Assembly: GCA_012520375.1 (NCBI GenBank)
Contig: JAAYOH010000080.1
Span: 1-39,793 of the forward strand
Length of the DNA: 39,793 nt
Reading direction: 5' to 3'
From: Clostridiales bacterium
GTDB taxonomy: Bacteria > Bacillota > Clostridia > Christensenellales > Aristaeellaceae
Shown one piece after another: positions 1 to 39,793 of this stretch. Position 1 is the first letter of the stretch, and every line of letters starts with the position of its first letter. Below the pieces are notes generated by a model, which worked only from the letters and a program-made list of their open reading frames with translations, was not told the origin of the DNA and did no database searches. A program made the translations under genes and the position numbers.

Positions 1-740
1 ACGTCCAGGAGCCCGCATTCACGGACCAGTTTGTCGGGAAGAAGGGCCCCTTCGCCTTCGGCGAGGGTGTGGAAGCCGTGACCGGGGCCACCGTGTCCTC
101 GAACGCGGCCCTTGACGCCCTGAACAGTTTGTTCGCTGCAGAAGAAGCTGCGGAAGCGCCCGCTCTTGAACCCTTGAGCGCTTCCAGCCAGGGCTTCGGC
201 GGGCCCGTGGAGGTCACCATCACATTGAATGCGGACGGCGCCATCGCCACCCTGGAAGTCGGGGGCGAAGGGTTCGCCGAGACGCCGGGCATTGGAACCA
301 ACGTCCAGGAGCCTGCATTCACGGACCAGTTTGTCGGGAAGAAGGGCCCCTTCGCCTTCGGCGAAGGCGTGGACGCCGTGGCCGGTGCTACCGTGTCCTC
401 GAACGCGGCCCTTGACGCCCTGAACAGCCTGTTCGCTGCAGAAGAAGCTGCGGAAGCGCCCGCTGCCGAACCCTTAAGCGCCTCCAGCCAGGGCTTTGGC
501 GGGCCCGTGGAGGTCACCATCACATTGAATGCGGACGGCGCCATCGCCTCCCTGGAAGTCGGGGGCGAAGGGTTCGCCGAGACGCCTGGGTTGGGTACCA
601 ACGTTCAGGAACCTGCATTCACGGACCAGTTTGTCGGGAAGAAGGGCCCCTTCGCCTTCGGCGAAGGCGTGGACGCCGTGGCCGGGGCCACCGTGTCCTC
701 GAACGCGGCCCTTGACGCCCTGAACAGCCTGTTCCAGTAA
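1..740 (+). CDS. Tandem RnfG/NqrC-type FMN-binding domain protein (5' end outside window)
   Basis: The reading frame is open from the first base, so the N-terminus, and any signal peptide or membrane anchor, lies upstream. The visible 245 residues hold one partial and two complete copies of a domain of about 80 residues, joined by Ala/Glu-rich linkers in an exact 100-residue period. Each copy ends in GATVSS, the ApbE-type flavinylation motif of RnfG and NqrC. The predicted FMN-bearing threonines are the codons at 90-92, 390-392 and 690-692. ETPGIG or ETPGLG and FTDQFVGKKG also match the RnfG domain. In the known family these proteins carry covalent FMN outside the cytoplasm and pass electrons. 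The gene lies 20 bp upstream of the DUF1622 gene and the rnf genes. I infer that it replaces RnfG as a multi-flavin carrier; the domain call is firm, the role is not proven. Confidence 0.85.
   Translation, partial: VQEPAFTDQFVGKKGPFAFGEGVEAVTGATVSSNAALDALNSLFAAEEAAEAPALEPLSASSQGFGGPVEVTITLNADGAIATLEVGGEGFAETPGIGTNVQEPAFTDQFVGKKGPFAFGEGVDAVAGATVSSNAALDALNSLFAAEEAAEAPAAEPLSASSQGFGGPVEVTITLNADGAIASLEVGGEGFAETPGLGTNVQEPAFTDQFVGKKGPFAFGEGVDAVAGATVSSNAALDALNSLFQ
1..740 (+). repeat. Near-identical 300-bp in-frame tandem repeat
   Basis: Units 1-300 and 301-600 are complete, and 601-740 is the start of a third unit that ends with the stop codon. The period is exactly 300 bp, which keeps frame and adds 100 residues per unit. 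Over the first 60 bases, unit 1 differs from unit 2 at one position and from unit 3 at three. Such identity implies recent duplication or ongoing gene conversion. The array runs off the left edge, so the true copy number is unknown, and short-read assembly could have collapsed it. Confidence 0.95.
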
Positions 741-760
741 CAGCGTAGAGGAGCCTGCCC

Positions 761-1090
761 ATGATCCCGTTTTTTCAGGAAGCCTACCTGTTGATCGCCG
801 AGTACTCGATCCTGATCCTGGAATTGATTGGCGTGGCCATCCTCGTGGCGCGCGCCGTGCAGAGCCTGATCGCCATGCTCCGCCGCGAGCCCAAGGCCCA
901 CATGCTCCTGACGGAAGGCATCGCCGGCGCCCTTACCTTTATGCTGGCTGCCGAGGTGATCAAAAGCAGCATCGTCCACGAATGGAAGGAGCTGGGCGTA
1001 CTGGGCGCAATCATCGGGCTGCGCATCATCATTACCATCGTGATCCATTGGGAGATCAAAACCGAGGAAGCGAAGCTTTCCAGAGAATAG
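761..1090 (+). CDS. DUF1622 family small membrane protein
   Basis: This encodes 109 residues with three predicted membrane segments at about residues 8-30, 46-64 and 77-98, followed by a charged cytoplasmic-like tail (KTEEAKLSRE). The arrangement and the HWEIKTE ending resemble DUF1622 proteins, whose function I do not know. An AGAGGAG ribosome-binding site sits 7 bp before the ATG. The gene lies between the FMN-binding repeat protein (20 bp upstream) and rnfC (about 18 bp downstream), so it is very probably cotranscribed with the Rnf genes. I infer a role as a membrane anchor or accessory subunit for the flavin carrier, but nothing in the sequence shows redox residues or cofactors. Confidence 0.75.
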   Translation: MIPFFQEAYLLIAEYSILILELIGVAILVARAVQSLIAMLRREPKAHMLLTEGIAGALTFMLAAEVIKSSIVHEWKELGVLGAIIGLRIIITIVIHWEIKTEEAKLSRE

Positions 1091-1108
1091 TATTTGGGGG
1101 TGTTGGAA

Positions 1109-2443
1109 TTGCCGAAATTGACATTCCGCGGGGGCGTGCATCCGATGCGAGGCGCGCATGAGGGAAAGATTCCCACCCGCAACCAGCCGATCCGGGACTT
1201 TGTCTCCGATCGGGTGGCTATTCTGATGGGCATGCACCTGGGTGCGCCCTCCAAGCCCTGCGTCGCCAAGGGCGACCGCGTGCTGATGGGCCAGCTGATC
1301 GGTGAGCCCGTGGGGCCGCTGGGGGTGGCGGTACACGCCAGCGTATCCGGGAACGTGACCGCCGTAGAGCCCATCCCTTACATGACGGCGGAGCCGATGA
1401 TGTGCGTGAGCATCCGAAACGATTTCAAGGATGAGTGGGTGGAGCTGAATCCCCTGGGCAACGTGGAGACCTGCGATCCCGCCCTCATCGTGCCCGCCAT
1501 CAAAGAGGCCGGCATCTGCGGCATGGGGGGCGCGGCTTTTCCCACCCACGTGAAGCTGACCTGCCGGGAAGGAGCCACCTGCGACACCATCATCCTGAAC
1601 GGCGTCGAGTGCGACACCCACCTCACCGCGGACCACCGGCTGATGCTGGAGGAGCCCGCGCGCATCGTGGACGGGCTGCGGGCAGCGATGCGGGCCCTGG
1701 ACGTGAAGCGGGGCGTGATCGCCATCGAGGACAACAAGCCCGAGGCCATTGAGGCCATGAGCAAGGCCATTGAAGGCCGGATCGGCGTAGAGGTGGCGGT
1801 GCTGAAGACCAAGTACCCCCAAGGCTGTGAGAAACAGCTGATCAAGTCAATCACCGGCCGGGAAGTGCCCAGCGGAAAACTGCCTGTGGACGTGCACACC
1901 ATCATGTTGAACGTGGCCACCGCCCACGCCATAGCGGACGCGGTCATCGACGGCAAGCCTTTGGTGGAACGCATCACCACGGTGACCGGCTGCGTGCTGG
2001 AACCCGGCAACCTGCGCATGCGGGTGGGGACCTACCTGTGCGATGCCATCGGGGAGTGCGGCGGCTATTCCGAATACCCGGGCAAGATCGTCTGCGGCGG
2101 CGGCATGACGGGCACCTGCGCCCCGAACCACGACGTGCCCACCACCAAGGCCACCAACGGCATCGTGGTGTTCAACAAGCCGGATTCCCGCTCGGTGGAG
2201 GAGGGGCCCTGCATCCGCTGCGGCCGCTGCGTAGAGGCCTGCCCCATGGGGCTGAACCCCTACCTGATCAAGCACCACTGCGACATGGCCAAGTGGGACG
2301 AGGCCAAGAAGCTGAACCTGCTGGACTGCACCCTGTGCGGCTGCTGCTCCTACGCCTGTCCCGCCCGTCGCTGGCTGACGGCTTCCTTTAAGGTAGCCAA
2401 AGCAAACCTCGCGATCGCAGCAGAAAGGGGGAAGGCGCAATGA
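1109..2443 (+). CDS. rnfC: Rnf complex subunit RnfC (NADH-binding, iron-sulfur)
   Basis: RnfC is the peripheral subunit that exchanges electrons with NAD(H) in the ion-pumping ferredoxin:NAD oxidoreductase. The 444-residue protein starts with the typical KLTFRGGVHP segment, has the nucleotide/flavin-fold GMGGAAFPTHVKL near residue 140, and ends with two four-cysteine clusters: CIRCGRCVEACP from about residue 368 and CTLCGCCSYACP from about 407. Length is normal for the family. I chose the TTG at 1109 because GGGGGTG lies 6 bp upstream and the product then begins close to family members. In-frame TTG or GTG codons at 1094, 1100 and 1103 are alternatives. The stop overlaps the rnfD start (ATGA), so the two are translationally coupled. 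Confidence 0.93.
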   Translation: MPKLTFRGGVHPMRGAHEGKIPTRNQPIRDFVSDRVAILMGMHLGAPSKPCVAKGDRVLMGQLIGEPVGPLGVAVHASVSGNVTAVEPIPYMTAEPMMCVSIRNDFKDEWVELNPLGNVETCDPALIVPAIKEAGICGMGGAAFPTHVKLTCREGATCDTIILNGVECDTHLTADHRLMLEEPARIVDGLRAAMRALDVKRGVIAIEDNKPEAIEAMSKAIEGRIGVEVAVLKTKYPQGCEKQLIKSITGREVPSGKLPVDVHTIMLNVATAHAIADAVIDGKPLVERITTVTGCVLEPGNLRMRVGTYLCDAIGECGGYSEYPGKIVCGGGMTGTCAPNHDVPTTKATNGIVVFNKPDSRSVEEGPCIRCGRCVEACPMGLNPYLIKHHCDMAKWDEAKKLNLLDCTLCGCCSYACPARRWLTASFKVAKANLAIAAERGKAQ

Positions 2444-3369
2444 GGCTACGTCTTTCCACGCTCCCCCACATCCGTTCGGGGGAGACCACGACCACGCTGA
2501 TGCTCAACGTGCTGATCGCGCTTGTCCCCTGCGTGATCGCCGGCATCTACAACTTTGGCTGGAACGCGGCCATGCTGATGGCCGTGTGCATGGGAACGGC
2601 CATCCTCAGCGAGTATCTGTTCCAGCTGATCGCCAGGCGTCCGGTGCGGGTGGGGGATCTGTCCGCCCTGGTCACCGGCCTGATCCTGGCCCTGAACCTG
2701 CCCTCCTCCGCGCCCTGGTGGATGGCGGTGGTGGGTTCTGCCTTCGCCATCGTCATCGTGAAGGAACTGTTCGGGGGCATCGGCTCCAACTTCATGAACC
2801 CGGCCCTCACCGCCCGGGCGGTGCTGCTGGCTTCCTGGCCCGTGATGATGACCGCCTACGTCAGCCCCACCTACTGGCAGCAGGGCGTGGACGCGGTGAG
2901 CAGCGCCACCCCCCTGGGAGGCCTGAGCGCCTCCTACCTGGACCTCTTCCTGGGCCGGATCCCCGGCTCCATCGGCGAGGTCAGCAAGGTGATGATCCTG
3001 GTGGGCCTCGTCTACCTGATCATCAGCCGCACCATCACCTGGCACATCCCGGTGTGCATGGTGGGCTCTGCCTTCCTCTTCAGCTGGATCTTCGGCGCCG
3101 ACCCGGTGGCGGCCATCCTGTCCGGCGGTCTGCTGTTCGGCGCGGTGTTCATGGCCACCGACTACACCACCTGCCCCATGACCTTCAAGGGCCAGGTGAT
3201 GTACGCGGCGGGCTGCGGCCTGATCGTGGCGGTGATCCGGGCCTTCGGCAGCTATCCCGAGGGCGTCACCTACGCCATCCTGCTCATGAACATCGTTACG
3301 CCGCTGATCGACAAGTACGTGCGGCATCGCGTATACGGCCATGGAAAGGGGGAAAAGCACAATGGCTGA
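2440..3369 (+). CDS. rnfD: Rnf complex membrane subunit RnfD
   Basis: RnfD is an integral membrane subunit that carries covalent FMN and takes part in ion translocation. This 309-residue protein is highly hydrophobic, with many membrane spans, and contains GGIGSNFMNPALTARA near residues 112-127. It also has the flavinylation motif SSATPLG at 154-160, with Thr157 the expected FMN site. Length is close to the family norm. The start ATG overlaps the rnfC stop. The next gene starts 8 bp before this stop codon, so there is no room for rnfG, which follows rnfD in the usual C-D-G-E-A-B order. Confidence 0.93.
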   Translation: MRLRLSTLPHIRSGETTTTLMLNVLIALVPCVIAGIYNFGWNAAMLMAVCMGTAILSEYLFQLIARRPVRVGDLSALVTGLILALNLPSSAPWWMAVVGSAFAIVIVKELFGGIGSNFMNPALTARAVLLASWPVMMTAYVSPTYWQQGVDAVSSATPLGGLSASYLDLFLGRIPGSIGEVSKVMILVGLVYLIISRTITWHIPVCMVGSAFLFSWIFGADPVAAILSGGLLFGAVFMATDYTTCPMTFKGQVMYAAGCGLIVAVIRAFGSYPEGVTYAILLMNIVTPLIDKYVRHRVYGHGKGEKHNG

Positions 3370-3994
3370 CAACAACAGGAGCATCGGCAGCGTATTCCTC
3401 GACGGTGTGATCACCGAGAACCCGACTTTCCGCCTGGTGCTGGGCATCTGCCCCACCATTGCCACCACCACCAGCGCCATCAACGGCCTGGGCATGGGGG
3501 CGGCGGCTACTTTCGTCCTGATCGGCTCCAATGCCGTGATTTCCCTGCTGCGCAATTTCATTCCCGACAAGGTGCGCATCCCCGCTTTCGTCGTGGTCAT
3601 CTGTACCTTCGTCACCATGGTGCAGTTGCTGATGCAGGCTTTTGTCCCCTCCCTGTACGACGCCTTGGGCATGTTCATCCCCCTGATCGTGGTGAACTGC
3701 ATCATCCTGGCCCGGGCGGAGGCCTTCGCCAGCAAAAACGGGGTGCTGCCCTCCATCGTGGACGGGCTGGGCATGGGCGTCGGCTTCACCGGCGCCATCA
3801 CCCTGATGGGCTGCGTGCGGGAGCTGATCTCCTCCGGCTCCATCTTTGGCCTCAACGTCCTGAGCGCGGGCTACCAGCCCATGCTGCTCATCGGCATGGC
3901 CGCCGGCGGATTCATGGTCTTCGGGCTGTCCCTGGGGGCTTTCAACCTGATCGTCAACCGCGTTGAAAAAAAGAAGGGAGGCGTTAAGGCGTGA
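3362..3994 (+). CDS. rnfE: Rnf complex membrane subunit RnfE
   Basis: RnfE and RnfA are homologous six-helix membrane subunits that together bind an iron-sulfur centre within the membrane. The product has 210 residues from the ATG at 3362, which has an AAAGGGGG site about 8 bp upstream; an in-frame ATG at 3341 would add seven residues but has no such site. Recognisable features are ITENPTFRLVLGICPT at the N-terminus and LGMFIPLIVVNCIILARAEAFA in the centre. The gene overlaps rnfD by 8 bp and rnfA by 4 bp, giving a tightly coupled operon. Confidence 0.92.
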   Translation: MADNNRSIGSVFLDGVITENPTFRLVLGICPTIATTTSAINGLGMGAAATFVLIGSNAVISLLRNFIPDKVRIPAFVVVICTFVTMVQLLMQAFVPSLYDALGMFIPLIVVNCIILARAEAFASKNGVLPSIVDGLGMGVGFTGAITLMGCVRELISSGSIFGLNVLSAGYQPMLLIGMAAGGFMVFGLSLGAFNLIVNRVEKKKGGVKA

Positions 3995-4575
3995 ACGAGA
4001 TCCTGCGCATCCTGCTGTTCATGGTCAGCTGTGTGCTGTCCCACAACTTCATTTTCTCCCGCTTTCTGGGCTGCTGTCCCTTTCTGGGGGTGTCCAACAA
4101 GGTGGGTACCGCGGCGGGCATGGGCCTGGCGGTCACCTTCGTCATGGGCCTGGCCTCCCTGTTTACCTATGTGGTGTACCATTTCATCCTGGTGCCTTTG
4201 CAACTGACCTACCTGGACACCATCAGCTTTATCCTGGTGATCGCAGCCCTGGTGCAGTTCGTGGAGACCTTCCTGAAGAAGAGCTCTCCCAGCCTGTACA
4301 ACGCCCTGGGCATCTATCTGCCGCTGATCACCACCAACTGCGCCGTACTGGGCGTGGCGGTGCTCAACGTGTCCGAGGGATACAACCTGCTGTACAGCGT
4401 GCTGAACGGCGTGTTCGGCGCCCTGGGCTTCCTGTTGGCCATCGTGCTCATGGCGGGGGTCCGGGAGCGGCTGGAACTGGCCGACATTCCCAAGTGCCTA
4501 AGGGGGTTCCCCATCGGCCTGATCATTGCGGGTCTCATGTCCGTGGCCTTTATGGGCTTCTTGGGCCTGGCGTAG
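3991..4575 (+). CDS. rnfA: Rnf complex membrane subunit RnfA
   Basis: This 194-residue membrane protein is homologous to RnfE and has six expected spans. It contains NFIFSRFLGCCPFLGVSNK near residues 19-37 and LGIYLPLITTNCAVLG in the middle, both typical of RnfA; Cys residues in these segments belong to the intramembrane iron-sulfur site shared with RnfE. Translation starts at a GTG that overlaps the rnfE stop (GTGA). The length matches the family. It is followed after 15 bp by rnfB, which has its own ribosome-binding site. Confidence 0.93.
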   Translation: MNEILRILLFMVSCVLSHNFIFSRFLGCCPFLGVSNKVGTAAGMGLAVTFVMGLASLFTYVVYHFILVPLQLTYLDTISFILVIAALVQFVETFLKKSSPSLYNALGIYLPLITTNCAVLGVAVLNVSEGYNLLYSVLNGVFGALGFLLAIVLMAGVRERLELADIPKCLRGFPIGLIIAGLMSVAFMGFLGLA

Positions 4576-4590
4576 GGGAGGAGGAATACT

Positions 4591-5376
4591 ATGCAGATCA
4601 TTCTTGCCACGCTGGTGCTGGGGGGGATCGGCCTGATCTTCGGGGTGCTGCTCACCGTGGCCAGCAAAAAGTTCCATGTGGAGGTAGATCCACGCATCGA
4701 AGAAGTGAGTTCGTACCTGGCGGGGGCCAACTGCGGCGCCTGCGGGTATCCTGGCTGTGACGCCTGTGCCCAGGCAGTGGTGGAGGGCAAAGTGGGGGCC
4801 GATTGCTGCCCGCCCGGCGGTGCCAGGGCGGCGGAAGGCATTGCCAAGGTCATGGGCCTGGACGCCGGCTCCCTGGTGCCCATGGTGGCCCGGGTGCTGT
4901 GCCAGGGCAACATCGGCGTGGCACAGGACCGCTACATTTACGACGGATACCGCAGTTGCCTGGCAGCGGCGGGCATCGCCGGCGGCCCCAAGGCCTGCCA
5001 CTTTGCCTGCATCGGCCTGGGGGATTGCGTAGATCAGTGCGCCTTCGGAGCGGTGTCCATCAAGGGCGGCGTGGCCTGGATCGATGCCGCCAAGTGCACG
5101 GGCTGCGGCAAGTGCGTGGACGCCTGCCCCCGGTCCGTGATCAGCCTGTTCCCCATGGACGCCAAGGTGCTGGTGCGCTGCCGCAACATGGAGCCTGCAA
5201 AGCTGGCCAATGCGGAGTGCATGCGCAGCTGCATCGGCTGCGGCCGCTGTGTGCGCACCTGCAAGTACGACGCCATCCAGGTGGTGGACGGCTTTGCCCA
5301 TATCGATCTGGACAAATGCACCCGCTGTGGGGATTGCGCCGAGGTCTGCCCCCACAAGTGCATCGTGGTGACGTGA
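4591..5376 (+). CDS. rnfB: Rnf complex polyferredoxin subunit RnfB
   Basis: RnfB accepts electrons from reduced ferredoxin on the cytoplasmic side. The 261-residue protein has an N-terminal membrane anchor (about residues 3-24). A 4Fe-4S domain follows, with C48, C51, C56 and C73 in the CGACGYPGC context. After it come four more cysteine clusters: a C-x3-C-x5-C-x3-C cluster, CTGCGKCVDACP, CIGCGRCVRTCK and CTRCGDCAEVCP. This is the normal multi-cluster form seen in clostridial RnfB. A strong GGGGAGGAGG site precedes the ATG. The following FAD synthetase gene begins two bases after this stop, so the pair is probably translationally coupled. Confidence 0.94.
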   Translation: MQIILATLVLGGIGLIFGVLLTVASKKFHVEVDPRIEEVSSYLAGANCGACGYPGCDACAQAVVEGKVGADCCPPGGARAAEGIAKVMGLDAGSLVPMVARVLCQGNIGVAQDRYIYDGYRSCLAAAGIAGGPKACHFACIGLGDCVDQCAFGAVSIKGGVAWIDAAKCTGCGKCVDACPRSVISLFPMDAKVLVRCRNMEPAKLANAECMRSCIGCGRCVRTCKYDAIQVVDGFAHIDLDKCTRCGDCAEVCPHKCIVVT

Positions 5377-5378
5377 GA

Positions 5379-5924
5379 ATGGACCATTTGAAGCTGACCA
5401 TGCCCAGCGCGGTGGCGCTGGGCATGTTTGACGGTATGCACATCGGCCATCGGCGGGTGATTTCCCGAACCGTGGAGATCGCAAAGGAGCAGGGCTGGCA
5501 GAGCGTGGTGTACACCTTTTCCAACCATCCCCGCTCTGTTTTCGCCCAGGCGCCCGAGCCCCTGATGGACGCAGTTCAACGGGAGGCGGTCATGCGGAGC
5601 CTGGGGGTGGAACGGGTGGACATGGTGACCTTCGACCGGGAAATGGCCTCCCTGAGCCCCGAGGCCTTTCTGGAGAGCCTGACAGCCCGCTACCGGCTTT
5701 GCGCCATCGTATGCGGAAGCGATTACACCTTTGGCTGCAAGGGCGCCGGAAATGTGGACCTTTTGCGGGAACTTGCGCCTCGATTTGGTTACAGCCTGTA
5801 CGTGGTGCCCTTCGTGATGCTGGAAGGGGAGAAAGTGTCCTCCACCCGCATCCGGGAAGCCCTGTCCCGGGGCAACAGCGAGCTGGCGGACAAGATGTTG
5901 GGGAAAAACTGCCAGACATATTGA
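5379..5924 (+). CDS. Stand-alone FAD synthetase (FMN adenylyltransferase) domain protein
   Basis: The 181-residue protein matches only the N-terminal half of bifunctional RibF. It shows the nucleotidyltransferase motif GMFDGMHIGH near residue 15 and SSTRIREAL near the C-terminus, and stops there; the riboflavin kinase domain that would bring RibF to about 300 residues is missing. The expected reaction is FMN plus ATP to FAD. It begins 2 bp after rnfB with no clear ribosome-binding site, so it is likely coupled to rnfB. ApbE enzymes use FAD as the donor for covalent FMN. I therefore infer that this gene supplies FAD for maturation of RnfD and the upstream FMN-binding repeats. No apbE is visible in the window. 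Confidence 0.85.
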   Translation: MDHLKLTMPSAVALGMFDGMHIGHRRVISRTVEIAKEQGWQSVVYTFSNHPRSVFAQAPEPLMDAVQREAVMRSLGVERVDMVTFDREMASLSPEAFLESLTARYRLCAIVCGSDYTFGCKGAGNVDLLRELAPRFGYSLYVVPFVMLEGEKVSSTRIREALSRGNSELADKMLGKNCQTY

Positions 5925-5950
5925 CCCAAAGGCAACCATTATGTTAGAAT
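5921..5950 (+). promoter_or_regulatory. Sigma-70-type promoter for the ribose-type importer operon
   Basis: TTGACC at 5921-5926 and TAGAAT at 5945-5950 are separated by 18 bp. The -35 box overlaps the stop codon of the FAD synthetase gene, and the first gene of the importer starts about 34 bp after the likely transcription start. It would give the importer expression independent of the rnf operon. Confidence 0.6.
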
Positions 5951-5990
5951 GATTAAGACGTGTTGTGGCGAAAGAGGCCAAGGAGGGCAT

Positions 5991-7481
5991 ATGCAGCAGC
6001 TTCTCTACATGGAAGGCATCGACAAGAACTTCCCGGGGGTGCGGGCACTGAAAAGCGTGTCCCTGGATATCCGCCCCGGGGAGGTGCACGCCCTGATCGG
6101 GGAGAACGGAGCGGGCAAGTCCACCCTGATGAAAATCCTCTCCGGGGCCTACAAAAAGGACGCGGGGCGCATCTTCTGGCAGGGGCAGGAGGTGGAGATC
6201 GACTCTACCACCCGGGCGGCGGAACTGGGCATCTCCATCATCTATCAGGAGTTGAACCAGATGCCCAACCTGTCGGTGGCGGAGAATCTGTTTGTGGGGC
6301 GGGAGCGCAGAAAGAACCGCTTCCTGCTGGACCACAAGCGCACCCTGGAAGAGGCGCAGGTCTTCACCCGGCGGGTGGGCCTGGACGTGGACGTGCGGAC
6401 CCTGTGCAGCGAGCTGTCCATCGCCCAGCGGCAGATGGTGGAAGTGGCCAAGGCCCTTTCCTACAACGCTAGGCTGATCATCATGGACGAGCCCACCTCT
6501 TCACTGACCGACCGGGAGACCGACATCCTGATGGACCTGATCCGAAAACTCAAGGACGAGGGCGTGTCCATCGTGTTCATCTCCCACAAGCTGAACGAGG
6601 TCTTTGCCATCGCGGACCGGGTCACGGTGCTGCGGGACGGGGAACTGGCGGGCTGCGTAGAAACGAAGGACTGTGACGAGGAAACGCTGATCCGCATGAT
6701 GGTGGGCCGGGAACTGACGGACCTGTTCCCCAAGAAAGAGGTGCCCATCGGGGATGTGACCCTGTCGGTGGAGGGATTAAACGCGGGCAAGGCGGTACAG
6801 AACGTGTCTTTTACCGTGCGGGCCGGGGAGATCCTGGGCTTTGCCGGACTGGTTGGGGCGGGGCGCTCCGAGACCATGCGGGCCCTGTTCGGCATCGACA
6901 GGATGGATTCGGGAAAGATCTGGGTGGACGGCAAAGTGTTGTCCGGACACCAGCCCACCGAGGCCATCGAGGCGGGGCTGGGCTTCGTGCCCGAAGACCG
7001 CAAGCTTCAGGGCCTGATCCTGGGCATGACGGTGCGGGAGAACACCACCCTGGCCGCCATGGAAGAAACCAAGGTCAACCACATGGTGAACCGGAAAAAA
7101 GAGGTGGAAATCACCCAGGAGTACGTGGACCGGCTGGGCATCCGCACCCCGGGGGTGGAACAGAAGGCGATGAACCTGTCCGGGGGCAACCAGCAGAAGG
7201 TGGTCATCGCCAAGTGGCTGGCCACGGATCCCAAAGTGCTGATCCTGGACGAGCCCACCCGGGGCATCGACGTGGGGGCCAAGAAGGAGATCCACCTGCT
7301 CATGGGGGAAATGACCGCCCGGGGCGTTGCGGTGGTGATGATCTCCTCAGAGCTGCCGGAAGTACTGGGCATGTCGGATCGGATCATCGTCATGCACGAG
7401 GGCAGCGTCCGGGGCGAACTGAGCCGGGAAGAAGCCACCCAGGAACGGGTCATGGAACTGATCTTCTCCACCAAGGTATAG
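5991..7481 (+). CDS. Ribose/galactose-type ABC importer, double ATPase subunit (RbsA/MglA family)
   Basis: The 496-residue protein has two ABC domains, as in RbsA. Domain 1 has Walker A GENGAGKST near residue 38, a signature region LSIAQRQMVEVAKAL and Walker B LIIMDEPTSSL. Domain 2 has a degenerate Walker A (GLVGAGRSE), the signature LSGGNQQKV and Walker B VLILDEPTRGIDVGAK. The degenerate second site is usual for this family. The ATG at 5991 has AAGGAGG about 5 bp upstream and is preferred over an in-frame ATG at 5949, which overlaps the promoter. Permease and binding-protein genes follow in the order A-C-B. The substrate is a sugar or sugar-like molecule that cannot be named from sequence. 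Confidence 0.9.
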   Translation: MQQLLYMEGIDKNFPGVRALKSVSLDIRPGEVHALIGENGAGKSTLMKILSGAYKKDAGRIFWQGQEVEIDSTTRAAELGISIIYQELNQMPNLSVAENLFVGRERRKNRFLLDHKRTLEEAQVFTRRVGLDVDVRTLCSELSIAQRQMVEVAKALSYNARLIIMDEPTSSLTDRETDILMDLIRKLKDEGVSIVFISHKLNEVFAIADRVTVLRDGELAGCVETKDCDEETLIRMMVGRELTDLFPKKEVPIGDVTLSVEGLNAGKAVQNVSFTVRAGEILGFAGLVGAGRSETMRALFGIDRMDSGKIWVDGKVLSGHQPTEAIEAGLGFVPEDRKLQGLILGMTVRENTTLAAMEETKVNHMVNRKKEVEITQEYVDRLGIRTPGVEQKAMNLSGGNQQKVVIAKWLATDPKVLILDEPTRGIDVGAKKEIHLLMGEMTARGVAVVMISSELPEVLGMSDRIIVMHEGSVRGELSREEATQERVMELIFSTKV

Positions 7482-7502
7482 ACGACAAGGAGGCCAATGG
7501 CT

Positions 7503-8531
7503 ATGAAGACTGCCAACGGAACCGAATCCAAGGGCGCCCCCTCTTTTATCAGGCGCGTCCAGCAGGTCAGCGTATTCAACATCGTGCTGATCCTGGCGGG
7601 CATGTGCCTGCTCCTCTCCATCGCCGTTGGGGGCAAATTCCTGTCCGCCACCAACATCACCTCGGTGGTGCGGCAGTTCTCCTTCTACGCCATCATGGCC
7701 ACGGGCATGTTGCTGGCGATCATCACCGGGGGCATCGACTTGTCCTCGGGCTCGGTCTTCGCCTTTTCCAGCATCATCACCTGCCTGTTCATCGCCAAGT
7801 GGGACATCCCCCTCTTGACGGGGATGCCGGTGCTGCTGCGGGTCATCCTGGGGGTGCTGTTGGGCATGCTGTCCGGCGCGGCTTTCGGATATCTGAACGG
7901 CGCCCTGATCACCCTGCTGAAGCTGCCCCCCTTCATCGCTACCCTGGGGACCATGTCCATCGCCAGGGGCCTGTCCTACGGCATCACCGGGGGCTATCCC
8001 ATCGGCAGCCTGCCGGACCAGTTCAAGTTCATCGGGCTGGGCACCATCGGCGCGGGCTCGGTACAGATCCCTACCCCCATCATCCTGATGGTGGTGCTGG
8101 CCCTGCTCTTTTCCTTCTTCCTGCGAAAGACCATCCTGGGGCGCTGGGTGTACGCCATCGGCGGCAACGAGGAGGCCGCTCGCATCGCAGGCGTTCGGGT
8201 GGATCGCACCAAGCGTATCGTGTACGCCCTGTGCGGGCTCATGTCGTCCATTGCGGGCATCGCCACGGCGGCCCGGCTGGGTGTGGGCCAGTCCACGGCG
8301 GGCCAGGGCTACGAGATGGACGCCATTGCGGCGGTGATCATCGGCGGCGCCTCGGTGAACGGCGGCGTGGGTACGGTGCTGGGCTCGGTGCTGGGCGCGG
8401 CCATCATGGGCGTGCTGCGCAACGGACTGGTGCTGCTGAACGTGTCCGCCTACTGGCAGCAGGCGGTGCTGGGCGTGGTCATCGTGGTGGCGGTATCTTT
8501 CGACAAGCTGCAGCACGACCGGAAGAAATAA
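7503..8531 (+). CDS. Ribose-type ABC importer permease (RbsC family)
   Basis: The product is a polytopic membrane protein of about 342 residues, of the family that forms the homodimeric channel of ribose-type importers. Diagnostic stretches are ITGGIDLSSGSVFAFSS, LPPFIATLGTMSIARGL and VYAIGGNEEAARIAGV, all at the expected places. AAGGAGG at 7487-7493 lies 9 bp before the ATG at 7503 but only 3 bp before the ATG at 7497, so I chose 7503; the difference is two residues. It lies 21 bp after the ATPase gene and precedes the binding-protein gene in the same operon. Confidence 0.9.
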   Translation: MKTANGTESKGAPSFIRRVQQVSVFNIVLILAGMCLLLSIAVGGKFLSATNITSVVRQFSFYAIMATGMLLAIITGGIDLSSGSVFAFSSIITCLFIAKWDIPLLTGMPVLLRVILGVLLGMLSGAAFGYLNGALITLLKLPPFIATLGTMSIARGLSYGITGGYPIGSLPDQFKFIGLGTIGAGSVQIPTPIILMVVLALLFSFFLRKTILGRWVYAIGGNEEAARIAGVRVDRTKRIVYALCGLMSSIAGIATAARLGVGQSTAGQGYEMDAIAAVIIGGASVNGGVGTVLGSVLGAAIMGVLRNGLVLLNVSAYWQQAVLGVVIVVAVSFDKLQHDRKK

Positions 8532-8544
8532 TGGTGAAACTCTT

Positions 8545-8560
8545 CCCCCGTTCAAGGGGG
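8545..8560 (+). other. Small intercistronic hairpin before the binding-protein gene
   Basis: CCCCC (8545-8549) and GGGGG (8556-8560) can pair with a six-base loop between the permease stop and the binding-protein ribosome-binding site (AAAGGAGG, 8571-8578). No T-run follows, so it is not a terminator. It may affect mRNA stability or relative expression. Confidence 0.3.
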
Positions 8561-8586
8561 CTGAGAAATAAAAGGAGGTTATACTC

Positions 8587-9540
8587 ATGAAAAAGGTTCT
8601 CTCTTTCCTGTTGGTGGCATTGCTGGTGCTGGGCGCAAGCTCTGCATTTGCCGAAGAGGTGGAGATCGCCGTGGTCCCCAAGGCTCTGGACAACGCCATC
8701 TTCCTGGACGCCAAGACGGCTGCCGAAGAAAAGGGCGCCGAACTGGGCGTCAAGATCTACTGGGAAGGCTCTCCCACATCGGATGCCGCTGCCCAGGTGA
8801 ACGTCATCGAGTCCCTGATCGAGCGTCAGGTGGACGGCATCCTGATCAGCTGCAACGACGCGGACGCCCTGAAGGACGTCATCGACCGCGCCGTGGATGC
8901 CGGCATCGCGGTGGGCTGCTTCGATTCCGACTCCCCTGAATCCAAGCGCGCCTTCTACTGCGGCACCGACAACTATGCCATTGGCAAACTGTCCGCCGAG
9001 TACATGATGGAGTACCTGCCCGAGGGCGGCAAGGTGGCCATCCTCACCGGCGTACTGGGCGCCCCCAACCTGGAGATGCGCATCACCGGCTTCAAGGAGA
9101 CCCTGGCCGCTGCCGGCAGCCCCATCGAAGTGCTGCCCGTGCAGACCGGTGAGGACGACGTGCAGAAGTCCGTGGAGGTCGTCTCCCAGTTCACCGCCGC
9201 CAATCCCGACCTGGCCGGCTGGTTCTTCGACGGCGGCTGGCCCTATTTTGCCGACCCCGATGCCCTGCCCGAAGTGAAGGCCTTCATGGAGAGGGGCGGC
9301 CGCATCGTATCCATCGACACCTGCGAGCCCATGATGCAGTATGTAGGCCTTGGGATGGTGGACATCCTGATCGGCCAGAACTACCCCACCATGGGCGCCC
9401 TGGGCGTGGAGACCCTGTACAAGATCATCAAGGGCGAAGAGGTGGACCTGGGCGACGAGACCAACTACATCGACACCGGCTACGAGATCGTGGACATCAA
9501 CAACTACGAAGAAGTGTGGGCGGGCAAGGCGCCCTGGTAA
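8587..9540 (+). CDS. Periplasmic-binding-protein-like sugar-binding protein of the ribose-type importer
   Basis: The 317-residue protein begins with a Sec signal peptide (MKKVLSFLLVALLVLG, then cleavage after AFA near residue 22). There is no lipobox cysteine, so it is not an obvious lipoprotein, which is unusual for a Gram-positive binding protein. The mature part is a type I binding fold of the ribose/rhamnose/autoinducer-2 group, with GVKIYWEGSPTSDAAAQVNV near the N-terminus and VDGILISCNDADALKDVID following. An AAAGGAGG site is 8 bp upstream of the ATG. It is the third gene of the importer operon. The ligand is unknown. Confidence 0.88.
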   Translation: MKKVLSFLLVALLVLGASSAFAEEVEIAVVPKALDNAIFLDAKTAAEEKGAELGVKIYWEGSPTSDAAAQVNVIESLIERQVDGILISCNDADALKDVIDRAVDAGIAVGCFDSDSPESKRAFYCGTDNYAIGKLSAEYMMEYLPEGGKVAILTGVLGAPNLEMRITGFKETLAAAGSPIEVLPVQTGEDDVQKSVEVVSQFTAANPDLAGWFFDGGWPYFADPDALPEVKAFMERGGRIVSIDTCEPMMQYVGLGMVDILIGQNYPTMGALGVETLYKIIKGEEVDLGDETNYIDTGYEIVDINNYEEVWAGKAPW

Positions 9541-9563
9541 AGCCTGAAAAAAGCTGAACCACA

Positions 9564-9599
9564 AGGAGCTGCGACAGGCTGATGGCTGTAGCAGCTCCT
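9564..9599 (+). other. Stem-loop after the binding-protein gene
   Basis: AGGAGCTGC (9564-9572) and GCAGCTCCT (9591-9599) form a 9-bp perfect stem, and CAG/CTG inside the 18-base loop can extend it. There is no downstream T-run, so it is a poor intrinsic terminator. In this position it more likely stabilises the 3' end of the binding-protein message or reduces read-through into the flavoprotein gene. I see nothing else definite in the 9541-9723 gap apart from a short CGGCTG/CAGCCG repeat near 9668. Confidence 0.5.
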
Positions 9600-9723
9600 C
9601 GTACAAATGGGGAACAACAGCGGTTGGCGGCGGGTGGATGATCGCATTTCTGCAAAAAACATACAGGCGGCTGGACTGCATCCCGCAGCCGGACGCTGGA
9701 AATAATGAAAGGAGTATGCCATT

Positions 9724-11157
9724 ATGAAAAGACGGATTTCTCTGTTTATCGTCCTGGCGATGCTACTGGCCCTGTGTCCGGCCCTGGCAGAGAGCAGAGA
9801 CGAAACCGTGGACTTTGTGGTGGTGGGGGCCGGCGCTGCCGGTGTTTCCGCGGCCACCGAAGCAGCCCGCCAGGGGAAAAGTGTGATCCTGCTGGAAAAG
9901 CTCTCCTTTGCCGGCGGTTCCTCCGCACTGAACGAGGGATTTCTTTGGGCCTGTGGGTCGGACTTCAATGCCCTCACCGGCAAGGGATACAGCAAGGAAC
10001 AGATGAAGACTTACCTGCGGGAATCTTCCCGGGGGAATGCCAACCACGCGCTGAACGACAACATCGTCGATATGTCTGCCGAGATCATGGACTTCATCGT
10101 GGAGGGCGGCGCAAAATTCTACACCGACAAGTTCACCCCCAGCGGTGCAGATGCCCGGGACTTGGACGTTTTCATGGCTGAAGGTGCTGGGCACAGCTTG
10201 TTCAATGCCCTGCTGGCCATAGCCGAGAGGTACGGAGTGATTCCCCGCTACGAGAGCCCAGCCGTGGCGTTGATCGTTGAAGAGGGCGCCGTCAAAGGCG
10301 TGACGGTACAGGACGCCCAGGGCACTTACAATATCTATGCTCAGCATACTATCCTAGCCACGGGGGGCTTCCTTCAGAGCGATGAACTGATGGATCGGTT
10401 CATGCCCGAGTGGAACTCGGAATACCCCTACTGCACGGCGGGCGCTACCGGAGACGGCCACAAGTGGGCCCTGGAATTGGGAGCGTACATGTCGGGCTAT
10501 GGTTGTGGAGGGGTCTGGCGGACCGAGGACGGAAAGAACGGCTACCATGTGGAAGGCGGATTGGCACCCGTTCTCAGCTTTTTCATGGTAAATATCGAGG
10601 GGAACCGCTTCTGCAACGAATACATGGGAGCCGACAAGAACCAGTTGATCAATATGCAGACCGGCAAAAAGGCCTACTGCTTTGCGGATGCCAACAGCCC
10701 ATACGTGGCGCTATTGGAGCAGGGCGTTGCCAACGGCTATGCTTACAAAGCGGATACCCTGGAAGAATTGTGCGACGTTTACGGCATCCAAAAAGACAAT
10801 CTCCTGGCTTCTGTGGAGGCATACAATAAGTGCAAGGCGGAGGACGGCCAGGATCCCTTCCAGGTACCCCTTGCCTACATGACCAGCATGACCACAGCGC
10901 CCTACTATATGAGCCTGTATGATCCGGCTATGAACACGAACTGCCTGATGGGCTTGGCGACCGATGCTTATTGCCGGATCCTCAGGGAGGACGGCAGCGC
11001 AATCGATGGCCTCTATGGCGCTGGCGAGATCATCATGGGCAATCTGTGCGGCGGCACGACCGCAGGGCCCCGCTATCCCGCCTGCGGCAGCTGCCTGGCG
11101 GCCGGCATCTATGGCGGACCGTTGGCGGTACGCCATGCACTGGGCATCATAGGATAA
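9724..11157 (+). CDS. Secreted FAD-dependent fumarate-reductase-like flavoprotein
   Basis: The 477-residue protein has an N-terminal signal peptide (residues 1-22, ending ALA) followed at once by a dinucleotide-binding motif, GAGAAG at 35-40 with Glu58 of the FAD fold. Later features are LATGGF, NIEGNRFCNE and the C-terminal GLYGAGEI segment, which place it in the FAD_binding_2 family (fumarate reductase, urocanate reductase and ketosteroid dehydrogenase relatives). It lacks its own FMN-binding domain, so electrons must come from a partner. The usual fumarate reductase ending GANRLGGN is replaced by AGPRYPACGS, which argues against simple fumarate specificity. AAAGGAG lies 9 bp before the ATG. 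The gene is separated from the importer by 183 bp and ends at a bidirectional terminator. The acceptor is unknown. Confidence 0.82.
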   Translation: MKRRISLFIVLAMLLALCPALAESRDETVDFVVVGAGAAGVSAATEAARQGKSVILLEKLSFAGGSSALNEGFLWACGSDFNALTGKGYSKEQMKTYLRESSRGNANHALNDNIVDMSAEIMDFIVEGGAKFYTDKFTPSGADARDLDVFMAEGAGHSLFNALLAIAERYGVIPRYESPAVALIVEEGAVKGVTVQDAQGTYNIYAQHTILATGGFLQSDELMDRFMPEWNSEYPYCTAGATGDGHKWALELGAYMSGYGCGGVWRTEDGKNGYHVEGGLAPVLSFFMVNIEGNRFCNEYMGADKNQLINMQTGKKAYCFADANSPYVALLEQGVANGYAYKADTLEELCDVYGIQKDNLLASVEAYNKCKAEDGQDPFQVPLAYMTSMTTAPYYMSLYDPAMNTNCLMGLATDAYCRILREDGSAIDGLYGAGEIIMGNLCGGTTAGPRYPACGSCLAAGIYGGPLAVRHALGIIG

Positions 11158-11180
11158 GTCCCGTCACGGGGCTATCCTGC

Positions 11181-11217
11181 AAGAAAACAGAGCTTCTGTA
11201 TGGAGCTCTGTTTTCTT
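11181..11217. terminator. Bidirectional intrinsic terminator between convergent genes
   Basis: A perfect 14-bp stem (AAGAAAACAGAGCT at 11181-11194 with AGCTCTGTTTTCTT at 11204-11217) encloses a 9-base loop. A-rich and T-rich flanks on the two arms let it act on both strands, ending the flavoprotein gene on the plus strand and the P-type ATPase gene on the minus strand. Confidence 0.85.
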
Positions 11218-11262
11218 GTGCCGGGGAAGCGATCCCCAGGATCCCCTGTTTGCTTTTCCAAG

Positions 11263-13110
11263 CTACACTTTCCGCCCGTACAGGCAGACGGAGAGCAGGA
11301 TCACCGCCAGCGCGCCGGCGTTGTGCACCAGGGCACCGGAGACCGGCCCCAGCAGGCCTGCGGTGGAGAGCGCCAGGGCCAGCAAATTGATGACCATGGA
11401 GAGGGCGATGGAAATGCCAATGGTCCTCATGGCGGCCCTGGACAGGCGCACCAGGTAGGGGAGGGCCATAAGGTCTTCCCGAAGCACCACGACGTCCGCC
11501 GCGTCCACCGCCATGTCAGCGGCGCAAAAGGCGACGCCCACGTCTGCGGTTTTGAGGGCCGGAGCGTCGTTGATGCCGTTGCCCACCATCATGACCCGAT
11601 GTCCCAGGGTTTTGTGGGCCGCGATATGGGCTGCCTTGTCGGGGGGCAGCAGTTCGGCCCGGACATTTTGGACGCCAAGCCGGGCCGCGGCGCCTTCGCT
11701 GTCCCCGGTGAGGAGCATGGGATCGAGCCCCAGCTCTTTCAGGGCATCCAGGGCGGCTTTTGCCCCGGGCCGAAGGGCGTCGCCGAGGGCGATGATGCCA
11801 AGGAGCGCTTTTCCCCGGGCTACCAGCACGCAGGCTTTGCCCGCCCGCTGGAAGGGCGCCAGCGTCTGGGTACCGGCATCCCCAAGGGCGATCCCCTGGG
11901 CGGCCAGAAAGCGGGGACTGCCGACGAAGAGGGTTTCGCCCCCCACCAGGGCACTGGCGCCCAAGCCCGCCCGGGTCGTGCAGCCGGAGGCCTCGGGGAC
12001 CGGGACGCCCAGTTCCCCTGCCCTGGCCAGGATGGCGGCGGCCAGGGGATGGCTGCTCCCCTTTTCCACGGCGGCGGCCAGGGCCAGGAGATCCCGGGGA
12101 TCGCAGCCTTCCTGCAGGGGCAGGATGTCGCTGACGACGGGTTTGCCCGTGGTGAGGGTGCCTGTTTTATCCAGGGCCAGGGTGTCCATTTTCCCCGTTT
12201 CTTCCAAGGCCCTCCCCGATCCAATCACTATGCCCTGTTGGGTGGCCTGCCCGATGGCAGCCATGATGGCGGTGGGTGTAGCCAGCACCAGGGAGCAGGG
12301 ACAAAAGACCACCAGCACCGTGACAGCCCGCACCGGATCACGGGTGATCAGCAAAGTCAACAGGGCGATCAGAAGGGCCAGGGGAACCAGGCGGCTGGCC
12401 CAGCGATCCGCCGTGCGCCGGGTAGGGGCGTCATCCCCGGCCTCCTGTACCAACCGGATCAGCCGGCTCAAAGAGCTGTCCTCGGGCAATTTCTGAACCC
12501 GCATGTCCAGCATGCCGTAGCCGTTGAGGGTGCCGCTGAATAAACTTGAACCCGGCGCCTTGTCTACGGGCAGGGATTCCCCGGTGAGGGAGGACTGGTC
12601 CACGGCGCTTTCCCCCGCCGTCACCACCCCATCCACCGGGATGGTTTCTCCGGGCAGCACCCGAAGGAGGTCGTCCACCCGAATGGCGGCGAGGGGCACG
12701 ATCTCCTCCGATCCGCCGTCGCCCAGCCTTCTCCCCGTGAGGGGTGCGAGGCGGGAAAGCCTGTGGATGTCCCTGCGGGCCCGGCTGCAGGTCACTTCTT
12801 CCAAGAGTTCCCCCAGGGCCATGATGAAGGCCACCTCTGCGGCGGCCAGCAATTCCCCGATGCACAGGGCAGCCGCCATGGCGATGGAGATGAGGAGGGG
12901 CGAGGAGATCCGGGCCAGGCCGCGCTTCATGATGAGCCGCTTGAGGGCGGAGACCAGGATGGGCAGACCGCACAGGAGCAGGGTGAGCCAGGCGGGGTCC
13001 GCCGGGGGCCCGATCCCAGCCCGGGCCAGGAGAAAACTCGTCAGCAGGGCGACGCCCCCCAGCAGGGGCGGAAGGATCCCCGGAAAGAGCTCCTTGATTT
13101 TACTTAACAT
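11263..13110 (-). CDS. Heavy-metal P1B-type ATPase
   Basis: The 615-residue pump has the metal-binding CPC motif (270-272) in a membrane helix, TGES (176-179), the phosphorylation motif DKTGT (314-318), SSHPLA and GNGINDAPAL. The CPC form is typical of Cu, Zn, Cd and related exporters. The last helix has HNAGALAVI, closer to Zn/Cd/Mn-type pumps than to Cu pumps, so I leave the metal open. There is no N-terminal HMA or His-rich metal domain; the protein starts directly with membrane helices. The ATG at 13110 has GGGAGG 8 bp upstream and is preferred to an in-frame start 15 codons earlier. It is divergent from the TetR gene. Confidence 0.9.
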   Translation of the reverse strand: MLSKIKELFPGILPPLLGGVALLTSFLLARAGIGPPADPAWLTLLLCGLPILVSALKRLIMKRGLARISSPLLISIAMAAALCIGELLAAAEVAFIMALGELLEEVTCSRARRDIHRLSRLAPLTGRRLGDGGSEEIVPLAAIRVDDLLRVLPGETIPVDGVVTAGESAVDQSSLTGESLPVDKAPGSSLFSGTLNGYGMLDMRVQKLPEDSSLSRLIRLVQEAGDDAPTRRTADRWASRLVPLALLIALLTLLITRDPVRAVTVLVVFCPCSLVLATPTAIMAAIGQATQQGIVIGSGRALEETGKMDTLALDKTGTLTTGKPVVSDILPLQEGCDPRDLLALAAAVEKGSSHPLAAAILARAGELGVPVPEASGCTTRAGLGASALVGGETLFVGSPRFLAAQGIALGDAGTQTLAPFQRAGKACVLVARGKALLGIIALGDALRPGAKAALDALKELGLDPMLLTGDSEGAAARLGVQNVRAELLPPDKAAHIAAHKTLGHRVMMVGNGINDAPALKTADVGVAFCAADMAVDAADVVVLREDLMALPYLVRLSRAAMRTIGISIALSMVINLLALALSTAGLLGPVSGALVHNAGALAVILLSVCLYGRKV

Positions 13111-13180
13111 CGGCTCTACCTCCCGTCCATTGACAGCTTGGGCTGGAAAGCGCATAATGCCAAAAGGCCCCCTGTCTATG

Positions 13181-13208
13181 ATTATAGGCGTGGGGAGCCC
13201 GAAAGCAA
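13181..13208 (-). promoter_or_regulatory. Promoter for the P-type ATPase
   Basis: On the minus strand, TTGCTT (13208-13203) and a perfect TATAAT (13186-13181) are separated by 16 bp. The predicted leader before the ATG at 13110 is about 65 bases. The TGTTCG/CGAACA palindrome lies about 19 bp upstream of its -35 box. Confidence 0.6.
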
Positions 13209-13226
13209 GGTATAAAGATGGCGTCC

Positions 13227-13242
13227 TGTTCGCTAACGAACA
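13227..13242. promoter_or_regulatory. Candidate TetR-family operator
   Basis: TGTTCGCTAACGAACA is an inverted repeat with 6-bp arms and a 4-bp centre. It lies about 30 bp upstream of the TetR gene start and just downstream of a TATAAA (13211-13216) that may be that gene's -10 box. Its position fits autoregulation of the TetR-MATE operon, and it may also influence the divergent ATPase promoter. Confidence 0.55.
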
Positions 13243-13271
13243 AAACGTCCGATTTGTACGGGAGGATGGAC

Positions 13272-13835
13272 ATGGACAGGCGACAGAGAAAGACCCGGAA
13301 GGCCATTTTTTCCGCGTTCACCCAGCTGCTGGCCCGGAAGAATTACAACGAGATCACGGTACAGGACATCGTCGAGAGAGCGGATATCGGCCGCACCACG
13401 TTTTATTCCCACTTCGAGACCAAGGAATTCCTGCTCCGGGACCTGTGCGGAGAGCTCTTTGGCCACATCATTGAAACCGCCATGGGCTTGCCCAAAGCGC
13501 ATTACCACTATGTGGCCTGCGAGCCCACGGATTCGGTTTTCCTTCACCTGGTCCGGCATCTACAGGAAAATGACCGCAGCATCCTGGAACTCCTGGCGTC
13601 CCCCAACGACCAGATCTTTCTGGGCTACTTCAAAGACGGCCTTGTGAAGATGATCACAAGCCAGTATGCAGCGGAGGGGAGGCTGGGGAAGGGCGGGCTG
13701 CCGGAGGGCTTTCTGGTGAACCACATGGCCGCCTCCTTCGTGGAAACCATAGCCTGGTGGCTGTCCCGGGGCATGCCGGAAAGTGCCGAGGTCATCACGG
13801 GGTATTTTTTGGCCACGGTAGAGCCGCTGTTGTAA
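13272..13835 (+). CDS. TetR/AcrR-family transcriptional regulator
   Basis: The 187-residue protein has a typical N-terminal TetR helix-turn-helix: RRQRKTRKAIFSAFTQLL, then ITVQDIVERADIGRTTFYSH, with recognition helix around residues 33-45. The C-terminal ligand-binding half is of the kind seen in many Firmicutes TetR proteins with no known ligand. I chose the ATG at 13272 because GGAGG (13261-13265) is 6 bp upstream; the ATG at 13266 abuts that site. The MATE pump gene begins 19 bp after the stop, so the protein probably represses its own operon through the palindrome at 13227-13242. Confidence 0.88.
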   Translation: MDRRQRKTRKAIFSAFTQLLARKNYNEITVQDIVERADIGRTTFYSHFETKEFLLRDLCGELFGHIIETAMGLPKAHYHYVACEPTDSVFLHLVRHLQENDRSILELLASPNDQIFLGYFKDGLVKMITSQYAAEGRLGKGGLPEGFLVNHMAASFVETIAWWLSRGMPESAEVITGYFLATVEPLL

Positions 13836-13854
13836 GAGGAAAGAGGAAGGGCAT

Positions 13855-15246
13855 ATGCAGGACAAGAAGCATGACAAATACGTCCAGATGACGACCCAAC
13901 CCGTGGAAAAACTGGTGTGCAGGCTGGCGGTACCCACCATCATCTCCATGCTGGTGACCGCACTGTACAACACGGCGGACACCTATTTTGTCGGCCGGGT
14001 AGGCACCGAGGCCACCGCGGGGGTGGGACTGATATTTCCCATCATGGCCATCATCCAGGCCTTCGGTTTTTTCTTCGGCCAGGGCTCCGGCAACTTCATT
14101 TCCCGCAGTTTGGGCGCCCAGTGCATCGAAGAAGCGGAAACCATGGCCACAACGGGCAACCTATGCGCCCTGCTCATGGGCTGTCTGATCACGGCGGTGG
14201 GGCTGGGAGGACGGGAGGTCATCCTGAAGCTGCTGGGGGCGCGGCCCGAAACGGTATCAGAAGCCACCATCGCCAGCGCCCGGGACTATCTCAGCTTCAT
14301 CCTGTGCGGCGCTCCCTTTATGTGCATGTCCTTCGTGCTGAACAACCAGCTGCGCTACCAGGGGAATTCCTTTTTTTCCATGATCGGGCTGGTGTCCGGG
14401 GCGGTGCTGAACGTGGCCCTGGATCCCCTATTCATCTTTGGCTTCGGCATGGGGGCGGCGGGGGCGGCCCTGGCCACGGTCATCAGCCAGATCTTTTCTT
14501 TCTCCCTGCTCTTGTGGGCCACCACCCGGGGGGACAGCCTGCGCATCCGGGTGAGCAAGTTCAAGCCCAACCTCTACTATATGAAACACATCACCATCGG
14601 CGGTATGCCCTCCCTGTTCCGGCAGGGCCTGGCCAGCATGGCTACCTTGTCCTTGAATGCGGCGGCGGGGGCCGCTGTGCCGGCGGGGCAGGCGGATGCC
14701 GCCATCGCCGCCTTCTCCGTGGTGGGCAAGATCGCCATGCTGGCCTTTTCGGTGCTGCTGGGTTTTGGGCAGGGTTTTCAGCCCGTGTGCGGCTTCAATT
14801 ACGGCGCCGGGCTGTACGGCCGGGTGCGGCGGGCCTACGTATTCTGCATCAAACTGGGCATGGGCTTCCTTTTCTTTAGCTCGGTTCTGGGCTTTGCCTT
14901 TGCGGGTCCCCTGGTGAGGCTGTTCCGGGACGATCCCCAGGTCGTCGCCCACGGCACCATCGCCCTGCGCTGCCAGTGCGTCCCCTTCGCCCTGATGGGG
15001 CTGGTGACCATGACCAACATGCTGTACCAGAACATCGGGCGGGTGGCGGGCGCTACCTTGCTGGCGGTGGCCCGGCAGGGGCTGCTGTTCATCCCGGTGG
15101 TGCTGGTGCTGCCCCGGGTCTTTGAAATCCCCATCTGGGGGGTATACCTGGCCCAGCCCGTGGCGGACCTCTTCACCTTTGCCCTGGCCCTCCCTCTGGC
15201 GATCCGGATCCACCGGGAGCTGAAGGAGCTGGAGGGCAGGGCATAA
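13855..15246 (+). CDS. MATE-family multidrug efflux pump
   Basis: The 463-residue membrane protein has the twelve-helix MATE layout with two homologous halves. The N-terminal segment VCRLAVPTIISMLVTALYN followed by TADTYFVGRVG is diagnostic, as are GQGSGNFISRSLGA and the second-half GFGQGFQPVCGFNYGA. It is closest in type to the MepA/NorM-like pumps of Firmicutes, which export cationic drugs using an ion gradient. A purine-rich AGAGGAAAGAGGAAGGG stretch precedes the ATG. It is cotranscribed with the TetR gene and ends at a strong terminator. Confidence 0.92.
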   Translation: MQDKKHDKYVQMTTQPVEKLVCRLAVPTIISMLVTALYNTADTYFVGRVGTEATAGVGLIFPIMAIIQAFGFFFGQGSGNFISRSLGAQCIEEAETMATTGNLCALLMGCLITAVGLGGREVILKLLGARPETVSEATIASARDYLSFILCGAPFMCMSFVLNNQLRYQGNSFFSMIGLVSGAVLNVALDPLFIFGFGMGAAGAALATVISQIFSFSLLLWATTRGDSLRIRVSKFKPNLYYMKHITIGGMPSLFRQGLASMATLSLNAAAGAAVPAGQADAAIAAFSVVGKIAMLAFSVLLGFGQGFQPVCGFNYGAGLYGRVRRAYVFCIKLGMGFLFFSSVLGFAFAGPLVRLFRDDPQVVAHGTIALRCQCVPFALMGLVTMTNMLYQNIGRVAGATLLAVARQGLLFIPVVLVLPRVFEIPIWGVYLAQPVADLFTFALALPLAIRIHRELKELEGRA

Positions 15247-15251
15247 AAAAA

Positions 15252-15280
15252 CCCCCGCTTTTTCAAGGCGGGGGCCTTTT
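15252..15280. terminator. Bidirectional terminator between the MATE gene and rpmF
   Basis: CCCCCGC (15252-15258) pairs with GCGGGGG (15268-15274) across a 9-base loop, with A7 before and CCTTTT after. The T-rich flank on each strand lets it stop the MATE message and the convergent yceD-rpmF message. Confidence 0.85.
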
Positions 15281-15285
15281 ATCCC

Positions 15286-15477
15286 TTACTTGGCTTTCTC
15301 TTCTACCTGGACCACCTGCTGACCATCGTAGTAGCCACAATGCTTGCAGACGCGATGCGCCAGCTTCATCTTTTGGCAACGGGAGCACTTGACGATGCTG
15401 GGCAAGCTCAGCTTCCAATGGGCGCTGCGACGGGAATTCTTGCGGGCTTTGGATACTTTACCTTTCGGTACGGCCAT
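15286..15477 (-). CDS. rpmF: 50S ribosomal protein L32
   Basis: The 63-residue protein has the universal L32 start MAVPKGKVSKARKNSRRSAH and a zinc ribbon with CSRC and CKHC pairs. It is the zinc-binding (C+) form of L32. It follows yceD with a 2-bp gap, the conserved arrangement in most bacteria, and shares the promoter at 16023-16051. Confidence 0.97.
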   Translation of the reverse strand: MAVPKGKVSKARKNSRRSAHWKLSLPSIVKCSRCQKMKLAHRVCKHCGYYDGQQVVQVEEKAK

Positions 15478-15479
15478 GG

Positions 15480-15992
15480 TTACACCTCCTCATCCTTCGT
15501 GAGCATCTCACTCAATGCCGAAAAGGGATTGGGCAACTTGGTGCCGCCCTCCTGGCATGTACAACGCTGGATATTGCGGTTGACCCCGCACACCGGGCAC
15601 AAGCCCTTGCAGGCCTGGCTGCACAGGAACCGCATGGGCAGATCCAACAGCAGCACATCCTTGGCAAGATCCGTCAGGTCCACCGTGTGCCCGTCCAGCG
15701 GATACAGGTCGGGGTCATCGGGATCAGGAGTTTTGGCGAAGGCCTCGTCGAAGGGCAGCCGTACCGATCGGGCCACATCGCTCACGCATCGGCCGCAGTG
15801 GGCGTGCACGGTGGCGACCAGAGTGCCCGAAAAACCCACGATTTTCTCCGCGCCGGTGAACGTCCCCGCAAGCCGGACCTCCTCAAAGGAGACCATATCG
15901 TCCAGGATCTCCATCGTGGGGAGCGTTACCGCCTCTTCGAAGGGATAACTTTGCCCGGGGTACATCAGTGCGCGGGAAACATCCAGTGCCAA
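15480..15992 (-). CDS. YceD/DUF177 family protein
   Basis: The 170-residue protein has the YceD pattern: an LDVS-type start, a CGRC pair near residue 67, and the C-terminal segment CKGLCPVCGVNRN followed by CTC. The family is linked to rRNA maturation or ribosome assembly and is almost always next to rpmF, as here. The start is a TTG at 15992 with GGTGAGG about 4 bp upstream. An in-frame ATG nine codons later would remove the conserved N-terminal segment. Cysteine pairs suggest zinc binding. Confidence 0.9.
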   Translation of the reverse strand: MALDVSRALMYPGQSYPFEEAVTLPTMEILDDMVSFEEVRLAGTFTGAEKIVGFSGTLVATVHAHCGRCVSDVARSVRLPFDEAFAKTPDPDDPDLYPLDGHTVDLTDLAKDVLLLDLPMRFLCSQACKGLCPVCGVNRNIQRCTCQEGGTKLPNPFSALSEMLTKDEEV

Positions 15993-16022
15993 CGATCCTC
16001 ACCTCTTGGGATAACCTTAGAC

Positions 16023-16051
16023 ATTATACAGGCTGTCCTGTATTTTGTCAA
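16023..16051 (-). promoter_or_regulatory. Consensus promoter for yceD-rpmF
   Basis: On the minus strand, TTGACA (16051-16046), a 17-bp spacer and TATAAT (16028-16023) match the sigma-70 consensus perfectly. It begins about 14 bp after the ackA stop codon, so yceD-rpmF is expressed on its own rather than only by read-through from pta-ackA. Confidence 0.9.
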
Positions 16052-16064
16052 ATTAATCTTCGGT

Positions 16065-17270
16065 TTATTGCGCTTCGGCGGTGACCAGGGACAGGGTGTC
16101 CCGGGCGATGGCCAGCTCTTCGTTGGTGGGCATCACCCACACCTGCACCTTGCTGTCCTCGGCGGAGATCATGCCCTCCACGCCCCGCAGCGCCTCGTTC
16201 TTCCGGGCGTCGATCTTGATGCCCATGAACTCCAGGCCCTCACATACGCTGGCGCGGCTGCGGTAGTCGTTCTCGCCGATGCCGGCGGTGAAGACCAGGG
16301 CATCCAGACCGCCCATGGCGGCGGCGTAGGCGCCCACATACTTCTTGACGCCGTAGGCCCACACGTCCAGGGTCTCCTGGCAATTCTTGTCGCCTTCTTC
16401 GGCCCCGGTGTACACGTCCCGCATGTCGCTGGAGCGTTGGGACAGCGCCAAAAGGCCGCTCTCTTTGTTCAGCATGTTCACCACCTGGGTAGCCGTCATG
16501 CTCTCCCGCTCGGAGATGAATTGCACCACCGCGGGATCCAGGCTGCCGGAGCGGGTGCCCATCAGCACGCCCTCAAGAGGCGTGAGGCCCATGGAGGTGT
16601 CCTGGCACTTGCCGTCCACGCAGGCGGACAGGGAAGAACCGTTGCCCAGGTGGGCGATGATCACGCGGCTGCCCTGGGTGAGGCCGGGCTTTTTGACGAT
16701 TTCCCCGGCGATGTAGCGGTGGCTGGTGCCGTGGAAGCCGTAGCGGCGGATGCCCAGGTTTTCGTAGTACTTGCGGGGGATGCCGTACAGGTAGGCCTTG
16801 GGGGGCATGGTCTGATGGAAGGCGGTATCAAATACGGCCACCATGGGGGTGTCAGGCATGATGGCCTTGCAGGCGCGGATGCCCATGAGGTTGGCAGGGT
16901 TGTGCAGGGGGCCCAGGGGGAAGTATTCCTCGATGACTTGCTCTACATAGTCGTCGATGATGATGGACTTGGTCAGTTTCTCGCCGCCGTGCAGTACGCG
17001 ATGCCCCACTGCGCTGATCTCGTCGATGGAATGGATCACGCCGTGCTCCGGGCTCATCAGTGCTTCCAGCACGTGCTCCATGGCGACGGTATGGTTTTTC
17101 ATGTCCACGTCCAGTTCGAACTTGCCGTTTTCGCCGTACCTGTGGGTGAGCTTGCCGTCCGCGATGCCGATGCGCTCCACCAGGCCCTTGGCGATGACGA
17201 CCTTGTCCAGCATCTCGAACAGCTGATATTTGAGGGAGGAAGATCCCGCGTTGATGACCAGAATTTTCAT
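16065..17270 (-). CDS. ackA: Acetate kinase
   Basis: The 401-residue enzyme converts acetyl phosphate plus ADP to acetate plus ATP, the last substrate-level phosphorylation step of acetogenic fermentation. It has the family start MKILVINAGSSSLKYQLF, the phosphate-binding HLGNGSS and the GTRSGSLDP loop, with normal length. GGAGAGG precedes the ATG. It lies 26 bp downstream of pta, so the two enzymes are almost certainly produced together. With the Rnf complex in the same window this supports an anaerobic fermentative or acetogen-like energy metabolism. Confidence 0.97.
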   Translation of the reverse strand: MKILVINAGSSSLKYQLFEMLDKVVIAKGLVERIGIADGKLTHRYGENGKFELDVDMKNHTVAMEHVLEALMSPEHGVIHSIDEISAVGHRVLHGGEKLTKSIIIDDYVEQVIEEYFPLGPLHNPANLMGIRACKAIMPDTPMVAVFDTAFHQTMPPKAYLYGIPRKYYENLGIRRYGFHGTSHRYIAGEIVKKPGLTQGSRVIIAHLGNGSSLSACVDGKCQDTSMGLTPLEGVLMGTRSGSLDPAVVQFISERESMTATQVVNMLNKESGLLALSQRSSDMRDVYTGAEEGDKNCQETLDVWAYGVKKYVGAYAAAMGGLDALVFTAGIGENDYRSRASVCEGLEFMGIKIDARKNEALRGVEGMISAEDSKVQVWVMPTNEELAIARDTLSLVTAEAQ

Positions 17271-17296
17271 GATACCTCTCCTTTACTGCCTTTCAT

Positions 17297-18292
17297 TCAG
17301 CCCTGTGCCTGTACGGCGGTGATGGCCACCATGGCCACGATGTCGTCTACGGAGCAGCCCCGGCTCAGGTCGTTGCAAGGCTTGGCGATGCCCTGGAGCA
17401 CTGGCCCGTAGGCCTCGGCCCCTGCCAGGCGCTGCACCAGTTTATAGCCGATGTTGCCGGACTGCAGGTCCGGGAAGACCAGGGTGTTGGCATGGCCCGC
17501 CACTTTGCTGCCCGGGCTCTTGAGCTGACCTACGGACTCCACCAGCGCGGCGTCCAGCTGCAGTTCGCCGTCCAGTTCCAGTTCGGGGGCGAGTTCCTGG
17601 GCGATGCGGGTGGCTTCCTGTACCTTGGTGACCAGTTCATGCTTGGCGCTGCCTTTGGTGGAGAAGGAGAGCATGGCGACCTTGGGCTCCATGCCCGCGA
17701 GGCTGCGGGCGGAATCTGCGGCGCCCAGTGCGATGTTGGCCAGTTCCTCGGCGGTGGGGCAGGGGATGACTGCGCAGTCGGCGAAGATCATCACGCCGTC
17801 CTCGCCCTGGGACTTGTCCGGGCACTCCATCAGGAAGCAGCTGGACACCGTCTTCATGCCGGGTTTGGCTTTGATGATCTGCAGCGCAGGCCTCAGCATG
17901 TCGCCGGTGGCATGGATGGCGCCGGAGACCAGGCCGTCCGCATCCCCCGATTTGACCATCATCACGCCGTAGTACATGGGATCAGCCACCAGGTCCCGGG
18001 CCTGCTCAATGGTCATGCCCTTGGCCTTGCGGATCTCCGCCAGGGCCTGGGCATAGGCCTCGGCCTTGTCAGAGGTCTTGGGGTTCACGATGTCGATGCC
18101 GCTCAGGTCCACGCCGAACTTCGCGGCAACGGCCTTGGTGGTGTCGGGATTGCCCAGCAGGGTCAGCTTGGCGATGCCCGCCTGGACGATCTTCGCTGCA
18201 GCCTGGACGTTGCGCTCTTCCTCGCCCTCGGGCAACACGATGCGCTTGACATCAGCACAGGCCTTCGTCTTGATCTTATCGATGAGTGCCAT
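17297..18292 (-). CDS. pta: Phosphate acetyltransferase
   Basis: The 331-residue enzyme converts acetyl-CoA and phosphate to acetyl phosphate. It is the short form without the N-terminal regulatory domain of the enterobacterial enzyme. Recognisable segments are IVLPEGEEERNVQAA near residue 18, ADGLVSGAIHATGDMLRPAL in the centre and FPDLQSGNIGYKLVQRLAGA near the C-terminus. GGAGGGG lies 6 bp before the ATG. An AT-rich stretch (18318-18340) with a TATAAT on the minus strand probably holds the promoter, but I cannot fix a -35 box with correct spacing. It is followed by ackA. Confidence 0.96.
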   Translation of the reverse strand: MALIDKIKTKACADVKRIVLPEGEEERNVQAAAKIVQAGIAKLTLLGNPDTTKAVAAKFGVDLSGIDIVNPKTSDKAEAYAQALAEIRKAKGMTIEQARDLVADPMYYGVMMVKSGDADGLVSGAIHATGDMLRPALQIIKAKPGMKTVSSCFLMECPDKSQGEDGVMIFADCAVIPCPTAEELANIALGAADSARSLAGMEPKVAMLSFSTKGSAKHELVTKVQEATRIAQELAPELELDGELQLDAALVESVGQLKSPGSKVAGHANTLVFPDLQSGNIGYKLVQRLAGAEAYGPVLQGIAKPCNDLSRGCSVDDIVAMVAITAVQAQG

Positions 18293-18410
18293 GGTTTTCC
18301 CCTCCGTTTTCTTTGTGTATATATACTTATTATAATAGATTCATACGAAGAATGATAGGGCAACGAGGAAAATTAAAGGAAATTTGACCGGCTCTTGCCG
18401 CGACAGGCAA

Positions 18411-18441
18411 CACCCGGATGATCCGAAAGATCATCCGGGTG
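18411..18441 (-). terminator. Stem-loop after the DUF4428 gene
   Basis: A perfect 13-bp stem (CACCCGGATGATC at 18411-18423 with its complement at 18429-18441) encloses the 5-base loop cgaaa. It lies 10 bp beyond the DUF4428 stop codon on the minus strand, upstream of pta. The T-run after it is weak (TTGCC), so termination efficiency is uncertain. Confidence 0.6.
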
Positions 18442-18451
18442 GCGAGGCCGA

Positions 18452-19324
18452 TCAGAGTTCCCGGGGTTTTGGCGCTTTCGGCCCTTCCCCGGGGCGCGGG
18501 GCGGGGCGCCCGGAAGATTTCGGCGCAAAGCGATCTTCCCCGGAACGGGGCCTGGGGGACAGGCGTTCTTCCTCCGCCGGTCGGGGCGTGGGCGCCGGCG
18601 CCTTTGAGGGCCTGGGTGCATTCCTGGCTGCATCCCCCACGGCGGCTGCGGCGGCCCGGAACAGGTCCCCCAGCGCCTGGCTGGCATCCACTTTGGGAGG
18701 TTCCGGCATGGAATACACCTGGGGCATCAGGGTGGCCTGCAGGGTCTGTGCTTCGAACATGAGGTCGAAGTACTCCTTGCAGTCCCGGGAATTGGGCCGG
18801 TCGCTGCCGCTCAGCTCGAAGTACATCTCATCGAAATAAGGGGAGTCGATATGCAGGCGGATGTGGAAGCTGTAGCTGAGCTCGTAGCGGGGCGGGCTAT
18901 AGGATTCCCGGCGCCCTTCGGCATCCGTTTGGTACAGTTCCCGGCGGTGCTCCGACACGTCGATGTCGCAGGAAGTCACCTGCTGGATGGCAACGATGTC
19001 GGGATTGCCGCTGCGCCAGTTGCTGCCAGAGGTCAGGATGAAGCAGTTTTGCTGCCCGTCAAAGTGCAGTTTGCTGCTCCCGAAACCAAAGCTGCGGCTG
19101 GGGTGGAAATTGGGGACCCGGGCGAGGTTGTCTTCCCGATAGGCCAGGTGCTGCCGGATCTCTTCCGCGGTGGACCCGCGCCGGTCGGTGATAAAGGGCG
19201 ACAACTTTTCCGCGCATTGTTTGCACATATGGCCGTCTTCCAGCTTCCGCTTGCCCAGAAGGCCGAGCTCTTTGCCGCAGATGACGCATTCCTTCTTATC
19301 GAACAGCTTGTCAAAAAGTCCCAT
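18452..19324 (-). CDS. DUF4428 zinc-ribbon protein with proline-rich tail
   Basis: The 290-residue protein begins with a DUF4428-like zinc ribbon (CVICGKELGLLGKRKLEDG, then CKQC), so four cysteines probably bind zinc. The middle is predicted to be beta-rich, and the last 70 or so residues are a low-complexity tail rich in Pro, Ala, Arg and Glu that is probably disordered. No catalytic motif is visible and I do not know its function. The ATG at 19324 has GGAGG about 6 bp upstream; the frame is open further upstream but runs through the promoter. It is a single-gene unit between pta and the next divergent operon. Confidence 0.75.
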   Translation of the reverse strand: MGLFDKLFDKKECVICGKELGLLGKRKLEDGHMCKQCAEKLSPFITDRRGSTAEEIRQHLAYREDNLARVPNFHPSRSFGFGSSKLHFDGQQNCFILTSGSNWRSGNPDIVAIQQVTSCDIDVSEHRRELYQTDAEGRRESYSPPRYELSYSFHIRLHIDSPYFDEMYFELSGSDRPNSRDCKEYFDLMFEAQTLQATLMPQVYSMPEPPKVDASQALGDLFRAAAAAVGDAARNAPRPSKAPAPTPRPAEEERLSPRPRSGEDRFAPKSSGRPAPRPGEGPKAPKPREL

Positions 19325-19364
19325 AGGATCCCTCCTCGAATCAAATGCATGGAATCTGTTACGC

Positions 19365-19393
19365 ATTATACAGGCCCGAAAGGAGAATGTCAA
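19365..19393 (-). promoter_or_regulatory. Consensus promoter for the DUF4428 gene
   Basis: On the minus strand, TTGACA (19393-19388), a 17-bp spacer and TATAAT (19370-19365) form a perfect consensus promoter. The last bases of its spacer and -10 box, GCCTGTATAATG, are identical to those of the yceD-rpmF promoter. Confidence 0.9.
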
Positions 19394-19401
19394 TGAGGAA
19401 C

Positions 19402-19425
19402 GGAGTCGCTGCGCGCAGCGACTCC
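19402..19425. other. Perfect 24-bp palindrome in a divergent promoter region
   Basis: Bases 19402-19413 (GGAGTCGCTGCG) are followed directly by their reverse complement, giving a spacerless 24-bp palindrome. It lies between the minus-strand DUF4428 promoter and the plus-strand importer promoter, upstream of both. There is no T-run on either side. It could be a protein-binding operator or a cruciform-forming site; no regulator gene is adjacent. Confidence 0.7.
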
Positions 19426-19453
19426 CCGGGATTGTGGAATTATAAATATTGAA

Positions 19454-19482
19454 TTGACATAAAGGCGGAACTGTGTTATCAT
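19454..19482 (+). promoter_or_regulatory. Promoter for the two-ATPase carbohydrate importer operon
   Basis: TTGACA (19454-19459), a 17-bp spacer and TATCAT (19477-19482) give a near-consensus promoter. Transcription should start near 19489, about 195 bases before the first start codon. Confidence 0.85.
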
Positions 19483-19488
19483 GTAAAT

Positions 19489-19682
19489 GGCGAGAATCCG
19501 TAGAATTGGCAGTCGTATTAAGAAATGCGCACCATGCAGGAGAGGCGGCAAGCGCTCTTTCTGCTGCGGTACATGGGGAACCGGTCGCTTTGCCAATCGA
19601 GCCGGACGGGAGGTGGGGATGTGTCGGCAAGGGCGGCGTCGGGTCCCGGGAACTGTTCACAACAACTCAGGAGGATGATTTA
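19489..19682 (+). promoter_or_regulatory. Long 5' leader of the importer operon
   Basis: About 195 bases separate the predicted transcription start from the binding-protein ATG at 19683, which has AGGAGG 8 bp upstream. I do not recognise a riboswitch class or a terminator hairpin in it. Its length is unusual compared with the other leaders here, the B12 riboswitch leader apart. With the palindrome and the two promoters it accounts for the gene-free stretch 19325-19682. Confidence 0.4.
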
Positions 19683-21074
19683 ATGAAAAAACTCTTTGCA
19701 ATGGTACTCGTCCTTGTGATGGCTCTGGCCATGGTCGCCGGCGCCTCCGCAGAAGTAAACTGGAAGGAATTTGAAGGCACCAAGCTGCAGGTCATGCTCA
19801 ACCAGCACAACTACCAGAAGGCCGTGACCGACTACGGCAAACTGGAAGAGTTCGAAGCCCTGACCGGCATCGACGTGGAGTATTCCGTTACCCCCGAAGA
19901 GAACTACTTCGACAAGCTGAACATCGGCCTGGCCGCCCGCAACGGCGATCCCGACATCTTCATGACTGGCGCCTATCAGGTTTGGGACTATGCCTCCGCC
20001 GGCTACATGGAGCCCCTGGAGGACTATATCAACGATCCCGCCAAGACCGAAGCGTCCTACAACTTTGACGATTTCTATGCCGGCGTCGTGGGCACCCTGT
20101 GCTGGGACTGCATCGCGGGCCATCCCGTGGGCGAGGGCAGCCAGTATGCCATCCCCATGGGCTACGAGCTGAACAACATCGCCTACAACTGGAAATACTT
20201 CGAGGAGAACGGCATTGCCCTGCCCGAGGATACCGACCAACTGCTTGAGCTGTCCAAGTCCCTGAACGGCTGGAACGGCGAAGGCTCCTACGGCATTGCG
20301 GTCCGCGGCACCCGGAACTGGGCGACCATCCATCCCGGCTACATGACCCTGTTCTCCACCTGGGGCGGCAAGGACTTTGAAGTGGAAGACGGCCGCCTGG
20401 TCTGCAAACTGGACAGCGAAGAAGCCATCGCCATGACCGACTACTGGGTAAAACTGGTGGTCGAAGGCTCTTCTCCCCAGTGGGCTACCTTCACCTGGTA
20501 CGAGGCCGGCTCTCACCTGGGCGCCGGTGTGGCTGCCCTCCTGTACGACGCCACCTGCAACGGCTACTTCCAGAACTATCCGGCAGGCGCCTCTGCAGAG
20601 TCCGGCAACCTCGGTTGGTTCCCCGGCGTCGTGCCCGCGGGCTCCGGCCTGACCGCTGCGGACATCAAGTCCAACGTGTGGGTCTGGTCCCTGGGCATGA
20701 ACTCCTACTCCGACAACAAGGGTGGTGCCTGGCTGTTCCTGCAGTACTTCACCAGCCCCGAGTTCATGCTCTTCTCCGGCACCGAGGCCGCCTGTGCTGA
20801 CAGCCCACGCGCCTCCGTCGCCGAGTCTGAAGCGTACAAGTCCATCGTGGGCGCCTCCTACGGTTACCTGGAGGCCCTGGAAGTGCTGCTGCCCAACGCA
20901 ACCATCCAGTTCACCCCCCAGCCCTACTTCTTCGAGACCACCACAACCTGGGCGGCCACGCTGCAGGATCTGGTGGAAGAGTATCGCACCACCGGCGCCT
21001 GCGACACCGCAGCTGCCATGAAGGCCCTGAAAGCCGAGCTGGACATCGCCGTTGAGGATATCGTCTGCGAATAA
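19683..21074 (+). CDS. Extracellular solute-binding protein, family 1
   Basis: The 463-residue protein starts with a Sec signal peptide (MKKLFAMVLVLVMALAMVAG, cleavage after ASA near residue 23) without a lipobox cysteine. The mature part is a family 1 carbohydrate-binding protein of the kind that delivers oligosaccharides, polyols or glycerol derivatives to MalF/MalG-type permeases. It has GDPDIFMTGAYQVWDYASAG near residue 83, the ligand-hinge IPMGYELNNIAYN, and many aromatic residues. It heads the operon, 116 bp before the first permease, with a stem-loop in the gap. The ligand is not identifiable from sequence. Confidence 0.88.
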   Translation: MKKLFAMVLVLVMALAMVAGASAEVNWKEFEGTKLQVMLNQHNYQKAVTDYGKLEEFEALTGIDVEYSVTPEENYFDKLNIGLAARNGDPDIFMTGAYQVWDYASAGYMEPLEDYINDPAKTEASYNFDDFYAGVVGTLCWDCIAGHPVGEGSQYAIPMGYELNNIAYNWKYFEENGIALPEDTDQLLELSKSLNGWNGEGSYGIAVRGTRNWATIHPGYMTLFSTWGGKDFEVEDGRLVCKLDSEEAIAMTDYWVKLVVEGSSPQWATFTWYEAGSHLGAGVAALLYDATCNGYFQNYPAGASAESGNLGWFPGVVPAGSGLTAADIKSNVWVWSLGMNSYSDNKGGAWLFLQYFTSPEFMLFSGTEAACADSPRASVAESEAYKSIVGASYGYLEALEVLLPNATIQFTPQPYFFETTTTWAATLQDLVEEYRTTGACDTAAAMKALKAELDIAVEDIVCE

Positions 21075-21113
21075 GCGATACCCCTGACTGCGTATAGTTC
21101 CATGTAAGCCTTT

Positions 21114-21147
21114 GTGCATCAAGAGGGCGTCTGCCCTCTTGATGCAC
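21114..21147 (+). other. Strong intercistronic stem-loop after the binding-protein gene
   Basis: GTGCATCAAGAGGGC (21114-21128) pairs perfectly over 15 bp with 21133-21147, with only a 4-base loop (gtct). No T-run follows. This is the classical position for a hairpin that protects or partly terminates the message so that the binding protein is made in excess of the membrane components. Confidence 0.75.
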
Positions 21148-21190
21148 CCGGTTTGACCGGATCCTCTAAGGTATCGTGTAAGGGAGATGG

Positions 21191-22222
21191 ATGGGATTGA
21201 ACAAGAACAAAGCAACCAACAAGGAAGGCGGCGCGGCGCTCGCGACAGATTTGAATGTCGTTCCACTGAAAAACCGTATTCGCCCATACCTCATCGTAGC
21301 GCCGGCGCTGCTGATCACCATCGGCATCCTGATCCCCTTCGGGATGGCCATTTACTATTCGCTGACGACATACACCTTCAGAAGGCCCATAGCGGACTTC
21401 GTGTGGTTCCGCAACTGGATCCGCATGTTCCAGGCCAAAGATTTCTGGAACGCGGTGTGGGTCACGGTGCGCTACGCCTTCTGGGCTACCCTGGTGGAAA
21501 TGCTGCTGGGCCTTGGCATCGCCATGCTGCTGGGCAACACCAACAACCGCTTTTCCCGCATCCTGCGGGTGGCCCTGATCTTTCCCCTGATGGTTGCCCC
21601 GGTCATCGGCACCATCATCTGGCAGTTGATGCTGTCCCATGGCGTGGGCATCATCGACAAATTCCTGAACCTCCTGGGCATATACGGCATGCAATGGGGC
21701 GCGTCCAAGAAGACCGCCATGCTCACCGTGGTCATGATCGACGTGTGGGTCAACTGTCCCTTCGTCATCATCCTGATCCTGGCGGGCATCCAGTCTTTGC
21801 CCAAGTCCCCCTTTGAATCCGCCAAGATCGACGGCGGCAGCGGCTGGTTCAACTTCATGAACCTGACCCTGCCCATGCTGAAACCCTCCATCCTGATCGC
21901 CCTGCTGTTCCGCCTGATGGCGGCGCTGCAGGAGTTCGGCATCATTTTCTCGCTGACAAAGGGCGGCCCCGGCGACACCCTGATGAGTTTGTCGGTCACT
22001 GCCTATACCACGGGGTACATGTATCAGAAATTCTCCAACGCTTTGCCGTACATCCTGGTGCTGTGGTACATCGTCAACAAGTGCGCCAGCTTCATCGTGG
22101 AAAAGTGGCGCATCAGCCAGTACCAGGCCGCAGGCAAAGACGTCGAGGTCGAAAAGAAACAGCGCTTCTGGCACAAGTTCATCAAGAGCAAGGATGCCGG
22201 CAGTGCCGCGAAAGGAGCGTAG
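21191..22222 (+). CDS. Carbohydrate ABC importer permease 1 (MalF-like)
   Basis: The 343-residue membrane protein has six expected spans and the ATPase-coupling EAA loop (SAKIDGGSGWFNFMNLTLP) near residue 214. The family forms one half of the channel of carbohydrate importers with a MalG-like partner, here the next gene. GGGAG precedes the ATG closely (about 4 bp). The C-terminus is extended and charged, ending in a lysine-rich cytoplasmic tail. It is separated from permease 2 by only 6 bp. Confidence 0.9.
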   Translation: MGLNKNKATNKEGGAALATDLNVVPLKNRIRPYLIVAPALLITIGILIPFGMAIYYSLTTYTFRRPIADFVWFRNWIRMFQAKDFWNAVWVTVRYAFWATLVEMLLGLGIAMLLGNTNNRFSRILRVALIFPLMVAPVIGTIIWQLMLSHGVGIIDKFLNLLGIYGMQWGASKKTAMLTVVMIDVWVNCPFVIILILAGIQSLPKSPFESAKIDGGSGWFNFMNLTLPMLKPSILIALLFRLMAALQEFGIIFSLTKGGPGDTLMSLSVTAYTTGYMYQKFSNALPYILVLWYIVNKCASFIVEKWRISQYQAAGKDVEVEKKQRFWHKFIKSKDAGSAAKGA

Positions 22223-22228
22223 AGCGAT

Positions 22229-23056
22229 ATGAGTCCGACTGCGAAAAAACGGCTGTATGCGGTCCTGAAGAACGGCGGTCTGGCCATTTACTCGGTGTTC
22301 GCCCTGTTTCCCTTGCTGTGGATGGTCATCCTGACCTTCAAAAGCGACGCCGAAATGCTGACCACCACCTTCGTCTTCACGCCTACGCTCGACAACTACA
22401 AGCAGGTGCTGTTTTACACCGACTACTTCCGCTACATCAAGGACTCGGTCATCGTGGCCGGGGGCGCCGTACTGGTGTCCGTGCTGGCGGGGGTGCCGGC
22501 GGCCTACGCCTTTGCCCGCTACGAGTTCAAGAACAAGGAAAAGATCGCCTTCCAGATCCTGTCCTTCAAGTTCGCCCCGGAGATCCTGGTGGTGCTGCCC
22601 CTGTACATGATCTACCAGAAGCTGGGCCTGTACGATTCCTACCTGGGCCTGATCTGGGTATACCAGCTAATTTCCATGCCCCTGATCATCTGGGTGGTGC
22701 GGGGCTATTTCGAGGACATCTCGGTGGAGATCGAGCACGCCGCCCAGGTGGACGGCTACAACTGGTACCAGGTCTTCCTGAAATTCCTGTTGCCCCTCAT
22801 CAAGCCCGGCCTGGTCTCCTCGGCGCTGCTGTGCTTCATCTTCGCCTGGAACAGCTTCACCTTCCCGCTGCTGCTGGCAGGCATCAAGATCGAGCCCATC
22901 ACCGTTGCAGCCACCAAATATCTTGCGCAGAGCACGGTCCACTACGGGCAAATGGCGGTGGCGGCCACCATTTCGGCGCTGCCCTCCATCATCTTCGCCA
23001 TTTGCATCCAAAAACATCTGGTGCGCGGCCTGAGCTTCGGCGCCGTTAAGGGTTAG
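22229..23056 (+). CDS. Carbohydrate ABC importer permease 2 (MalG-like)
   Basis: The 275-residue membrane protein is the second channel subunit. It has the EIEHAAQVDGYNWYQVFLKF coupling loop near residue 167 and the usual C-terminal region LAQSTVHYGQMAVAATISAL. AAAGGAGC lies about 11 bp before the ATG. It sits between permease 1 and the first of two ATPase genes and is clearly cotranscribed with them. Confidence 0.9.
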   Translation: MSPTAKKRLYAVLKNGGLAIYSVFALFPLLWMVILTFKSDAEMLTTTFVFTPTLDNYKQVLFYTDYFRYIKDSVIVAGGAVLVSVLAGVPAAYAFARYEFKNKEKIAFQILSFKFAPEILVVLPLYMIYQKLGLYDSYLGLIWVYQLISMPLIIWVVRGYFEDISVEIEHAAQVDGYNWYQVFLKFLLPLIKPGLVSSALLCFIFAWNSFTFPLLLAGIKIEPITVAATKYLAQSTVHYGQMAVAATISALPSIIFAICIQKHLVRGLSFGAVKG

Positions 23057-23065
23057 GGTGATAGT

Positions 23066-24241
23066 ATGGCAAAGATAGAATTGATCAATGTGAGCAAGCG
23101 CTTCGGCAAGACCACGGCGCTGAAGAACGTGACCCTGGAGATCCAGGACAAGGAATTCTTCGTCCTCTTCGGCCCGGCGGGCGCGGGGAAGACCACCATC
23201 CTGAACAACATCGCGGGCATCCAGATCCCGGAAGAGGGGATGGTGCGGATCGGCGACGAGGTCGTCAACCAGGTGGACCCTGCCGACCGCAACGTGGCCA
23301 TGGTGTTCGAGAACTACGCCCTGTATCCCCACATGACGGTGTACGACAACATCGCCTCCCCCCTGCGCAGCCCCCGCTACAAGAAGTTCAAGGACAACAA
23401 GGCCCAGAACGAGGCGTACATCAAAGAGGCGGTCCACAAGGTGGCTGCCATGATGAAGATCGACAAGCTGCTGGAGCGGTTGCCCAGCCAGCTGTCCAAC
23501 GGGCAGCGGCAGCGGGTGGCCCTGGGACGCGCCCTGGTGCGGGAGCCCAATGTCTTTCTGATGGACGAGCCCCTGGCCCATTTGGACGCCAAGCTGCGCA
23601 ACGCCATGCGTTCCGAGCTGAAAGAGATGCAGACGGCCTTCGGCACCACCTCGATCTACGTGACCCATGACTTTATGGAGGCCATGAGCCTGGCGAACCG
23701 CATCGCGGTGATCAACCTGGGAGAGATCATTCAGGTAGGCACCAGCGACGAGATCTACTACATGCCCCGGAACGAGTTCGTCGCCCAGCTGATGGGCGAT
23801 CCGGAGATCAACCTGCTGGAGTGCACCCTGGTCCGTGAGGATGGCAGCTCGCTGTGCTGGGCAGAGTGCCCCGAACAGCTCATCCCGATGCCAAAGCACG
23901 AGGAACTGGAGGAGCGCACCGAGGGCATGGAGCAGATCCACGTGGGCCTGCGTCCCCAGAACGTCCACTACCACTTCGAAAAAGTGCCGGGCGCCTTTAC
24001 CGGCAATGTGTACAGCTTTGAGACCATCGGCAACAAGTCGGTGCTCACGGTGCAGGTGGGAGACCAGCATCTAAGGGTCATCGCCCCCAACGGGCTGCCG
24101 GTAAAGCTGGACCAGGAGATATTTGTTACCATGGAGATCGATCGCGCCATTTTCTTTGATGCCGGGACCACGGAATATATCGGGCGCTTTGACGAGGCAG
24201 CTGTGAAAGAGCTGGTCGCCGAGCAGGCAAAGGAGGCGTAG
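23066..24241 (+). CDS. Carbohydrate ABC importer ATPase 1 (MalK/UgpC-like)
   Basis: The 391-residue protein has an ABC domain and a C-terminal OB-fold (TOBE-like) domain, the MalK layout. Walker A is GPAGAGKTT, the signature is LSNGQ instead of LSGGQ, Walker B is FLMDEPLAHLD and the switch is VTHD. The Q-loop glutamine is replaced by glutamate (VFENYALYPHMTV). The pattern suggests one ATPase of a heterodimer with the next gene, as in glycerol-type importers that carry two ATPases. It starts 9 bp after permease 2 and is followed within 4 bp by ATPase 2. Confidence 0.9.
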   Translation: MAKIELINVSKRFGKTTALKNVTLEIQDKEFFVLFGPAGAGKTTILNNIAGIQIPEEGMVRIGDEVVNQVDPADRNVAMVFENYALYPHMTVYDNIASPLRSPRYKKFKDNKAQNEAYIKEAVHKVAAMMKIDKLLERLPSQLSNGQRQRVALGRALVREPNVFLMDEPLAHLDAKLRNAMRSELKEMQTAFGTTSIYVTHDFMEAMSLANRIAVINLGEIIQVGTSDEIYYMPRNEFVAQLMGDPEINLLECTLVREDGSSLCWAECPEQLIPMPKHEELEERTEGMEQIHVGLRPQNVHYHFEKVPGAFTGNVYSFETIGNKSVLTVQVGDQHLRVIAPNGLPVKLDQEIFVTMEIDRAIFFDAGTTEYIGRFDEAAVKELVAEQAKEA

Positions 24242-24245
24242 AATT

Positions 24246-25367
<1,122 letters not shown>

Positions 25368-25379
25368 ACCAAGTTCTTT

Positions 25380-25413
25380 TCGGGGGAAATGCTCTTTCCC
25401 CCGAGGTTTTTTT
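25380..25413 (+). terminator. Intrinsic terminator between the importer and the kinase gene
   Basis: TCGGGGGAAA (25380-25389) pairs with TTTCCCCCGA (25395-25404), loop tgctc, followed by GG and seven T residues (25407-25413). It is a textbook terminator, yet only 25 bp lie between it and the kinase start codon, leaving little room for a new promoter. Partial read-through is therefore likely. Confidence 0.9.
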
Positions 25414-25438
25414 GTATTGATGGGATGGAGGCGAGAAT

Positions 25439-26929
25439 GTGAGCAAACCCATCTATTTGTGCGTGGACTGCGGCACCACCGTGGTCAAGGCGTCCCTCAT
25501 CGATGAGGGGTACCATGTCATCGATGAGGCCAAGCTGAACATGAACACAATCAGCCCCTTTCCCGGCGCCAATGAGCTGGATATGCAGGAAGTATGGGAA
25601 GGCCTGTGCCGGGTGACCCGGGAACTGGCGGAGCGCAACCCAAAGGCCATACAGGATCTGGCAGGCATGGGGGTTACGGGCCAGGGGGACGGGCTGTGGG
25701 CCGTGGACGGGGCTGGGGAGCCCGTGGGCAACGCCCTGCTCTGGAACGATACCCGGGCGCGCTCCATAGACTTTGACGGCATCCCGGGCATGCGGGAGGC
25801 TTTCGACCTCTTCGAGACCAACCAGATCTATGCGGGCAGCGTCATGGGGCTGTTGACCTGGCTGAAACATAGCCGGCCCGATGCGTACAGCCGCATCCGC
25901 AAGGTGTTCCACTGCAAGGACTGGCTGAACTACCGGCTGACGGGGGAGATGCTCACCGACCAGAGCGACGCTTCCCTCAGCGGCTACGACTTTGCCAAAG
26001 GGGACTACACGGAAAAAGTCTTCGAGTTGGCGGGCATTGGCGATGCCGTCAAGCACTTGGCCCCCATCGTGCCTTCCCTGTCCATCATCGGAAAGATCAC
26101 CGGGGAGGCCGCAGCCCAGACCGGGCTGCCCCAGGGTGTCCCCGTGATGGAAGGGGGGGTGGACGTAGCCGTGACCGCCGTGGGCAACGGAACCTTTTTG
26201 CCCGGCAGCGCCTGTGCCATCATCGGCACTACCCTGTCCTCCCAGATTGCCCTGGAGACCGGGGACATGGACTATTCCGACAAGAACTGCATCTATGTGT
26301 CCAGCCCCATACCCGGCGGCTGCATCAAGGCCATGCCTACGTTGTCCGGGGCTTCCACCATGGACTATGTGAAGGCGCTGTTGTTCCCGGAGGAACCCTA
26401 TCCCTCCATCGAGAAGCGATTGGAGGAACTGCCCATCGGCAGCGGCGGATTGATCTACCACCCCTACATCTGCGGGGAGCGCATCCCCTTCAAGGATCCC
26501 TTTGCCACGGCGGGGTTTTTCGGGTTGACCCAGTCCCACACCCCGCTGCACATGATGCGGGCCGCCATGGAAGGGCTGGCCTGCTCCTTCTACGATTGCT
26601 TCCTGCCCCTGGAGGGGAAGTACACCCACATCTGCCTGTCCGGCGGCGCCTCGGTGAGCCCCACGGTGTGCCAGATGTTCTGCGACATGATCGGGGTGCC
26701 ATGCGGGCGGATCAGTGTCCGGGAGGCGGGGACCATGGGCATCGCCCGGATGCTGCCCGTGGCTCTGGGACAGAAAAAAACCGTGGAGGACGGAAGCGCC
26801 GGGGGCAGCGTCACGGCGTTCGAGCCCGATGGCGCGCGGCATGAACGGTATCTCATGGTATACCAACTCTTCAAGGAACTGCAGCAGGGCATGGGAGAGT
26901 TCTGGCAGAAGCGGCTGCGGCTCCTGTGA
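25439..26929 (+). CDS. FGGY-family carbohydrate kinase (xylulokinase-like)
   Basis: The 496-residue protein has the two-domain FGGY fold. The N-terminal phosphate loop reads CVDCGTTVVKASLIDE, with GVTGQGDGLWAVDGAG downstream and the catalytic-aspartate region EGGVDVAVTAVGNG near residue 238. The family phosphorylates ketoses or polyols; the specific substrate cannot be read here. Translation starts at GTG 25439 with GGAGG 7 bp upstream. An ATG two bases earlier is out of frame and is closed at once by a stop. The aldolase gene follows after 37 bp, so kinase, aldolase and dehydrogenase form a catabolic set. Confidence 0.88.
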   Translation: MSKPIYLCVDCGTTVVKASLIDEGYHVIDEAKLNMNTISPFPGANELDMQEVWEGLCRVTRELAERNPKAIQDLAGMGVTGQGDGLWAVDGAGEPVGNALLWNDTRARSIDFDGIPGMREAFDLFETNQIYAGSVMGLLTWLKHSRPDAYSRIRKVFHCKDWLNYRLTGEMLTDQSDASLSGYDFAKGDYTEKVFELAGIGDAVKHLAPIVPSLSIIGKITGEAAAQTGLPQGVPVMEGGVDVAVTAVGNGTFLPGSACAIIGTTLSSQIALETGDMDYSDKNCIYVSSPIPGGCIKAMPTLSGASTMDYVKALLFPEEPYPSIEKRLEELPIGSGGLIYHPYICGERIPFKDPFATAGFFGLTQSHTPLHMMRAAMEGLACSFYDCFLPLEGKYTHICLSGGASVSPTVCQMFCDMIGVPCGRISVREAGTMGIARMLPVALGQKKTVEDGSAGGSVTAFEPDGARHERYLMVYQLFKELQQGMGEFWQKRLRLL

Positions 26930-26966
26930 GGCAAAAAGACAAAAAATTCGAAAGGATGAGCACAAA

Positions 26967-27623
26967 ATGGACATGAACAGAGCAAAAGAGGTACAGCGGG
27001 CGGTATGTGAAACGAGCAGAAAGATGTATGACAGCGGCCTGGTGGCGGGTACCTGGGGCAACATCGCCGCCCGGATCGACAAGGACTACATGGTGGTTAC
27101 CCCCTCGGGCATGAAATATGAAATCCTCAATCCCGACGACATGGTCATCATGAACATGCACACCTACGAGCGGGATCCCGACAGCCGCAAGCCCAGCATC
27201 GAATTCTATATGCACGCCCAGCTCTTGTTGGAGCACCCGGACATGAACGCAGTGGTGCATACCCACTCCACCTACGCCCTGATCATGGCTACCGCCCGGA
27301 AGCCCATCCCCCCCGTGTGCGACGACCAGGTGCAGATCCTGGGAGGCGCCATCCCGGTGGCCGAGTACGCCATGCCCGGCACCCCCGAAATGGGGGCTGC
27401 GGTGGCGGCAGCCATGAAAGAAGGCAACGGGGTGCTGGTGCCCAACCACGGCGCGGTGACCATCGGCCGCAACCTGGACGAGGCGCTGCTGGCTGCGGTC
27501 CTGCTGGAAAAGACGGCACAGGTGTACATCGGCACCATGGCCGTAGGGGGGCCGGTGGAGCTGGATCCCGCCGACATCGCTGCCATGCGCGACTACTTCC
27601 TGAACAAATACGGCCAGAGGTGA
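26967..27623 (+). CDS. Class II aldolase/adducin family sugar-phosphate aldolase
   Basis: The 218-residue protein belongs to the L-fuculose-1-phosphate aldolase/ribulose-phosphate epimerase family. The expected zinc and catalytic residues are all present: Glu79 (in PSIEFYMHAQ), His98 and His100 (in HTHSTYAL) and His161 (in NHGAVTIG), with GLVAGTWGN near residue 24. Enzymes of this family split a phosphorylated ketose into dihydroxyacetone phosphate and an aldehyde, or epimerise it. With the upstream kinase this fits phosphorylation followed by cleavage. An AAAGGA site lies about 10 bp upstream of the ATG. Confidence 0.88.
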   Translation: MDMNRAKEVQRAVCETSRKMYDSGLVAGTWGNIAARIDKDYMVVTPSGMKYEILNPDDMVIMNMHTYERDPDSRKPSIEFYMHAQLLLEHPDMNAVVHTHSTYALIMATARKPIPPVCDDQVQILGGAIPVAEYAMPGTPEMGAAVAAAMKEGNGVLVPNHGAVTIGRNLDEALLAAVLLEKTAQVYIGTMAVGGPVELDPADIAAMRDYFLNKYGQR

Positions 27624-27629
27624 TGGAAG

Positions 27630-28691
27630 ATGAAGAAACCCAAGGCGGTGGTCTCCGCCGTGCTGGCGGAGCCATACCTGTCCAAACTGAAGGAACTGTG
27701 CGACGTCACCCTGTGCGGCTGGGCGGTGAGGGACGGCTGGATCCTGAACGAGGAAGAGTGCATCCAGTGGTTCCACGATGCGGACTTCCTGATCACCGGG
27801 GTGGATCAGATCACCCGGCGGGTGCTGGATGCCTGCCCCAACGTGCGGCTGTTGGCCTGCCCCCGGGGCAAGCCGGTGAACATCGACCGGGACGCGGCCA
27901 ACGAGCGGGGCCTGCCCATCGTGTACAGCCCGGGCCGCAACGCCAATGCGGTGGCGGAATTCCTGCTGGGGGCCGTCATCGGTCTGATCCGGAAAATCCC
28001 CCTGTCTTATCACGAGGTGCGAAACGGCAAATACCTGGCGGATCCGGTGGAGGACATCAACAAGGTGCCGGAACGGGATGACATCGTGTGGGGCTTCAAT
28101 ATGCCCGGCCCGGATACCCCCTTCCTCGCCTACGAGGGCTATGAGATGTTCCGTCGCACCTTCGGCTTGATCGGGTACGGCGCCATCGGGCGTCGGCTGA
28201 ACCGCTTCCTGAAAGCCCTGGAGATGCGGGTGGTGGTGTACGATCCCTATCTGCCCCCCCAGGTAGCCGAGGAAGACGAAGTGGAACTGCTCTCCATGGA
28301 AGAACTGCTGCGGCAGAGCGATTTTGTGTCCCTGCACTGCGCGGTGACCCCCGAGACCAAGGGCATGATCGGCAAACGGGAGTTTGATTTGATGAAGCCT
28401 ACGGCGGTGTTCATCAACACGGCCCGGGGTGTGATCGTGGACCAGCAATCCATGCTGGACGCGCTGACCAGCGGAAGGATCGCCGGGGCGGTACTGGACG
28501 TGTTCCTGCAGGAGCCCATGCCCGCCAACCATCCTCTGCTGAAGATGGACAACGTGGTGATAACGCCCCACCTGGCAGGGGACTCCCGGGACGTGGCGGC
28601 CCACCATTCCATCATGATCGTGGAAGATATCCAACGCTTTCTGAACGGGGAAAAGCTGCAGTTTGTTTTCAACAAAGAGGTGCTTGGATAA
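27630..28691 (+). CDS. D-2-hydroxyacid dehydrogenase (NAD-binding)
   Basis: The 353-residue protein has the D-isomer-specific 2-hydroxyacid dehydrogenase fold. The Rossmann motif is GLIGYGAIGRRLNRFL, and the catalytic triad lies in NTARGV (Arg), FLQEP (Glu) and TPHLAGDS (His). It is somewhat longer than lactate or glycerate dehydrogenases because of a segment around residues 138-165. It begins 6 bp after the aldolase, so it is part of the same pathway, probably reducing or oxidising a sugar-derived acid. Its C-terminal FNKEVLG resembles the ending of the convergent dehydrogenase, pointing to common origin. Confidence 0.87.
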   Translation: MKKPKAVVSAVLAEPYLSKLKELCDVTLCGWAVRDGWILNEEECIQWFHDADFLITGVDQITRRVLDACPNVRLLACPRGKPVNIDRDAANERGLPIVYSPGRNANAVAEFLLGAVIGLIRKIPLSYHEVRNGKYLADPVEDINKVPERDDIVWGFNMPGPDTPFLAYEGYEMFRRTFGLIGYGAIGRRLNRFLKALEMRVVVYDPYLPPQVAEEDEVELLSMEELLRQSDFVSLHCAVTPETKGMIGKREFDLMKPTAVFINTARGVIVDQQSMLDALTSGRIAGAVLDVFLQEPMPANHPLLKMDNVVITPHLAGDSRDVAAHHSIMIVEDIQRFLNGEKLQFVFNKEVLG

Positions 28692-28697
28692 AACGAT

Positions 28698-28725
28698 CCG
28701 GCGGGGCGCATCGCAGCCCCGCCGG
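28698..28725. terminator. Stem-loop between convergent dehydrogenase genes
   Basis: CCGGCGGGGC (28698-28707) and GCCCCGCCGG (28716-28725) form a 10-bp GC-rich stem with an 8-base loop, 7 bp after the plus-strand stop and 13 bp from the minus-strand stop. The T-rich flanks are weak, so termination is likely but not certain in each direction. Confidence 0.65.
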
Positions 28726-28738
28726 AGCATCGCGGTGT

Positions 28739-29785
28739 TTATCCCTTCATGTATTCCCGATTGGCGAAGAACTTGACTTCGCCTCCTGCCATCATGGTGT
28801 TGGCGTACTGGAAGAGCATGGAGGGACTGTCGGAGTAGCAGTTTACCGTGTCGCCGCCCCGGTGGTTGGCCAGGGTGACATTGTCCAGGGTGATGTAGGG
28901 CTCGTCGGGACGGATGGGCTCCTGCATGAACACGTCGAAAGCGGCCCCCGCCAGGTGGCGGCTGCGGAGCAGCTCCACCATGGCGTCGTTGTCGATCAGG
29001 TGAGGCCGGGCGGTGTTGATGAAATAGGCGCCTTTCTTCATCTTGCGCAGGATCTCCCCGTCCAGCACCAGGTCATCGGAACGCACGTGCAGGGTGACGA
29101 TGTCGGAGCTATGCATCAGGGTTTCCAGGTCTACGAACTCGCAGCCGTATTTGGCCAGGTCCGGATCATCGGGCGAGACATATTTGTCGTATACCAGCAC
29201 CTTTTTGCAGTCGAACACGGTGAGCTTGCGGGCCACCCGGCGGCCGATGTTGCCAAAACCGATGATGCCCACCACTTGGCCGCTGATCTCCCGCACATTG
29301 CCGGCATTGCTGTAGTGCTCACACCAGATGCCCTGCATCATGTTGCAGTGGGTGCGGGCCAGGTTCCGGGTCTCGGAGATCATGAGCCCCAGGGTGAGCT
29401 CGGTGACGGAGTTGGCGTTGTGGGCCGGGTTGTTCAGCACCGGGATACCGTGCTCGGCAGCCGCTTTCAGGTCTACATTTTCCGTGCCGCCCCGGTTGAG
29501 CAGGATGAATTTGAGCTTTTTGGCCCGTTGGATGACCCGGCGGTTGACGGGGCACAGGTGCACCATCAGGACCTCTGCGTCCTCCACTGCGTCGTACAGT
29601 TCCTGGGGGGGTTCTACGGCGTCGGGGCCCTGGCGCTCGATCAGGTGGATGGGATCCCGCATGGAAGCGCGGTCGGGAGCCCCAAAGAAGAGCATTTTGG
29701 CAAGCTGGTATTCGGGATGCTCTTTGAAGCAGTCCAGATAGTAGTTTTCCAGCATAAAGGCGTCGGCAACGGCTACGGTTTTCAT
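28739..29785 (-). CDS. D-2-hydroxyacid dehydrogenase (second copy)
   Basis: The 348-residue protein has the same fold as its convergent neighbour: Rossmann motif GIIGFGNIGRRVARKL, then NTARPHLID (Arg), FMQEPI (Glu) and LANHRGGDT (His). The histidine context differs from the usual TPH. Both proteins end in a similar segment (FFANREYMKG here), so they are paralogues of one subfamily with diverged substrates. It has its own promoter at 29824-29852 and a GGGGGT site about 9 bp before the ATG. It is divergent from the second FGGY kinase, and the two probably serve one pathway. Confidence 0.87.
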   Translation of the reverse strand: MKTVAVADAFMLENYYLDCFKEHPEYQLAKMLFFGAPDRASMRDPIHLIERQGPDAVEPPQELYDAVEDAEVLMVHLCPVNRRVIQRAKKLKFILLNRGGTENVDLKAAAEHGIPVLNNPAHNANSVTELTLGLMISETRNLARTHCNMMQGIWCEHYSNAGNVREISGQVVGIIGFGNIGRRVARKLTVFDCKKVLVYDKYVSPDDPDLAKYGCEFVDLETLMHSSDIVTLHVRSDDLVLDGEILRKMKKGAYFINTARPHLIDNDAMVELLRSRHLAGAAFDVFMQEPIRPDEPYITLDNVTLANHRGGDTVNCYSDSPSMLFQYANTMMAGGEVKFFANREYMKG

Positions 29786-29823
29786 GGATCAAGACCCCCA
29801 ATTTCTCAAATATTTCCCTGTCC

Positions 29824-29852
29824 ATGATACCTTCCGGGCGGACGCCGTGCAA
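29824..29852 (-). promoter_or_regulatory. Promoter for the minus-strand dehydrogenase
   Basis: On the minus strand, TTGCAC (29852-29847), a 17-bp spacer and TATCAT (29829-29824) precede the ATG at 29785 by about 39 bp. No equally good promoter is visible for the divergent kinase. Confidence 0.6.
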
Positions 29853-29900
29853 GGGAAGACAGTATGTGAATGGGTTAAATCCGAAAGAGGAGCTTACTTC

Positions 29901-31415
29901 ATGAAAGAGATCATGCTGGCGATAGACGTCGGGACCACCAATGCAAAGTGTATTGCCTTTGGCCGGGGCATGCAGGTGCTGGGGGAGGGGGTCAGCGAGT
30001 ATGAGACCCTGGCAACCGGGAGCAACGGCTACGAACAGCGCCCGGAGGACTGGTGGGTCCATACCAAGGCGGCCATTGCCCAATCCCTGAAACGGGCAAG
30101 CTGCAGCGCCTCTCAGGTGGTGCAGATCGCGGTCAGCGCCCAGGCGCCCACCCTGCTCTGTCTGGATGGGGCGGGAAAGCCTCTGCGCAACGCCATGATC
30201 TGGATGGATCGGCGTTCGGACAGCCAATGCGCCTGGATCGAGCGGGCGCTGCCCGGCAAACGGGTGTACCAGATCACGGGCAACAGCGTGGATCCCTACT
30301 ATCCCCTGTCCGGCCTCCTGTGGGTGCGGGAAAACGAGCCCTGGATCTATGAAAAGACCCGCCATCTGCTGCAGATCAACGGGTACATCAACTACAAACT
30401 AACGGGAGAACTGTCCATCGACGAGCCCCATGCAACCATCACCCAGGCATGGGACATCCGCGGGGGCTGCTGGAGCGATGAGATCATAGAGGCCCTGGAC
30501 CTGGACCGGGCGTGGCTGCCCAGGGTACAGCGCGTGTTCGACACCGTGGGCAGGGTTAGCTGCGAAGCGTCGGAGGAGACCGGGCTGCCCTTGGGTTGCC
30601 AGGTGCTGGCGGGTTGCCCCGACGCCTCTGCCGCTGCCTTCGAGGCGGGGGTATCCGCTTCCGGGGTTGCTGCGGAGATGTCCGGGACCTCCTCTGTGTT
30701 GATGTTGGCCACGGAGCGCATCCACACCGCGGAGTGCATGACCTATATCAAGAGCGCCATCCCGGATCAGCACATGCTGCTGGGCACCATGAGCACGAAC
30801 GGCGCCTCTCTGAAGTGGTTCCGGGATACCCTGTACCGGGAGACCGGGGACGGAGAGAACGCCTATGCCCGCATGAACGACGAAATCGCCCGGGACTGTC
30901 CGGGCCCCTCCCGGTTGCTCTTTTTGCCCTACCTGGCGGGGGAACGGGCGCCCATCTGGGATACCATGGCCCGGGGCGCTTTCTACGGCATCACCCTGGG
31001 CACCACCCGGGCGGAGATGATGCGGGCCGTCATGGAAGGAGGCGCTCTGGCCTTTTTCGATACCTGCCTGGCCGCCCGGGCGGCGGGGGTGCGGATCAAA
31101 AAGCTTCGGGCTGTGGGGGGCACCACCAACAGCAGAATCTGGATGCAGATGAAGGCTTCTTTGTTGGATATGCCCATCGAGATCCCCAGGACCAATCTGG
31201 GGGCGCCCGGCGGAATGATGGCCATCATGGCCTATGCCCGGGGGGAGTACGGCTCCATTGAAGAGGCCTCGGAGGCCCTGGTAGAGATTGAACGGGTCGT
31301 CGAACCGGTGCCCGCCTGGACCAACTTTTACCGGGACCGCTACCAGCTGTACAAAAGGCTGTACGAACAGACCCGCTGCATCAATATGGGGCTGGCAGGG
31401 GAAAAGTACCCCTGA
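29901..31415 (+). CDS. FGGY-family carbohydrate kinase (second copy)
   Basis: The 504-residue protein is a xylulokinase/gluconokinase-type kinase. It has AIDVGTTNAKCIAFG at the N-terminus, QRPEDWWVHT, then AMIWMDRRSDSQC, and the catalytic-aspartate region GCPDASAAAFEAGV with GTSSVL following. The ATG at 29901 has AGAGGAG 8 bp upstream; the frame is open further upstream but crosses the promoter of the divergent gene. It differs clearly from the kinase at 25.4 kb, so the locus encodes two kinases of separate origin, perhaps acting on related sugars. No terminator is obvious before the B12 operon promoter. Confidence 0.88.
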   Translation: MKEIMLAIDVGTTNAKCIAFGRGMQVLGEGVSEYETLATGSNGYEQRPEDWWVHTKAAIAQSLKRASCSASQVVQIAVSAQAPTLLCLDGAGKPLRNAMIWMDRRSDSQCAWIERALPGKRVYQITGNSVDPYYPLSGLLWVRENEPWIYEKTRHLLQINGYINYKLTGELSIDEPHATITQAWDIRGGCWSDEIIEALDLDRAWLPRVQRVFDTVGRVSCEASEETGLPLGCQVLAGCPDASAAAFEAGVSASGVAAEMSGTSSVLMLATERIHTAECMTYIKSAIPDQHMLLGTMSTNGASLKWFRDTLYRETGDGENAYARMNDEIARDCPGPSRLLFLPYLAGERAPIWDTMARGAFYGITLGTTRAEMMRAVMEGGALAFFDTCLAARAAGVRIKKLRAVGGTTNSRIWMQMKASLLDMPIEIPRTNLGAPGGMMAIMAYARGEYGSIEEASEALVEIERVVEPVPAWTNFYRDRYQLYKRLYEQTRCINMGLAGEKYP

Positions 31416-31491
31416 CAGGGAACCCGATAGTCAGCCAAAGAACGGACAAGTACGAAGGAGTTGGGCGCTGCTTCAGGGCACGGATCCCCTG

Positions 31492-31520
31492 TTGACAAGG
31501 GCCGCTCCATCGGGTATAAT
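31492..31520 (+). promoter_or_regulatory. Perfect consensus promoter for the B12 uptake operon
   Basis: TTGACA (31492-31497), a 17-bp spacer and TATAAT (31515-31520) match the consensus exactly. Transcription should start near 31527, just upstream of the riboswitch, so control is mainly by the RNA rather than by the promoter. Confidence 0.92.
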
Positions 31521-31542
31521 CACAGTGCAAGTGAATGGCGTG

Positions 31543-31705
31543 TGTATTTGTGCGAAAGCACCGTTCCGCCCGGAACGATGGGAACACGGGTGCGATTCCC
31601 GGACTATCCCAGTAACCGTGAAGCTGACGAAGGGGTATGGGCCACTGCCGAAAGGCGGGAAGGCGCCCCGGTAGGATGAAGCCAAGTCGGGAGACCTGCT
31701 TACAC
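31543..31705 (+). ncRNA. Cobalamin riboswitch
   Basis: The conserved core is present in order: GGGAACACGGGTGCGATTCC (from 31580), CCCAGTAACCGTG (31608-31620), GCCACTG (31641-31647), AAGGCGGGAAGGCGCC and the B12 box AAGTCGGGAGACCTGC (31684-31699). These match the adenosylcobalamin-type class. The outer limits are approximate because I did not define stem P1. It sits between a perfect promoter and an intrinsic terminator, upstream of a cobalamin ABC importer. The expected logic is termination when cobalamin is plentiful. With the promoter and terminator it fills the 415-bp stretch 31416-31830. Confidence 0.93.
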
Positions 31706-31751
31706 ATCAATTCTCCTCGGGAAGGGATGTGCCGTTATTCAGGGCGTACTG

Positions 31752-31786
31752 CCGCTCCCCGAACGCGTGGGAGCGGTTTTGTTTTT
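31752..31786 (+). terminator. Riboswitch expression-platform terminator
   Basis: CCGCTCCC (31752-31759) pairs with GGGAGCGG (31769-31776) around a 9-base loop, followed by TTTTGTTTTT (31777-31786). It lies about 47 bases after the B12 box and 45 bases before the btuF start, the expected site for transcriptional control by the riboswitch. The antiterminator pairing was not worked out. Confidence 0.9.
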
Positions 31787-31830
31787 CCGCCGCCCTTTGC
31801 TTGCGCACATTTTGAAAGGGGGAAATGCCC

Positions 31831-32721
31831 ATGTCTATCCGGAGGATCTGTATCTTGTTCCTGTGCTTCGTGCTGTCCTGTTCCTGCCTGTGCGCTGCCC
31901 AGGAGCGGACGGTCATCGACATGACGGGCCGGGACGTCGTCTTGGACGGACCTGCCGAGCGGGTGGTGGCGCTGACCGCTGCGGACTGCGAGATTCTGTG
32001 TGCCCTGGGGGCGGGAGATACCCTGGTGGGCCGGGGAGAATACTGCGATTATCCCGTGGAGGTGCTGGAGGTACCGGCAGTCGCTTCGGGCTACGAAACC
32101 AACCTGGAGCAGATCATCGCCCTGGCTCCGGATCTGGTGCTGATGGGCACCATGGACCAGCCCGTGGAGCAGGTGAACGCCCTGGAGGAAGCCGGCATCA
32201 GCGTGCTGGTGAGCGATGCGCACGACATCGAAGGGGTGTACCGGGCCATTGAAATGATCGGGGCGGCCCTGGTCAAAGAAACGGAGGCAGAAGCGTTAAC
32301 GGAGTCCATGCGCCAGGGCTTTGCGGAGATTGCAGCCGGGGTAAGGGAGACGGGAAAGACGGTGTATTTTGAGGTGTCCCCCTTGGAGTGGGGGCTTTGG
32401 ACCGCGGGCAGCGGCACCTTTATGGAGGAACTGGCCCAGATGGTGGGGCTGGAGAATGCATTTTCCGACGTGCAGGGCTGGGGAGAGGTGTCCGAGGAAC
32501 AGGTGATCCAGCGGGATCCCGACTACATCGTAACCATCACCATGTACTTCGGCGAGGGCCCCACCCCGGTAGAGGAAATCCTGGGCCGGGGAAGCTGGCA
32601 GAACATGAAGGCGGTGAAAAACGGCGCCATACTGAATGCGGATTCCAACGAAATCTCCAGGCCGGGCCCCAGACTGCTGGACGCGGCCAAAACCCTGCAG
32701 GCCTTTGTGACCAAAGACTGA
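31831..32721 (+). CDS. btuF: Cobalamin/corrinoid ABC importer binding protein (BtuF-like)
   Basis: The 296-residue protein is a class III (helical-backbone) binding protein of the BtuF/FhuD group. It has an N-terminal signal segment with VLSC, a possible lipobox, then TVIDMTGRDVVLDGPAERVV, the standard start of these domains. The riboswitch upstream points to corrinoid rather than siderophore binding. I chose the ATG at 31831 because AAAGGGGG (31815-31822) is 8 bp upstream; the ATG at 31825 is only 2 bp from it. The order F-(YjbR)-C-D follows in the same transcript. Confidence 0.88.
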   Translation: MSIRRICILFLCFVLSCSCLCAAQERTVIDMTGRDVVLDGPAERVVALTAADCEILCALGAGDTLVGRGEYCDYPVEVLEVPAVASGYETNLEQIIALAPDLVLMGTMDQPVEQVNALEEAGISVLVSDAHDIEGVYRAIEMIGAALVKETEAEALTESMRQGFAEIAAGVRETGKTVYFEVSPLEWGLWTAGSGTFMEELAQMVGLENAFSDVQGWGEVSEEQVIQRDPDYIVTITMYFGEGPTPVEEILGRGSWQNMKAVKNGAILNADSNEISRPGPRLLDAAKTLQAFVTKD

Positions 32722-32743
32722 ACATACGGTCAGAGAGAAAGAT

Positions 32744-33145
32744 ATGAACAGGGCGGAACTTACCCGTTGGATCCGGGAGCAGTACGGCGTGGAGCCGGAA
32801 TACCCTTGGCCGGAGACGCCCCGGCACGGGGTGTTCCGCCATCCCGGCAACCGAAAATGGTTTGCCATCATCATGGACATCCCGCGGGATCGGCTGGAGC
32901 CGGGGTCGACGGGTCGGATTGACGTGGTCAACCTCAAGGGCGACCCGATGTTGATCGGGGCGCTCCTGGGGTTGCCGGGCATATACCCCGCCTATCATAT
33001 GAACAAGACCCATTGGATTTCCGTGGCCCTGGACGGGCGGGTAGACGAAGAACAGCTTAAGGGACTCCTTGCCATGAGCCGGGATTTGAGCGGCGGGGGA
33101 CGGGGAAGGCGGGACCCAAAGAATGGAGAGACCGGGCGTGGATAG
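32744..33145 (+). CDS. MmcQ/YjbR family protein
   Basis: The 133-residue protein has the YjbR pattern: FRHPGNRKWFAIIMDI near residue 31, VVNLKGDP and PAYHMNKTHWISVALDG around residues 82-98, and the final LLAMSRDL. The family has a CyaY-like fold and is often annotated as DNA-binding, but I know of no proven function. It sits inside the cobalamin uptake operon, between btuF (22 bp upstream) and btuC (overlapping by 8 bp), an unusual place. The last 20 or so residues are Gly/Arg-rich and beyond the normal family end. They may simply result from the overlap with btuC. Confidence 0.85.
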   Translation: MNRAELTRWIREQYGVEPEYPWPETPRHGVFRHPGNRKWFAIIMDIPRDRLEPGSTGRIDVVNLKGDPMLIGALLGLPGIYPAYHMNKTHWISVALDGRVDEEQLKGLLAMSRDLSGGGRGRRDPKNGETGRG

Positions 33146-34166
33146 AGACAAAAAGAGGCGGGTGCGCAGGCTGGCTTTGTATGGAGCGCCGGTGCCCCTC
33201 GTATTTGCCCTTTGCGTGTGTGTCGGCAGCGTGAACATCGGGCTGGGGCAGACCATCCGGGCGCTTTTTGGCCTTTTGGAAGCGGCATCCCCGGACAGCT
33301 TGATCATCCGGACGGTGCGCCTGCCAAGGGTTCTGTGCGTGGCCCTGGTGGGGGCAGCCCTGTCCCTGAGCGGGTGCGCCATGCAGGGCCTGCTGCGCAA
33401 TCCCCTGGCAGACGGGTCCACTTTGGGGGTGTCTGCAGGGGCAGCCCTCGGGGCGGTGCTCGCTATCGCCCTGGGGAGGACGGGCATGGGGGGCGCAGTG
33501 GTGATGGCGGTGCTGTTTGCCTTCGGCTCCCTGCTGGTCATCCTGGCCCTCTCCTTCGCGCTGGACGGCAGCCTTGCCACCAACACCATCATCCTGGTGG
33601 GGGTAATTTTCTCCATGTTCGCCAGCGCCCTCATGAGCCTGGTCATTGCCTTTGCAGGGGAACATGTCAGGACCATCACGTTCTGGACCATGGGCTCCCT
33701 GGCTGGGACGGGGTACGGCCACGCCCTGCTGCTGGCGGGGGCGCTGCTGCCCTGTGCCGGCATCATCCTGTGCCTGGGCCGGGAACTCAACGCCTTTGCG
33801 GTAGGGGAGGAGAACGCCCGGCACGTGGGGGTGGATGTGAAAAGGGTAAAGCTGCTGGTGATGGTGTGTGTGTCCGCCCTGATCGGTGTGTGTGTGTCCG
33901 TAGGCGGGACCATTGGCTTTGTAGGCTTGGTGATCCCCCACATGACCCGGATGCTCTCGGGGCCAGACCACAAAGTGCTCCTGCCCGCCAGCATGACGGT
34001 AGGGGCGGTTTTTTTGATGTTGGCGGATTTGACGGCCCGCATCCTGGTGAAACCCCTGGAATTGCCCATCGGCGTACTCACCTCGTTGGTGGGGGCGGTG
34101 GCCTTCGTGCTGATCTTCTATCGGAGCAGAAGGGGGGCTGCCGGACATGAGTATGTTGGATATTGA
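33138..34166 (+). CDS. btuC: Cobalamin ABC importer permease (FecCD/BtuC family)
   Basis: The 342-residue protein has the ten-helix FecCD layout. Signatures are RLPRVLCVALVGAALSLSGC followed by MQGLLRNPLADGSTLGVSAG in the first half, and the coupling region VGGTIGFVGLVIPHMTRMLS followed by GPDHK in the second. GGAGAG (33125-33130) lies 7 bp before a GTG at 33138, so I use that start; an in-frame ATG at 33123 is the alternative and would overlap the YjbR gene by 23 bp. The 3' end overlaps the ATPase gene by 20 bp, so the two are coupled. Confidence 0.9.
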   Translation: MDRDKKRRVRRLALYGAPVPLVFALCVCVGSVNIGLGQTIRALFGLLEAASPDSLIIRTVRLPRVLCVALVGAALSLSGCAMQGLLRNPLADGSTLGVSAGAALGAVLAIALGRTGMGGAVVMAVLFAFGSLLVILALSFALDGSLATNTIILVGVIFSMFASALMSLVIAFAGEHVRTITFWTMGSLAGTGYGHALLLAGALLPCAGIILCLGRELNAFAVGEENARHVGVDVKRVKLLVMVCVSALIGVCVSVGGTIGFVGLVIPHMTRMLSGPDHKVLLPASMTVGAVFLMLADLTARILVKPLELPIGVLTSLVGAVAFVLIFYRSRRGAAGHEYVGY

Positions 34167-34896
34167 AAATCTGGGCGTAGCGTATGGCCCCCTGAAGATC
34201 CTGAAGGATGTGAGTTTTTCCCTGGAAGAGGGCCAGTGGCTGATGCTGGTGGGGCCCAACGGGGCGGGAAAATCCACCCTGATCAATGCCGTGGCCGGAG
34301 GAACGGCTTACACCGGACGCATCCGGTTGCAGGGCCGGGACATCACCGGGATGAGGCCCCGGGAGCGGGCACGGCGGGTGGGGGTGCTGGCCCAGCGCAG
34401 CGGCGTAGGCTATGCCTATACCGTGGAAGATGTGGTGCGGCTGGGCCGCTATGCCCACGGGCGGGACCCGAAGAACGCTGCCCACATACACAGGGCCTTG
34501 GTGCAAGTAGGTATGGAGGAGAAGCGGGACCAGTCGGTGCTTACCCTGTCCGGGGGGGAGTTGCAGCGTACCTTTCTGGCCCAAGTACTGGCACAAAATC
34601 CGGATCTGCTGATTCTGGACGAGCCCACCAACCATCTGGACCTGAAATACCGGCAGCAGGTGTTTGAACTGGTGGGGAAATGGCTGCAGACCCCCGGCAG
34701 GGCGGTGCTGTGCGTGGTGCACGACCTGAGCCTGGCGCTGGCCTATGGTACCTGTGCGGTCCTGCTGAAAGAAGGCAGGGTGATGGACCGGGGCGTGCCC
34801 AAAAAAGTGCTCAGCCGGGAAAACCTGCTGAGCACCTACGATATGGATGTGGCAGCCTGGTCCCGGCGCATGCTGGGGCAGTGGAACGACATGTGA
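34147..34896 (+). CDS. btuD: Cobalamin ABC importer ATPase (BtuD/FecE-like)
   Basis: The 249-residue protein has one ABC domain with Walker A GPNGAGKST, signature LSGGELQRTFLAQVLAQ, Walker B LLILDEPTNHLD and switch VVHDLSLAL. It is the last gene of the riboswitch-controlled operon. The start overlaps btuC by 20 bp. The stop is 12 bp from the convergent PHP gene, and no terminator is visible between them, so antisense overlap of the two transcripts is likely. Confidence 0.9.
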   Translation: MSMLDIENLGVAYGPLKILKDVSFSLEEGQWLMLVGPNGAGKSTLINAVAGGTAYTGRIRLQGRDITGMRPRERARRVGVLAQRSGVGYAYTVEDVVRLGRYAHGRDPKNAAHIHRALVQVGMEEKRDQSVLTLSGGELQRTFLAQVLAQNPDLLILDEPTNHLDLKYRQQVFELVGKWLQTPGRAVLCVVHDLSLALAYGTCAVLLKEGRVMDRGVPKKVLSRENLLSTYDMDVAAWSRRMLGQWNDM

Positions 34897-34908
34897 AAAA
34901 TGCGCTCC

Positions 34909-35601
34909 TTAGTCCAGGCTCACCAGGGGAACGGCCTCTCCCGTTCGCAGGCAGGCGATGAGTTCTTCCATGGTGTGAACGGGCCAGGGGAGGCGCATGG
35001 GGCCCCCGAATACCCACAGGGTGCTGTGGGCGTCGCTGCCCGCAAGCTGGATCTTGTTGTGGTCTTCCGCCAATTTCAGGGCTTTGGCGTCCCACTCCGC
35101 ATGGCCGGGATGATGGGCGGCGTTGAACACTTCGATGGCGTCAAAGAACTCGGGCTGGGGGGTGAAGGGAGGGATGTAGTAGGCCTCCCTGTAGGGATGG
35201 GCGTGGCACAAAAAGGCGCCGGCGGCCCGGCAGCGGCGGGCGTATTCCTCCAGGGGCCACAGGGCCACGTCGGGGTTGGCCAGCAGAAAGTCTTCGCCCA
35301 AGCCATAGGTGAGCACCTCGGGGCCGAAGGTGTTGGTTTCCCAGCCAAAGAGCACGGTAAGGCCCAGCCGCTCCCCCTCTTCCCTGGCCAAGCGATAACC
35401 CCGCATCAGACAGTCCACCTGTCCCGCCCAGGGAAGGCTGAAATCGCAGTTGATGTTGGCGTTGAAGAAGTGATCCGTGATCACGATCAAATCATATCCC
35501 GCTTGTTTGCAGGCCCGGACGATCTGTTTGGCTTCCGCGCGTCCGCAGTGGCTGGATTCTGCCGTGTGCAGGTGCAACTGGGCATAGAAGTTTTTGCTCA
35601 T
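34909..35601 (-). CDS. PHP-domain metal-dependent phosphoesterase-like protein
   Basis: The 230-residue protein has the PHP metal-binding motifs in order: HLHT (His10, His12), ITDH (Asp43, His44), Glu in GWETN, CHAHP and AGSDAH. The family contains histidinol phosphatases and nucleotide phosphoesterases; no partner domain is attached and the substrate is unknown. Its ATG overlaps the stop codon of the TupA-like gene by 4 bp, so the two are translated together and probably act in one process. It is the last gene of the gltX operon. Confidence 0.85.
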   Translation of the reverse strand: MSKNFYAQLHLHTAESSHCGRAEAKQIVRACKQAGYDLIVITDHFFNANINCDFSLPWAGQVDCLMRGYRLAREEGERLGLTVLFGWETNTFGPEVLTYGLGEDFLLANPDVALWPLEEYARRCRAAGAFLCHAHPYREAYYIPPFTPQPEFFDAIEVFNAAHHPGHAEWDAKALKLAEDHNKIQLAGSDAHSTLWVFGGPMRLPWPVHTMEELIACLRTGEAVPLVSLD

Positions 35602-36542
35602 GGATGCTTTGCCTCGCCCGGCAGGCGGATCAGGTCTCCCAGGTGCTCCTCAAAGGAGCGGGGCCGGAAGACCTCCATGCCAAAGCCATGGAAGAAGGTC
35701 ATTTCCCCAAAGTACACCCGGCCTGCCACCTCGTACAGGTCGATGCGGATGTGGGGGATGCCCTGGGACAGGGCCTTGGCCACCCCGATCATTTCTTCCA
35801 GGCAGGTCGGCCTGGGCACCTCGCCGTCGTAGCCGGGGTGGCGGTTGAGCATATCCTGGCGCACCCAGTTCAGGTCGTAGAAGTTGCGGCGGTGTCCATC
35901 GCCCCCATCCTTGTAGCGGTCCACGTCCACGATGACATATTTGGGCTCGCCGTCGAAGCACAGGAACTTGTAGTCCAGCGGGACGCTGCCGTTTGGTCCT
36001 TCGAGGAACTGTTCCACCAGGATCCGGGGCTTGACGGCAAGATAGGGCCATTCCCTGCTGAGGTAGAACCAGTTTGAGGCCATCCAGCCCGGGAGCCGGG
36101 CTTTTTTCTGTTCCAACTGGGCTGGGGTGAGGCTGCCGTCCTGGATAATATTGCAGCTGGAGCCATGGGTACACTTGAGCACGTAGCGTTGGGGCAGTTT
36201 ATCCCATTGGATATCCCAGGGCCGCTGATAACGGGCGATCTCGGGGATCAGGTACTGCTCACCCACCTGCTGTTTGACATAGTCCCGCACCGCCAGTTTG
36301 TCCACGAAGATATTGTAGATGGGCTGCCGGTCGTATAGCTTGATCCACTGGGCCTTTTCGTTGTATAGCCTGGGATGCTTCAGATTCAGGCGTCGGCCCA
36401 GCTTCAAGAAGTACTGGATCTTCAGAAAGGGAACGTCCGGGACCCAATCCAGCATCCGACGCCTGGCCAGGCCGTTCCATTTGCTGAACAAAAAAATCCG
36501 CAGCCGCCACAGGGGCGTGCGCTCGGTTATGGTCTGTGCCAT
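35598..36542 (-). CDS. TupA-like ATP-grasp family protein
   Basis: The 314-residue protein matches the TupA-like ATP-grasp group, which includes proteins for teichuronopeptide or capsular polymer synthesis. Visible family segments are NEKAQWIKLYDRQP, VLKCTHGSSCNII and VEQFLEGPNGSVPLDYKFLC, with Asp/Glu-rich metal positions near the C-terminus (IDLYEVAGRVYFGEMTFFHG). A peptide or amino acid ligation to a cell-surface polymer is the usual role. It lies 14 bp after gltX with GGGGGAG overlapping the gltX end, so it is cotranscribed with gltX. Neighbouring glycosyltransferases are absent. Confidence 0.8.
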   Translation of the reverse strand: MAQTITERTPLWRLRIFLFSKWNGLARRRMLDWVPDVPFLKIQYFLKLGRRLNLKHPRLYNEKAQWIKLYDRQPIYNIFVDKLAVRDYVKQQVGEQYLIPEIARYQRPWDIQWDKLPQRYVLKCTHGSSCNIIQDGSLTPAQLEQKKARLPGWMASNWFYLSREWPYLAVKPRILVEQFLEGPNGSVPLDYKFLCFDGEPKYVIVDVDRYKDGGDGHRRNFYDLNWVRQDMLNRHPGYDGEVPRPTCLEEMIGVAKALSQGIPHIRIDLYEVAGRVYFGEMTFFHGFGMEVFRPRSFEEHLGDLIRLPGEAKHP

Positions 36543-36556
36543 CCCTGCTCCCCCTT

Positions 36557-38065
36557 TCAGCCTTCCAGCATGGCGATGGATTTGTCCAGCCGCCGCAGGG
36601 ATTCCTCTTTGCCCAGGAGGCCGGCGATCTCAAAGGCGCCGCCCGGGGTGGAGGCCTTGCCGGAGATGGCGATGCGCAGGGGCCACAGAACCTGGCCGTT
36701 CTTGATGCCCAGCCGGGAGACGAAAGCCAGTACGGTTTCATGGAGGGCGGACTCGGACCAGTCCTCCTGATCCAGGAGCACGGGACGCAGCTGCTTCAGC
36801 ACATCCAAGGCCAGGGCGGGGTCGGTCTTCATCTTCTTGTGGGTGTACAAAGAGACGTCATATGCAGGCATTTCTGCCAGGAAGTCGATGAAGCCGGGGA
36901 TCTGGTTCAAGACCTCTACGCGGGGCTGCAGCAGCTGGGCCACCCGGGCGTAGTCGAAATTTTCCGGCAGCACCTGGGCGATCCAGGGCGTTGCCAGCTC
37001 CAAGAAGCGCTCCGGGCTGAGCCTGCGGATGTATTCCCAGTTGAACCAGTTCAGCTTGTCCATGTTGAATATGGCCGGGGACTTGTTGACACCCTCCAGG
37101 TCGAAGACCTGCTCCAACTCGGACAGGGTGAAAAACTCCCGTTCGTTGCGGGGGCTCCAGCCCAGGAGCACGATGAAATTGATGATGGCCTCCTGCAGGT
37201 AGCCCGCTTCCAACAGATCCTCGAAGGAGGGATCGCCGTAGCGCTTGGACAATTTGCGCACCACGGGGATGGGCTTTCCGTTCTCATCCAGGATGATCTC
37301 CTGGGTCTCTTTGTCGCGCTGCACATCTTCCCGCATGACGGGGGGCATGTGGGCGTACAGGGGGGGCGTCCACCCGAAGGCCTCGTACAGCAGGTTGTAC
37401 TTGGGGGCGCTGGACAGGTATTCCGTTCCCCGGGTGACGTGGGAGATGCCCATGGTATGGTCGTCGATGACGTTGGCGAAGTTATAGGTGGGCAACCCGT
37501 CCGCTTTGATCAGCACATTGTCGTCCAGGGTGGAGCAATCCACCTCCACATGCCCATACAATATGTCGTCAAAGGATGCCTTGCCTGTGGCGGGGATGTT
37601 CTGGCGGATCACATAGGACTCCCCGGCATCCAGCCTGCGCTGGACTTCTTCCTTGGAGAGGTGCAGGCAGTGCTTGTCGTACTTGAAGGTTTCCCCCTTG
37701 GCTTCAGCCTTTGCCCGCTCTTCATCCAACCGCTCCTTGGGGCAGAAGCAGTAGTAGGCGCCGCCTTTTTCCACCAGTTCCTTGGCGTAGGGTAGGTACA
37801 TGGACTTGCGCTGGGTCTGGATATAGGGGCCATAATCGCCCCCTATGTCAGGTCCTTCGTCGTAGCGCAGCCCCGCCTGGGCCAGGGACGCATAGATCTT
37901 TTCTATCGCGCCGGGCACTTCCCGCTCCTGATCGGTGTCTTCAATGCGAAGAATAAACTTTCCGCCCATGCGCCGGGCGTACAAGTAGGTATAAAGAGCG
38001 GTGCGCAGACCGCCAAGATGCAGATAACCGGTGGGACTGGGTGCGAAACGGGTACGTACCTCCAT
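36557..38065 (-). CDS. gltX: Glutamyl-tRNA synthetase
   Basis: The 502-residue enzyme is a class I aminoacyl-tRNA synthetase with the HIGH-type motif HLGG (residues 16-19, after APSPTGYL) and the KMSKS-type loop KLSKR (271-275). About 20 residues before that loop (VMREDVQRDKETQEIILDE and on) look like an insertion compared with the usual short GEDGKKLSKR context. I chose the ATG at 38065 because GAGGAG is 9 bp upstream; the ATG at 38071 is only 3 bp from it. It is the first gene of an operon with the TupA-like and PHP genes. Without a glutaminyl-tRNA synthetase in view I cannot say whether it also charges tRNA-Gln. Confidence 0.96.
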   Translation of the reverse strand: MEVRTRFAPSPTGYLHLGGLRTALYTYLYARRMGGKFILRIEDTDQEREVPGAIEKIYASLAQAGLRYDEGPDIGGDYGPYIQTQRKSMYLPYAKELVEKGGAYYCFCPKERLDEERAKAEAKGETFKYDKHCLHLSKEEVQRRLDAGESYVIRQNIPATGKASFDDILYGHVEVDCSTLDDNVLIKADGLPTYNFANVIDDHTMGISHVTRGTEYLSSAPKYNLLYEAFGWTPPLYAHMPPVMREDVQRDKETQEIILDENGKPIPVVRKLSKRYGDPSFEDLLEAGYLQEAIINFIVLLGWSPRNEREFFTLSELEQVFDLEGVNKSPAIFNMDKLNWFNWEYIRRLSPERFLELATPWIAQVLPENFDYARVAQLLQPRVEVLNQIPGFIDFLAEMPAYDVSLYTHKKMKTDPALALDVLKQLRPVLLDQEDWSESALHETVLAFVSRLGIKNGQVLWPLRIAISGKASTPGGAFEIAGLLGKEESLRRLDKSIAMLEG

Positions 38066-38096
38066 ATCCATCGTCTCCTCGCCTGTTGCTGTCACA

Positions 38097-38125
38097 AGTA
38101 TACACGAGGACAGGTTAAGTTTCAA
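38097..38125 (-). promoter_or_regulatory. Promoter for the gltX operon
   Basis: On the minus strand, TTGAAA (38125-38120), a 17-bp spacer and TATACT (38102-38097) precede the gltX ATG by about 32 bp. The short leader rules out a T-box. Confidence 0.8.
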
Positions 38126-38161
38126 CCTTGATGAATACGGGAACGGGAGACCGGATCGTGG

Positions 38162-38196
38162 AAAAGGAGCCGCTGCAGATACACTGCAACGGCTCC
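38162..38196 (-). terminator. Intrinsic terminator after the sugar permease operon
   Basis: On the minus strand, GGAGCCG-TGCA pairs with TGCA-CGGCTCC (38196-38166, one mismatch, 7-base loop), followed by TTTT (38165-38162). It ends the operon of the two permeases just upstream of the gltX promoter. Confidence 0.8.
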
Positions 38197-38206
38197 CTTT
38201 GAAGGA

Positions 38207-39247
38207 TCAATCGGCTTTCTTTCTGCCGGTGTAGGTGACCACGGCGCGCTGTATGCCGATGAACAATAGCAGCAGGGCGCCGGTGGCGATCTTGCCCCAC
38301 CAGGACAGCAGGTTGCCGTTGAAGGTGATGAGGGCGGGGATGACCGACTTCAGCAGCACGCCGAACATGGTGCCGATCATGTACCCCACGCCGCCGGTGA
38401 GCAGGGTGCCCCCGATGACCGCGCAGGTGATCACCTCCAGCTCGCCCCCCTGCAGAGACAGGTTCCAGCCCGATTTGACGTACAGGGCATAGGCCACGCC
38501 CGCCAGCACGGAGCACAGGCCGTTGAAACCGTAGACCAGGACCTTGGTACGGGCCACGGGCAGGCCCATCAGCTTGGCGGATTGCTCGTTGCCGCCGATG
38601 GCGTAAACGTTGCGGCCAAAGCGGGTTTTCTGCAGGATGATGATGCCCACCGCGATCATGACCAGGAAGAGGATGAGGTTGAAGTTGACGAAGGCGATGG
38701 GCTTGATCTTCACCCATTCCCCGTTCTCCGGGCGCATGAAGTAGATCTTGAACTTGGCCAGGGCGTCGATCATGGGATGGGAGATGTCGATGGATTCCCG
38801 GCTGATGAGGGAGCAGGCGCCCCGGGCCAGGAACATGCCGGTGAGGGTGGTGATGAAGGGCGGCATGTTCAGGTAGTGGATGGCGGTGCCCATGAGCAAT
38901 CCCAGGCCCACCCCAACCACCAGGGCAGCGGCGATGCACAGGGCGGGATGGATGCCCAGCACCGTGTTGCCGTAGGCGATGAACATGCCGGTGAGGGAGG
39001 CCACGGCGCCCACGGACAGGTCGATCCCCCCGGTGATCAGCACCATGGTCATCCCCACGGCGGAGATGCCGTAGTAGGCGTTGTCGATGAACATATTCAC
39101 GAAGGTGCGCAGGGTGGTGAACCCCTTGTCCCCGTACAGAAGGGCGCCGAAAAGGTAGATGATCAGGAAGATGCCCACCGTAGCGTACACCATGATGTAC
39201 TTGGGGTTGGAGATGCGGGATAGCAGGGTCTGTTTCTTGTGCTTCAC
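38207..39247 (-). CDS. Ribose-type ABC importer permease (YjfF/RbsC family)
   Basis: The 346-residue membrane protein has the RbsC-family segments LITGGIDLSVGAVASLTGMF and NMPPFITTLTGMFLARG, then VYAIGGNEQSAKLMGL. It is most like YjfF, the second permease of galactofuranose-type importers. Translation starts at a GTG one base after the stop of the upstream permease, with AGGGGGG 7 bp before it. The pair of different permeases in tandem is the ytfT-yjfF arrangement. It ends the operon, before a terminator. Confidence 0.88.
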   Translation of the reverse strand: MKHKKQTLLSRISNPKYIMVYATVGIFLIIYLFGALLYGDKGFTTLRTFVNMFIDNAYYGISAVGMTMVLITGGIDLSVGAVASLTGMFIAYGNTVLGIHPALCIAAALVVGVGLGLLMGTAIHYLNMPPFITTLTGMFLARGACSLISRESIDISHPMIDALAKFKIYFMRPENGEWVKIKPIAFVNFNLILFLVMIAVGIIILQKTRFGRNVYAIGGNEQSAKLMGLPVARTKVLVYGFNGLCSVLAGVAYALYVKSGWNLSLQGGELEVITCAVIGGTLLTGGVGYMIGTMFGVLLKSVIPALITFNGNLLSWWGKIATGALLLLFIGIQRAVVTYTGRKKAD

Positions 39248-39248
39248 G

Positions 39249-39793
39249 TCAGACGCCCCCCTTCAGTGCGGCGCTGCGCTGCTTGGTGCGGCGGGCCATG
39301 TAGTTGCGTACCGGCTCTGACTGGAGCACGATGACCACTGCGATGATGAGGGCCTTGAAGGCCATGGTGGCCTCGGACACGATGCCGAAATAGTACACAA
39401 AGGTCACGATGGTGCGGATGATGATGGAGCCCACCACGGTGCCCGCCAGGGAGAACTTGCCGCCGGACATGTTGGTGCCGCCGATGACCACCGCCAGGAT
39501 GGCGTCCATCTCGTAGTTCAGTCCCGCATTGTTGGAGTCGTTGGACATGATGCGGCTGGAATAGATGATGCCGGAGATGCCGGACAACAGGCCGGTGAGG
39601 GCGAACACGATGAGGATGATGAGCCGTGCGTTGATGCCCGACAGGCGGCTGGCGCTGGGGTTGATACCCACGGATTCCACGAAGGTGCCGAAGGCGGTCT
39701 TCCGGGTGAACAGGACCACGGCGGCCACCACCACGATGCTGATGATGACGGGCATGGGCAGGTAAAACAAGCTGCCCTGTCCGATGACGCGGA
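39249..39793 (-). CDS. Ribose-type ABC importer permease (YtfT-like), 5' end outside window
   Basis: The visible 180 or so residues are the C-terminal half of an RbsC-family permease, with VESVGINPSASRLSGI, the loop NYEMDAILAVVIGGTNMSGG and the basic tail ARRTKQRSAALKGGV. The N-terminus lies beyond the right edge of the window, and the frame is open to the end. It precedes the YjfF-like gene by 1 bp. The ATPase and binding-protein genes of this importer should lie further right. Confidence 0.88.
   Translation of the reverse strand, partial: RVIGQGSLFYLPMPVIISIVVVAAVVLFTRKTAFGTFVESVGINPSASRLSGINARLIILIVFALTGLLSGISGIIYSSRIMSNDSNNAGLNYEMDAILAVVIGGTNMSGGKFSLAGTVVGSIIIRTIVTFVYYFGIVSEATMAFKALIIAVVIVLQSEPVRNYMARRTKQRSAALKGGV

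Follow-up and report, generated by a model that had tools for sequence, protein, structure and literature searches.

A probable multidomain RnfG with young distal FMN_bind units at an rnf locus of a Clostridiales bacterium

The stretch of DNA that we analyzed (the window) comprises positions 1 to 39,793 of contig JAAYOH010000080.1 in Clostridiales bacterium assembly GCA_012520375.1 and is designated contig C40 of genome G000 below. It opens inside a gene for tandem, nearly identical FMN_bind domains, upstream of rnfC, rnfD, rnfE, rnfA, and rnfB. The evidence supports assignment of this array as RnfG-type, and it probably forms the distal portion of an RnfG subunit in an Rnf complex. As we discuss below, a probable front half of the gene lies on a second contig (C53) of the same genome, the distal units are young, and the number of domains differs among related species. 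Among named organisms, the closest relative is Candidatus Excrementavichristensenella intestinipullorum.

The C-terminal end of the array gene occupies positions 1–740 of the forward strand, where a frame open from the first bases of the window (3–737) terminates at a stop codon at 738–740. Tandem Repeats Finder reported a period of 300 for the array, with 2.4 copies, 94% matches, no indels, and a score of 1307; apart from the array, it listed just a short 18-nt repeat (score 56) in the window. Over 300 nt, unit 1 departs from unit 2 at 21 positions; over 134 nt, unit 2 departs from unit 3 at 4 positions, every one of the latter at a third codon position. Overall, the units are 93–97% identical in DNA, differ mostly at third codon positions, and keep the reading frame intact. 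The fragment matched Pfam FMN_bind with an E value of 4.6e-34 and 117.3 bits (cutoff 22). These results bear out the tandem array of near-identical units with an exact 100-residue (300-nt) period proposed in an initial annotation of this DNA, although the three domains counted there proved to be two and a half: complete domains at 195–431 (residues 65–143) and 495–731 (residues 165–243, the last of the protein), and merely the C-terminal half of a domain at 3–131 (residues 1–43). Each unit consists of an FMN_bind domain and a linker of ~20 residues, the linkers between distal domains being rich in Ala, Glu, and Pro, and the frame ends two residues after the last domain and thus has no C-terminal anchor. 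A candidate match to the TonB C-terminal domain (PF03544) was rejected at 21.7 bits, below the cutoff of 24.6. The array was expected to continue past the window edge, and the frame is indeed open there; because base 1 of the window is also the first base of the contig, the missing part of the gene falls in an assembly gap.

Multiple lines of evidence support the RnfG-type identity. The profile of a 28-row alignment of units found the solved RnfG 7zc6_G as its best match (E 3.2e-18). A model of the last unit from a 28-row alignment had a pLDDT of 92.8 and matched ten PDB chains at E ≤0.001, comprising seven NqrC proteins, two RnfG proteins, and domain 1 of CbFMN4, with NqrC 8a1u_C and 4u9s as the best structural matches. 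A model of the whole 245-residue fragment (7 rows; pLDDT 65.5, pTM 0.37) was uninformative on domain packing. Together with the rnfCDEAB genes directly downstream and the front-half alignment over the length of RnfG described below, the profile match and fold agree with the RnfG/NqrC-like identity first suggested, and the structure comparison with RnfG proposed at that time gave NqrC and RnfG as the best folds. On the basis of gene order and the full-length alignment, we reject a stand-alone flavoprotein unrelated to Rnf.

All genes discussed next lie on the forward strand. A small DUF1622 protein (PF07784; 761–1090) is encoded between the array and rnfC, and it is followed by rnfC (1094–2443; TIGR01945, 474.1 bits, cutoff 245.95), rnfD (2440–3369; TIGR01946, 320.3 bits, cutoff 207.05), rnfE (3341–3994; TIGR01948, 232.9 bits, cutoff 213.4), rnfA (3991–4575; TIGR01943, 255.4 bits, cutoff 229.3), and rnfB (4591–5376; TIGR01944, 100 bits, cutoff 68.7). 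All five genes (1094–5376) pass their own rnf cutoffs, and RnfD carries its own flavinylation-type stretch, DAVSSAT. No rnfG stands between rnfD and rnfE in the window; because these two genes adjoin, the array, with its N-terminal half very probably on another contig, is the sole rnfG at the locus. Immediately beyond rnfB, a stand-alone FAD synthase without a riboflavin kinase part is encoded at 5388–5924; it is the only PF06574 match in the genome, and the sole riboflavin kinase match is on contig C95. Sugar-type ABC transporter genes (ATPase, permease, and binding protein) fill 5949–9540, between the FAD synthase and an FAD_binding_2 (fumarate-reductase-like) flavoprotein at 9724–11157, which has a signal-peptide-like N-terminus (judged by eye) and is a candidate electron acceptor. 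Ten PF00890 matches in the genome reach E 4e-30 or better, including one inside the window, and all are candidate acceptors. A search of the genome for Omp85 gave zero matches, which fits a single-membrane cell.

Where is the front of the array gene? A search of the same genome with the array protein found close units outside C40 on C53 only. The last 2.4 kb of C53 contain apbE (L038 5254–6252), which is the only ApbE match (PF02424) in the genome, then a 27-bp gap, and then an FMN gene (L038 6280–7605) that runs off the contig end and encodes an RnfG-like hydrophobic N-terminus (judged by eye) followed by three FMN_bind domains. The first 197 residues of this protein, aligned from residue 9, cover positions 2–185 of the 187 in the rnfG profile TIGR01947 (E 2.6e-25). 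Against the TIGR01947 cutoff of 102 bits, these residues alone score 89.6 and the window fragment scores 84.2, whereas the whole front half attains 167.2 solely as a total over three stretches. In protein sequence, the third C53 domain shares 92 and 95% identity with the two complete window domains, and it clusters with them in a tree of domains (99 SH-aLRT). In two relatives, G012 (11 domains) and G120 (6 domains), apbE, the FAD synthase gene, the array, DUF1622, and rnfCDEAB are contiguous in that order on one contig each, and in G000, G001, G011, and G010 a separate contig carries an array's front half preceded by apbE. We found no overlapping bases between the ends of C53 and C40. Because the contig ends lack shared bases, we infer the join from the grouping of the third C53 domain, the RnfG alignment, the single apbE, and the contiguous order in G012 and G120, and on this evidence C53 and C40 very probably carry parts of one gene. 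With three domains in the C53 frame and two complete domains plus a partial one in the window, each part encodes more than one FMN_bind domain, and the joined gene would hold at least six. The initial annotation had raised the matter of an export signal or membrane anchor, and the hydrophobic N-terminus of the probable front half, in line with the RnfG profile, speaks in favor of its claim. FAD is the substrate of ApbE (ApbE review), and thus the locus would encode a substrate maker, a flavin transferase, and an acceptor protein.

The flavinylation motifs of the array are partly those anticipated. All three window domains have the predicted GAT, but only the first (TGAT at 81–92) fits the strict motif [S/T]GA[S/T], with AGAT in the other two (381–392 and 681–692). 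The C53 domains read TGAS, AGAT, and AGAT, and thus GA followed by Thr or Ser is present in all six visible domains, with the preceding Ser/Thr changed to Ala in four. The AGAT sequences of this gene are a common variant and no oddity, being read in 35 of 203 domains from 51 genomes. Later domains of arrays (n = 172) have [ST]GA[ST] in 111 cases, another letter before GA[ST] in 35, other sequences with Thr/Ser kept in 23, and none of these in 3; the corresponding numbers for first domains (n = 31) are 5, 1, 22 (with Thr kept), and 3. In these 22 first-domain variants, Gly is replaced and Thr is kept (TAAT in 15, TSAT in 5, and ASAT in 2). The membrane-proximal domain therefore tends toward a motif unlike that of distal domains. 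The family motif has been given as DxxxGAT (BBA Adv, 2023; PMC10339131), and a Gly-to-Ala change in a test protein left roughly 50% flavinylation (ApbE review). Most units are probably flavinylated, although two of the three visible window motifs are AGAT. No CxxCH heme motifs are present in the window and C53 parts of the array, which flank the unseen middle.

How general is this arrangement? We sampled 150 genomes of the family, one per species, 132 of which gave RnfC matches of E ≤1e-60. Fifty-six genomes encoded an RnfC at least 50% identical to that of the window, and 55 of them supplied one related locus each; G084, with a partial RnfC match, was left out. In 40 of the 55 loci, the FMN frame nearest rnfC has at least two domains. 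By a script rule, this frame was complete within the contig in 28 loci, ran off the contig in 24, and had no domain in 3, namely G055 (one domain, missed through overlapping frames), G016 (where the contig ends and L041 is the probable front half), and G021. Complete frames contain 1 domain (8 frames), 3 (3 frames), 4 (2 frames), 5 (3 frames), 6 (8 frames), 7 (2 frames), 9 (1 frame), or 11 (1 frame), and any of these numbers could be shortened by assembly. The rule left uncounted a second adjacent FMN frame in G070, G097, and G132. Among the eight single-domain frames, those of G070, G132, and G139 may be broken or shortened, as the second frame adjoins the single-domain frame in G070 and G132, and genus relatives of G139 show at least six domains. 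A gene of the rnfC-to-rnfB core was not detected in 7 of the 55 loci.

The variable copy number suggested initially is thus supported between species, with 1 to 11 domains in contig-complete frames from genomes taken one per species. Related species also differ, with 11 domains in G012 compared to 6 in G120, and complete frames from genus g20 hold 5, 6, 6, 6, and 7. Whether unit number would also change within a species seems to us an evenly balanced question. In a tree of RnfC sequences, genera g2 and g55, in which RnfG has one domain, make up a clade (support 99; six genomes) nested in a larger, mostly multidomain clade (support 99), and extra domains are therefore not needed by every such pump. 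The single domain of g2 and g55 may be a reduction.

Arrays and FMN_bind domains also occur in other settings in the family. An RnfG with eight FMN domains, six of them near-identical, occupies the canonical position between rnfD and rnfE on a 3.97-Mb contig (L161 11805–14585; G042), and L159 has an array of at least six domains in the same position, indicating that arrays arise between rnfD and rnfE too. A seven-domain FMN_bind protein on a 177-kb contig (L042 4648–7278; G015:C13) includes five units of 94–97% DNA identity with a 120-residue period, one unit having TSAT instead of TGAT, and no rnf gene was detected in the 17 kb around it. Among 12 examined loci with the other RnfC type of the family, rnfD is followed directly by rnfE in seven (L155, L156, L157, L158, L160, L162, and L163). 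These seven apparently lack rnfG, as the stretch examined yielded no FMN_bind domain, although an 831-residue frame with one motif adjoins rnfC in L158; their rnfG may be located at another genomic site or have diverged beyond the reach of the profile. In L164, L165, and L166, an FMN_bind domain is fused to the RnfD frame, and the open reading frame after rnfB in L164 (14500–17319) encodes three FMN domains and four CxxCH motifs.

The genes that accompany the array are less constant. A relative of the FAD synthase was detected in 25 of the 55 related rnf loci and ApbE in only 9; in 19 related loci with complete array frames, ApbE was not detected. DUF1622 precedes rnfC in 12 of the 55 loci (11 by the script rule, and G012 by eye). 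We also inspected 40 regions around DUF1622 genes, drawn from 60 places, and found six Rnf loci, four loci with apbE and a fumarate-reductase-like gene, and 30 regions with no reference gene detected alongside. With only 6 of 40 regions being Rnf loci, we reject DUF1622 as an Rnf-specific partner. The four loci of the second kind (L088, L089, L090, and L093) come from four species of one genus, and their fumarate-reductase-like gene has two FMN domains, making this a second link between DUF1622 and flavinylation.

The RnfG domain is conserved, and the distal units turn over by lineage. In the domain tree (79 columns and 102 rows, with a few-column warning and 46 of 99 inner branches open; L054 and L055, which share contigs with L039/L040, as well as L062, one L060 frame, and partial domains, are omitted), 22 rows, mainly the RnfG-type domains of arrays, cluster with L061, whose RnfG has a single domain (support 89, not starred). 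Outside this cluster fall the single-domain RnfG of L063, on a long branch, and the first domains of L045 and L050; L057, L058, and L059 have their RnfG-type domain at a later position in the array. Distal domains mostly cluster by genome. A count of nearest relatives by identity, which drew on the 203 complete domains from 51 genomes, was restricted to genomes supplying three or more (182 of the 203), and scored first domains of arrays cut by a contig edge as later domains, gave a nearest relative in the same genome for none of 24 first domains and for 87 of 158 later domains; the other later domains had theirs within the same genus (56 of 158) or elsewhere (15 of 158).

Synonymous divergence leads to the same view. 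Among distal units of G000 (window plus C53), dS is 0.14–0.28, and among those of G001 it is 0.28–0.36, compared to values between G000 and G001 of 0.45–0.81 for rnfA–E, 0.73 for apbE, 0.79 for DUF1622, 0.93 for first domains, 0.89 for second domains, and 0.71–1.40 for distal units. Because dS is lower within each genome than between the species, the distal units of each genome are younger than the G000/G001 split. Of the recent homogenization proposed at the outset, the recent turnover is supported by dS, unit identity, and nearest relatives, but the young units may stem from new duplication or from conversion, which are indistinguishable here. Turnover is not universal, as units correspond position by position across the two species of genus g47 (G109 and G149).

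We propose that the locus has the order apbE, multi-FMN rnfG, DUF1622, rnfC-D-E-A-B, and FAD synthase, and was split by assembly within the repeats into C53 and C40. The membrane-anchored first domain would perform the usual job of RnfG, relaying electrons between the cluster of RnfA/E and the FMN in RnfD. Flavinylated by the neighboring ApbE, the distal domains would form a beads-on-a-string chain on their linkers, and this chain would carry some Rnf electrons across the cell wall toward extracytosolic acceptors, for example the fumarate-reductase-like flavoproteins of the genome, with units being gained, lost, or homogenized within lineages. Beads-on-a-string models appear in a 2024 mSystems paper, and a bifurcated electron path with a second branch to extracytosolic acceptors was proposed by Meheust et al. 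(2021; PMC8238504). Taken whole, from a distal RnfG array through a flavinylated chain and outward branch to unit turnover, we regard this explanation as somewhat better than an even bet, with the outward branch itself close to a toss-up. Counting against it are the sub-cutoff TIGR01947 score of the RnfG part of the front half, the four AGAT motifs among six, the lack of overlap between C53 and C40, the scarcity of ApbE at related loci, the nested single-domain clade, and the position-wise conservation of units in genus g47. A bolder extension seems improbable to us, namely that unit recombination alters the number of FMN domains within a species, such that electron reach through the wall would differ between cells as the RnfG domain stays constant.

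The distal FMN domains might instead serve as an electron buffer, storing and releasing electrons for Rnf itself near the RnfD/RnfE sites and passing none to outside acceptors. Linkers and near-identical units could let several flavins visit one docking site, and the frame ends after the last unit with no cell-wall-binding or acceptor domain. Distal units are nevertheless unlikely to dock like RnfG, given that the RnfG-type domain differs from them and mostly groups apart, and the ten strong PF00890 matches are possible acceptors; neither point is decisive, and we consider a buffer doubtful but the most credible of the rivals. Less credible still is a largely neutral expansion of repeats by slippage or recombination, in which the extra units are tolerated and have no role beyond the normal one of RnfG. 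The spread from 1 to 11 units in complete frames, the nested clade that manages with one domain, and the lineage-wise turnover would all fit such an expansion. However, dN/dS is ~0.12 between the two complete window domains, which argues that the units are maintained as proteins, the script pattern for the Ser/Thr motif matched 197 of 203 domains, and the prevalence of at least two domains in the frame nearest rnfC likewise suggests selection for working domains.

Mis-assembly of a contig-end repeat is the least probable reading, and we give it very little weight. The array does lie at a contig end, as do the 24 array frames that run off their contigs in related loci, but near-identical repeats break assembly and thereby account for such ends. 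Moreover, the unit differences noted above, mainly at third codon positions with the frame intact, speak against an artefactual repeat, and relatives hold arrays well inside contigs, including the seven domains of L042 and the eight of L161. Because assemblies often break within these genes, domain numbers in databases may be underestimates.

If the proposed chain conducts, then in these bacteria Rnf would supply an outside reductase in addition to its normal work as a closed ferredoxin-NAD pump, and fermentation would be linked to respiration without cytochromes. Arrays of 1 to 11 domains on related pumps also constitute a natural length series, which makes the function of multi-flavinylated proteins directly testable.

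Comparison with known systems places the array in a published class. RnfG is described as having one covalent FMN and a switching role (RNF review). Canonical RnfG proteins (7zc6_G of C. tetanomorphum and 9eri_G of A. woodii) have an N-terminal anchor, an FMN_bind domain, an AETPGLG-type stretch, and a covalent FMN motif; the array gene with its probable front half likewise has FMN_bind domains and such a stretch, along with a putative anchor and putative FMN motifs. The canonical proteins have one domain and the order rnfC-D-G-E-A-B (seen in L061 and L063), whereas the gene here precedes rnfC and, provided that C53 and C40 belong together, has six domains or more. NqrC proteins, which supply the best structural matches of the unit model, are single-domain subunits of Na+-NQR, and the neighbors of the array pass rnf rather than nqr cutoffs. 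SaFMN3 and CbFMN4, both exported, resemble the array in joining three and four FMN_bind domains, respectively, within a single protein, and SaFMN3 carries three FMN by mass, but the account of these proteins, where it bears on this point, does not describe them as Rnf subunits (BBA Adv, 2023; PMC10339131). Domain 1 of CbFMN4 (8p2b) matches the fold of the unit model with 27% identity across the structural alignment. The initial annotation had set the array apart from the single domain of RnfG; the difference in domain number holds on the same condition that C53 and C40 are joined, but the class itself was known. Meheust et al. (2021; eLife, PMC8238504) reported multi-flavinylated proteins with up to 13 sites, including multi-flavinylated RnfGs with several FMN_bind domains in RNF clusters, among them those of Christensenellales. 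In the open-licence PMC literature, we came across no account of how units turn over in such arrays, of an association between DUF1622 and Rnf, or of linkage to FAD synthase, and we found no experiment on the present protein. The Christensenellales subset that PMC8238504 singles out carries a multi-heme domain, unlike the visible, CxxCH-free array frames here, and in comparison with the systems set out in that paper, the young near-identical units, the linkage to FAD synthase and DUF1622, and the gene order are features of the present locus. To a published class, our analysis adds an anatomy of conserved RnfG domain and young distal units, variation at the species level, and a self-contained flavin supply locus.
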